Shown: positions 1-42,072 of the stretch, piece by piece
How positions within the stretch are numbered: the stretch's first letter is position 1
How the letters are laid out: the number at the start of each line of letters is the position of its first letter
Assembly: GCA_015064345.1 (NCBI GenBank)
Contig: SVSK01000016.1
Span: 1 to 42,072, forward strand
Length of the DNA: 42,072 bases
From: Oscillospiraceae bacterium
GTDB taxonomy: Bacteria > Bacillota > Clostridia > Oscillospirales > CAG-272
Reading direction: 5' to 3'
Notes under the pieces: model-generated
What the model was told of the DNA's origin: nothing
The model's input: the letters and a program-made list of their open reading frames with translations, nothing else
Databases searched by the model: none
Program-made: the position numbers and the translations under genes

Positions 1-239
1 ATGAGTTTGAGTTTTCCGATGAGGATCTGTCTGAGGAAATCAAGTACGATAGCTCAATATACCAAAAAGTAGGAGAGCTTGTTTGTCATCTGAAAAGACA
101 CCCTGAATTAAAGGCAAAAATTCACATTTTCGAAGCCGACGGTGCCTATTACATGCACCTTGTGAATAATGATGACAGCGCATATATTTTGTCAGATGAA
201 TTCGTTGGTGTGTTGAGGAATAATCAGATTATTAACTAA
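1..239 (+). CDS. 3' end of an unrecognised gene (partial)
   Basis: An open frame (codons counted from base 3) runs in from the left edge and stops with TAA at 237-239, giving the last 78 residues of a protein. The fragment is acidic near its start (EFEFSDEDLSEE) and has an amphipathic stretch around VGELVCHLKRHPELKAKI. It shows no transmembrane segment and no catalytic motif. An intrinsic terminator follows 40 bases later, which fits the real end of a transcription unit. The start lies outside the window, so family and function cannot be assigned. The frame itself is fairly secure because it is uninterrupted and has a sensible amino-acid composition. Confidence 0.6.
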   Translation, partial: EFEFSDEDLSEEIKYDSSIYQKVGELVCHLKRHPELKAKIHIFEADGAYYMHLVNNDDSAYILSDEFVGVLRNNQIIN

Positions 240-279
240 AGTGGAGCATAGCTGCATATCTACAAACAATCAACAGCAC

Positions 280-313
280 AAGCCTTACAGATAAATTTCT
301 GTAGGGCTTTTCA
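280..313 (+). terminator. intrinsic terminator after the partial gene
   Basis: An 11-bp stem (280-290 with 299-309, one G-T pair) encloses an 8-base loop and runs into TTTT. It closes the upstream unit just before the pepT promoter. Confidence 0.75.
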
Positions 314-315
314 TA

Positions 316-344
316 TTGCAACCCGTGCGATAATGTGCTATAAT
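316..344 (+). promoter_or_regulatory. sigma-A type promoter for pepT
   Basis: The -35 box TTGCAA (316-321) and -10 box TATAAT (339-344) are 17 bp apart. A TG one base before the -10 makes it an extended -10 promoter. The pepT start codon is 37 bases downstream of the -10. Confidence 0.75.
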
Positions 345-380
345 CATATTACTAAATCAAACAAAAGGAAGATAACGAAT

Positions 381-1598
381 ATGACACTTACCGAAAGATT
401 TCTCGAATATGTAAGAATACCCACATCCAGTGACGATAAGTCATCCACCGTGCCCACAGCCGAGAAGGAGTTTGTTCTTGCCCGCCGTCTTGTGGAGGAC
501 ATGAAAGAGATCGGCATTGAGGACGCATACGTTGACGAGAAGTGCTACGTTTACGGACACATTCCCGCAACTCCCGGATATGAGGGCAAAACAAAGATCG
601 GCTTCATCGCCCATATCGACACATCCCCCGACTTTGCCGACTCTCCCGTGAACGTGCAGATACACGAAAACTACAACGGCGAGGACGTACCTCTTACCGA
701 TTCCGGCAGAGTTATCACGCTGAAAAACTTTCCCCATCTTGCTGCAATGAAGGGCAGAACGCTCATCACCACCGACGGCTATACTCTCCTTGGCGCTGAC
801 GACAAAGCAGGCGTTGCCGAAATACTTTACGCTGTCGAAAATCTGATTGCAAGCGGCGAGCCTCACGGCCCTATTTCCATCGGTTTTACTCCCGACGAGG
901 AGTGTGGCGTTTCTGCTGACAACTTCAATCTTGAAGCATTCGGTGCTGAACTTGCTTACACAGTTGACGGCGGCGACGAGGGTGAAGTAGTATATGAAAA
1001 CTTCAACGCTTGCTCTGCGGCATTTGAGATAAACGGTTTCAATATTCATCCCGGCTCTGCAAAGGACCGCATGATCAACGCATCCCTTGTGGCAATGGAG
1101 ATCAATTCCATGCTTCCCTCAGGTGACACTCCCCGCGATACAGAGGGGTACGAGGGATTCTACCATCTTTGCGAAATGAGCGGAGATGTTGAGAAAGCAA
1201 GTCTTTTCTACATCGTAAGAGACCACCGCGCGGCAAATTATGCGGCAAGACAGGATACACTCCGCCACATTGAAAAGCTCATCAACGCAAAATACGGAGA
1301 TGGTACAGCAAAGCTTACCATAAAGGAATCCTACCGCAATATGGAAGAGATGATTCGTCCTGTGTTCCGTGTGGTTGAGATCGCGGAAAAGGCCACACGC
1401 ATGGCGGGAATCGAGCCTCTCAACACACCTATCCGTGGCGGTACAGACGGCGCAAGACTTTCATTTATGGGACTTCCCACACCCAACCTTGGTACAGGCG
1501 GTTACGCTTTCCACGGTCCCTACGAGCACATCACAGTTGAGGGCATGGAAAAGTCCGCAGAGATAATCCGCAACATTATCAAGCTTTACGCTGAATAA
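381..1598 (+). CDS. pepT: peptidase T (M20B tripeptide aminopeptidase)
   Basis: Cytosolic zinc aminopeptidase that removes the N-terminal residue of tripeptides, the last step of peptide use. The 405-residue length matches the family (about 408). Visible metal and catalytic residues are the HID motif (H78, D80), LGADDKAG (D140), PDEECG (E173/E174) and D196 in TVDGGDE; the final FHGPYE supplies the late histidine. The frame could extend to an ATG at 333, but the ATG at 381 has AAGGAAG about 9 bases upstream and begins with the family-typical MTLTERFLEY. The gene stands alone with its own promoter and terminator. The assignment is secure. Confidence 0.95.
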   Translation: MTLTERFLEYVRIPTSSDDKSSTVPTAEKEFVLARRLVEDMKEIGIEDAYVDEKCYVYGHIPATPGYEGKTKIGFIAHIDTSPDFADSPVNVQIHENYNGEDVPLTDSGRVITLKNFPHLAAMKGRTLITTDGYTLLGADDKAGVAEILYAVENLIASGEPHGPISIGFTPDEECGVSADNFNLEAFGAELAYTVDGGDEGEVVYENFNACSAAFEINGFNIHPGSAKDRMINASLVAMEINSMLPSGDTPRDTEGYEGFYHLCEMSGDVEKASLFYIVRDHRAANYAARQDTLRHIEKLINAKYGDGTAKLTIKESYRNMEEMIRPVFRVVEIAEKATRMAGIEPLNTPIRGGTDGARLSFMGLPTPNLGTGGYAFHGPYEHITVEGMEKSAEIIRNIIKLYAE

Positions 1599-1642
1599 TC
1601 AACTGAAAACACAAAAAACGACAGGATCGCTCCTGCCGTTTT
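1593..1642 (+). repeat. 50-bp direct repeat, copy 1 (last pepT codon to terminator)
   Basis: Bases 1593-1642 are identical to 2913-2962, 1320 bp downstream. The repeat starts at the last sense codon (GAA) plus TAA of pepT and includes the whole terminator stem. The other copy has the same relation to the XRE gene. Confidence 0.9.
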
Positions 1643-1646
1643 GTTT
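1617..1646 (+). terminator. intrinsic terminator of pepT (copy 1 of a duplicated terminator)
   Basis: A 10-bp stem (1617-1626 with 1631-1640, loop TCGC) is followed by a T-rich run. The flanking A-run would also let it work on the other strand. It lies in a 50-bp segment repeated exactly at 2913-2962. Confidence 0.85.
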
Positions 1647-1693
1647 TATAGTTAATACAAGTATTGCTTGAGTTTGAAACAATGAATTGATAA

Positions 1694-1721
1694 TTGTTTT
1701 TATACAAATGTGTGTTATAAT
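1694..1721 (+). promoter_or_regulatory. extended -10 promoter for the XRE regulator
   Basis: TGTTATAAT is an extended -10 (TATAAT at 1716-1721). A weak -35, TTGTTT, lies at 1694-1699, 16 bp away. The XRE start codon is 36 bases downstream. Confidence 0.6.
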
Positions 1722-1757
1722 ATAATCACACCGGTGATATCTTTTGGAGGTGCTTTT

Positions 1758-2918
1758 ATGCAACTTGATTTAGGACAAAAAATACGCGAATTACGTCACC
1801 GTGACGGACGCACACAAGAAGCGCTTGCCGAGGCTATCGGAGTGACATCGCAGGCGGTTTCCAGATGGGAGGCAAATGGCGGTTATCCCGATATGGAAAT
1901 GATTCCGTCCATTGCTAATTATTTCGGTATTACCATTGATGAATTGTTTGGATATCACAATGGCAGAGAAAGTAAAATTGATGCGATAATTGACAAAATC
2001 GAATCGTTTGGAATTAAATCCCGAGGCGATGATGAATGGGTGGATGAATGCCTTGCTATACTACGAGAAGGTCTTGCAGAGTTTCCGCAAAACGAACGTC
2101 TGCTCATAACTCTTGCGGATACACTTTCCGAAGCGGGGTGGAGACGCCACAAGGAATGGCTGTATTACGATGATGAAGGATTTATTCAGCATAATTACGA
2201 TGTTCACAAGTCTAATGAGTATTGGGCAGAATCGATTAAGCTTTGTGAGTATCTTGTTAACAATGCCGCCGACAACTCCACGATAACAAAAGCAATTCAC
2301 ATCCTCGTTTTGCTTTACCGAAATATTGGTGAGAACGAAAAAGCAATTGTGTATGCCCAAAAAATGCCCGAACTTAAAAACTGCAGAGAAATATTGCTTT
2401 CTGCTGCATCAGACGGCAAAGAGGAGGCAAAATTCATTGGAGATTTTCTTCTGAAAACAGCAAGTCAGTTTGCTCGGCAGCTCATTTATAGTTTGATTGT
2501 CAACAAGCATCATTTCGAAAGTGATATGCCGATTGAAAAGATCAAAGGAGCAATTTCACTCTTTTATTTGATTTGTGATGACGGCAATATGGGAAGATAC
2601 CATGGAGATCTTATCGAACTATATCTCTATCTTTCAAGAGTTCAATGGGAACGCGGATATCACGATGATGCCTTTGTGTCTCTGAACGAAAGTTTGAAGC
2701 ATGCAAAAGCTTTGGAGGCAGTGTGTGACGGAAAAACTCACTGTTTTACTGCACCGCTTGTTTCTTATGTTGAATATGAAATGAAGCCTTGTAACTCTAT
2801 CGCAAACTCACTCCCGGATGACTGGCCGTTCTGGTGTAATCCCGATTATTCTAAGGTGAAAGAGGAAATTACCGCCGATCCTCGTTGGGATGAATGGGTA
2901 GCAAAAACGCAAGAATAA
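1758..2918 (+). CDS. XRE-family transcriptional regulator with helical C-terminal region
   Basis: The 386-residue product has an N-terminal helix-turn-helix of the Cro/CI type at about residues 5-65. Its core is EALAEAIGVTSQAVSRWE, followed by the common GGYPDMEMIPSIANYFGITIDELF. The remaining ~300 residues look alpha-helical and resemble TPR-like sensor regions of such regulators. Their ligand is unknown. The ATG at 1758 has GGAGG 7 bases upstream and is preferred over the upstream in-frame ATG at 1710, which lies within the predicted promoter. It has its own promoter and a terminator identical to that of pepT, so it is a self-contained unit that may have been inserted. Targets cannot be predicted. 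Confidence 0.85.
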   Translation: MQLDLGQKIRELRHRDGRTQEALAEAIGVTSQAVSRWEANGGYPDMEMIPSIANYFGITIDELFGYHNGRESKIDAIIDKIESFGIKSRGDDEWVDECLAILREGLAEFPQNERLLITLADTLSEAGWRRHKEWLYYDDEGFIQHNYDVHKSNEYWAESIKLCEYLVNNAADNSTITKAIHILVLLYRNIGENEKAIVYAQKMPELKNCREILLSAASDGKEEAKFIGDFLLKTASQFARQLIYSLIVNKHHFESDMPIEKIKGAISLFYLICDDGNMGRYHGDLIELYLYLSRVQWERGYHDDAFVSLNESLKHAKALEAVCDGKTHCFTAPLVSYVEYEMKPCNSIANSLPDDWPFWCNPDYSKVKEEITADPRWDEWVAKTQE

Positions 2919-2962
2919 TCAACTGAAAACACAAAAAACGACAGGATCGCTCCTGCCGTTTT
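2913..2962 (+). repeat. 50-bp direct repeat, copy 2 (last XRE codon to terminator)
   Basis: Identical to 1593-1642. It starts at the last codon (GAA) and TAA of the XRE gene and includes the terminator stem. The sequence diverges just beyond the stem. Confidence 0.9.
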
Positions 2963-2966
2963 TGCT
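2937..2966 (+). terminator. bidirectional terminator between the XRE gene and the S1-domain gene
   Basis: The same 10-bp stem as at 1617-1640, here 2937-2960, with T-run on the right and A-run on the left. It sits between two convergent genes and can plausibly serve both. Confidence 0.85.
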
Positions 2967-3980
2967 TTAAGATAGCTCTGCTACTTGAGAGATCGCGCGC
3001 TCGAATACTGTTTCAACCGTTTTGCGGCACATGAGAGGGGAATATCGCCATGAATCAATATGAGAGACTGCGTCGGTGTCGATAAAATACTTGCACGGTG
3101 TTACCTCTGCCGGACCGCAGGTGTCGATCAGCACAAGCTTGATCTTCATTCTCTCGGGTATGATGCTTTTGATATATACCGAGCAGCAAGCCCCAGGAAC
3201 AGCACCGTCTGAAAGCTCTGCCAGACCTGCAAGATTTGGGGAGAGCTCCACGAATATGCCGTAATCCTCAACGGAACGGATGATGCCCGTTACAGTCTGA
3301 CCGGGTGAAAATGCTGCGGCGTTTTCTTCCCAAGTGCCAAGAAGTTCTCGGTGGGAAAGGTATATCCTGTCGCTTGTGTCCCGTGACATGACAACCGCGC
3401 TTATGTATTCACCTGGGCGGAATCTGTCTGCGGGATGGGAGATGCGGGAGACGGATATCTTGTCAACGGTGAGGAGCGAGATGATACCGCATCCGATATC
3501 GCAAAACGCGCCGAATGGCTCAAGATGAGTCACGCGAGCAGGAATGATGTCACCTGGAATGAGGCAAGAGATGTAATTCATATAACACTCCCTTTGGACG
3601 GCGCGACGTGAGAGAATTGCTACTGTCTCGCCGCTTTCCGTGGTGCGCATATCCACGACCTTGAACTGCACAGCCTTGCCCACTCGGGTGATTATTGCAA
3701 TGTCCTTTGTGTCTGCGCCGTCGGGGGATGCTCCCGGTGTATAGCAAGCCTCGCTTTTCGGTATTATTCCGCGGATGCCGTCCGGTAAGTCAACGGATAG
3801 TTGCATCGTGGTGCAGTCACACATGAGGCAGGTGGACTCCATTATACACCCGCGAGCAGCTGCTTCTTCAAAGGAACGCTTGCTTGTGAGATTGGCCCTG
3901 TTTTCGTGAGTACGGCTGAGAGCTCCTTCTGGATAGTATCGCTTTGTATATTCATTTGATAGAGATGATTTTCCTGCCAT
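2967..3980 (-). CDS. S1 RNA-binding domain protein (three S1 repeats)
   Basis: The 337-residue soluble protein has three OB-fold S1-like segments at about 45-125, 143-210 and 227-283. The second carries ARVTHLEPFGAFCDIG with LSHRELLGTW; the third carries GIIRSVEDYGIFVELSPNLAGLAELS. These are standard S1 patterns. The C-terminal 50 residues are unassigned. It resembles the short ribosomal protein S1-like proteins of Clostridia and may bind mRNA or the ribosome. It is not the full-length S1, which usually has four to six repeats. The minus-strand ATG at 3978-3980 has a weak GTGGGG upstream. It is transcribed divergently from the YczE-like gene and alone. Domain call sure, role uncertain. Confidence 0.85.
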   Translation of the reverse strand: MAGKSSLSNEYTKRYYPEGALSRTHENRANLTSKRSFEEAAARGCIMESTCLMCDCTTMQLSVDLPDGIRGIIPKSEACYTPGASPDGADTKDIAIITRVGKAVQFKVVDMRTTESGETVAILSRRAVQRECYMNYISCLIPGDIIPARVTHLEPFGAFCDIGCGIISLLTVDKISVSRISHPADRFRPGEYISAVVMSRDTSDRIYLSHRELLGTWEENAAAFSPGQTVTGIIRSVEDYGIFVELSPNLAGLAELSDGAVPGACCSVYIKSIIPERMKIKLVLIDTCGPAEVTPCKYFIDTDAVSHIDSWRYSPLMCRKTVETVFERAISQVAELS

Positions 3981-4094
3981 TTTTTGACCCCACTGTAATT
4001 TGAAATATTGTTATGATTAATAATATGATGCTCCGCTCGGTTATATGCAGACCCGATTTGCTCTGACGCGAAATTTCCGAAATCCATTTAGCTC

Positions 4095-4123
4095 TTGATT
4101 ATGCCGAAATAATGTAATATAAT
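4095..4123 (+). promoter_or_regulatory. promoter for the YczE-like gene
   Basis: -35 TTGATT (4095-4100) and -10 TATAAT (4118-4123), 17 bp spacer. The start codon at 4153 follows GGAG at a normal distance. Confidence 0.7.
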
Positions 4124-4152
4124 GGGGAAGATAACGGCTTTGGAGAAATGGA

Positions 4153-4863
4153 ATGAAAATAAAGAAGATAAGAAAAATGAACGAGGCGGCATGGGTGATA
4201 GGTATCATCGTGTGCGCCCTTGGCGTATGCATGTGTACAAAAGCTAATTTCGGTCTTTCAATGATCGCGGCTCCCCCGTACATACTTCACGTTTGGCTCA
4301 GAGATATGCTTCCGTGGTTTACGCAGGGAACGTCTGAGTACGTTTGGCAGGCGCTTGTTATGGTAATTATGTGCGTTGCCATACGTGGCTTTAAGGCGAG
4401 ATATCTACTCTCATTCGGCACTGCGGTGCTGTCAGGACTCGCTCTTGACGGGTGGATATGGATTTTTGGCGGCAACGGTGCTTACGAGGAGATGTGGCTC
4501 CGCATAGTGATGTTTGTTGTGGGAGAGCTTGTTACAACTCTCGCTGTGGCATTTATCTTCAGAACGACCCTGCCTATTCAGATATATGAGCTTGCTGTGT
4601 GCGAGATTGCCACGAAATTCGGCTTTGATAAGAATAAAGTGAAGCTTGTGAACGATATTCTGATGCTTGTTGTGTCGGCGATAATGTCATTCGTACTCAC
4701 AGGTGGACTCGGTGGATTTGGCGTTGGAACTATCCTTATCACCATTGTGAACGCACCGCTGATCGCAATGTTCGGCAAGTTGATCGACAAGATGTTCGTG
4801 TTTGACTCCCGTTTTCCGAAATTATTCGGTGATGGAATGAAGATTAGCGAAAAAAACAGCTGA
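4153..4863 (+). CDS. YczE/DUF6198-like integral membrane protein
   Basis: The 236-residue product is hydrophobic, with about five predicted membrane segments: near residues 13-30, 65-78, 84-100, 113-135 and 170-205. The opening (EAAWVIGIIVCALGVCMCTKANFGLSMIA, residues 11-39, quoted only as an area) and the glycine-rich GGLGGFGVGT before the last segment match the YczE-type membrane proteins common in Firmicutes (DUF6198). Their substrate is unknown; some relatives sit near regulators and transporters. It has its own promoter and no obvious terminator before the tRNA promoter that starts 27 bases after its stop. The family call is moderate and no function is claimed. Confidence 0.7.
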   Translation: MKIKKIRKMNEAAWVIGIIVCALGVCMCTKANFGLSMIAAPPYILHVWLRDMLPWFTQGTSEYVWQALVMVIMCVAIRGFKARYLLSFGTAVLSGLALDGWIWIFGGNGAYEEMWLRIVMFVVGELVTTLAVAFIFRTTLPIQIYELAVCEIATKFGFDKNKVKLVNDILMLVVSAIMSFVLTGGLGGFGVGTILITIVNAPLIAMFGKLIDKMFVFDSRFPKLFGDGMKISEKNS

Positions 4864-4889
4864 AATAACGAAAAACTTCAAAAAAACAC

Positions 4890-4918
4890 TTGACAGAGCG
4901 TTTGCGTTGTGATATAAT
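4890..4918 (+). promoter_or_regulatory. consensus promoter of tRNA operon 1
   Basis: TTGACA (4890-4895) and TATAAT (4913-4918) with a 17-bp spacer match the sigma-A consensus exactly, as expected for stable RNA. The 5' leader that follows can form a 7-bp hairpin (4924-4930 with 4948-4954). Confidence 0.9.
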
Positions 4919-4961
4919 ATCATCCGTCCGCAGGAGAGAGCATCCCTCGGACGGCAAAAAT

Positions 4962-5034
4962 GGAAGCATAGCTCAGTTGGGAGAGCATCTGCCTTACAAG
5001 CAGAGGGTCATAGGTTCGAGCCCTATTGTTTCCA
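4962..5034 (+). tRNA. tRNA-Val (anticodon TAC)
   Basis: A 73-base cloverleaf. The 7-bp acceptor stem is 4962-4968 with 5027-5033, with discriminator A. The anticodon loop is CTTACAA and the T-arm is GGTTCGAGCCC. No CCA is encoded. First gene of tRNA operon 1, identical to 5841-5913. Confidence 0.95.
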
Positions 5035-5038
5035 TTGA

Positions 5039-5112
5039 GGCCCGGTAGTTCAGTTGGTTAGAACGCTAGCCTGTCACGCTAGAGGTCAGGGGTTCGAGTC
5101 CCCTTCGGGTCG
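5039..5112 (+). tRNA. tRNA-Asp (anticodon GTC)
   Basis: A 74-base cloverleaf. The acceptor stem is 5039-5045 with 5105-5111, with discriminator G. The anticodon loop is CTGTCAC. It lies four bases after tRNA-Val and CCA is not encoded. Identical to 5918-5991. Confidence 0.95.
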
Positions 5113-5136
5113 TTTCCGGAAAGAGACCGGAGACAC

Positions 5137-5209
5137 GCCTCTGTAGCTCAGTTGGTAGAGCAGGGGATTGAAAATTCCCGTGTCGTTGGTTCAATTCCGA
5201 CCGGAGGCA
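5137..5209 (+). tRNA. tRNA-Phe (anticodon GAA)
   Basis: A 73-base cloverleaf. The acceptor stem is 5137-5143 with 5202-5208, with discriminator A. The anticodon loop is TTGAAAA. CCA is not encoded. A small stem (TTTCCGG/CCGGAGA area) lies in the spacer before it and may help processing. Confidence 0.95.
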
Positions 5210-5304
5210 TCGCACGATAGTGCATAGAGAGCAGAAATGAAGTTAGTTGCATCGTGCACTGAATTTCTTATAAGAAATTCCGACGGATATCTGAACTCTG
5301 AAAT

Positions 5305-5377
5305 GCGGATTTAGCTCATTTGGTAGAGCGCAACCTTGCCAAGGTTGAGGTGGCGGGTTCGAGCCCCGTAATCCGCT
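5305..5377 (+). tRNA. tRNA-Gly (anticodon GCC)
   Basis: A 73-base cloverleaf. The acceptor stem is 5305-5311 with 5370-5376, with discriminator T. The anticodon loop is TTGCCAA. It is separated from tRNA-Phe by a 95-base spacer with two inverted repeats (GCACGAT/ATCGTGC and the 8-bp GAATTTCT/AGAAATTC). That spacing is unusually long for a tRNA operon. Confidence 0.95.
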
Positions 5378-5380
5378 TAA

Positions 5381-5418
5381 CAAAAAACCACTCTCATAAG
5401 AGGGTGGTTTTTTGTTAC
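5381..5418 (+). terminator. intrinsic terminator of tRNA operon 1
   Basis: The stem CCACTCTC/GAGGGTGG with loop ATAA is flanked by A6 and T6 (arms about 5382-5395 and 5400-5413). It directly follows tRNA-Gly and is also the head of repeat unit U1. Confidence 0.9.
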
Positions 5419-5541
5419 ACAGACTATGAGGATGAAAAGCCGCCTGCAAGTTTCAAACTGAATAAACATCTAAACTTCAGCATATGAAACTTGTCACCCA
5501 CGAAGGGGTAGGGGTTCAGAGCCCCGTGGTGTGGATGAACA
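5391..5541 (+). repeat. composite repeat unit U1 (long form, 151 bp)
   Basis: Order: right half of the terminator hairpin with T6; a constant spacer to GATGAAAAGCCG; a 51-bp insert with 9-bp inverted ends (5443-5493); then a block with ACCC/GGGT and GGGGTT/AGCCCC stems. A one-base deletion (GAAGGGG for GAAGTGGG) shortens the first stem here. Other units start at 5542, 6270, 6421 and 6522. Confidence 0.85.
5443..5493 (+). repeat. 51-bp insert with 9-bp terminal inverted repeats (in U1)
   Basis: CAAGTTTCA (5447-5455) and TGAAACTTG (5485-5493) are perfect reverse complements around a 29-base interior. The insert is missing from the otherwise matching units U4 and U5, so those are natural empty sites. 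It resembles a tiny MITE or an optional RNA hairpin. Confidence 0.8.
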
Positions 5542-5682
5542 CTCTCATAAGAGGTTGGTTTTTTGTTACACAGACTATGAGGATGAAAAGCCGCCTGCAA
5601 GTTTCAAACTGAATAAACATCTAGACTTCGGCATATGAAACTTGTCACCCACGAAGTGGGTAGGGGTTCAGAGCCCCGTGGG
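5542..5682 (+). repeat. composite repeat unit U2 (long form)
   Basis: Same plan as U1, with T at 5555 instead of G in the terminator arm and two changes inside the 51-bp insert (5594-5644). The ACCCAC/GTGGGT stem with loop GAA is intact. Its 3' end (GTGGG) leads into non-repeat DNA and the promoter of tRNA operon 2. Confidence 0.85.
5594..5644 (+). repeat. 51-bp inverted-repeat insert (in U2)
   Basis: Arms CAAGTTTCA at 5598-5606 and TGAAACTTG at 5636-5644 are perfect. The interior differs from U1 at two bases; the arms do not. Confidence 0.8.
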
Positions 5683-5769
5683 TTGAGTCATGAAAATAGC
5701 TTTAGTTGGAAGATGGTTTCGCTTGCGCAGTGGTGCAACAAAAAAATCCAATATTTTTTCAAAATACTA
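5683..5769 (+). other. unique spacer before tRNA promoter 2
   Basis: About 87 bases with no convincing gene. Part of a possible small frame (5635-5850) crosses it, but that frame runs from repeat unit U2 to the first bases of the tRNA and is rejected. TTGC and GCAA arms near 5728 form a weak inverted repeat. Confidence 0.5.
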
Positions 5770-5798
5770 TTGACAAACAAAACATCATATGGTATAAT
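5770..5798 (+). promoter_or_regulatory. consensus promoter of tRNA operon 2
   Basis: TTGACA (5770-5775) and TATAAT (5793-5798), 17-bp spacer, again an exact consensus. The surrounding bases differ from promoter 1. Both leaders begin CATCCGTC and both can fold into a hairpin. Confidence 0.9.
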
Positions 5799-5840
5799 AA
5801 CATCCGTCGGTGAGAGAAATCTACTGACAGACACCAAAAT

Positions 5841-5913
5841 GGAAGCATAGCTCAGTTGGGAGAGCATCTGCCTTACAAGCAGAGGGTCATAGGTTCGAGC
5901 CCTATTGTTTCCA
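5841..5913 (+). tRNA. tRNA-Val (anticodon TAC), second copy
   Basis: Base-for-base identical to 4962-5034: same acceptor stem, anticodon loop CTTACAA and T-arm. First gene of tRNA operon 2. Confidence 0.95.
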
Positions 5914-5917
5914 TTGA

Positions 5918-5991
5918 GGCCCGGTAGTTCAGTTGGTTAGAACGCTAGCCTGTCACGCTAGAGGTCAGGGGTTCGAGTCCCCTTCGGGTCG
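5918..5991 (+). tRNA. tRNA-Asp (anticodon GTC), second copy
   Basis: Identical to 5039-5112. Anticodon loop CTGTCAC. Confidence 0.95.
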
Positions 5992-6015
5992 TTTCCGGAA
6001 AGAGACCGGAGACAC

Positions 6016-6088
6016 GCCTCTGTAGCTCAGTTGGTAGAGCAGGGGATTGAAAATTCCCGTGTCGTTGGTTCAATTCCGACCGGAGGCA
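6016..6088 (+). tRNA. tRNA-Phe (anticodon GAA), second copy
   Basis: Identical to 5137-5209. Anticodon loop TTGAAAA. Confidence 0.95.
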
Positions 6089-6183
6089 TCGCACGATAGT
6101 GCATAGAGAGCAGAAATGAAGTTAGTTGCATCGTGCACTGAATTTCTTATAAGAAATTCCGACGGATATCTGAACTCTGAAAT

Positions 6184-6256
6184 GCGGATTTAGCTCATTT
6201 GGTAGAGCGCAACCTTGCCAAGGTTGAGGTGGCGGGTTCGAGCCCCGTAATCCGCT
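6184..6256 (+). tRNA. tRNA-Gly (anticodon GCC), second copy
   Basis: Identical to 5305-5377. Anticodon loop TTGCCAA. The 95-base spacer before it is identical too. Confidence 0.95.
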
Positions 6257-6259
6257 TAA

Positions 6260-6297
6260 CAAAAAACCACTCTCATAAGAGGGTGGTTTTTTGTTAC
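6260..6297 (+). terminator. intrinsic terminator of tRNA operon 2
   Basis: Same A6-CCACTCTC-ATAA-GAGGGTGG-T6 hairpin as in operon 1. Two further terminator-like hairpins follow in units U4 and U5. Confidence 0.9.
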
Positions 6298-6420
6298 ACA
6301 GACTATGAGGATGAAAAGCCGCCTGCAAGTTTCAAACTGAATAAACATCTAAACTTCAGCATATGAAACTTGTCACCCACGAAGGGGTAGGGGTTCAGAG
6401 CCCCGTGGTGTGGATGAACA
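6270..6420 (+). repeat. composite repeat unit U3 (long form, copy of U1)
   Basis: Identical to U1 (5391-5541), including the 51-bp insert at 6322-6372 and the one-base deletion in the first stem. It arose with the large duplication. Confidence 0.85.
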
Positions 6421-6521
6421 CTCTCATAAGAGGGTGGTTTTTTGTTACACAGACTATGAGGATGAAAAGCCGTCACCCACGAAGTGGGTAGGGGTTCAGA
6501 GCCCCGTGGTGTGGATGAACA
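6421..6521 (+). repeat. composite repeat unit U4 (short form, 101 bp)
   Basis: Terminator arm with T6, constant spacer, then directly the double-hairpin block: ACCCAC/GTGGGT at 6475-6480 and 6484-6489, then GGGGTT/AGCCCC. The 51-bp insert is absent, so this is an empty site. Confidence 0.85.
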
Positions 6522-6611
6522 CTCTCATAAGAGGGTGGTTTTTTGTTACACAGACTATGAGGATGAAAAGCCGTCACCTACGAAGTGGGTAGGGGTTCAG
6601 AGCCCCGTGGG
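6522..6611 (+). repeat. composite repeat unit U5 (short form)
   Basis: Same as U4 with one change, CCCAC to CCTAC (6576-6581). That change turns a C-G pair into a T-G pair and keeps the stem. Last unit of the array. Confidence 0.85.
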
Positions 6612-6668
6612 TTGTTGCGATTGAGACAATTTCACTGCAGTTATCGAATTTAGTTAAATATTTTCATA

Positions 6669-6697
6669 AAAATCTCGCATAAGCGGGATATTTTTTT
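6669..6697 (+). terminator. intrinsic terminator upstream of the DJ-1 operon
   Basis: The stem ATCTCGC/GCGGGAT (one G-T pair) with loop ATAA is preceded by A-run and followed by ATTTTTTT. It would stop read-through from the tRNA array. Confidence 0.8.
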
Positions 6698-6705
6698 ATA
6701 AATAC

Positions 6706-6735
6706 TTGAATTAGGAAATTTATGTGTGGTATAAT
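6706..6735 (+). promoter_or_regulatory. candidate promoter P1 of the DJ-1 to mltG operon
   Basis: TTGAAT (6706-6711), 18-bp spacer, extended -10 TGGTATAAT (TATAAT 6730-6735). A start here gives a leader of about 175 bases. Confidence 0.6.
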
Positions 6736-6882
6736 AAAGTGATATCATATGGAATTATTATGGGGGAAGAGCATCTTTGGCTCAAAATCCAAATAATGTT
6801 TATGGATTGTTAACCCGCGCGTGCCATATAATATGGTATAATAATATATTCCGTATAGTAATAAAATGAAAAGGAGAGGCAC

Positions 6883-6906
6883 GGAACACGGGATATCCCT
6901 CGTTCC
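6883..6906 (+). promoter_or_regulatory. 24-bp palindrome just before the DJ-1 start codon
   Basis: GGAAC-N2-GGGAT / ATCCC-N2-GTTCC is a perfect dyad apart from two middle positions per arm, centred at 6894/6895 and ending 11 bases before the ATG at 6918. It could be an operator or an mRNA hairpin over the initiation site, which shows no Shine-Dalgarno sequence. Confidence 0.55.
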
Positions 6907-6917
6907 TGTATGTGACT

Positions 6918-7466
6918 ATGGTACTTGAATTTTTGGCAACCGGCTTTGAAGAGATCGAGGCACTCACCCCCGTTGATGTGCTTCGCCGTGCGGGAGTTGA
7001 TGTCAGAACTGTTGCTGTCGGAGTAGAAGGTAAAACTGTTCTCGGTGCTCATGAGATTCCCGTGGAAGCTGACCTGACAATGGAAGAGGCACTTGAACTC
7101 AAAGATAATATAGAAATGATAATTCTTCCCGGCGGAATGCCCGGATCAAAGAATCTTGACGAATCTCTTGAGGTTGACACCTTTGTTCGCCGCGCGGCAG
7201 AGGATGGCAAATACATCGCGTCAATTTGTGCGGCTCCAATGATTCCCGGCAAACGTGGACTTCTTAGGAGAAAGCGCGCTGTTTGCTATCCGGGATTTGA
7301 GGAATTCCTCGAGGGTGCTGTTCTCACAGGCGGCAGAGTTGAGGTTGACGGAAATATGATTACAGCATGCGGCATGGGTGCGGCTCTTGAGTTTGCCCTT
7401 GCCCTGACACAGCTTTTGAAAGGAGAATCTGCAGCGGCTATGCTTAAGTCTGCGGTACTTGCGTGA
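6918..7466 (+). CDS. DJ-1/PfpI family protein
   Basis: The 182-residue cytosolic protein is of the DJ-1 branch. It opens with FLATGFEEIEALTPVDVLRR, has the nucleophile elbow cysteine in ICAAP (C104), and E14 aligns with the acidic partner of that cysteine (E18 in human DJ-1). The family includes deglycase or glyoxalase III-like and redox-sensing proteins; the exact activity is not settled. An in-frame GTG at 6912 is an alternative start, but ATG 6918 matches family N-termini. Neither has a visible Shine-Dalgarno site, and a palindrome lies directly upstream. It is the first gene of a four-gene operon and its stop overlaps the next start (TGATG). Confidence 0.88.
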   Translation: MVLEFLATGFEEIEALTPVDVLRRAGVDVRTVAVGVEGKTVLGAHEIPVEADLTMEEALELKDNIEMIILPGGMPGSKNLDESLEVDTFVRRAAEDGKYIASICAAPMIPGKRGLLRRKRAVCYPGFEEFLEGAVLTGGRVEVDGNMITACGMGAALEFALALTQLLKGESAAAMLKSAVLA

Positions 7467-8071
7467 TGATTAAAAAGCAAAAAGATGATATCAGAGAAGA
7501 GTACAGAGAAAAACGTCGCAATATGAACGCCGAGGAGCGATTCAAGAGAGATTCCGCTATCTGCAATGCGGCAATCGGACTTGTAAGCTTCCGTTATGCG
7601 GAATACGTGCTCCTGTATGCTCCTACAGCAGAGGAAATAGACGTTATGCCTATTGCCCGTGCGGCGCTTGAGAAGGGAAAGACAGTCCTTTTTCCCCGTT
7701 GTGACAAAAAAACTCATACCATGACATATCACTCCGTTAAGTCGCTTGATGAGCTTGTGATCGATTCATACGGAATTGCAGAGCCTCCGGAAACAAACCC
7801 CATTTACGACCCGAGTGAGATTGGCGCAGCGGTATGCTTCGTGCCCGGTCTGGTTTATGATAAGGCGGGCTACCGTCTCGGCTATGGCAAGGGCTTCTAC
7901 GACAGATATCTGTCCGGATTCTCGGGATGTACTATAGGTATTGTTTATTCCGATTATATCCTTCCTGTTGTTCCGAGAGGAAGATTTGACGTGACTGTTG
8001 ATATTCTTCTTACCGAAAAAGGAGTTCGTGTCACAAAGGATGACAAAAAGACACGCTCCGGAAAGGGTTAA
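7466..8071 (+). CDS. 5-formyltetrahydrofolate cyclo-ligase
   Basis: ATP-dependent enzyme that turns 5-formyl-THF into 5,10-methenyl-THF, recycling an inhibitory folate form. The 201-residue length fits the family. The signature is FVPGLVYDKAGYRLGYGKG followed by FYDRYL, which binds substrate and ATP phosphates; the basic N-terminus (KKQKDDIREEYREKRRNM) is also typical. The ATG at 7466 shares its A with the DJ-1 stop (TGATG), so it is probably translationally coupled. A GTG at 7463 is the other choice. Folate enzymes next to unrelated membrane genes are common in Firmicutes, so the operon says little about function. The assignment is secure. Confidence 0.93.
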   Translation: MIKKQKDDIREEYREKRRNMNAEERFKRDSAICNAAIGLVSFRYAEYVLLYAPTAEEIDVMPIARAALEKGKTVLFPRCDKKTHTMTYHSVKSLDELVIDSYGIAEPPETNPIYDPSEIGAAVCFVPGLVYDKAGYRLGYGKGFYDRYLSGFSGCTIGIVYSDYILPVVPRGRFDVTVDILLTEKGVRVTKDDKKTRSGKG

Positions 8072-8073
8072 TA

Positions 8074-9000
8074 TTGCGCTCCGGTTTTAAGTCGGCGATA
8101 TTTACGCCAATACTTATTGCGGTGGTACTGCTGCTTATTCTGGCAACCGATCTTCTGCCGACAGGTGCTCTCGGACTGAATGAGAATCCCTATCTTTCGG
8201 TGGTTATAATTCAGTTGCTTACATTTGCGGTGCCCTCGCTGTTCTACTGCAGGATTCGTGGGAAAGAGTTCACACCAAAGCTCAGACTTCGTTTGTTCAA
8301 GCCCGCTCGCCTTTTGTATCTGTTCTACGCAACGGTATTTATGCTTGGTGGCTCACTGCTTCTCAGTGTACTTTGCTATACTGCATTCCCTGAAGCATTT
8401 TCTGAATCAGGTGCAACTACATATGCTGCTTTTGCTATGAACGGTGGCTTTGTCAGCGGCGCGTACATTGTTGTTGCTTTTGCAATTCTTCCCGCAATTA
8501 CGGAGGAATTTCTGTTCCGCGGTATAGTTATCGGAGAATATGAGCAAAACGGCGCGCTTCTTGCATCGGTTATCAGCGCACTTACTTTTGCCATAGCACA
8601 CTTTTCCGCCGCGAGACTGCCGATATACCTGTTTTCAGGTCTTGTTCTTGCCGCAGTGACATATGCGACTCGCTCCGTTGTGGCATCTATGATAGTACAT
8701 GCGGTCAACAACGCTGTCGTACTGCTTACGGAAAAATATGTGCTTCACATAGTGGACAAGCAGAATGTCAGCCTTATGCTGTTTTTGCTGATACTTGGCC
8801 TTGCTATCGTGCTGTTTGGCATGCTTATGTGCTTTGAGGCTCACAGCATTTACAGAGGATACGCTGAAACAAACACCCCGTCGGAATATGTGGCGAGAAA
8901 GAAACAAAGCGGCATCGTTCGCATTGCTCGGACGTTCTTCTCACCTACATTTCTCATACTCGTGATAATATATATCGTTGCGGTGCTACTGAAATCGTAA
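8074..9000 (+). CDS. CPBP family intramembrane metalloprotease (Abi/CAAX-like)
   Basis: Polytopic 308-residue membrane protein with the three CPBP motifs in order: EEFLFR (E144, E145, R149), FxxxH (F172, H176) and HAVNN (H209, N213). Roughly eight hydrophobic segments are visible. These proteins cleave within or near the membrane; bacterial members take part in bacteriocin self-immunity, regulated proteolysis or unknown tasks. The start is TTG at 8074 with AAAGGG 6-7 bases upstream; no ATG exists near the N-terminus. It lies two bases after the folate gene and 34 bases before mltG, so it is part of the same operon. The substrate is unknown. Confidence 0.88.
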   Translation: MRSGFKSAIFTPILIAVVLLLILATDLLPTGALGLNENPYLSVVIIQLLTFAVPSLFYCRIRGKEFTPKLRLRLFKPARLLYLFYATVFMLGGSLLLSVLCYTAFPEAFSESGATTYAAFAMNGGFVSGAYIVVAFAILPAITEEFLFRGIVIGEYEQNGALLASVISALTFAIAHFSAARLPIYLFSGLVLAAVTYATRSVVASMIVHAVNNAVVLLTEKYVLHIVDKQNVSLMLFLLILGLAIVLFGMLMCFEAHSIYRGYAETNTPSEYVARKKQSGIVRIARTFFSPTFLILVIIYIVAVLLKS

Positions 9001-9034
9001 CGTTATCCCATAGTCAACACCCCGTCTGAAAGAG

Positions 9035-10753
9035 GTGATAATTACGGAACAAAACAGAAACAATAACTTTGATGAAACTCGGGCTTTTTCTGCGCCTGTG
9101 AACGGGGAGAAGCGTTCTGCAAGACCGAATCCGAATACGGGTGAACCGTCCCGGGCAGTAAGAAACCCTCAAAATATTCAAAGCAGACCGTCTCAGCCTG
9201 TTCGTTCACAGGGAACTGACGGTGTAAGACCGAGACCTGTTGCGGGTTCAAGACAGGCGATGTCCCAGAACCCCTCCCAGTCCTCTATCAATCGGAATCC
9301 TTCCGGCGCTGTTAGCAGAACGTCTGCTGTAGGAGGAACAGTTAATAATACAAGACCCGCCGCTCAGAATCAGGCGCCTCGCCCCATTCAGCGACCTGCA
9401 CAGATGCAGAACGGACAAGGCAATGCGGTTCAACCTACACAGCAACAGTTGACACAGCAACAGAGACGTACGGTCAATCCAAGTGCGGCGCAGATCAGAA
9501 CACCGAACGGAATAAACGCGGTGTCCGACAGCGACCAGAGCACAAAGCAGATATCTCCTGCAGTCAGCCGCCAGATGATGAGCACGAGAACAACCGATGT
9601 TGCCGATCTTCGAGTTAAGGACAAGCCCAAAACCGAAGAAAAACGTGACAGCGGAAGCGGCGAAGGCGGAAACACCATCATCAGTCTTGTTAAAGCTATT
9701 GTCTATATAGTTTTCGTTTGCGTTATATCCGTATTCCTTGCAGTTACTATAGTTTTTGTCGGAAACGATATGTTCGCATTTGTCAAATCCGATGAGGTGG
9801 TGGAGATCGTTCTGCCCGAGAACACTACGCTTGACGATCTCGCCGAGATACTTCACGAAAACGGAGTAATTGAGTACCCCTCGGTATTCAAGCTGTACGC
9901 AGTTGCGAAAAAAGATAATCAGAAATATGTGGCTGGCACTTATACTGTTACGCCAATGATGAATTACTCATTCCTGCTTGCCGAATTCAAGGAAAAGATC
10001 GACTACGGCACGGTCCGTATTACCATTCCCGAGGGATATACTACCGATGAGATCATTGACCTGTTTGTTGCCGAAGGAATCGGAACACGTGAGGGCTTTA
10101 TTGACGTTATAGAGAACGGTGAGTTTGATTATTGGTTCATTAATGACCTGGAGGAGAATGGCATTAGCGAAGACAGGATCTATCGCCTTGACGGATACCT
10201 GTTCCCCGACACTTACGACTTCTACAAGAACTCAAGCGAGACTACTGTTATTAACAAGCTGCTCCGCCGATTCGGCCAGATATTTAAGTCTGACTACAAA
10301 GCGCAGTGCGAAAAGATGGGATATACGGTCGACGAGATCGTTACGCTTGCCTCGATAATTGAAAAGGAAGCGGCAAACACCACCGAATTCTTTAAGGTGT
10401 CCTCCGTATTCCACAACAGACTGAACAATCCCTGGAATTTCCCGAAGCTTGAAAGTGACGCGACTGTTGTTTACGTTATAGAGCATGAAACAGGCGAGAG
10501 AACGGTGGATCTTAGCTATGAGACCCCGTATAACACTTACAAGTACAACGGGCTTACTCCCGGACCTATTGCAAACCCCTCTGCCAGCGCTATTCTTGCG
10601 GCTCTGACTCCTCAGGCTACGAATTACTACTTCTTCTACTCTTATGAGGGAGTAACGTATTTCTCCGAAACAAAGGCTCAGCATGAGGCATATATCGAGC
10701 AGTTCAAGAATCAGGCTGCAAGCGGCACTCCCGCAAATATTCCAGAAAACTAA
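9035..10753 (+). CDS. mltG: endolytic murein transglycosylase MltG (YceG-like)
   Basis: Membrane-bound lytic transglycosylase thought to cut nascent glycan strands and so set their length. Of 572 residues, 1-212 are a disordered cytosolic tail rich in Arg, Pro, Gln and Asn; about 215-243 is the membrane helix; the rest is the extracellular YceG domain. The catalytic glutamate is E443 in LASIIEKEA, with the family motifs FHNRLN, NTYKYNGLTPGPIANPS and YYFFYS. The GTG at 9035 lies inside the sequence AGAGGTGAT, which looks like the Shine-Dalgarno itself, so initiation at the in-frame ATT 9041 or ACG 9044 is possible. The tail is far longer than in E. coli MltG (340 residues in all). Confidence 0.92.
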   Translation: MIITEQNRNNNFDETRAFSAPVNGEKRSARPNPNTGEPSRAVRNPQNIQSRPSQPVRSQGTDGVRPRPVAGSRQAMSQNPSQSSINRNPSGAVSRTSAVGGTVNNTRPAAQNQAPRPIQRPAQMQNGQGNAVQPTQQQLTQQQRRTVNPSAAQIRTPNGINAVSDSDQSTKQISPAVSRQMMSTRTTDVADLRVKDKPKTEEKRDSGSGEGGNTIISLVKAIVYIVFVCVISVFLAVTIVFVGNDMFAFVKSDEVVEIVLPENTTLDDLAEILHENGVIEYPSVFKLYAVAKKDNQKYVAGTYTVTPMMNYSFLLAEFKEKIDYGTVRITIPEGYTTDEIIDLFVAEGIGTREGFIDVIENGEFDYWFINDLEENGISEDRIYRLDGYLFPDTYDFYKNSSETTVINKLLRRFGQIFKSDYKAQCEKMGYTVDEIVTLASIIEKEAANTTEFFKVSSVFHNRLNNPWNFPKLESDATVVYVIEHETGERTVDLSYETPYNTYKYNGLTPGPIANPSASAILAALTPQATNYYFFYSYEGVTYFSETKAQHEAYIEQFKNQAASGTPANIPEN

Positions 10754-10764
10754 AGTGAAATAGA

Positions 10765-10804
10765 AATAAGTGAGGTAGCTCGGAATAAGTCCACCTCACT
10801 TATT
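10765..10804. terminator. hairpin between convergent mltG and yihY-like genes
   Basis: A perfect 12-bp stem (10765-10776 with 10793-10804) surrounds a 16-base loop. The yihY-like stop codon lies inside the right arm. No long T-run follows on either strand, so it may be a bidirectional terminator of moderate strength or an mRNA-stabilising stem. Confidence 0.6.
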
Positions 10805-11677
10805 GATTGCTTTGCCCACTTTGTCATTCCCGGCAAAGTAAAGCTTATTGAACTCGGCGCCGAGCAGGAGTATCATCATGCAGAAGTATATCCAGAGCAT
10901 GATCAGGCAAACTGCCGCGAGACTTCCGTAGACACGTGTTGCTCCGGGAAAGTGCTCGATGTACAGAGAGTAAAAGTAGGAGAATATCACCCAGCCCACA
11001 GAAGAGAACAATGCGCCGGGCACGTGGTAGATGAAGCTGTGGCTGACTTTCGAGCTTCTCTTGCTGACAGAGTGGTAAATTAACGTAAAGAATGCAGACA
11101 TGACCAGAATGAAAAGCGGTGCGCGGAGCTGCAAAAGCGTGTCGCTTATCTGTATGCCGAACAGTTTATACAATATATCGTCAAACAGAAGCAAAATGGC
11201 CGCACCGCCGATAAGTGCAATAAACACAAGAGTGGTCACTACGGAATAAAGCCTGTGACGGAAGTAGCCTGCGGGTTGGTCCGCTGTGTAAACGGTTTCT
11301 ATCCCGCGACGTATTGATGAGATGCCTCGGGACGCGCTCCAGAGAGTTGTGAGTGCGGAAAGAGAAAGAAGTGACACGGCAGGCGTTGCCTCAAGCTCTA
11401 AAGAAACGCTTTCCACAAGACTTGCGATTCCCTCGGACAGGGCGACCTTGCCTATCACGCTCCCGTTTGCGTGCATCGGCAGAATGAAGCTGAACAGTGC
11501 AAACAGCAGCGAAATAAACGGAACAGCGGATGTTATAACAAAAAATGATGCCTGTGCGGCGTAGACTGTAACTTTATCGTTGTTTATTATCTTTATCAGG
11601 CCTCGGATATACGAGATTACGGAATTGATCAATACTATTCTCGATTTCAAAGCTTTCTCCGATTCAGAAAAGTGCAT
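10796..11677 (-). CDS. YihY/BrkB family membrane protein
   Basis: The 293-residue protein has six predicted membrane helices and the family marks: YAAQASFFVITSAVPFISLL near residue 39, LTTLWSASRGISSIRRG near 110, and a long last helix containing VCLIMLWIYFCMMILLLGAE. Formerly misnamed RNase BN, the family is of unknown transport or envelope function. It converges with mltG and diverges from nfo with only 50 bases between. No Shine-Dalgarno is seen, and a TATAAT (minus strand, 11683-11688) ends five bases before the ATG, so the mRNA may be leaderless. The family call is secure, the role unknown. Confidence 0.88.
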   Translation of the reverse strand: MHFSESEKALKSRIVLINSVISYIRGLIKIINNDKVTVYAAQASFFVITSAVPFISLLFALFSFILPMHANGSVIGKVALSEGIASLVESVSLELEATPAVSLLSLSALTTLWSASRGISSIRRGIETVYTADQPAGYFRHRLYSVVTTLVFIALIGGAAILLLFDDILYKLFGIQISDTLLQLRAPLFILVMSAFFTLIYHSVSKRSSKVSHSFIYHVPGALFSSVGWVIFSYFYSLYIEHFPGATRVYGSLAAVCLIMLWIYFCMMILLLGAEFNKLYFAGNDKVGKAINK

Positions 11678-11727
11678 TATTAATTATACGGAGAAAATCG
11701 CCAAAAAATTCAAGAGAGGAGCTAATC

Positions 11728-12570
11728 ATGCTTAAGATAGGTTGCCATTTGTCCATTACGGGAGGATATCTTTCCATGGGCGAGAGAATACTTAATATGG
11801 GTGGCAGTACTTTTCAGTATTTCACGAAGAATCCCCAAGGAAGAGCACCCACAAAAACACCGTCTCCCGAGGATGTTGCGGCGCTGTACTCTCTTATTCT
11901 CGAAAGCGGTATGACAATGCCTCTGGCTCATGCTCCATATACATATAACCCCTGTGCGCTGAAGGAGGACGTGCGTAAGTATTCCACCGAATCCATGCAC
12001 TCGGAGCTGTTGTTCCTTGAAAACCTGCCGGGATCAATGTACAACTTCCATCCGGGATGCCACGTCGGGCAGGGAGTGGAGGTTGGTGTGACCCTTATTG
12101 CTGACTTGCTCAACGCTGTCATGTGGGAAGGAATGCACACAACGGTACTCCTTGAGACAATGGCGGGAAAGGGCACTGAAATCGGCAGAAGCTTTGATGA
12201 GCTTCGTATGATAATCGACAGAGTTGACGAAAGATTCCACCCTAACCTCGGTGTGTGCCTTGACACGTGCCACGTTAGCGACGCGGGATATGACCTGCTT
12301 GGTGATCTTGATGGGGTGCTCCAAGAATTTGACCGTGTTATCGGCATTGACAGACTTTACGCCGTGCATCTGAACGATTCGGCTAACCCGATGGGAGCAC
12401 ACAAGGACAGACATGCGAAAATTGGTGAGGGATATCTCGGTATGGATGGAATAAAGAGAATAATCAACCATCCCATGCTGAAGGACAAGCCCTTTTACCT
12501 TGAAACGCCCAATGACGAGGCGGGATACGCAAGAGAGATCGCACTTCTGACGGAGGCATATCATGAATAA
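11728..12570 (+). CDS. nfo: endonuclease IV (AP endonuclease)
   Basis: Zinc enzyme that nicks DNA 5' of abasic sites during base-excision repair. All nine metal ligands of the family are in place at the expected spacing: H68, H108, E143, D179, H182, H214, D227, H229 and E259. The 280-residue length matches the usual 280-285. Signature segments HAPYTYNPC, LDTCHV and HLNDSANPMGAHKDRHAKIG are visible. The ATG at 11728 follows GAGAGGAG. The last eight bases overlap gatC, so nfo is probably co-transcribed with gatCAB. The assignment is secure. Confidence 0.96.
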   Translation: MLKIGCHLSITGGYLSMGERILNMGGSTFQYFTKNPQGRAPTKTPSPEDVAALYSLILESGMTMPLAHAPYTYNPCALKEDVRKYSTESMHSELLFLENLPGSMYNFHPGCHVGQGVEVGVTLIADLLNAVMWEGMHTTVLLETMAGKGTEIGRSFDELRMIIDRVDERFHPNLGVCLDTCHVSDAGYDLLGDLDGVLQEFDRVIGIDRLYAVHLNDSANPMGAHKDRHAKIGEGYLGMDGIKRIINHPMLKDKPFYLETPNDEAGYAREIALLTEAYHE

Positions 12571-12856
12571 AGAAATAATTGCAAAGCTTCTTCCTGCGGC
12601 AATGATAGACAGCGCTGACGGGGTCGAGGACAGCTTCAAGAAAATGAGTGTCAATATCGACCGAGTGCTTCGCTCTGATTTTGCCAGTGGGGAGAGAAAT
12701 GTGAGCGGCATCACGGAGAAGCCCGATATCATCAGCATATATGAAGAAGAGAGCAGAACTCGCCATGACAAGGCTGTGGATGGTGACAGAGAAAAGCTGC
12801 TCGAGGGTTCTGCAAGACATGAAAAACCGTACATTACTGTTCCGAGGATCGTGTAA
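12563..12856 (+). CDS. gatC: probable Asp/Glu-tRNA amidotransferase subunit C (divergent)
   Basis: Small 97-residue protein placed directly before gatA and gatB, where gatC usually lies. The C-terminal end, KPYITVPRIV, resembles the GatC ending (xxFFKVPKVI), and a helical N-terminal half with a loop precedes it. The middle (IISIYEEESRTRHD) corresponds to the usual region of VFREDEVRPS type but is poorly conserved. GatC wraps round GatA and stabilises the GatCAB complex. The start overlaps nfo by eight bases and has CGGAGG six bases upstream. Called mainly from position, size and the C-terminal motif. No other product is suggested. Confidence 0.72.
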   Translation: MNKEIIAKLLPAAMIDSADGVEDSFKKMSVNIDRVLRSDFASGERNVSGITEKPDIISIYEEESRTRHDKAVDGDREKLLEGSARHEKPYITVPRIV

Positions 12857-12859
12857 TTT

Positions 12860-14326
12860 ATGAATAATGATATTACCCTTCTGTCCGTGAGATCCCTTGC
12901 GGAAGAGATAAATAAACGAAATATCAGCTCCCGTGAGGTGACGGAGGCATATATCAGCCGCATAAGTCAAACGGAGTCGCAGGTGAACGGATATATTACA
13001 GTTACACCCACTCTTGCGATGGAGCAGGCTGATGAGGCTGACCGTGCATTTTCTGCAGGTGAGACTTGCCGTCCGCTTTCGGGTGTTCCTTACGCTGTAA
13101 AGGACAACGTGGCGGTGAGCGGGGTGAAAATGACCTGCGCTTCCGAGATGCTGAGGGATTTTGTGCCCACTTATACCGCAACCGTATGCGAAAACGTAGG
13201 CGGCGTTGTGCTTGGCAAGACTAATCTTGACGAGTTTGCCATGGGCTCTGCCTGCGAAAGATCTATCATCGGTGCGACTCACAATCCCATTGACCTTTCC
13301 CGCTCTGCAGGTGGCTCGTCAGGTGGCTCTGCGGCAGTGGTAGCGGCAAAAAGCGCACCTTGGGCTATTGCAACGGACACGGGAGGAAGTGCGCGCCAGC
13401 CTGCTGCCTTCTGCGGAGTTGTGTCAATGAAGCCCACCTACGGCATTGTGTCTCGCTACGGAGTGACAGAGCTTGCCTCGTCTCTTGACACGGTCTGCCC
13501 GATCACCCGTGACGTATACGACAATGCGCTGGTGCTTGAGTCCATGACCGGACGTGACAGCCGTGATATGACCTCGGTTGAATCGTCAGGCAGGTTTACC
13601 GAAGGCATTGAGAGGGGAGTTCGTGGCCTGCGTATAGGCATGCTTGGCGACTCTCTTGATATGTGCGAGGACGAAGCGGTTGTGAGACTGTTCCGCGCAG
13701 GAGAGATGCTCGGCAAGCTTGGGGCAGAGATAGATTCTCTCGCTCCCGGAGCAATGCCGCCTCTGGACGTTGCACTCAGCTCATACTTTGTTATTGCGTC
13801 TGCGGAATGCTCGTCCAATATGGCACGCTACGACGGCATCAGATACGGCTATTCTGCTTACGGCGAGAACTATATGGAGATAATGAAGCACTCCCGTGAA
13901 AGATCCCTCGGGGATGAGGTGAAGCGTAGAATGCTCTCAGGCGCATATGCTTTGTCTCGCTCCCTTGGCGGCGGACATTATCTTGACATCAAGGATGTTC
14001 AGACCAACATCTGCAGAGCGGTTTCACAGATTTTCGAGAAGTATGACATTATCCTGATGCCCACCGCCGCAGGTGTACCGTTCAAGCTGGGAGACTACAG
14101 CTCAAACCCTACGGCACTGTATGCCAGTGACAGCTTTACCACTATAGCCAACTTAACAGGATGCCCTGCGATCACTATACCCTCAGGCGGATGGGAAGGT
14201 CTTCCTTACGGCGTTATGCTCATGGGTAAAAAGCACAGCGAGTCTGTGTTATACCGCGCCGCTTATGCCCTTGAAGACTCACTTTCCGAGTACGTTAAGA
14301 CGGAGGTGCGACGCTGTGAAGTATAA
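12860..14326 (+). CDS. gatA: Asp-tRNA(Asn)/Glu-tRNA(Gln) amidotransferase subunit A
   Basis: Glutaminase subunit that releases ammonia for converting Glu-tRNA(Gln) to Gln-tRNA(Gln), and usually Asp-tRNA(Asn) to Asn-tRNA(Asn). The 488-residue protein carries the amidase signature GGSSGGSAAVVAA with the Ser-cisSer-Lys triad: K81 (AVKDNVAV), S153 and S177 (DTGGSARQP). The more usual motif is DTGGSIRQP, so the Ala is a small variation. The ATG lies three bases after the gatC stop. The gatB start overlaps its end by 11 bases. The assignment is secure. Confidence 0.96.
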   Translation: MNNDITLLSVRSLAEEINKRNISSREVTEAYISRISQTESQVNGYITVTPTLAMEQADEADRAFSAGETCRPLSGVPYAVKDNVAVSGVKMTCASEMLRDFVPTYTATVCENVGGVVLGKTNLDEFAMGSACERSIIGATHNPIDLSRSAGGSSGGSAAVVAAKSAPWAIATDTGGSARQPAAFCGVVSMKPTYGIVSRYGVTELASSLDTVCPITRDVYDNALVLESMTGRDSRDMTSVESSGRFTEGIERGVRGLRIGMLGDSLDMCEDEAVVRLFRAGEMLGKLGAEIDSLAPGAMPPLDVALSSYFVIASAECSSNMARYDGIRYGYSAYGENYMEIMKHSRERSLGDEVKRRMLSGAYALSRSLGGGHYLDIKDVQTNICRAVSQIFEKYDIILMPTAAGVPFKLGDYSSNPTALYASDSFTTIANLTGCPAITIPSGGWEGLPYGVMLMGKKHSESVLYRAAYALEDSLSEYVKTEVRRCEV

Positions 14327-15758
14327 TATCAAAGACAAAAGCTGTCCTTACGAGGCAGTCATTGGTCTCGAAGTTCATGTTGAGCTGAAAACAGAGTCAA
14401 AGATATTCTGCTCATGCTCCACCCGCTTCGGAGACGAGCCTAACGCCAACGTGTGCCCAACCTGCCTCGGTATGCCGGGAACTTTGCCTGTGTTGAACCG
14501 CCGTGCTGTGGATCTTGCACTTATGTGCGGTCTCGCATTCGGATGCATGATAAACCGCGAATCCCACTTTGACAGAAAGAACTACTACTATCCCGATCTT
14601 CCCAAGGGATACCAGATAACTCAGTACGAGGTGCCGATCTGCGAGGGCGGATTTGTGCCGATCACGGTGGACGGGGAAGAGCGTCTGATTGAGCTAACAC
14701 GCATCCATATTGAGGAGGACGCAGGTAAGCTTATACATCGCGGAGACAAAACCCTCGTTAACTACAATCGCGCGGGTGTGCCTCTTTGTGAGATCGTCAG
14801 CGAGCCCGATATGCACACGCCCGATGAAGCCAAGGCGTATCTCGAGTCACTGCGACGCATTCTCTCATATATCGGAGTGTCCGACTGTAAAATGAACGAG
14901 GGCTCACTTCGCTGTGATGTCAACGTGTCTGTAAAGCGCAGAGATTCCGACGTGCTTGGGGTAAAGTGCGAGATAAAGAACCTTAATTCAATAAATTATG
15001 TAGGAAAAGCGCTGGAGGACGAGATCGACCGTCAGATCAGCGTGCTTGAGAGTGGCGGAGAAATTCGCTCGGAAACCCGCAGATTCAATGAGTCCGGCGG
15101 CAAAACGGAGCATATGCGCTACAAAGAGACTGCGCTTGACTACAGATACTTCGCTGAGCCCAATATCCCGCCGATATATTTGACAAATGCCTATATTGAC
15201 AGTATAAAAAGGCGGATGCCTAAATTACCTGATGCCACGGCGGAGGATATCTGTGAAAAATACGGTGTAAAGTGGGATGACGCAGTCCTTTTGACGTCGT
15301 CAAGATCCATCACAGAGTATTTCATCGCGTGTGCAGAGGCGACGGAGTTTAAGACCCAGTGCGTAAACCTGTTCATCAGTGAGATTTTGCCTGTGCTTGG
15401 CGAAGATGCAAAAGGGCAGTACATCACACCCGAAAACATGGCAGAGGTGTGTGGAGTGTTTGGCAGGGGAGAAGTGGTTAGCGGCGCTGCGAAGAAGCTG
15501 ATACACATGTCTGCCGAAAGCGGGGACTCTCCTGCTCTGATTGCAAGGCGTGAGAACATGCTTAAGATCACCGATGCCGCTGAGCTTATGCCGTATATTC
15601 ACTCGTCTGTAGTTGCCTGCGAGAAGGCTGTAGCGGACTACAAAAAAGGCAAGCTGACCGCAATCAAGCAGATCGTAGGTGCTGTTATGAAGTCAACAGG
15701 CGGACGTGCAGACCCGGTTTTAGCTGAAAAAATGATAGAGGATGAGCTGAAAAAGTAA
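14316..15758 (+). CDS. gatB: Asp-tRNA(Asn)/Glu-tRNA(Gln) amidotransferase subunit B
   Basis: Kinase/transamidase subunit that phosphorylates the mischarged aminoacyl-tRNA and adds ammonia passed from GatA. The 480-residue protein begins YEAVIGLEVHVELKT and has the cysteine pairs FCSCSTRFG and NVCPTCLGMPG, then NYYYPDLPKGYQITQ, EDAGKLIH and the YqeY-like C-terminal tail domain. The GTG at 14316 has GGAGG 9 bases upstream and is preferred over an in-frame ATG at 14265 lying deep within gatA. Overlap with gatA suggests coupled translation. A strong terminator closes the nfo-gatCAB operon. Confidence 0.96.
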   Translation: MKYNIKDKSCPYEAVIGLEVHVELKTESKIFCSCSTRFGDEPNANVCPTCLGMPGTLPVLNRRAVDLALMCGLAFGCMINRESHFDRKNYYYPDLPKGYQITQYEVPICEGGFVPITVDGEERLIELTRIHIEEDAGKLIHRGDKTLVNYNRAGVPLCEIVSEPDMHTPDEAKAYLESLRRILSYIGVSDCKMNEGSLRCDVNVSVKRRDSDVLGVKCEIKNLNSINYVGKALEDEIDRQISVLESGGEIRSETRRFNESGGKTEHMRYKETALDYRYFAEPNIPPIYLTNAYIDSIKRRMPKLPDATAEDICEKYGVKWDDAVLLTSSRSITEYFIACAEATEFKTQCVNLFISEILPVLGEDAKGQYITPENMAEVCGVFGRGEVVSGAAKKLIHMSAESGDSPALIARRENMLKITDAAELMPYIHSSVVACEKAVADYKKGKLTAIKQIVGAVMKSTGGRADPVLAEKMIEDELKK

Positions 15759-15799
15759 TCTTCTTTACGGTGGATATCACGAAATAATACAATAATAAT

Positions 15800-15844
15800 A
15801 AGCCCCACCAAGGTTGAAAACCGATCTTGGAGGGGCTTTTTTTG
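15800..15844 (+). terminator. intrinsic terminator of the nfo-gatCAB operon
   Basis: AAGCCCC...GGGGCTT outer stem with an inner CCAAG/CTTGG helix, followed by T8. Confidence 0.9.
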
Positions 15845-15940
15845 TGCTTATTTTAGGGTGAGATTTGTAAAAATTAAGCGACAAAAATATTAAAAAACGT
15901 TAAAAAACGGCTATTTTTTACTCAAAAATACAGCATCCGA

Positions 15941-15981
15941 GGGGGGCAAAAATGGGAAATGCAGGGTAATTTCGGGAGGGG
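15941..15981 (+). promoter_or_regulatory. 10-bp phased GGG array (distal candidate MraZ site or G-quadruplex)
   Basis: GGG tracts start at 15944, 15954, 15964 and 15974, exactly 10 bp apart with 7-base loops, plus GGGG at 15978-15981. The spacing equals the TGGGN-N5 direct repeats bound by E. coli MraZ and also meets the canonical G-quadruplex rule (G3+, loops 1-7). Confidence 0.5.
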
Positions 15982-16126
15982 CTGAAAAGACGAAAAAATT
16001 GCCAAAAACAGGAAATTTTAGGCGCGTTGTCGAGCAGTGTTGTCGACTTGTGTTATATAATGAACGAAATCATGCGGAAATGATGAATAAAAGTCAAAAA
16101 ATATTAATAAATTTTTCTTGAACCTA

Positions 16127-16155
16127 TTGATTTTTCTTTTAATGTGTATTATAAT
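16127..16155 (+). promoter_or_regulatory. main promoter of the dcw cluster
   Basis: TTGATT (16127-16132), 17-bp spacer, TATAAT (16150-16155). The first MraZ-like repeat begins 10 bases downstream of the -10. Confidence 0.75.
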
Positions 16156-16164
16156 TAAAGTACA

Positions 16165-16210
16165 TGGAGCGAAATGGTGTAAAAATCCATGAATTTGGAG
16201 CAAAAGGGAG
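16165..16210 (+). promoter_or_regulatory. mraZ: proximal MraZ-type direct repeats
   Basis: TGGAG at 16165, TGGTG at 16175, TGGAG at 16196 and GGGAG at 16206: two pairs with a 10-bp period, the last one being the mraZ Shine-Dalgarno. Each is followed by an A-rich 5-mer. The position just after the promoter fits MraZ autorepression as known from E. coli and mollicutes. Confidence 0.65.
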
Positions 16211-16222
16211 GAAAAATCGAAT

Positions 16223-16642
16223 ATGTTAACCGGAAAGTATAATCATTCGCTTGATTCGAAGAACAGACTGATAATTCCTTCCAAGCTCAAGGAACAGCTG
16301 GGCAACAAGATAACGATCATGCGCAGCAGCGACAAGTGTCTCACGATGTATTCCGCTGAGGAATGGGAATCCTACGCAAAGAAGATCAGCGAGCTCCCCA
16401 AAACACAGGTTCGCGAGATAACCCGTTATCTGTATTCCAACTCCATCGAAGTTCAGCCCGACTCCCAGGGAAGAGTAATGCTTCAGCCTGAGATGCTCGC
16501 TTTTGCGGGAATCACAAAGAACATCATTACGGTCGGTTGCGGTAAGTACGCTGAGATCTGGTCCGAGGAAGTATGGAACGAGCAGCAGCTTGACAAAGAA
16601 CCTGACAACTTTACAGAAATGCTTCTCGAGCTCGGTCTGTAA
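16223..16642 (+). CDS. mraZ: MraZ transcriptional regulator
   Basis: DNA-binding protein with two AbrB-like swapped-hairpin repeats that assembles into rings and represses the dcw operon in studied bacteria. The 139-residue product is near the usual 143-150. Repeat 1 has GKYNHSLDSKNRLIIPSKLKE, a family hallmark (DxKnRlxiPskfr type). Repeat 2 has SIEVQPDSQGRVMLQPEML (DxqGRi type). The start has GGGAGG upstream, which overlaps the candidate operator, so bound MraZ may also affect this region. It is the first gene of the cluster, 15 bases before rsmH. The assignment is secure. Confidence 0.96.
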   Translation: MLTGKYNHSLDSKNRLIIPSKLKEQLGNKITIMRSSDKCLTMYSAEEWESYAKKISELPKTQVREITRYLYSNSIEVQPDSQGRVMLQPEMLAFAGITKNIITVGCGKYAEIWSEEVWNEQQLDKEPDNFTEMLLELGL

Positions 16643-16657
16643 AAGAGGGAGAAGCAG

Positions 16658-17596
16658 ATGGAATTTTCTCATGTGTCAGTTATGGCGAAGGAGTGTATGG
16701 ACGCCCTTGATCCTGCCCGCGGCGGTATTTATGTTGACTGTACTGCTGGCGGCGGCGGACATTCTCTTGAGATTGCAAAGAGGCTTCCCGAGGGCTCGCG
16801 ACTCATATGCCTTGACCGCGACGACAACGCTATAGCGGCCTGCACCGCGAGAGTCAGTGACTACTCTGACAAGGTCACGATAGTTAAATCCAATTTCAGA
16901 AATATAGCCTCGGCACTTGATATGATCGGTGTCGATAAGATAGACGGAGTCATGTGGGACCTGGGCGTTTCCTCTCATCAGCTTGATGAAGGGGATCGCG
17001 GATTCTCCTACTCCAAGGAAGCACCGCTGGATATGCGAATGGATCAGACGGAGGGCAAAAGTGCCTACGACGTAGTCAACTTCTACTCGGAGGACGAGCT
17101 CAGACGCATCATCCGCGACTACGGCGAAGAAAAGTTTGCATTCCGCATAGCACAGTTCATTTGCAAGAAAAGAGAGACAGCTCCCATTCAAACCACAACA
17201 GAGCTTGCGGAGATCATCTCATCTGCCATTCCGGTGCAAAAGCGAATGAAGGAATCACAGCATCCTGCACGCCGTACCTTCCAGGCAATACGCATTGAGG
17301 TAAACGGTGAGCTTGATGCAATTACTCCTTCAATCGAGGCGGCAGTGGAAAGACTGAATCCCGGTGGACGACTGGCGGTCATCACATTCCACTCCCTTGA
17401 AGACAGAATAACGAAAGAAACGTTCAAGACCCTTTCCACAGGATGCACCTGTCCGCCGGAATTTCCGGTTTGCGTGTGCGGTGGAAAGCCAAAAATAAAT
17501 CTACTCTCCCGCAAGCCTATATTACCCGGTGAGGAAGAGCTTGAAATCAATCCGAGATCCCGAAGCGCAAAGCTGAGAATAGCGGAAAAAGTTTAA
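16658..17596 (+). CDS. rsmH: 16S rRNA (cytosine-1402-N4) methyltransferase
   Basis: SAM-dependent enzyme that adds the N4-methyl group to C1402 in the ribosomal P site (formerly MraW). The 312-residue protein starts with HVSVMAKECMDAL, has the SAM loop DCTAGGGGHS, the motif IDGVMWDLGVSSHQLD and the family block RRTFQAIRIEVN, followed by RLAVITFHSLEDR. A conserved cysteine cluster (CTCPPEFPVCVCG) lies near the end. Shine-Dalgarno AGGGAG precedes the ATG. It is the second gene of nearly all dcw clusters. The assignment is secure. Confidence 0.97.
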   Translation: MEFSHVSVMAKECMDALDPARGGIYVDCTAGGGGHSLEIAKRLPEGSRLICLDRDDNAIAACTARVSDYSDKVTIVKSNFRNIASALDMIGVDKIDGVMWDLGVSSHQLDEGDRGFSYSKEAPLDMRMDQTEGKSAYDVVNFYSEDELRRIIRDYGEEKFAFRIAQFICKKRETAPIQTTTELAEIISSAIPVQKRMKESQHPARRTFQAIRIEVNGELDAITPSIEAAVERLNPGGRLAVITFHSLEDRITKETFKTLSTGCTCPPEFPVCVCGGKPKINLLSRKPILPGEEELEINPRSRSAKLRIAEKV

Positions 17597-17617
17597 CGAA
17601 AACAGAAGGAGGAAGTC

Positions 17618-18364
17618 ATGACTTACCAGTACACACTTGCTGACAAAATGAGAAATCAGTTCCATGGACGCGGTGCAGCTCTCAGCGGCATGCAGGCTTC
17701 CTCAACATCAGAGCTTGTGAGACGTGCAGGCATGGGACGTGATCCCAGAGTCAACTGTGCACAGCAGGCTTTCCGTGAACAGCAGGCCGGAAGAATCGGA
17801 GGCAGAAACGAATATGTGAGAGATGAGGCTATGTACACAGCTGTATATTCCACAGTTCCCGCCATGAACCGAACACAGAAGAATACTCGCACACAGAACC
17901 CCAAATCCAGAGGACCTGTTCGTGAGACACAGCAGAGAAGAAGAGCGCCGAAAGGCATGACTCCTATCACTCCCAGTCTTGAGATTTCCGTAAAGAAGAA
18001 ATTTCTCTCTCCCGTGTTTGTTGCAATGCTTCTGGTGAGTACGTTCATGATAATGTTTCTCGTTATGAGCATTTCGGATATCTATGAAACAACAAACGAG
18101 ATAGCGGATCTTGAAAATGAGATAGCGCTACTCCGCTCGGACGCTGAGGATCTTTCCCTTCAGCTTGAAGAGAAAAACGATATCAGACTTATTGAAGAAA
18201 TTGCGACCACACAGCTTGGCATGACAAAGGAAGACTCTCTCCAGAGAAGATACGTTTCTCTGTCGGACGGCGAGCATATTGATATTCTCGAGGTCGAAGA
18301 GGAAGAAGAAAACGGCGTACTTCTTTCCTCTCTCTTCTCCTCAATCGGAAATCTCTTGAAATAA
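17618..18364 (+). CDS. ftsL: FtsL-like cell division protein with long N-terminal tail
   Basis: Called from position between rsmH and the PBP, and from topology. There is one membrane helix (about 131-152), a coiled coil rich in Leu and Glu (about 155-188, ETTNEIADLENEIALLRS) and the segment IATTQLGMTKEDSLQRRYVSL typical of FtsL/DivIC. FtsL binds DivIC and DivIB and recruits septal synthases. At 248 residues it is about twice the usual 100-120. The extra part is a basic, Gln/Arg-rich cytosolic tail of 130 residues, plus an acidic C-terminal end (EVEEEEEN). Sequence identity to known FtsL is expected to be low. Confidence 0.8.
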   Translation: MTYQYTLADKMRNQFHGRGAALSGMQASSTSELVRRAGMGRDPRVNCAQQAFREQQAGRIGGRNEYVRDEAMYTAVYSTVPAMNRTQKNTRTQNPKSRGPVRETQQRRRAPKGMTPITPSLEISVKKKFLSPVFVAMLLVSTFMIMFLVMSISDIYETTNEIADLENEIALLRSDAEDLSLQLEEKNDIRLIEEIATTQLGMTKEDSLQRRYVSLSDGEHIDILEVEEEEENGVLLSSLFSSIGNLLK

Positions 18365-18572
18365 AACCCAATACGGTGGACTTCATATGGCTTTCTGATG
18401 AGAGCGGGCGTTGTTTGAAAATATATACTATGTTCAAGCATGGCCTGTACAAATCAAAAACAACAACGGGCTGAGACCATACGGTTGGACAGCCCGTTAC
18501 TTTTCCGGGAATATTGTACAGATGGGTAAAATATACTGAAAACAGGTCAAACAAAGATACTGAGGATGAATT
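18365..18572 (+). other. 208-bp gap with hairpin inside the dcw cluster
   Basis: The only sizeable gap between mraZ and divIB. A 9-bp perfect stem AACGGGCTG/CAGCCCGTT (18465-18473 with 18490-18498) is followed by ACTTTT, a weak terminator or attenuator. No convincing reading frame or promoter is seen. Confidence 0.5.
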
Positions 18573-20921
18573 ATGGGTCGTATTAAAAACAGAACAGACA
18601 GAAAAACAGCCGCGCGGCTTGTTGTCATCTTCCTTTTGTTCGTTGCAGTAGCGGCGGTAGTGGTAGGACGACTTGCCGAATATCAGCTGAAGGACCATGG
18701 ATATTACGACTCTAAAGTACTCAATCAGCTTACCATACAAACGGAAATAACGCCGGAACGCGGCACGATATATGACAGAAACGGCAATATTCTTGCCACA
18801 AATAAGACAGTTTACAACGTTATCCTCTCCCCCAAGGACATTCACCAGAGGATGGAGGAGAACGAAAAGAAAAATTCTGATAAAGACAAAGAAAACGATG
18901 TGAAATACGAATATACAGATTCTCTGTACGGTATCAAATTCATCGGATACGATCTTGACAGAATGATAGCCGAGGTCCTGTCTGCTTACCTGAACGTGGA
19001 AAAGCAGCCAATACTTGACAAGATAGCCAAGGAAGAGCGATTGTACGAGGTTGTGAAGAACAATATCGACACCGAGCTGGCTGACAGAATAAATCAGTTC
19101 ATCGCACAGTTTGATCTGAAAAAGCAGATCTACTTCGTTGCTTCCTCAAAGAGATATTACCCATATGGGGATCTCGCTTGCCATGTGATCGGATTTACAA
19201 ATTCGGACGGTGTTGGCATTTACGGCCTTGAAGCGTATTACAACAACGTGCTCGAGGGAACAGCGGGAAGATACATACTCGCGCAGGATGCCAACTACAA
19301 CGATATGCCCTTTGAGTACGAACGACTCATTGAAGCGCAGAACGGCTACAATATCACTACAACACTTGATATAACAATACAGTACGAGCTCGAAAATCAG
19401 CTTGAGAAGACATATATCGAATCCGGCGCGGCAAACCGTGTTGCAGGCATCGTAATGGACGTTGACACGGGAGACGTGCTTGCGATGGCGGTATATCCTT
19501 CATTTGACTTAAACGATCCCTATACACTTGATCCGTATTCGCAGGCAGAGCTTGACAGCATGGGGCTTGACAAAAGCTCAGAGGAGTATAACGAAGCATA
19601 TTATACGCTCCTTTACACCATGTGGAACAACAAAAATCTGACTGAAACATATGAGCCCGGCTCCACGTTCAAGCTGGTGACTACTGCGATGGCATTCGAA
19701 GAGGGTGTTATAACGGAAGAAAGTACGTTCACCTGTACAGGCGGACTTGTGGTTGAGGGTTGGCCGAATCCTATCGGATGTGCAAAAGAGCCCCCGGGAC
19801 ATGGTACTGTTACGTTCAGATACGGTCTGCAGCAGTCATGTAACCCTACACTTATGCAGGTTGCCGCATTGATCGGCAAGGATAGGTTCTACGAATACTT
19901 CCTTGCATTCGGATACGGCGGAAAAACCGGTATTGACTTGCCCGGCGAGGTTGGAGGTATCTACACTTCGAAAAAGGACTTTACGAATCTGTCTCTTGCG
20001 GTTTATTCCTTCGGTCAAACATTCAAAACCACTCCGATACAGCAGATCAGAGCGGCGTCAGTTATTGCAAACGGCGGATATCTTGTTACACCTCATCTTT
20101 TGCTGAACGTAGTGGATGACGACGGAAACATTATTCAGAAATACGAATCTGAGCAGGTCAGACAGGTAGTCAGCGAAGCCACCTGCGAGCTTATAACAGA
20201 TATTCTTGAAGAAGGTGTAGCAACCGACGGTGCGGCAAAGAACGCATACGTTAAGGGCTATAGAGTCGCAGCAAAGACAGGTACGTCCGAAAAACGCGAC
20301 GAATATGACGAAAACGGCGAGACACCTTATCGCGTTGGCTCCACTGTAGCTTATGCGCCTGCTGACGATCCCCAGCTTTCCGCATTGATAATGGTTGACA
20401 AACCTCTCGGCGGTGTTGTATACGGCGGATCGGTGGCGGCACCGTATATTTCAAATCTTCTTTCTACCGTTCTCCCGTATATCGGGGTAGAACCTCAGTA
20501 CACAACAGAGGAGCTTGCCGCACTTGACGTGGTGGTTTCAAATTACGTTGGTGCAACGGTGGAAAATTCCATAGCGGATCTCAGCTGGAGAAAGTTCAAG
20601 TATGAGATAATCGGTGACGGAGACGTTGTAACCGCACAGGTTCCCGAGGTTGGCGCGAAGATCTCAAGCGATACAGGTCTATTGATCCTGTACACGGGCA
20701 ACGCTGTTCCCTCTGATGAGGTTGAGGTTCCCGATCTCCTTGGAATGAGCGCATACAACGCAAACAATGCCGCGGTATCTGCGGGAATGAACGTAACATT
20801 TATAGGATCGACAAACGGTACGACTGCTACGGTCGTAGGTCAGTATCCTGCTGCAGGTACACGTGTTCCCAGAGGTACGGTTATAGAAATTGAACTGAGA
20901 CATACCGATATTATAGATTGA
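18573..20921 (+). CDS. ftsI: class B penicillin-binding protein with two PASTA domains (FtsI/SpoVD type)
   Basis: Septal peptidoglycan transpeptidase that crosslinks glycan made by its SEDS partner FtsW. The 782-residue protein has a membrane anchor at about 13-33 and a dimerisation domain with ERGTIYDRNGNILA. The transpeptidase motifs are STFK (S364 acylated), SCN (S422) and KTG (568-570). PASTA domains lie at about 652-709 and 716-776. Two PASTA domains fit PBP2b-like division enzymes; SpoVD-type sporulation PBPs usually have one. Residues 92-113 carry a Lys/Glu/Asp-rich insertion. The ATG at 18573 follows ACTGAGGATG. Whether it acts in division, sporulation or both cannot be read here. Confidence 0.93.
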   Translation: MGRIKNRTDRKTAARLVVIFLLFVAVAAVVVGRLAEYQLKDHGYYDSKVLNQLTIQTEITPERGTIYDRNGNILATNKTVYNVILSPKDIHQRMEENEKKNSDKDKENDVKYEYTDSLYGIKFIGYDLDRMIAEVLSAYLNVEKQPILDKIAKEERLYEVVKNNIDTELADRINQFIAQFDLKKQIYFVASSKRYYPYGDLACHVIGFTNSDGVGIYGLEAYYNNVLEGTAGRYILAQDANYNDMPFEYERLIEAQNGYNITTTLDITIQYELENQLEKTYIESGAANRVAGIVMDVDTGDVLAMAVYPSFDLNDPYTLDPYSQAELDSMGLDKSSEEYNEAYYTLLYTMWNNKNLTETYEPGSTFKLVTTAMAFEEGVITEESTFTCTGGLVVEGWPNPIGCAKEPPGHGTVTFRYGLQQSCNPTLMQVAALIGKDRFYEYFLAFGYGGKTGIDLPGEVGGIYTSKKDFTNLSLAVYSFGQTFKTTPIQQIRAASVIANGGYLVTPHLLLNVVDDDGNIIQKYESEQVRQVVSEATCELITDILEEGVATDGAAKNAYVKGYRVAAKTGTSEKRDEYDENGETPYRVGSTVAYAPADDPQLSALIMVDKPLGGVVYGGSVAAPYISNLLSTVLPYIGVEPQYTTEELAALDVVVSNYVGATVENSIADLSWRKFKYEIIGDGDVVTAQVPEVGAKISSDTGLLILYTGNAVPSDEVEVPDLLGMSAYNANNAAVSAGMNVTFIGSTNGTTATVVGQYPAAGTRVPRGTVIEIELRHTDIID

Positions 20922-20979
20922 TAAAACACAGGCTCCGAAAACAGGAAGTTAAACAAAATCTGTTTTTGGAGGAACGCTT

Positions 20980-22485
20980 ATGAAAGCAAGCGAGCTGTTT
21001 TACGGTACGGATATCAAGTATCCAAACGGTGACTTAACTATAACAGGCATAGCGTCCGACTCTCGACGGGTGAAAGAGGGATGCCTGTTCATCTGTCAGA
21101 AGGGAACACGCCACGACGGACATTATCACTCGAGAGAGGCGATAGCAAACGGCGCGTCTGCTGTTCTTGCCCAGTCCCCTATAGACGGAATACCGAGAGA
21201 GAAACTTCTCTTGACCGCTGACACTCGGCTGGCGGAGGCTCTGGTGTGGAACAACTACACGGGGAGAGCGGCAGAGGGGATGACAACTGTTGCAATCACC
21301 GGAACTGCGGGGAAAACTTCAGTTGCATACATTCTGCGGCACATCCTATCTTCCGCAGGACGCCGAGTGGGGCTTATTTCCACAGTGCAGACTTTGGCAG
21401 GGGATATGGAACTTAAGCTTGGAGACAACGGCGGCTCGTCCGTCAGCGATCTCCACGGTGCCATGACGACCCCCGATCCCGAATACTTCTACTCGGCAAT
21501 AGCAGAAATGAAGCGGCGTGGCTGTGACACTCTTATATATGAGGCGTCCTCACAAGCGCTGATGCTGAAGAAAACTGCGGCGCTGAAAAACGATGTAGCC
21601 ATATTCACTAATCTCTCCCCTGAGCATCTTGACAGCCACGGGGATATGGACAGCTACTTCAGAACAAAGGCGTCCCTTATGGAGTCATCCTCTGCGGCAG
21701 TAGTAAATATTGACGACCCCTGGATGGCGAAGCTACCGCTCCTTTATCCCACGGTGAAAACAGTTCGGTGCACGGCGAGATACAGCATGGTGGCGGATTC
21801 CGAGGCGTGCGCCCTCAGATACGTACCTCACGGAATAGAGGGCAGCGAATACGTGTATTTTTCCGAGAGAGCGGTATTTCGAGTCAAAACTCCGCTACTT
21901 GGACGGTATTCGGTGTACAACACGATGGAAGCGGCCGCTTGTGCTATTATGATTGGGGTTGACCCGATGACGGTCAAAGAGTCACTTTCCGACTTTCGTG
22001 GAGTATGCGGCAGGATGTACAAGGTCAAGCTGCCGTGCGACTTGAATATTGCCGTGTTTGTTGACTACGCCCACACAGCTGAGTCAATACAGAGCGTGGC
22101 GCAGACCGCAAAAGAACTTACAGACGGAAGATTAATTCTGTTGTTTGGATGTGGCGGCGACAGGGACAGGGACAAACGTCCCGAGATGACCCGCGCGGCA
22201 CAACAAACGGCGGACTATGTGATAATAACAAGCGATAATCCGAGAAGCGAAGATCCGAATGAGATAATAAACGATATGCTTCGGGGCCTTGACAGGGAAA
22301 AACCGCACAGAATAATCCCAAACAGACGTGAAGCAATAAGACACGCAGTAAGCATAGCTGAGGAGGGGGACGCGATACTCCTGCTTGGTAAAGGACATGA
22401 GAAATACGAGATACTCTTCGACGGAAAGCATCCGTTTGATGAGGAAGCAATAGTGATAGAGGCGGTTAAAGAACGCTTCATGTGA
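20980..22485 (+). CDS. murE: UDP-MurNAc-L-Ala-D-Glu: meso-DAP ligase
   Basis: ATP-dependent ligase that adds the third residue to the peptidoglycan stem peptide. The 501-residue protein has the Mur ligase P-loop GTAGKTS (108-114), the middle-domain MTTPDPEYFY and EASSQAL, and the DAP-specific DNPR motif (D419-R422) that contacts meso-diaminopimelate. Lysine-adding MurE enzymes have a different motif. This predicts DAP-type wall peptides. The start has TTTGGAGG upstream. It lies 58 bases after the PBP gene and 36 before murF, in the usual order. The assignment is secure. Confidence 0.95.
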   Translation: MKASELFYGTDIKYPNGDLTITGIASDSRRVKEGCLFICQKGTRHDGHYHSREAIANGASAVLAQSPIDGIPREKLLLTADTRLAEALVWNNYTGRAAEGMTTVAITGTAGKTSVAYILRHILSSAGRRVGLISTVQTLAGDMELKLGDNGGSSVSDLHGAMTTPDPEYFYSAIAEMKRRGCDTLIYEASSQALMLKKTAALKNDVAIFTNLSPEHLDSHGDMDSYFRTKASLMESSSAAVVNIDDPWMAKLPLLYPTVKTVRCTARYSMVADSEACALRYVPHGIEGSEYVYFSERAVFRVKTPLLGRYSVYNTMEAAACAIMIGVDPMTVKESLSDFRGVCGRMYKVKLPCDLNIAVFVDYAHTAESIQSVAQTAKELTDGRLILLFGCGGDRDRDKRPEMTRAAQQTADYVIITSDNPRSEDPNEIINDMLRGLDREKPHRIIPNRREAIRHAVSIAEEGDAILLLGKGHEKYEILFDGKHPFDEEAIVIEAVKERFM

Positions 22486-22521
22486 CAGGACACAGAGACG
22501 ACGAAAAAGGCGGATCCAAAA

Positions 22522-23973
22522 ATGAGTGTTGAACTTAAACTGAAATCATTTACACCGGCTGAAATAGCCCGGATAGTTAACGGTAAGCTTGAATTATACG
22601 GTGGCGAGGACGGAAACGCACCTCAGAAATACATATCCACGGACTCCAGAGAAAGCGGCGCGGGAGTGATCTTCTGCGCGATCAAAGGGCAGAACGTGGA
22701 CGGCAACGACTTTATTGCTTCAGCGGTAAATGCAGGATGCGGTGCGTTTATCTGTCAGTTCGTTCCCGAGGAAGCAAAGCAGTCAGGCAAGCCTTTTGCG
22801 GCTGTTATCGTTGAAGATACAGTTCGTGCAATGGGTACACTTGCGGCACACTACAGAGGAATTTCAGGTGCCAAGGTCATCGCTATCACAGGCAGCGTGG
22901 GCAAAACCACCACAAAAGAGTTTATCTATGCGGTAGCATCCTCCGCTTTCAAGACGCATAAAACACTGGGCAACTACAATAACGAGCTCGGAATGCCCCT
23001 TACAATATTCGGAATAGAACCGGATCACCAGGTGGTGGTGCTTGAAATGGGAATGAGCGCACTTGGCGAGATCGAATACATGACAAAGATCGCCCGCCCC
23101 GATATGGCTATCGTAACCAACATCGGCACGTCCCACCTTGCATCACTGGGCACACGCGAAAATATCTGCCGTGCAAAGATGGAGATAAGACTCGGGCTTA
23201 AAGAAAACGGAATACTTCTTCTCAACGCAGATGAGCCGCTTCTCATGAATCAGTACGAGCAGCTTGACAAAAAGCCGATGCTCATGAGCGTAGCAAGCAG
23301 ATTTGGCGACTTCCGAGCTGTAAATGTTCGCCATAAGATAGACGGAATCGTTTACGACCTGCTGTATAAAAACAAGGCAGTTACCAATATTGAGATTCCT
23401 GCACTCGGCAAGCACAATGTTTACAACTCTCTCGCGGGATATGCGGTTGGTGTAATGCTTGGAATGACTGACGACCAGATCCGCCGCGGACTGAAATCCT
23501 TTGTCAGTGCAGACAAGAGACAGAACGTGTACGATGTGGGCGGTATTACCGTTATCGATGATTGCTACAACGCAAGCCCGGAGTCAATGCGTGCCGCAAT
23601 AGACGTACTTGTTTCAATGGCGGCAAAGAAGAACACAAGACCCGCGGCTCTGCTTGGTGATATGCTTGAGCTTGGGGATTACTCACGTCTTATGCACGAT
23701 CAGCTTGGCCAGTATGCAGCGCAGATGCAGGTGCAAAAGCTGTTCTGCTACGGCAACATGGCTGATATTGTGGCTGAAGCGGCAATAAAGAAGGGAATCC
23801 GTGCAGAAAACGTGTTTGTCAGTGTGGACACCCGTGATGCACAGGGCATGGCAGACATGATCTTAGGTACACTCGAACCCGGAGATATTTTGCTCGTTAA
23901 AGCGAGTAGAGGCATTGCGGCGGAGAGAGTGATCGAGTGCATGAAAAAACGCAAGGTAAAAAAGAAGATCTGA
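22522..23973 (+). CDS. murF: UDP-MurNAc-tripeptide: D-Ala-D-Ala ligase
   Basis: Last cytoplasmic Mur ligase; it joins D-Ala-D-Ala to make UDP-MurNAc-pentapeptide. The 483-residue protein has the P-loop AITGSVGKTTTKEF, the lid motif GNYNNELGMPLT, the domain marker LEMGMSALGEI and the C-terminal VIDDCYNASPESM. These are diagnostic for MurF over the other ligases. The Shine-Dalgarno (GGCGGA) is modest. It follows murE in the biosynthetic order, and mraY, which uses its product, comes next. The assignment is secure. Confidence 0.95.
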   Translation: MSVELKLKSFTPAEIARIVNGKLELYGGEDGNAPQKYISTDSRESGAGVIFCAIKGQNVDGNDFIASAVNAGCGAFICQFVPEEAKQSGKPFAAVIVEDTVRAMGTLAAHYRGISGAKVIAITGSVGKTTTKEFIYAVASSAFKTHKTLGNYNNELGMPLTIFGIEPDHQVVVLEMGMSALGEIEYMTKIARPDMAIVTNIGTSHLASLGTRENICRAKMEIRLGLKENGILLLNADEPLLMNQYEQLDKKPMLMSVASRFGDFRAVNVRHKIDGIVYDLLYKNKAVTNIEIPALGKHNVYNSLAGYAVGVMLGMTDDQIRRGLKSFVSADKRQNVYDVGGITVIDDCYNASPESMRAAIDVLVSMAAKKNTRPAALLGDMLELGDYSRLMHDQLGQYAAQMQVQKLFCYGNMADIVAEAAIKKGIRAENVFVSVDTRDAQGMADMILGTLEPGDILLVKASRGIAAERVIECMKKRKVKKKI

Positions 23974-24021
23974 TTTTGATGCTTTTTCTCAATTAATAAA
24001 ATTAAAGGATAACTACCAATA

Positions 24022-25029
24022 ATGAATTACAATATCATGTATGTCATTGCGTTGGCTTTGACTTTCATTCTGACGGTTCTTATACTAAAAAAACTGATTC
24101 CTGTGCTGAAAAGCCACAAAATGGGTCAGAAGATACTCGACATCGGTCCCAGATGGCACAAGGGCAAAGAGGGAACACCCACAATGGGCGGTGTGGCGTT
24201 TATTATTGCCATAGTAATCTTTGGCCTCGGCGGATGCGTGTACCTTAGCATAGTTGACGGAATTCGCTCAACACTGCCTCTGGTGCTTACACTTGCACTC
24301 GGTGTTTTCGGCGGTCTCATCGGCTGTATAGATGATATGGCAAAGCTGAAGAAAAAACAGAACGAAGGGCTTACCGCACCTCAGAAGTTCATTCTTCAGG
24401 TGATTGCGGCAGCGCTGTACCTGCTCGGCATGTCTCTCGTATGCGATGTGAATACTGCGCTCTACATCCCCTTTGTTGATGTAACACTTGAACTTGGTAT
24501 TTTCTATTACGTTGTGGCAATGCTTCTTATCACAGGCGTCATCAACAGCGTGAACCTTACTGACGGTATCGACGGACTCTGCTCAAGTGTAACTTTGGTG
24601 GTTGGCGTATTCTTTACGGCAGCAGGATATATGACAGGCATGGCTGAACCTGATGGCTCACTTACATTGCTTGGCGCACTCACCATTGGCGGATGTGCAG
24701 GATTCCTTGTTTACAACTTCTACCCCGCAAGAGTATTTATGGGTGACACAGGCTCTCTCTTCCTCGGCGGACTTGTAGTAGGCGGCGCATTTATGATGGG
24801 CAACCCGCTTATCGTAGTTGTGTTCGGCATAGTTTACATCATTGAAACAGCCTCCGTTATGCTCCAGGTGGCTTACTTCAAGCTGACACACGGCAAGAGA
24901 CTGTTCAAGATGAGTCCCATTCATCATCATTTTGAAAAATGTGGTTGGTCCGAAATTAAGATAGTTGTTGTTGCATCTGTTGTTACTGCAGTTGCAGCTG
25001 CGCTGTCTCTCATTTTCGGCCTGAGATAA
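24022..25029 (+). CDS. mraY: phospho-N-acetylmuramoyl-pentapeptide transferase
   Basis: Membrane enzyme that moves phospho-MurNAc-pentapeptide to undecaprenyl phosphate, forming lipid I. The 335-residue protein has about ten membrane helices. Conserved pieces are GTPTMGGVAF, the aspartate pair IDDMAKLKKKQNEGL, NSVNLTDGIDGL, GDTGSLFLGG and the HHHFE loop (SPIHHHFEKCGW) that binds the uridine and Mg. AAAGGAT precedes the ATG. In many clusters murD lies between mraY and ftsW; here it does not. The assignment is secure. Confidence 0.97.
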   Translation: MNYNIMYVIALALTFILTVLILKKLIPVLKSHKMGQKILDIGPRWHKGKEGTPTMGGVAFIIAIVIFGLGGCVYLSIVDGIRSTLPLVLTLALGVFGGLIGCIDDMAKLKKKQNEGLTAPQKFILQVIAAALYLLGMSLVCDVNTALYIPFVDVTLELGIFYYVVAMLLITGVINSVNLTDGIDGLCSSVTLVVGVFFTAAGYMTGMAEPDGSLTLLGALTIGGCAGFLVYNFYPARVFMGDTGSLFLGGLVVGGAFMMGNPLIVVVFGIVYIIETASVMLQVAYFKLTHGKRLFKMSPIHHHFEKCGWSEIKIVVVASVVTAVAAALSLIFGLR

Positions 25030-25066
25030 AATTACAGATCAATACAGAAAAATCGGAGGTGAGGGC

Positions 25067-26587
25067 GTGAATAACGATCCCCGTAACAGAACAAGTCATG
25101 CGCGCCGTCGCCCACAGAATATGACAGATCAGACCCCACAGCGTGCTGTGCAAGGTAGTAGACCCAATACATCTTCACAGAACAGGCAGGGATTACAGAA
25201 TCGTCAAAATCAGCAGGCAGGTCAGAGAAGAAGCGCACAGAACAGAAGCGAGAACGGATACAAATTCAGTGCCGGCACTTCTCGCAGGACAACCGGTAAT
25301 CCGACTCCGGTGCGCCATGTGACCACGCTTACTCCGGCTGACGAAAGACGTATTGCAAGGCGCGAGGAGCGTGCTGTAAGAGAATACAGACGTGAGGAAG
25401 AATGGCAGAAGGAAGTAGTAAGAGTACGCGGCGGTATTGACGTGTTCATGCTTGCTATCATCCTTATAATGCTTGCTCTTGGTAGCATTACGGTATTCAG
25501 CGCAAGCTATCCCCGAGCAATATCGGAAAATGTTGGCAGCGGTTATTACATTGCAAATCAAGCGAAATTTCTTATTATCGGCTTCGTGGTAATGGTTCTT
25601 GCAATTCTCGTCCCTGTGAAATGGTACAAGAACTGGGCACCAATTCCCGCGTACGTTGTTTCAGCGATCCTTCTTGTCGCGGTACTTTTTGTGGGCCGCT
25701 CGGTTGGTGAAGCGGTGCGCTGGATCAAAATAGGCCCCTTCAATCTTCAGCCCTCAGAGCTTATGAAGATATCTCTGGTGCTTATGCTGGCATGGTACGC
25801 AGAAAAGTACGAAAAACAGATGAAGGACCTTGACAGAGGCAAGACCTCCTACAAATGGAATATAATATATCCGTGTGTTATTCTCGGAATTGCTTGCGTG
25901 CTTGTGCTTATAGGTAAGCATCTTTCGGGCACAATAATCGTAGGATGTATCGGCTTCTTCATGCTGATTCTGGCGGGATGCAAGCTGTCGTGGCTTCTGT
26001 TTACTGTACTTCCCGTAGCGGCAGGATCCATTGGCATATTCTTGGCACTCAACCCATATGCACTTAAGAGAATCACAACTTTCACAGACGAGAACGCAAA
26101 CGTTCTTGACGAGCTTTATCAGACTACACAAAGTATTTACGCCATAGGCTCGGGCGGACTTTTCGGCAAAGGCTTCGGTCAGAGCCAGCAGAAGTACGGT
26201 TACCTCGGCAACGCACACACCGACTTTATTTTCTCGGTTTGGTGCGAGGAGCTTGGATTTATCGGTGCGATTGCACTTATCCTTCTGTTCCTTCTCTTCA
26301 TTTGGCGAGGATACGTTATCGCACTCAGATCACCCGACAAATTCACCATGCTGACAGCATTCGGCATTACCACACACGTCGGCATACAGGCATTCCTCAA
26401 CATGTGCGTGGCGTCTGATATTATCATGAACACAGGTGTTACGCTCCCGTTCTTCTCATACGGAGGCTCGGCTCTCATCGTGCTAATGGGTGAGATGGGA
26501 ATTTTGCTCAGCATCTCACGGCAGTATTACCGCAAGAAGTCGGATATTGACAGGGAAGAGCTACTGAAAAAAGCAGGCATGGACTAA
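25067..26587 (+). CDS. ftsW: FtsW-type SEDS peptidoglycan glycosyltransferase
   Basis: Septal glycan polymerase that uses lipid II and pairs with the upstream class B PBP. The 506-residue protein has ten predicted membrane helices from about residue 124. It carries LQPSELMKISLVLMLAWYA, the conserved region FGQSQQKYGYLGNAHTDFIF and the end motif LPFFSYGGSALIVLMGEMG. Residues 1-120 are an unusually long cytosolic tail, first Arg/Gln/Asn-rich and then a highly charged helix (RRIARREERAVREYRREEEW). The start is GTG with GGAGGTGAG seven bases upstream. FtsW is preferred over RodA because of its place in the dcw cluster. Confidence 0.94.
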   Translation: MNNDPRNRTSHARRRPQNMTDQTPQRAVQGSRPNTSSQNRQGLQNRQNQQAGQRRSAQNRSENGYKFSAGTSRRTTGNPTPVRHVTTLTPADERRIARREERAVREYRREEEWQKEVVRVRGGIDVFMLAIILIMLALGSITVFSASYPRAISENVGSGYYIANQAKFLIIGFVVMVLAILVPVKWYKNWAPIPAYVVSAILLVAVLFVGRSVGEAVRWIKIGPFNLQPSELMKISLVLMLAWYAEKYEKQMKDLDRGKTSYKWNIIYPCVILGIACVLVLIGKHLSGTIIVGCIGFFMLILAGCKLSWLLFTVLPVAAGSIGIFLALNPYALKRITTFTDENANVLDELYQTTQSIYAIGSGGLFGKGFGQSQQKYGYLGNAHTDFIFSVWCEELGFIGAIALILLFLLFIWRGYVIALRSPDKFTMLTAFGITTHVGIQAFLNMCVASDIIMNTGVTLPFFSYGGSALIVLMGEMGILLSISRQYYRKKSDIDREELLKKAGMD

Positions 26588-26616
26588 TTACTAAAATAAT
26601 TTAAGCGGAGATATAT

Positions 26617-27753
26617 ATGAGAGTTTTGATGACAGGCGGCGGCACGGGTGGACACGTAAATCCTGCACTTGCCATTGCCAACACAATAAAACTGAATGAT
26701 CCCGACGCTGTGATCGAGTACGTAGGCACAAAAAAAGGCATTGAAAACAAGCTGGTGCCAAAGGCAGGATACCAGATTCATTACGTAGAGATACAGGGCT
26801 TCAGACGTAAGCTATCTCCTGCGAATCTGAAGGCGGCGTATCTTGCTGTCACATCACCCTATAAGGCGAGAGCGATCATTGAAGAGTTCAAGCCTGATAT
26901 CGTAGTGGGAACAGGCGGATACGTATCATGGCCCGTAATCAAGGCGGCGGCTGACATGGGAATACCCACGGCACTTCACGAGTCCAACGCTATCGCAGGC
27001 GTGGCGGTGAAGATGCTGCAGAAGTACGTTGACAGAATTTACCTTAACTTTGAGAAAACAGGGGAGACTCTCACATGCGAGCGTGAAAAGCTTATGAAGG
27101 TGGGTAACCCCGTTATGACAGGCTTTGCAAGCGTTTCCCGTGAGGAAGCAAGAGCAAAGCTCGGTATAGATGACAAATACAAGTATATCATTCTCTCCTA
27201 TGCGGGAAGCATGGGCGCAGAAAAGGTAAACGACGCTATCCTCTGCTTGATGAAGGAGTTTACATCAAAGCATCTCGAGGTGTACCATATCCACGCGACC
27301 GGTGCCATTGAGAATGAGCTCATGACATCACAGTTCAAGGAAATGGGACTTGACAAGTTCGAGAACATTGAGCTCTGCGAGTACATTTACGACATGCCTC
27401 TGAAAATGGCGGCTGCGGACCTCACTATTAACCGTGCAGGTGCAATGACAGTTTCCGAGCTTGCTGTAACAGGCAAGTCTGCAATCTTCATTCCGTCTCC
27501 CAACGTGGCAGAGAATCATCAATACAAGAACGCGAAAGTGCTGTACGATGCAGATGCCGCAGGTCTGTTTGAAGAAAAAGAACTGACTGACGGCGCGAGA
27601 CCTCTCGTTGAGAAGGTAGCACAGCTCCTTACAGACGAGGGTGAGACTGAGAGACGCAAGTGGAGCGAAAACATCCGTCAGTTTGCAGTGGCTGACTCAA
27701 ATAAACTCATTTACAACGATCTATTGAAGCTCGTGGAAAAGAGCAAGAAATAA
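26617..27753 (+). CDS. murG: UDP-GlcNAc: lipid I GlcNAc transferase
   Basis: Peripheral membrane GT28 enzyme that adds GlcNAc to lipid I, giving lipid II. The 378-residue protein starts MRVLMTGGGTGGHVNPALAI, the lipid-binding G-loop, and has GTGGYVSWPVIKAA, HESNAIAGVA, and the donor site NRAGAMTVSELAVTGKSAIF with PSPNVAENHQYKNA. The more usual form of the last motif is (V)xxxHQxxNA, so it is intact. It lies 29 bases after ftsW. MurG supplies the substrate that FtsW polymerises. The assignment is secure. Confidence 0.96.
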   Translation: MRVLMTGGGTGGHVNPALAIANTIKLNDPDAVIEYVGTKKGIENKLVPKAGYQIHYVEIQGFRRKLSPANLKAAYLAVTSPYKARAIIEEFKPDIVVGTGGYVSWPVIKAAADMGIPTALHESNAIAGVAVKMLQKYVDRIYLNFEKTGETLTCEREKLMKVGNPVMTGFASVSREEARAKLGIDDKYKYIILSYAGSMGAEKVNDAILCLMKEFTSKHLEVYHIHATGAIENELMTSQFKEMGLDKFENIELCEYIYDMPLKMAAADLTINRAGAMTVSELAVTGKSAIFIPSPNVAENHQYKNAKVLYDADAAGLFEEKELTDGARPLVEKVAQLLTDEGETERRKWSENIRQFAVADSNKLIYNDLLKLVEKSKK

Positions 27754-27782
27754 TACAGAAAAAACGGAAAGGGGCGATTATT

Positions 27783-29027
27783 TTGGCAGGACAGAAAATA
27801 GGAGAGACGTCAGAAGTACTCTATATCTACGACAGAATCTGCCCGAAATCATCGAAGCGGCTCGAAATCTTAAGAGAATACAGCGCTGGTTTGAAGACTA
27901 AAAACGGTGCGCCCCGCGGCAACACGAGTCGAGGCAGCGCAAGAACCGATAGAGATCCTCGAGACCATTCAAATGCGTATGCAAGCAGCTCGCGTCAAAC
28001 TGCATCCCCTCGGGGAAATGGACAAGCAGGTGGACGACAGCGCTCTTATGCAGCCGACGCTACTCATAAAACTTACAATGGCGGCTCCGACGGGCACGGC
28101 GGCGGATACAGCAGAAGCGGTGGATACTATGGCGCGGCAGTAAAAGAAAGACCTTTCAAGCTGCTTCTGGAAAGCATAATCAGCTTCATTGATACCGTTG
28201 AGCAGCGTAGCATAAACGACGAGAATATAGCCAAGAGACGTGCGATTGCAGCAAAGAAATGGTCCGAATACAAAAATACTGTAAGGATGATAGCGATCCT
28301 TATTTTGGTAGCGGCGCTGTTCGTGGCGGGAGTTTACAGACTCTTCTTCAAGATCAATAATATAAGCATTGAAGGCGGAACTATTTATTCCGATGAGGCA
28401 ATAGTCACAGCGTCAGGCATTTCGATGGGGGACATGCTGTATTCATTCGACACTGAAGATGCAGCACGATCAATAACGTTCAGATGCCCATATATCAAGT
28501 CGGTTGATATCGAGCTTGGCATACCGAATAGAGTAGCGCTTACACTGACAGAGGATACAGCAGTGTATTACGCCTGCATCTGGGGAGACTGGATGAAGCT
28601 GTCCTCGGGACTTCGCGTGCTTGAGGTTACAACAGAAGAGGAAGCGCTGTCTGCAGGACTCACTAAGCTCACACTTCCTACCGTAATGTATTCCGTGGCA
28701 GGAGGCGTCATCGAGTTTGAAGATCCCAGGGACGAGAGATTCATCAGAGATTCCTTGGAGGCAGTCGAAGCTTCTCAGCTCTACAAGTGTGGAAAGATCG
28801 ACAGCATTGATCTCTCAAATGAGTATGCCATTACAATGGAGTATGACGGAAAGTATCTGATGGAATACGGCGGCGAGGATGAGCTTGAGCTCAAGTTGCT
28901 GATGGGATATAAAACTATCACAAGCGACAAGTTCGAGACAGGCGTACCCGCAAGAATAGATCTCGGCACTGTGGGCGAGGCAAGCGTGAAATACGACCAC
29001 AGCTTGAGTACAAATTCATCGAAATGA
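27783..29027 (+). CDS. divIB: DivIB/FtsQ-type cell division protein with POTRA domain
   Basis: Bitopic divisome protein of 414 residues: a long cytosolic tail (1-165), a membrane helix at about 167-187 and an extracellular POTRA domain beginning with FKINNISIEGGTIYSDEAI, followed by the beta domain. DivIB works with FtsL and DivIC to control septal wall synthesis. The tail includes low-complexity Arg/Gly/Ser and Gly/Tyr stretches (GGGYSRSGGYYGAA). The start is TTG at 27783 with GAAAGGGG about 9 bases upstream; no ATG fits. It lies 29 bases after murG. The position normally taken by ftsA, between ftsQ and ftsZ, is empty. A shifted frame at 27907-28143 is a shadow. Confidence 0.88.
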   Translation: MAGQKIGETSEVLYIYDRICPKSSKRLEILREYSAGLKTKNGAPRGNTSRGSARTDRDPRDHSNAYASSSRQTASPRGNGQAGGRQRSYAADATHKTYNGGSDGHGGGYSRSGGYYGAAVKERPFKLLLESIISFIDTVEQRSINDENIAKRRAIAAKKWSEYKNTVRMIAILILVAALFVAGVYRLFFKINNISIEGGTIYSDEAIVTASGISMGDMLYSFDTEDAARSITFRCPYIKSVDIELGIPNRVALTLTEDTAVYYACIWGDWMKLSSGLRVLEVTTEEEALSAGLTKLTLPTVMYSVAGGVIEFEDPRDERFIRDSLEAVEASQLYKCGKIDSIDLSNEYAITMEYDGKYLMEYGGEDELELKLLMGYKTITSDKFETGVPARIDLGTVGEASVKYDHSLSTNSSK

Positions 29028-29100
29028 CAGAATTTGGACTAAATATGGCGAAAAAATGTAATAAAATTTGATTTTTTGAATGAAAATTATTCAAAACCTA

Positions 29101-29129
29101 TTGCAAAATTCCCTGCAATATTGTATTAT
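29101..29129 (+). promoter_or_regulatory. promoter for ftsZ with overlapping inverted repeat
   Basis: TTGCAA (29101-29106), 17-bp spacer, TATTAT (29124-29129). ATTGCA and TGCAAT form a perfect 6-bp inverted repeat (29100-29119) over the -35 and spacer, a possible operator. This lets ftsZ be expressed apart from the upstream operon. Confidence 0.65.
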
Positions 29130-29191
29130 ATAAGGTAGTAAATTGTCTTTATTATAATGACTTGATTAATAAAAACGAGGAGGGCACTCAA

Positions 29192-30385
29192 ATGCCGTTG
29201 TTTGAACTTGACGATAACAATTACGAAAGTGGAGTAAATATTAAAGTAATAGGTGTAGGCGGCGGCGGTAATAACGCTGTTAACAGAATGACCAACAGTG
29301 TTAAGGGTGTTGAATTCATCACCATCAATACTGACATGCAGGCACTTGTTAAATCCAGCGCTACAACAAAGATTCCGATAGGTGAAAAGATCACCAAGGG
29401 TCACGGCGCAGGCTCCAATCCCGAAGTAGGCGCAAAGGCCGCTGAAGAAAGCGAAGAAGCTATTACAGCAGCTCTCCGCGGCGCTGACATGGTATTCGTT
29501 ACCACAGGTATGGGCGGCGGTACAGGTACAGGTGCAGCTCCCGTTGTTGCTCGTATTGCAAAGAGCATGGGTATCCTTACAGTTGGTATCGTTACAAAGC
29601 CTTTCGCATTCGAAGGTAAGAAGAGAATGGAACAGGCTGAAGCAGGTATCGAAAAGCTTAAGGAATATGTTGACTCTCTCATCATCATCCCCAACGAAAG
29701 ACTTAAGGAAGTTGGCGAGAAGATCACTCTCATGAATGCTTTCCAGGTAGCTGACGACGTTCTCCGTCACGGTGTACAGAGCATCTCCGAACTTATCAAC
29801 ATTCCCGAATACATAAACCTCGACTTTGCTGACGTTACATCCATTATGCAGGACGCAGGCTACGCTCACATGGGTGTAGGTGAAGCTTCCGGTAAGGACA
29901 AGGCTACTGAAGCTGCAAAGGCTGCTATCACAAGCCCTCTGCTCGAGACAACTATCACAGGTGCTAAGGGTATCCTTATCAGCATCACAGCTTCTCCCGA
30001 CATTCAGCTCGAAGACATCGAAATCGCATCTTCTCTCATCAGCTCTGAAGCTTCCGAAGACGCAACAGTTATTTGGGGTGCAGCATTTGATGAAACACTC
30101 GAAGACACAATGAAGGTTACTATCATTGCAACAGGCTTCATCAACAAGAACGATGCAGGCGGATTCGTTAAGAAGGATACAATCAAGCCCATCGCTTCCG
30201 GCAAGATCAAGGCTGGCGTTAAGGAAACCAATGTAACAAAGGCTGGTCAGCAGATCGAAGAAAACAAGGAAGTAGTAGAAGAAGACGCTCCTATCTCCGA
30301 TGATGATTTCAACGAAATCCTCAAGATGCTCAACATGGGTAAGAATCAGGGCGGCAACACAAACGGCTTCCCCAGAAGATATTAA
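29192..30385 (+). CDS. ftsZ: cell division GTPase FtsZ
   Basis: Tubulin homologue that forms the Z-ring. The 397-residue protein has the nucleotide loops [13 protein letters not shown], the tubulin signature [13 protein letters not shown] and the T7 loop [12 protein letters not shown] with the catalytic acid. The ATG at 29192 has GAGGAGGG upstream; the longer frame from 29162 is not needed. Codon choice (many GCT, GAA and AAG codons) differs from the neighbouring wall genes, suggesting high expression. The C-terminal end ([14 protein letters not shown], then GFPRRY) does not clearly show the IPxFLR core of the usual partner-binding peptide. It has its own promoter and a strong terminator. Confidence 0.97.
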
Positions 30386-30396
30386 TTGAGTAAAAC

Positions 30397-30430
30397 AGGT
30401 CCTCACAGAAATGTGGGGATCTTTTATTTA
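30397..30430 (+). terminator. intrinsic terminator of ftsZ
   Basis: An 11-bp stem with two G-T pairs and a GAAA tetraloop (30397-30407 with 30412-30422), then CTTTTATTTAT. Confidence 0.9.
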
Positions 30431-30470
30431 TCAAAATATTTGAAAAAGGTATGTATTTCTCCCTCTGCTA

Positions 30471-30499
30471 TTGTATTTGATGGGAATCTGTGGTAAAAT
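30471..30499 (+). promoter_or_regulatory. promoter for mrnC
   Basis: TTGTAT (30471-30476), 17-bp spacer, extended -10 TGGTAAAAT (TAAAAT 30494-30499). Confidence 0.65.
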
Positions 30500-30561
30500 A
30501 TAATTTGTTTGATAGGAGCAGAATTTGCTCGTTAAATAACTTTGTTATTACAAGAGGAAGA

Positions 30562-30963
30562 ATGGGAAACAACAATATTTCAGAAAATCCGTCACTGTAT
30601 TCTCCTGCCAATCTCGCCTACCTTGGAGACTGCGTTTTTGAGCTTTATGTGAGAGAGTACCTTGTGAAAAAGCATACCCAAAGACCGAGCGTAGAGTCAC
30701 TTAAATACGTTACTGCCCATGTACAGAGTGAGGTTATCGAAAAGATAATGCCGCTTCTCACGGAGGAGGAAGAGCGCGAGTTCAAGCGCGGACGCAATTT
30801 AGGACACTCAAGCGTGCCAAAATCAAGCACTCCCTCGGAATACAGACGAGCTACAGGTCTTGAAGCTCTGTTTGGATGGCTATATTTGTCAGGGAAGCAC
30901 GATAGGTTGCGTGAACTCTTTGACTATGCTTTTGTAGATACTACTGAAGAAAAGCCTGAATAA
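30562..30963 (+). CDS. mrnC: Mini-ribonuclease III
   Basis: RNase III-like dimer without a dsRNA-binding domain; in Bacillus it matures 23S rRNA ends. The 133-residue protein has the motif NLAYLGDCVFELYVREYL with the metal-binding D23, RGRNLGHSSVPKSSTPSEYR and TGLEALFGWLYLSG with E101. The frame is open from 30490, but ATG 30562 follows AGAGGAAG and matches family N-termini. Mini-III genes are often found beside cysS; here the gene stands between ftsZ and hom with its own promoter. The assignment is secure. Confidence 0.93.
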   Translation: MGNNNISENPSLYSPANLAYLGDCVFELYVREYLVKKHTQRPSVESLKYVTAHVQSEVIEKIMPLLTEEEEREFKRGRNLGHSSVPKSSTPSEYRRATGLEALFGWLYLSGKHDRLRELFDYAFVDTTEEKPE

Positions 30964-30990
30964 ATTATAAATATTATATTCATTTACATA

Positions 30991-31019
30991 TTGATTTTTT
31001 GCATATTCTGTGATAAAAT
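30991..31019 (+). promoter_or_regulatory. promoter for hom
   Basis: TTGATT (30991-30996), 17-bp spacer, extended -10 TGATAAAAT (TAAAAT 31014-31019). The 47-base leader shows no riboswitch or leader peptide. Confidence 0.65.
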
Positions 31020-31066
31020 ATGTAAAATATGAATACTTATAAATCCCCCTATAAGATGAGGTCATT

Positions 31067-32269
31067 ATGAAATATATTGCAATTATCGGCTACGGTGTAG
31101 TCGGCGGCGGTATCACTGCTGTTATTGAAGCTAATAAAGAACAGATAAAGCGCACTGTACATGACGATGTTGAGGTTAAGTACATCCTTGATCTGCGCGA
31201 TTTTCCCGATTCACCCTATGCTGACCGTGTAGTTCACGATATAGCTCCTATACTCTCCGACAGTTCTGTTGAACTTGTGTGCGAGACAATGGGCGGCTCT
31301 CATCCTGCATATGAGTTCTCTGTAGCTTGTATGGAAGCCGGAAAGAGCGTTGTTACATCCAACAAGGAAGTAGTAGCAAACTTCGGCGACAAGCTCCTTG
31401 AGTGCGCGAAGAAGAATGGCGTTGACTATCTGTTTGAAGCGAGTGTTGGCGGCGGTATTCCCGTTATCCGCTCCTTCAATACTGCTCTTGCAGGAGATAA
31501 CATTACAGCTATCCGCGGTATCGTTAACGGAACTACTAACTATATTCTTACAAAGATGAAGAACGAGGGCAGAGATTTTGCTGACGTTCTCCGTGAAGCA
31601 CAGGGACTCGGCTATGCTGAACGCGATCCTGCTGCTGACATCGATGCGATTGATGCAAAGCGTAAGATCATCATTCTCACTGCACTTGCGACAGGTGTTC
31701 TTCTCAATGATGCAGATGTTTATGCAGGCACACTTCGCACAGTGACACAGGACGATATCAAGGCAGCTGCAAAGCTTGACGCGGAACTTAAGTTGCTCGC
31801 TTGTGCAAATATCAAGGACGGAGCAATTGAAGCGTTTGCTTGCCCTATGATCGTTCCTCACACTAATCCTATTTCTCACATTTCGGGAGTATACAACGGA
31901 ATTTCTGCAACAAGTGAAGTTACAGGAGATATAATGTATTACGGACGCGGTGCGGGCAGACTTCCCACAGCAGGCGCGGTAGTAGCTGACGTTTGTGCAT
32001 CTCTTTCAGGTGCGGCAAAGCGTGAGTATGTTCCGACCTTCGAGCGCAAGGAAGGTCTTGCAAGACCCTTTGATGAGATTGAGTTCACCTATTATATCAG
32101 AGCAAACTGCCCTAAGGTAGAACTGTGCGACAAGCTTGAGGCCGTTTGTGATAAGGTTGAGGTCATCTCGGAAAACGCAGATGTTATTGAAGCTGTTGCA
32201 GGCAAGATGAGCTACAAAACACTTGCAGACATTTTCCCCGATGCAACGGCAATCAGAATTCTTGACTAA
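31067..32269 (+). CDS. hom: homoserine dehydrogenase
   Basis: NAD(P)H-dependent enzyme reducing aspartate semialdehyde to homoserine, the branch to Thr and Met. The 400-residue protein has the Rossmann loop GYGVVGGG, then SNKEVVANFG, EASVGGGIPVIRS, the signature GLGYAERDPAADIDAIDAKRK with the catalytic lysine, and YYGRGAGRLPTAGAVVAD. The last ~75 residues (from FTYYIRANCP) form a short ACT-like domain for feedback control, probably by threonine. The next gene, nine bases on, encodes a separate double-ACT protein, so two regulatory inputs may meet here. The assignment is secure. Confidence 0.95.
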   Translation: MKYIAIIGYGVVGGGITAVIEANKEQIKRTVHDDVEVKYILDLRDFPDSPYADRVVHDIAPILSDSSVELVCETMGGSHPAYEFSVACMEAGKSVVTSNKEVVANFGDKLLECAKKNGVDYLFEASVGGGIPVIRSFNTALAGDNITAIRGIVNGTTNYILTKMKNEGRDFADVLREAQGLGYAERDPAADIDAIDAKRKIIILTALATGVLLNDADVYAGTLRTVTQDDIKAAAKLDAELKLLACANIKDGAIEAFACPMIVPHTNPISHISGVYNGISATSEVTGDIMYYGRGAGRLPTAGAVVADVCASLSGAAKREYVPTFERKEGLARPFDEIEFTYYIRANCPKVELCDKLEAVCDKVEVISENADVIEAVAGKMSYKTLADIFPDATAIRILD

Positions 32270-32278
32270 GGAGAATTT

Positions 32279-32743
32279 ATGTACGATATTCAAGCGATCC
32301 AGCGTGATGACGGAGTCGCGATAGTATATATCAGAAAGCCACCGAACATTCCTGGACTTGCATACAGAACCTTTGCATCTCTTGCGGATAACGGAATCGA
32401 CGTAGACTTGATAGTTCAACCCTCATTTTCTTCTGCGGGCGGAACTATGATATTCACGATTCACCAAAAGGACGCAGAGCCGGCGCGGGATGTGCTGACA
32501 GAGCTGTTTGCCGCTCATCCCGAAACGGAGATTGAGATCGACCCATGTGCTGTCAAGCTGTCCGTGGCAGGTGAGGGTATGCAGGGCAAGCCGGGCGTTG
32601 CTGCAAGAGTGTTCAAATGCCTTTGGGACGCGGGAGTGAGGATAATCAACATATCCACCAGTGAGATTAAGATATCCATGCTCATCCCCCAGACAGATGC
32701 AGACAAAGCCTACGACGCGCTTGTAAGCGGATTTGAGATATAA
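32279..32743 (+). CDS. stand-alone double ACT-domain protein (aspartokinase regulatory-domain-like)
   Basis: The 154-residue soluble protein is built only of two ACT repeats, about 8-75 and 84-150. They resemble the C-terminal regulatory half of aspartate kinases. KPPNIPGLAYRTFASLADNGIDVDLIVQ (quoted as region 19-46) matches the first ACT, and GKPGVAARVFKCLWDAGVRIINISTSEIKISMLI (about 101-134) the second. No kinase domain is present. It overlaps the hom signal structure closely: the hom stop is TAAGGAG, so stop and Shine-Dalgarno are shared. It may act like the beta subunit of aspartokinase II, or sense Lys/Thr for homoserine dehydrogenase. Role inferred only. Confidence 0.8.
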   Translation: MYDIQAIQRDDGVAIVYIRKPPNIPGLAYRTFASLADNGIDVDLIVQPSFSSAGGTMIFTIHQKDAEPARDVLTELFAAHPETEIEIDPCAVKLSVAGEGMQGKPGVAARVFKCLWDAGVRIINISTSEIKISMLIPQTDADKAYDALVSGFEI

Positions 32744-32749
32744 AAAATA

Positions 32750-32778
32750 AAACCGTACTTGTTAGTGCGGTTTTTCTT
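32750..32778. terminator. bidirectional terminator between the ACT gene and pheA
   Basis: AAACCGTAC/GTGCGGTTT stem (one wobble) with loop TTGTTA, A-run left and T5 right. It separates two convergent operons. Confidence 0.85.
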
Positions 32779-32780
32779 TA

Positions 32781-33932
32781 TCATATTATTTCTCTGTAGC
32801 TTCCGAGATAGTGGAATACCTCACAGCATCCGTCCAGGGTCTGCATGAGATTTGCGAACTCGTCAGCGTAGATGGACGTGTCAAAATCAAAGAAGAATCT
32901 GAACTCAAAATCTCTGCCTTCGATGGGGCGGGAGATGATTGAGGTGAGATTGATACCAAGCGCATTGAATCTGGAGAGCACTCTATACAGCGCACCGGGA
33001 GTATTGTTTGTGACAAGCATTACTGTTGTTTTGTCACTTCCTGGATAGATCTCAATATTCTTGGAGATGCACACAAAACGAGTGTAGTTGTTGTCGGTGT
33101 TTTGGATGTCGCGCTCTATTGCATCAAGTCCGTAGAGGTTGGCGCAATGCTTTGAGGAGATAGCGCAGATATCATTTCTGCCGGAGTCGTGCACGTACTT
33201 TGCCGCAAGGGCAGTATTTGCCGCATATGTGATCTTTACGTTCCCGAGGGATTCAATAAACTTACTGCACTGGTTGATCGCCTGCTCGTGGGAGATAACT
33301 TCCTTAATATCGGAGAGCTTAACTCCGGGATTAACAAGTGCGTTGTGCTCGATCTTGCAGCGTGCGGCTCTGACAATGTAAACGTTATGATTCTCCAGCA
33401 GCTTCAGAACAGCGGAAACCTCGCCTGCAGTGCTGTTTTCAATGGGAAGGACACCGTACTTTACGTAGCCTGTCTCTACCGCGCGGATGACGTCGGCAAA
33501 GGTCTTAACGTATTCAATGTCGGGAGACTTGAACAACTTCTGCGCCGCGGTCATGGAATATGCGCCCTCTGTGCCCTGACAAGCCACTCTTCGAGACTGA
33601 GGGAACAGCTTGGGCGTATTCTCAACAGCCTCGCTTATGCGGTTGTAGAGCTCGGCGGATCTGCCAAGCAGCTTGCTCTGATAGTCTCTGGAAACCTCAA
33701 AGAGCAGGGAATATATCTGCTTTATGTAGTTGTCCATTCCATCCTCAGCCATGCCTGCAACGGATGCGAGCTTTTCTCTTTCACGCACAGGGTCGAAAAC
33801 TGCCATGCCCGACTCGCGCTTGTATTCTGCGATACCTGCGGCTGTCTCCATTCTGCGGCAGAAGAGCTCAACAAGCTCTCTATCTATTTTGTCTATGTTT
33901 TCTCTTAGTTCGTTCAGCTTTGATTTGTCCAT
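32781..33932 (-). CDS. pheA: chorismate mutase / prephenate dehydratase (P-protein)
   Basis: Bifunctional enzyme from chorismate to phenylpyruvate in phenylalanine synthesis. The 383 residues divide into an AroQ chorismate mutase (1-90, LRENIDKIDRELVELFCRRM), a prephenate dehydratase (about 115-285, with GTEGAYSMTAA, PIENSTAGEV and the TRF motif in NNYTRFVCI) and an ACT domain (about 300-380). The usual Phe-binding ACT motifs GALV and ESRP read GALY and ISRP here, so feedback may be altered. The ATG at 33932 has GAGG upstream; the longer frame from 33986 would run into lplA. Last gene of the minus-strand run. Confidence 0.94.
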   Translation of the reverse strand: MDKSKLNELRENIDKIDRELVELFCRRMETAAGIAEYKRESGMAVFDPVREREKLASVAGMAEDGMDNYIKQIYSLLFEVSRDYQSKLLGRSAELYNRISEAVENTPKLFPQSRRVACQGTEGAYSMTAAQKLFKSPDIEYVKTFADVIRAVETGYVKYGVLPIENSTAGEVSAVLKLLENHNVYIVRAARCKIEHNALVNPGVKLSDIKEVISHEQAINQCSKFIESLGNVKITYAANTALAAKYVHDSGRNDICAISSKHCANLYGLDAIERDIQNTDNNYTRFVCISKNIEIYPGSDKTTVMLVTNNTPGALYRVLSRFNALGINLTSIISRPIEGRDFEFRFFFDFDTSIYADEFANLMQTLDGCCEVFHYLGSYREII

Positions 33933-33948
33933 TTTATGCCTCGTGTGT

Positions 33949-34929
33949 TTACTCAAAAATTCCTTTGACCAAGGTATCAATGTCAATGTTCAGAAGTGCT
34001 CCCTCAAATGGCGCAAGAGCAGCTCTCACAGCCTCAGGAGTGAATTCTACGCCGCAAAGCGAACCTGATATATCATCTGCATCTCCAAGGAAGAAGTCCC
34101 CTGTAACGCCTGCAGAGAGTATCTCACCGTGCTTGACTGTAAGTCCGATATCCATAGCACCGCCCTCAAAATGCAGGGTCTTTTTTAGTTCAAACTGGGG
34201 ATTGCTTCCGAGATTCCAGCTATCGGGAGCGAACATCTCACGCTCGATCTCGCTTATTCGGGCAAGATCTGCGGCGGTATATTCGTATTTCCTGTCAGTC
34301 AATCTCTTTGCAAGATATGAAGCAAATTCTTCCCCTGACATATCGTTTTTCAGATGGGGACGGATGTTTGTGACGCGCTCTCTTACGGATTTTATGGCCT
34401 TTGAGGTGATCTTGTAATCCTTCGGTGTGGTGGCGCGGACCATTTCCTCGATATCCGTGTCAAACAGCAACGTTCCGTGGTGCACGGTTACTCCGTTCTT
34501 GTTGTACTGGGAGTTGCCGCTGATCTTGTACCCACGTTCGCTTCCTGTGGGGTAGAGTGCAATATCATTTCTGCCCGTTGCCCGCACATCAAGACCGAGA
34601 TCCCTCAGTGCATCGATTATAGGGGTGAGAAATCTTGTGAAATCTATGCCCTTGTCGCTGCTTTTTGTCACAAAAGTGAACTGCCAGCAGCCAAGGTCAT
34701 GGTATACAGTGCCGCCACCGGAAAGTCTGCGGGCAATATGTATACCTTTTTCTTTTGTATATTCAAGGTTGACTTCCTCAAGGGTATTCTGAAACTTGCC
34801 AACGATTACAGAAGGCTCGTCTCTCCAAAGCATGAAGATGTCCTCTCCGAGACCGCGTTCAATGGCCATGTAATACTCAAAGGCAAAGTTGCGATAGGGA
34901 AGAGTGGTATCTGTTACGGCAAAAATCAT
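33949..34929 (-). CDS. lplA: lipoate-protein ligase A
   Basis: Attaches scavenged lipoate, via lipoyl-AMP, to lipoyl domains of GcvH or 2-oxoacid dehydrogenases. The 326-residue protein has the binding motif RRLSGGGTVYHDLG, GRNDIALYPTG with KISGNSQY carrying the catalytic lysine, and HHGTLLFD. The C-terminal accessory domain is present (from about 245), so it should be a full ligase and not only a transferase. AAGGGTG precedes the ATG. No lipoyl-bearing protein is encoded in the window. It lies between tgt and pheA on the same strand. The assignment is secure. Confidence 0.94.
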   Translation of the reverse strand: MIFAVTDTTLPYRNFAFEYYMAIERGLGEDIFMLWRDEPSVIVGKFQNTLEEVNLEYTKEKGIHIARRLSGGGTVYHDLGCWQFTFVTKSSDKGIDFTRFLTPIIDALRDLGLDVRATGRNDIALYPTGSERGYKISGNSQYNKNGVTVHHGTLLFDTDIEEMVRATTPKDYKITSKAIKSVRERVTNIRPHLKNDMSGEEFASYLAKRLTDRKYEYTAADLARISEIEREMFAPDSWNLGSNPQFELKKTLHFEGGAMDIGLTVKHGEILSAGVTGDFFLGDADDISGSLCGVEFTPEAVRAALAPFEGALLNIDIDTLVKGIFE

Positions 34930-34988
34930 TTAATCACACCCTTTCGGCTTGCAAAATATTGGTGTCAGCGCGTAAAATCGGAGTGAAA

Positions 34989-36131
34989 TCAGTCGGGATT
35001 TCTCTCGCCAAGTACGATGCGGTACTTCTGATAGAAGCTTTCGTAGTAACCGCCGTCAAGTGCATCGCGGATCTTCTGCATAAGCTCGTTGTAGAAGTAG
35101 AGGTTGTGAATTACCGCAAGTCTCATGCCCAGCGCTTCCTTTGCCTTGATGAGATGGCGAATATAAGCACGTGAGTGGTTGCGGCAAGCAGGACAGTTGC
35201 AGTTTACGTCGATGGGACGGGAGTCTTCCTTGTACTTTTCGTTAAGCAGGTTCATCTTGCCGTTCCATGTGAACAGGTTACCGTGACGGGCATTTCTCGA
35301 GGGCATTACGCAGTCGAAGAAGTCAACGCCGCGGTGAACAGCCTCAACAATGTTCTGAGGTGTGCCCACTCCCATGAGGTAACGGGGCTTTTCTGTGGGC
35401 ATGTAGGGTTCAACAGTCTCGATGATGCGGTACATTTCCTCAGTTTCTTCACCTACAGCAAGACCGCCGATGGCGTAACCGTCTGTGTCAAGCTCACGAA
35501 TCTGCTCCATGTGACGGATTCTAAGGTCCCCGTATGTGCTTCCCTGGTTAATACCGAAAAGCATCTGACCGGGGTTGATCGTTGTGTCAAGCTGGGAAAG
35601 TCTGCTAAGCTCTTCCTTGCAACGGCGGAGCCAACGGGTGGTTCTGTCGCAGGACTGCTTTGTGTAGTTATATTCAGCGGGGTTTTCGATGCACTCGTCA
35701 AATGCCATGGCAATTGTGGAGCCAAGGTTGGACTGAATACGCATGCTTTCTTCAGGTCCCATGAAAATGCGCTTACCGTCGATGTGGGATGCAAAGTAAA
35801 CGCCCTCTTCCTTGATCTTACGAAGACTTGAGAGAGAGAATACCTGGAATCCGCCGCTGTCTGTAAGGGTAGGACGGTTCCATCCTGTGAACTTCTGAAG
35901 TCCACCCTGACCGTGTACCAGCTTGTCGCCGGGTCTGAGGTGGAGGTGATATGTGTTGGACAGCATTACCTGGCAGTTTACGTCGTACAGGTCCATAGCG
36001 GAGATACCGCCCTTGATTGCCGCACAGGTGGCAACGTTCATGAATACGGGTGTCTCAATTACTCCGTGAGGAGTGATGAGCTGACCGCGACGTGCTTTGC
36101 TGTGCTCATCGGTTTTTATAAGAATAAACAT
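34989..36131 (-). CDS. tgt: queuine/preQ1 tRNA-ribosyltransferase
   Basis: Exchanges guanine-34 of GUN-anticodon tRNAs for preQ1 in queuosine synthesis. The 380-residue protein has TLTDSGGFQVFSL with the catalytic D91, the second active-site segment DCVMPSRNARHG with the nucleophilic aspartate, and the zinc site CNCPACRNHS with a following histidine. Its tRNA targets include tRNA-Asp(GTC), two copies of which lie in this window. GGAG precedes the ATG by eight bases. It lies 29 bases after mutL, so it probably belongs to the mut operon. The assignment is secure. Confidence 0.96.
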   Translation of the reverse strand: MFILIKTDEHSKARRGQLITPHGVIETPVFMNVATCAAIKGGISAMDLYDVNCQVMLSNTYHLHLRPGDKLVHGQGGLQKFTGWNRPTLTDSGGFQVFSLSSLRKIKEEGVYFASHIDGKRIFMGPEESMRIQSNLGSTIAMAFDECIENPAEYNYTKQSCDRTTRWLRRCKEELSRLSQLDTTINPGQMLFGINQGSTYGDLRIRHMEQIRELDTDGYAIGGLAVGEETEEMYRIIETVEPYMPTEKPRYLMGVGTPQNIVEAVHRGVDFFDCVMPSRNARHGNLFTWNGKMNLLNEKYKEDSRPIDVNCNCPACRNHSRAYIRHLIKAKEALGMRLAVIHNLYFYNELMQKIRDALDGGYYESFYQKYRIVLGERNPD

Positions 36132-36160
36132 TTAATTTTCTCCAAATGGTATATTTTCGT

Positions 36161-38278
36161 TTAAGTAAGTCTGGCAAACTGGCGGTCAATAGACGATTTT
36201 TTGATCTCAAATGCCACAGGTCTGCCGTGAGGACAGGTGCGGATTACCTGGTTCTTGCTGTCAGGTTTTTTGAGCAGTCTGTCGCAGATCCACTTGATAT
36301 GTGCCATGTCGTAGATGCGACCGCCCTTGATTGCTGCCTTGCAGGATGCCTGCCACAGACGGGACTCGAAGAATCCGTCAGCGGCAGATTCCACACTTGC
36401 GGTGACATCAGACAACTTGCTCACAAGAGTTGAGAACAGCTCGATGGCAGCGGCGTTGTCAAGATCTCCCGGAATCTGTGCGATGAGAGCCTTGTATGAT
36501 GATACACCGGTTTTCTCAAAAGAGTACTCAAACCCAAGTGCTCTGACCTTTTCGCTGTAGTCGTTCAATGCTTCAACTTCACCGGCAAGCATATCAATCT
36601 CAATAGGTGAGAAGAGAAGCTGACCGCCGCGATTCGATCCCTCGCGAAGGCTTTTCTTCATCTTGCGGCATAGCTCGTCGAAAATTATACGCTCATGTGC
36701 GGCGTGCTTGTCGATCATAAGGAGTCTGTCCTCGATCTGAACAAGGACATATGTATTGAACGCCTCGCCGATTATGTGGTATTCGGGGATATCTGTGGGG
36801 TCTATATCGTGCTCGTAGTCGGAGTATTGATCGTTAGAGCAGGACTGCGAAGCTGTAGCGGGTATCTCGGTAACAGTCGGCTTTGACGTTTCTTCTGCAG
36901 TCGCTTTTTCGATAGCGGGAGCAGAAGCCTTAGCCTCATCTGTGACGAGATCTGCAGAAGCAGGCGGTGCGTCGTCATCCGTCGGCATGGGTATGTACGG
37001 CATTTCAACAGCATCCGATGTGACGCCAACTGCGTTTGTCTTCGGGGGCACGTTGGGTTTGATGCCCAAATACTTTGCCGCGCGATCTGCAGGGGAAAGC
37101 TCCTCGGACATATTCAGAGAATTGCCGCTAAGTCTTGTGGACGCTACGGATTCACTTAATCTCACCTGCTTTGGAGCGGGAGTACCCTTGTCCATTGCCG
37201 CAAAAGCGGAGCGATAGTCGGTTTTCGCTGTTTTGATCGGTGATTGAGCAGTTGTTTTGACTGGGGGCAACTGAAGCTCGGGACGCTTTGCATCTGCCTC
37301 AAGTGCAGAGAGAACTGCATAGTAAACTGCGTCAAAGATCACCTTTTCATTGGCAAACTTCACCTCAAGCTTGGCAGGATGCACGTTTACGTCCACCGCC
37401 GCAGGATTTATTTCGATGTTCAGCACGCAGAATGGGAACTTGTCCGCGGGTATTTTTGAGGAATAAGCCTGCTCAAGGGCCGCAGATGCGGTTTTTGATT
37501 TGATATACCGTCCGTTTATGAAGAAATTCTCCATATTTCGGTTAGAACGGTACATATCCGGCTCGGAAACATATCCCACAACGCGGATTCCGCCATCCTC
37601 TCGGTCAACCATTAGCGCACGGCGGGAGGTGTCCTTGCCGAACAGCGCCCAGATAGTGTCGCGGAGGTTGCCGTTACCTGCTGTCATGAACTTTATCTCG
37701 CCGTCTGAGATGAACTTAAAGGATATCTCAGGGCGTGACAGGGCAATCTTCTCCACAACAGCACCGATGGCGGTGGCTTCCGTTGAGTCTTTCTTTAGGA
37801 ATTTGCGGCGGGCAGGCACGTTGAAGAAGAGATCCTCAACAATTACCGTCGTACCCTCTTGGCATCCTGTGTCGCTGACAGTGATGCTCTTACCGCCCTC
37901 AGATTCAAGGACAGCGCCGAGAACCTCACCGGGAAGCTTTGAGAATATCCTCAGCTTTGATACGGATGCAATAGCCGCAAGAGCTTCACCGCGGAATCCA
38001 AGAGTGAAGATGGATGACAAGTCTGCTGCCGTACTGATTTTACTGGTGGAGTGTCGCGTGATAGCAGGGATCAAGTCTTCTTTTTCGATTCCGCAGCCGT
38101 TGTCGGAAACTCTGATGAACGAAACTCCACCACGCTGTATCTCAAGGGTAATGGTGCTTGCACCCGAGTCGATGGCATTTTCAAGAAGCTCCTTAACGGC
38201 AGAAGCGGGACGGTCAACAACCTCCCCTGCGGCAATAAGGTTGGCGACCTCGAAACTCAGTAAATTAATCTTTCCCAT
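36161..38278 (-). CDS. mutL: DNA mismatch repair protein MutL
   Basis: GHKL ATPase that links MutS to strand incision. The 705-residue protein starts with the ATP-binding part (ANLIAAGEVVDRPASAVKEL, DNGCGIE, TLGFRGEALAAI) and continues through a transducer domain to about 335, then an acidic, Pro/Ala-rich linker (about 380-490). The C-terminal endonuclease domain has DKHAAHERI (from D523), SCKAAIKGG and CPHGRP (from C682). The nuclease motif is normally DQHA, so Lys replaces Gln. This fits methyl-independent repair without MutH. Its ATG shares one base with the hydrolase stop (TAATG), which implies coupled translation. Confidence 0.95.
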   Translation of the reverse strand: MGKINLLSFEVANLIAAGEVVDRPASAVKELLENAIDSGASTITLEIQRGGVSFIRVSDNGCGIEKEDLIPAITRHSTSKISTAADLSSIFTLGFRGEALAAIASVSKLRIFSKLPGEVLGAVLESEGGKSITVSDTGCQEGTTVIVEDLFFNVPARRKFLKKDSTEATAIGAVVEKIALSRPEISFKFISDGEIKFMTAGNGNLRDTIWALFGKDTSRRALMVDREDGGIRVVGYVSEPDMYRSNRNMENFFINGRYIKSKTASAALEQAYSSKIPADKFPFCVLNIEINPAAVDVNVHPAKLEVKFANEKVIFDAVYYAVLSALEADAKRPELQLPPVKTTAQSPIKTAKTDYRSAFAAMDKGTPAPKQVRLSESVASTRLSGNSLNMSEELSPADRAAKYLGIKPNVPPKTNAVGVTSDAVEMPYIPMPTDDDAPPASADLVTDEAKASAPAIEKATAEETSKPTVTEIPATASQSCSNDQYSDYEHDIDPTDIPEYHIIGEAFNTYVLVQIEDRLLMIDKHAAHERIIFDELCRKMKKSLREGSNRGGQLLFSPIEIDMLAGEVEALNDYSEKVRALGFEYSFEKTGVSSYKALIAQIPGDLDNAAAIELFSTLVSKLSDVTASVESAADGFFESRLWQASCKAAIKGGRIYDMAHIKWICDRLLKKPDSKNQVIRTCPHGRPVAFEIKKSSIDRQFARLT

Positions 38279-39339
38279 TATTTTATAGCATTATAGACGA
38301 AAGCGATGCCTTCATCATCCTTTGCAAATTCGTGTGTACCGTCGAAGGTACGGTATTTGAAGTTGTCCTTTGCACCTGCCGCCTCGAAGAAGGGAACGGT
38401 GCGTTCACATTCAGAAAGGAATGCGCGGTAGTCAAACAGATCGTCTCGGTCGCCCTCATCAGCAAAGAAGGGACGGGGTGCGATAAGTGATGCTACCTCT
38501 GCGTCAAGGAAACGGGATGCGTTGTCTCCCCAGATCCAGTCTTCTCTGCCGTAGCGGTATCTGTCGCTGTACTGGCAGGAAGAATATGCGGCATTGATAC
38601 GTGTGTCAACTGCGGCAGTAACTGTGGTGTAGAATCCGCCGTAGGAAAGACCCAGCATACCGATGTGACCTTTTTTTGCGATGCCCTCGCCGATGAAGTA
38701 GTTAAGCATTCTGCGGATGGCGAACACTTCGATAGCGGTAATGGAGCTGCCGACCTGCTTAAGGCGAGCATCAATTCTTGAACGGCTGTAGCCCTCGTCT
38801 TCCTTATCATTCGGAGCAGGCTCAAATCTGTCGGGCCACATAATAAGCATGGGACAGAGCACGTTAGCACCGTCACCGAATGTAGCGGAGCGACGTACCA
38901 TGCCATTGTAATTGTTCGCTTCAAAGGTTTCCGCACCGGCTTCGGGATTTCCACATCCTCCGTGCTGTGCGATGATGAAGGGAACTTCTCCCTCAGTCTT
39001 TGACTCAAAATACAGAGCGTATGCCCAAAGTCCGGGAAGTACTTCAAACTCCATTGCGTATGCCTTGGCATTGTAGACGTCATATCTGTAGGTCTTTTTG
39101 AGTGCCATGGGGGTGTCCTTAAGAGTATCATACTCTGTAAGGGGCCAGCCAAGCATGTTTGTAAAATCGCGGCGGTATGTTTCGCGATCAGCGGCGGCCT
39201 TTTCGGGATTTATGTATTCTTCACGAAGTGCATCGTATATCTTGCGGCGGCCTTCCATTACTGTATAGAGTCCATCGGCAAATGCGCGTCTTGCGTGAAT
39301 AGTGTTTTCCTTCATTACCTGTTCGGTTTCGATGAACAT
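38278..39339 (-). CDS. alpha/beta hydrolase between mutS and mutL
   Basis: The 353-residue cytosolic protein has an alpha/beta-hydrolase fold. The oxyanion segment is QHGGCGNPE (about 125), the nucleophile elbow GLSYGG (S232), a likely acid lies in EGDRDD (D297-D300) and the histidine is H336 in GTHEF. No signal peptide is seen. The pattern recalls acetyl-xylan-esterase or dienelactone-hydrolase-like enzymes; the substrate is unknown. GGAGG lies eight bases before the ATG. It starts 22 bases after mutS and its stop overlaps the mutL start (TAATG). Position inside the mismatch-repair pair is unusual and may only reflect operon reuse. Confidence 0.85.
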   Translation of the reverse strand: MFIETEQVMKENTIHARRAFADGLYTVMEGRRKIYDALREEYINPEKAAADRETYRRDFTNMLGWPLTEYDTLKDTPMALKKTYRYDVYNAKAYAMEFEVLPGLWAYALYFESKTEGEVPFIIAQHGGCGNPEAGAETFEANNYNGMVRRSATFGDGANVLCPMLIMWPDRFEPAPNDKEDEGYSRSRIDARLKQVGSSITAIEVFAIRRMLNYFIGEGIAKKGHIGMLGLSYGGFYTTVTAAVDTRINAAYSSCQYSDRYRYGREDWIWGDNASRFLDAEVASLIAPRPFFADEGDRDDLFDYRAFLSECERTVPFFEAAGAKDNFKYRTFDGTHEFAKDDEGIAFVYNAIK

Positions 39340-39361
39340 AGCGTGTTCCTCCGTTATATTG

Positions 39362-41950
39362 TCAAATCAGTTTTTTCCATTCGTAAATAAGATTGAGTGC
39401 TTCGATAGGTGTGAGGGTGTTGATGTCAGTCTTTTTCAGCGCTTCCTTGATCTCGTCAAGAGCAATGTCGGCAAAGCTGAGGCTGAACTGCATTGTATCC
39501 TCTTCTGCACCCGTCGCAGACTTCTTTTGCGGCTTCTTTACGGGATTTCCCTCAAGCTCACGAAGAATGTCCTTGGCACGTCGTGTGATCTCACCGGGTA
39601 CGCCCGCAAGCTGTGCTACTTCAATACCGTAGCTGTCATCTGTGGGTCCGGGAACGATCTTGCGAAGGAATGTGATGCTGTCTCCGCGTTTCTTTGCGGC
39701 AATATTGTAGTTTACCACTCCGCGAAGCTCACTCTCAAGGGATGTAAGCTCGTGATAGTGTGTGGCGAACATTGTCTTTGCACCGACTTTTTTGCCTACG
39801 GTGTATTCGGCAACGGCGCGGGCAATGCTCATGCCGTCATATGTGGATGTACCGCGGCCTATCTCGTCATATACGATAAAGCTGCGGGATGTGGCGTTGT
39901 TGAGAATGTACGCTACCTCTTTCATCTCCAGCATGAAGGTGGACTGACCGGAAGCCAGATCATCGGATGCGCCGACTCTGGTAAAGAGCTTGTCAACCAC
40001 ACCGATTCTTGCGGAGGATGCAGGGACGAAAGAGCCGATCTGCGCCATGAGGATAATCAGCGCGGTCTGTCGCATGTAGGTGGACTTACCTGCCATATTA
40101 GGGCCTGTGATAAGCATGAGGCAGTTGTCAGAGGTGTTGAGGTAAGCGTCATTGGGTACGAAATAAGAGTCGCTGACGAACTTTTCCACCACGGGATGAC
40201 GTCCGTTCTTGATGTCGATTATATCGCTTCCGTCAACTGTGGGGCAGACGTAGGAATTTTGCGCTGCACATTCACCCAGGGAGATGAACACGTCAAGCTC
40301 GGCAAGTGCCTGTGCGGTTTGACGTATGCGGGAGGACTGGGCATTTACTGCCTCTCTTATTTCAACGAAAATATTGTATTCAAGCGCCTTAACTTTATCA
40401 TCCGCACCGAGGATAGTTGCTTCCATGTCCTTCAGCTCGTCTGTGATATAGCGCTCCTTGTCGGAGAGAGTCTGCTTTCTGATGTAGCCTGCGGGCACCT
40501 GATCTGCGGCTGAACGGGGAGTTTCAATGTAATAACCGAACACTCTGTTGTAGCCGATCTTCAGATTCTTGATGCCTGTTTTTTCTCTCTCATTTGCTTC
40601 GACTGTCTTGAGCCACTCCTTGCCGTTTGCCATGATATAGCGGAGATTGTCAACATCTTCGCTGTAGCCGGGCTTGATGATACCGCCCTCACGGATAACG
40701 AATGGGGGATTTTCGTCGATGGCGTCGTCAATAAGTTTGCAAACGTCAGTCAGCGGATCAAGTTCTGAGAATATCTCAGCCAGTGCACCGCTCTTCATGT
40801 CGGCAAGAGCCTCTTTGACTGCGGGAACAATGGAGAGAGTCTGGCAAATTGCTCTGAGGTCCCGTCCGCCTGCTGTGCCGTATGAGACCTTTGTGATAAG
40901 TCTTTCCATATCAAGCACGGGGGAGAGGTATTCTCTCAGCTCTTCACGAAGCATGAAGCTGTCACAAAGCTCTTCAACAGCCTGCTGACGGCTGAGAATT
41001 TCTGTAATATTTGTAAGCGGATGCTCGATCCACTGTCTCAGCAGACGTGCACCCATTGCGGTTTTTGTTTTGTCAAGCACCCAGAGGAGAGAGCCGCGCT
41101 TTTCTTTTGAGAGCATTGTCTCGCAAAGCTCAAGATTGCGGCGCGTGGACACGTCCATTTCAAGATACTGTGAGGACTCATACACCTTCAGCTTTTTGAT
41201 GTATGAGATGTCATTCATCTGGGTATCCTTGATATATTTCAGCGCCGCGCCTACTGCTATGAGAGCGGAACGGGGATTACCTGCAGTCTCTTCGCTGCCA
41301 AATTGATTATCGACTCTGAAAAGAGCTTCATCAGGCTCGAAAAATCCAACAGCAGCTTCGCTGAGGATCGCGTTCAGTCTTGTTTTGATGAATTCGGTAG
41401 CTCTTGGGAGATTTTTGCCGCTGCAGCTCATGATGATCTCACGGGGAGCGTAAGTTGAGAGCTCGTTTATGATGTCGTCTTCGTTAAGCTTGTCTCTGAA
41501 TGAGGTTGCGGCAATATATGCAGTTGAAATATCCGCAAAGCAAATGCCAACGGAGCTTCCATCAAAATAAACGGTTGCAAGATAGTTGTTTGACTCTTCG
41601 CGGAGCAGGTCTGTTTCAATAAGAGTGCCGGGTGTGATGATGCGAGTTACCTCGCGGCGTACGATGCCCTTTGCGGCTTTGGGGTCCTCAACCTGCTCGC
41701 AGATAGCAACCTTGTAGCCGTTTTCTATAAGCGTGCCGATATATCCCTCGCATGAGTGATAGGGCACACCGCACATAGGCGCACGCTGTTCTTCTCCGCA
41801 GTCGCGACCTGTCAGGGTAATTCCGAGAACAGAGGAAGCAAGCTGTGCGTCGTCAAAGAACATCTCATAGAAATCTCCGAGACGGTAAAAAAGGATAAAA
41901 TCCGGATATTTGTTTTTTATCTCAAAGTATTGCTGCATCATCGGAGTCAT
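39362..41950 (-). CDS. mutS: DNA mismatch recognition protein MutS
   Basis: Sliding-clamp ATPase that detects mismatches and recruits MutL. The 862-residue protein has the mismatch-reading Phe-X-Glu in GDFYEMF (F27, E29), Walker A GPNMAGKS (616-623), Walker B FIVYDEIGRGTSTYDG and ATHYHELT. Near the end QFSLSF (821-826) fits the QxxLxF beta-clamp binding motif, followed by the helical tetramerisation tail. ATG 41950 has GAGGTG about six bases upstream; the GTG at 41959 would lie inside that site. The first gene of a minus-strand set mutS-hydrolase-mutL-tgt-lplA-pheA. Confidence 0.96.
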   Translation of the reverse strand: MTPMMQQYFEIKNKYPDFILFYRLGDFYEMFFDDAQLASSVLGITLTGRDCGEEQRAPMCGVPYHSCEGYIGTLIENGYKVAICEQVEDPKAAKGIVRREVTRIITPGTLIETDLLREESNNYLATVYFDGSSVGICFADISTAYIAATSFRDKLNEDDIINELSTYAPREIIMSCSGKNLPRATEFIKTRLNAILSEAAVGFFEPDEALFRVDNQFGSEETAGNPRSALIAVGAALKYIKDTQMNDISYIKKLKVYESSQYLEMDVSTRRNLELCETMLSKEKRGSLLWVLDKTKTAMGARLLRQWIEHPLTNITEILSRQQAVEELCDSFMLREELREYLSPVLDMERLITKVSYGTAGGRDLRAICQTLSIVPAVKEALADMKSGALAEIFSELDPLTDVCKLIDDAIDENPPFVIREGGIIKPGYSEDVDNLRYIMANGKEWLKTVEANEREKTGIKNLKIGYNRVFGYYIETPRSAADQVPAGYIRKQTLSDKERYITDELKDMEATILGADDKVKALEYNIFVEIREAVNAQSSRIRQTAQALAELDVFISLGECAAQNSYVCPTVDGSDIIDIKNGRHPVVEKFVSDSYFVPNDAYLNTSDNCLMLITGPNMAGKSTYMRQTALIILMAQIGSFVPASSARIGVVDKLFTRVGASDDLASGQSTFMLEMKEVAYILNNATSRSFIVYDEIGRGTSTYDGMSIARAVAEYTVGKKVGAKTMFATHYHELTSLESELRGVVNYNIAAKKRGDSITFLRKIVPGPTDDSYGIEVAQLAGVPGEITRRAKDILRELEGNPVKKPQKKSATGAEEDTMQFSLSFADIALDEIKEALKKTDINTLTPIEALNLIYEWKKLI

Positions 41951-42072
41951 GAAACACACCTCTTTTTGAAATTGGTTCGTAATTTTGTAGGGTACGGCGT
42001 CCTCGACTTCAGACTTTGTTCAGTATGGCAGGCATTGTACTTGGAACCAAACGGTATGTGTCATCCTGAGCG
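41951..42072. other. upstream region of mutS with possible dispersed-repeat remnants
   Basis: 122 bases with no gene. A weak minus-strand promoter is possible (AACCAA at 42046-42051 and AGTATG at 42023-42028, read in reverse, 17-bp spacer). GTAGGGTACGGCGTCCTCGA near 41990 and TGTCATCCTGAGCG at the very end look like pieces of intergenic repeats often seen in Clostridia and metagenomic contigs. Confidence 0.35.

What the first reader, a model, noticed from the sequence alone, without database searches (positions are those of the whole stretch)
5391..6611. Composite hairpin repeat family attached to the tRNA operons
Five units follow the two tRNA operons. Each joins (a) an intrinsic terminator hairpin with T6, (b) a constant spacer, (c) in three units a 51-bp insert and (d) a block able to form two consecutive stems, ACCCAC-gaa-GTGGGT and GGGGTT-cag-AGCCCC. 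The block is kept in U5 by a C-to-T change that leaves a T-G pair. Its second stem with TTCAGAG resembles a tRNA T-arm. The units are not genes, and the repeated terminator is far more than one tRNA operon needs. They may be processed 3' trailers, decoys for tRNA-processing enzymes, or a non-coding repeat that spreads with terminators.
Basis: partly seen in the sequence, partly recalled or inferred. Interest (0 to 1): 0.72.

Follow-up and report, generated by a model that had tools for sequence, protein, structure and literature searches.

The report
Palindromic repeats copying tRNA tails
The repeats after the two tRNA operons are one narrow branch of short hairpin-forming DNA repeats that sit behind many different tRNA genes, most of which end in a copy of the tail of the very tRNA gene they follow, which looks like the trace of a tiny mobile element matched to its target.

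Summary
The five units are real, and they are one case of something genome-wide. In the window's genome all 31 hits of two covariance models lie behind a tRNA transcription unit on the same strand, covering 14 of 28 units. The wider form (model R1) occurs in 96 of 394 sampled genomes of the order. Of 131 R1 matches, 109 have a same-strand tRNA or tmRNA gene within 1 kb upstream; 89 of these end in that gene's own last 17 nt with at most 2 mismatches (79 exact), over 27 isoacceptors plus tmRNA. Non-cognate control: 0 of 10260. The copy starts in the T-loop. R1 stems covary, but G-T is hardly commoner than A-C (92:68, against 159:13 in tRNA stems), which argues for a DNA palindrome rather than a processed RNA. 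The window's own units are a narrow class (model R2; 12 of 25 genomes of the genus; only this genome among 295 of the order) with a partial tail: T-arm copied, acceptor lost. Best reading: minimal, non-autonomous repeats that integrate at tRNA T-loops. No recombinase and no movement were shown.

The parts
5305..5377 (+). tRNA-Gly (gcc), last gene of operon 1; its T-arm is the one copied
5378..5417 (+). unit 1: terminator hairpin with T6 (18-bp stem)
5418..5442 (+). unit 1: constant spacer. The matching spacer of G006 is the best antisense match to tRNA-Gly among 36 tRNA types, this one is not (rank 16)
5443..5493 (+). unit 1: 51-bp insert = stem P2 (GCAAGTTTCA / TGAAACTTGT at 5446-5455 / 5485-5494)
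5496..5509 (+). unit 1: hairpin P3, shortened (ACCC / GGGT)
5511..5527 (+). unit 1: copy of the tRNA-Gly T-arm with one extra A; acceptor part not copied
5540..5681 (+). unit 2: short terminator, spacer, P2 (51-bp insert), P3 5647-5661, T-arm copy 5663-5679; last unit behind operon 1
   Evidence: R2 match 5573-5687
6184..6256 (+). tRNA-Gly (gcc), last gene of operon 2
6257..6418 (+). unit 3: same as unit 1 (long terminator, spacer, P2, P3, T-arm copy 6390-6406)
   Evidence: R2 match 6301-6414
6419..6519 (+). unit 4: short terminator, spacer, no P2, P3 6475-6489, T-arm copy 6491-6507
   Evidence: R2 match 6452-6515
6520..6614 (+). unit 5: short terminator, spacer, no P2, P3 6576-6590 with one T-G pair, T-arm copy 6592-6608; last unit behind operon 2
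   Evidence: R2 match 6553-6616

Best explanation
The units are decayed members of a family of short palindromic DNA repeats that settle a few tens of bases behind tRNA and tmRNA genes. The full form (classes 1 and 2, model R1) reads: antisense of the tRNA T-arm (P1') - stem P2 with an apical hairpin - hairpin P3 - direct copy of that gene's own 3' end, from the T-loop on. The window's form (class 3, model R2) reads: spacer - P2 - P3 - T-arm copy, with or without the acceptor part. SHOWN: these anatomies, the cognate tails and their sharp T-loop start, covarying stems, tandem stacking, both forms within one array (Ser-gga, Glu-ttc). INFERRED: that the two classes are one family; that the repeats are non-autonomous integrative elements whose target is the T-loop of a tRNA gene, so that each insertion leaves a copy of the 3' end at its far side (attR-like) and brings its own terminator; that unequal recombination then changes unit number; that the palindrome is kept at the DNA level (hairpin recognition on single strands, or copying between arms). 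The enzyme was not found.
For: Tails: 89 of 109 R1 matches with a tRNA/tmRNA within 1 kb upstream carry its own last 17 nt with at most 2 mismatches, 79 exact (8 of the 131 matches are training units); 0 of 10260 non-cognate comparisons. Identity starts at C56 in 70 of 89, as in T-loop integration: Dehalococcoides ssrA islands insert in mid T-loop and leave a 20-bp copy of the ssrA 3' end (PMC3146451, passages). A unit also stands behind tmRNA (L166). Successive tails are followed by unrelated terminators (e.g. three behind Ser-gga), as with an island in tRNA-Met that brings its own. In that locus (L158) a unit's tail is directly followed by the left end of a similar, shortened island. Cores behind different tRNAs of one genome are more alike (0.798, 89 pairs) than behind the same tRNA in different genomes (0.707, 188 pairs); in G050 5 of 5 such genes have exact own tails, in G276 4 of 7 have own tails. 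Stems lack a strand bias: G-T 92, A-C 68. The core also occurs in viral contigs in other palindromes.
Against: No recombinase, circle or gain of a unit was seen: a motif scan of 294 loci found recombinase-like ORFs at only three tRNA places, one of them with a unit, though most stretches are short. Within the own genus the core likeness does not favour the same genome (0.733, 37 pairs, against 0.762, 42 pairs). 20 of 109 matches lack the own tail; 22 of 131 have no tRNA within 1 kb, many at contig edges. Units missing in G006 look like losses rather than empty sites (Gln-ctg). R1 does not match the window at E <= 1, so the window's link to R1 rests on anatomy, shared arrays and T-arm copies. 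The antisense-arm reading of the class 3 spacer is weak: the cognate tRNA ranks first in 2 of 12 units. Folding energy slightly favours the tRNA strand (-0.90 +/- 0.35 kcal/mol, 77 of 124).
Confidence: 0.45

Rival explanations
1. No mobility: a chance tail duplication behind tRNA genes, kept alike by local mutation mechanisms. Slippage duplicates the 3' end with its terminator, template switching at the fork makes and repairs palindromes, and gene conversion keeps each tail like its tRNA gene.
For: Strict Watson-Crick stems without strand bias. A T/C difference in the Leu-gag acceptor between G000 and G006 is mirrored in the copies. The two Gly operons and unit 1/3 are identical although their upstream regions differ.
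Against: Does not explain one core type behind many tRNAs of a genome (G050, G276), unrelated terminators after successive tails, or the core in viral contigs.
Confidence: 0.2
2. RNA function: each unit is transcribed with the tRNA and acts as a tail mimic, i.e. a trailer, a decoy for tRNA-processing or CCA-adding enzymes, or a switch in which the antisense arm competes for the T-arm.
For: Covarying stems; two elements inside a tRNA operon without a terminator before them must be transcribed (L167); among the 60 CCA-encoding cases the commonest right end of identity is exactly CCA (17); slight folding advantage of the tRNA strand.
Against: G-T to A-C is 26:15 without P1 and 92:68 in all, against 159:13 in tRNA stems of the same loci. 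In 66 of 89 cognate cases the unit lies 16-58 nt behind the gene, and where I read the sequence a terminator mostly lies between. Most sampled genomes of the order have no R1 match (298 of 394), so it is not a general need.
Confidence: 0.15
3. Host-made decoy attachment sites: tail copies behind a tRNA gene lure tRNA-integrating islands away from it.
For: In L158 a shortened island starts directly behind a unit's tail. Two tRNA-Ser genes with a recombinase ORF behind them (G000 Ser-cga, G006 Ser-tga) have no further copy of their tail on their contigs, while G000 Ser-tga has units and none was seen there.
Against: In the same locus the tRNA itself also holds an island. Only one such case; no recombinase ORF behind other units in the stretches held. 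Most tails lack the 5' half of the T-arm that integrases would need (recalled).
Confidence: 0.1

Closest known systems
tRNA/tmRNA-targeted genomic islands, e.g. Dehalococcoides ssrA-GIs (PMC3146451, passages read)
   Same: Copy of the RNA gene's 3' end starting in the T-loop; tandem units behind the gene.
   Different: Islands are kilobases long with a recombinase and genes and use one target; these units are about 60-160 bp, without genes, behind 27 tRNA types plus tmRNA, each with its own tail.
REP/MITE-like palindromic repeats (recalled)
   Same: Short, non-coding, palindromic, shared core within a genome; core also seen in other palindromes in viral contigs.
   Different: In the genomes searched with the strict core pattern, all 23 hits were R1 places (compared); the ends match a neighbouring gene, which such repeats are not known to do (recalled).
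Integron cassette arrays with attC sites (recalled)
   Same: Arrays of units ending in foldable imperfect palindromes; genes between units in two places (type II restriction-modification pair in L160, deaminase in L166).
   Different: Ends are a tRNA tail; the attC core consensus was not seen by eye; no integron integrase was searched for.
Structured RNA families of Rfam 15
   Same: Covarying stems.
   Different: No unit reaches a family's gathering score in the window or in 20 loci; G-U bias absent.

Membership tests
tRNA/tmRNA-targeted integrative element | direct copy of the target gene's 3' end at the far side | tested here: met
   89 of 109; control 0 of 10260. In the window only the T-arm part is copied.
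tRNA/tmRNA-targeted integrative element | recombinase gene or a helper that moves it | tested here: not met
   none within the units; motif scan of 294 loci found recombinase-like ORFs at three tRNA places only; helpers elsewhere in the genomes not sought
tRNA/tmRNA-targeted integrative element | excision, circle or new insertion | not testable with these tools
   needs strains or experiments
REP/MITE-like palindromic repeat | short palindrome, many copies, shared core | tested here: met
REP/MITE-like palindromic repeat | dispersed intergenic places and a partner transposase | tested here: inconclusive
   23 of 23 core hits in 15 genomes are R1 places; viral contigs show other places; transposase not sought
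functional structured RNA | compensatory changes in stems | tested here: met
   R1 covariation 0.442 against at most 0.112 when slid; R2 0.524 against at most 0.286, but 'further pair types' not above shuffles (288 of 500)
functional structured RNA | G-U tolerated more than A-C on the transcribed strand | tested here: not met
   92:68 against 159:13 in tRNA; tested on R1 only
functional structured RNA | expression with defined ends | not testable with these tools
   no RNA data

The most novel reading that the evidence does not exclude
A new kind of mobile DNA: a palindromic core whose two ends pair with the conserved T-loop of whichever tRNA or tmRNA gene it meets and are extended by copying that gene's 3' end outward, so that every new copy carries ends made from its target: a short antisense arm on the left and the full tail on the right. 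One element could then reach nearly any tRNA gene.
Probability: 0.2. Interest if true: 0.9.

Novelty: new variant of a known kind. Interest (0 to 1): 0.7.

Why it matters
tRNA genes are classic landing sites of bacterial mobile DNA (established knowledge, recalled). A repeat whose ends match each of many tRNAs would show a way to use them all without one recombinase per target, and would make T-loop recombination easy to follow. It also warns annotators that tRNA-tail copies behind tRNA genes need not mark large islands.

Tried and rejected
Exact 18-mer of block D: one hit in genome contigs (Actinoplanes, judged unrelated), none in viral contigs. DNA similarity: none in phages, two short plasmid matches judged chance. 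DNA search with the G006 copy reached only G000, G006 and one 21-nt match, so covariance models were needed. Rfam: (window) only tRNAs; (20 loci) only tRNAs and one Gut-1 at gathering, sub-threshold rows left aside. A small gene in the spacer was considered by eye and dropped. The reading of the window's spacer as an antisense arm of tRNA-Gly, which I had favoured, did not hold when tested (rank 16 of 36 tRNA types; the G006 spacer ranks first). Integron attC, group II intron, bridge RNA and retroviral primer sites were considered from memory only and not tested. R2 gave only the window's genome among 295 of the order. Literature: seven answered searches listed no description of such repeats; only open-licence papers are held, and of one paper (PMC3146451) I read passages.

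Limits. R1 loci are the best-scoring ones plus 52 regions chosen from their listings, not a random sample. One search used 70 of the 80 matches (8 repeats in overlapping loci and 2 weak ones dropped). A5 and A6 are fitted to the R1 structure; misaligned cells add equally to G-T and A-C. 8 of 131 R1 matches are training units; 7 of the 12 R2 training units are from G000. Over 40 genomes the search tool scores only some candidates, so genome tallies are lower bounds.

Full report
The window. Two tRNA operons (Val-Asp-Phe-Gly) end at 5377 and 6256. Behind them lie two and three units.

Not only here. A plain DNA search finds the units only in this contig of the genome (G000, 2.0 Mb, 79% complete). 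G006, of the same genus, has a related array behind the same tRNA-Gly and one behind tRNA-Glu. The Glu copy ends in the 3' end of tRNA-Glu (1 mismatch in 17), and the last Gly copy of G006 ends in GCGTAATCCG, close to the tRNA-Gly end. Test on the tRNA genes found in both genomes (71 after removing repeats): 21 of 71 have their own last 17 nt again, with at most 2 mismatches, in the 700 bp downstream, against 14 of 4658 non-cognate pairs. The window's own tRNA-Gly is not among the 21: its copies stop after the T-arm (6 mismatches in 17).

Anatomy. Units behind Leu, Trp, Ser, Glu and Gln tRNAs share one form: antisense T-arm, P2 with apical hairpin, P3, copy of the 3' end. Model R1 from 8 of them: 87.0% of cells paired, covariation 0.442 against at most 0.112 when slid. 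The window's units align instead with units behind Val, Pro, Met, Ser and Glu tRNAs (class 3): 79.9% paired, covariation 0.524 against at most 0.286 when slid; further pair types are not above shuffles. So the 51-bp insert is stem P2 and block D is P3 plus the T-arm copy. That the spacer is an antisense arm is not supported in general: the cognate tRNA is the best match for 2 of 12 class 3 spacers, among them the Gly unit of G006, and ranks 16 of 36 for the window. R1 does not match the window. The classes are tied by their plan, by tails or T-arm copies of the upstream tRNA, and by standing in the same arrays (Ser-gga in L076, Glu-ttc in L070).

Distribution. R1 matches 13 of 25 genomes of the genus (E <= 0.01), 96 of 394 of the order (E <= 0.001) and 10 of 391 of the class (E <= 0.0001). 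Seven of those 10 are outside the order; in 6 of these 7 a tRNA lies in the stretch with at least one match. R2 matches 12 of 25 of the genus and only G000 among 295 of the order. In G000 all 31 hits of both models (6 R1, 25 R2, 7 of the latter training units) lie within 1.5 kb behind a tRNA transcription unit on the same strand, 14 of 28 units. Arg-acg has a weak R2 hit, Ser-gct and Leu-caa have own-tail copies. Of 19 R2 hits in other species I examined 16: 5 have an exact own tail (Arg, Ser twice, Tyr, Met), 9 have a same-strand tRNA or tmRNA upstream without the full tail, 2 have no tRNA in the stretch.

Cognate tails of R1. First set: 70 matches, 56 with a same-strand tRNA upstream, 48 of these with its tail at <= 2 mismatches, 42 exact. 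Larger set: 131 matches, 109 with a tRNA/tmRNA within 1 kb, 89 with its tail (79 exact), 20 without; 22 have none within 1 kb, many at contig edges. Non-cognate tails, all offsets scanned: 0 of 10260. The 89 cover 27 isoacceptors and tmRNA. Identity starts at C56 in 70 of 89. Of 60 cases that encode CCA, 17 end exactly at CCA, 8 earlier, 23 run 4-13 nt further and 12 reach the 16-nt limit of the count. In 66 of 89 the unit begins 16-58 nt behind the gene. In a 4.0-Mb single-contig genome two units stand inside a tRNA operon, behind Arg and Gln, without a terminator before them (L167).

DNA or RNA. If stems were kept as RNA on the tRNA strand, G-U should exceed A-C. In tRNA acceptor and T stems of the same loci it is 159:13. 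In R1 it is 92:68, or 26:15 without P1, and the apical stem is Watson-Crick in 625 of 640 cells. Misalignment blurs both counts alike. Against this, the tRNA strand folds slightly better (-0.90 +/- 0.35 kcal/mol; 77 of 124). Class 3 was not tested.

Spread. Cores behind different tRNAs of one genome: mean identity 0.798 (89 pairs); behind the same tRNA in different genomes: 0.707 (188 pairs). Within the own genus: 0.733 (37) against 0.762 (42), so no such signal there. In G050 five genes, tmRNA included, share a core type and all five have exact own tails; in G276 seven tRNAs share a core type and four have own tails. A strict core pattern in 15 carrier genomes gave 23 hits in 9 genomes; each overlaps an R1 match. 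A core pattern hit seven viral contigs; in the six I looked at the core sits in other palindromes, with no tRNA beside it.

Islands and cargo. In G006 an island of about 8.4 kb with a Phage_integrase gene sits in tRNA-Met. Behind its far end, which repeats the tRNA from the anticodon loop on, come a terminator and an R1 unit with the tRNA-Met tail, and directly behind that tail a sequence like the island's left end. In G434 a TdeIII-type endonuclease and a DNA methylase lie between units behind tRNA-Ser. In G050 a 23S_rRNA_IVP gene and a deaminase lie between two units behind tmRNA.

Reading. Tails that start in the T-loop are what T-loop integration leaves; ssrA islands of Dehalococcoides do this at one gene (PMC3146451, passages). 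Unrelated terminators behind successive tails fit separate arrivals. I take the units to work like minimal, non-autonomous tRNA-targeted elements; membership is not claimed, since no recombinase or movement was shown. How the ends come to match so many tRNAs is open: copying from the target is the boldest answer, conversion with the tRNA gene the plainest.

Noticed in passing
L074 559-632 (+) and 652-742 (-): Rfam Gut-1 RNA (60.7 bits, gathering 50) and a second match just under the cut-off on the other strand, behind the tRNA-Trp unit.
   Followed up: no
L160 1883-4514: Type II restriction-modification pair (RE_TdeIII endonuclease, N6_N4_Mtase) between units behind tRNA-Ser.
   Followed up: partly
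L166 1239-2600: Units behind tmRNA with a 23S_rRNA_IVP gene and a deaminase between them.
   Followed up: partly
L158 570-8950: Island of about 8.4 kb in tRNA-Met with a tyrosine recombinase next to the tRNA.
   Followed up: partly
L159 640-846: A second copy in G006 of the tRNA-Met fragment, terminator and R1 unit, with a broken tail.
   Followed up: no
L189-L195: The core hairpin inside larger intergenic palindromes of viral contigs.
   Followed up: partly
window 4153-4860 and 6912-8068: Neighbours of the array: a DUF6198 protein upstream, DJ-1/PfpI and 5-FTHF cyclo-ligase genes downstream.
   Followed up: no
L078 and L092: Recombinase-like ORFs behind tRNA-Ser genes that have no further copy of their tail on the contig.
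   Followed up: partly
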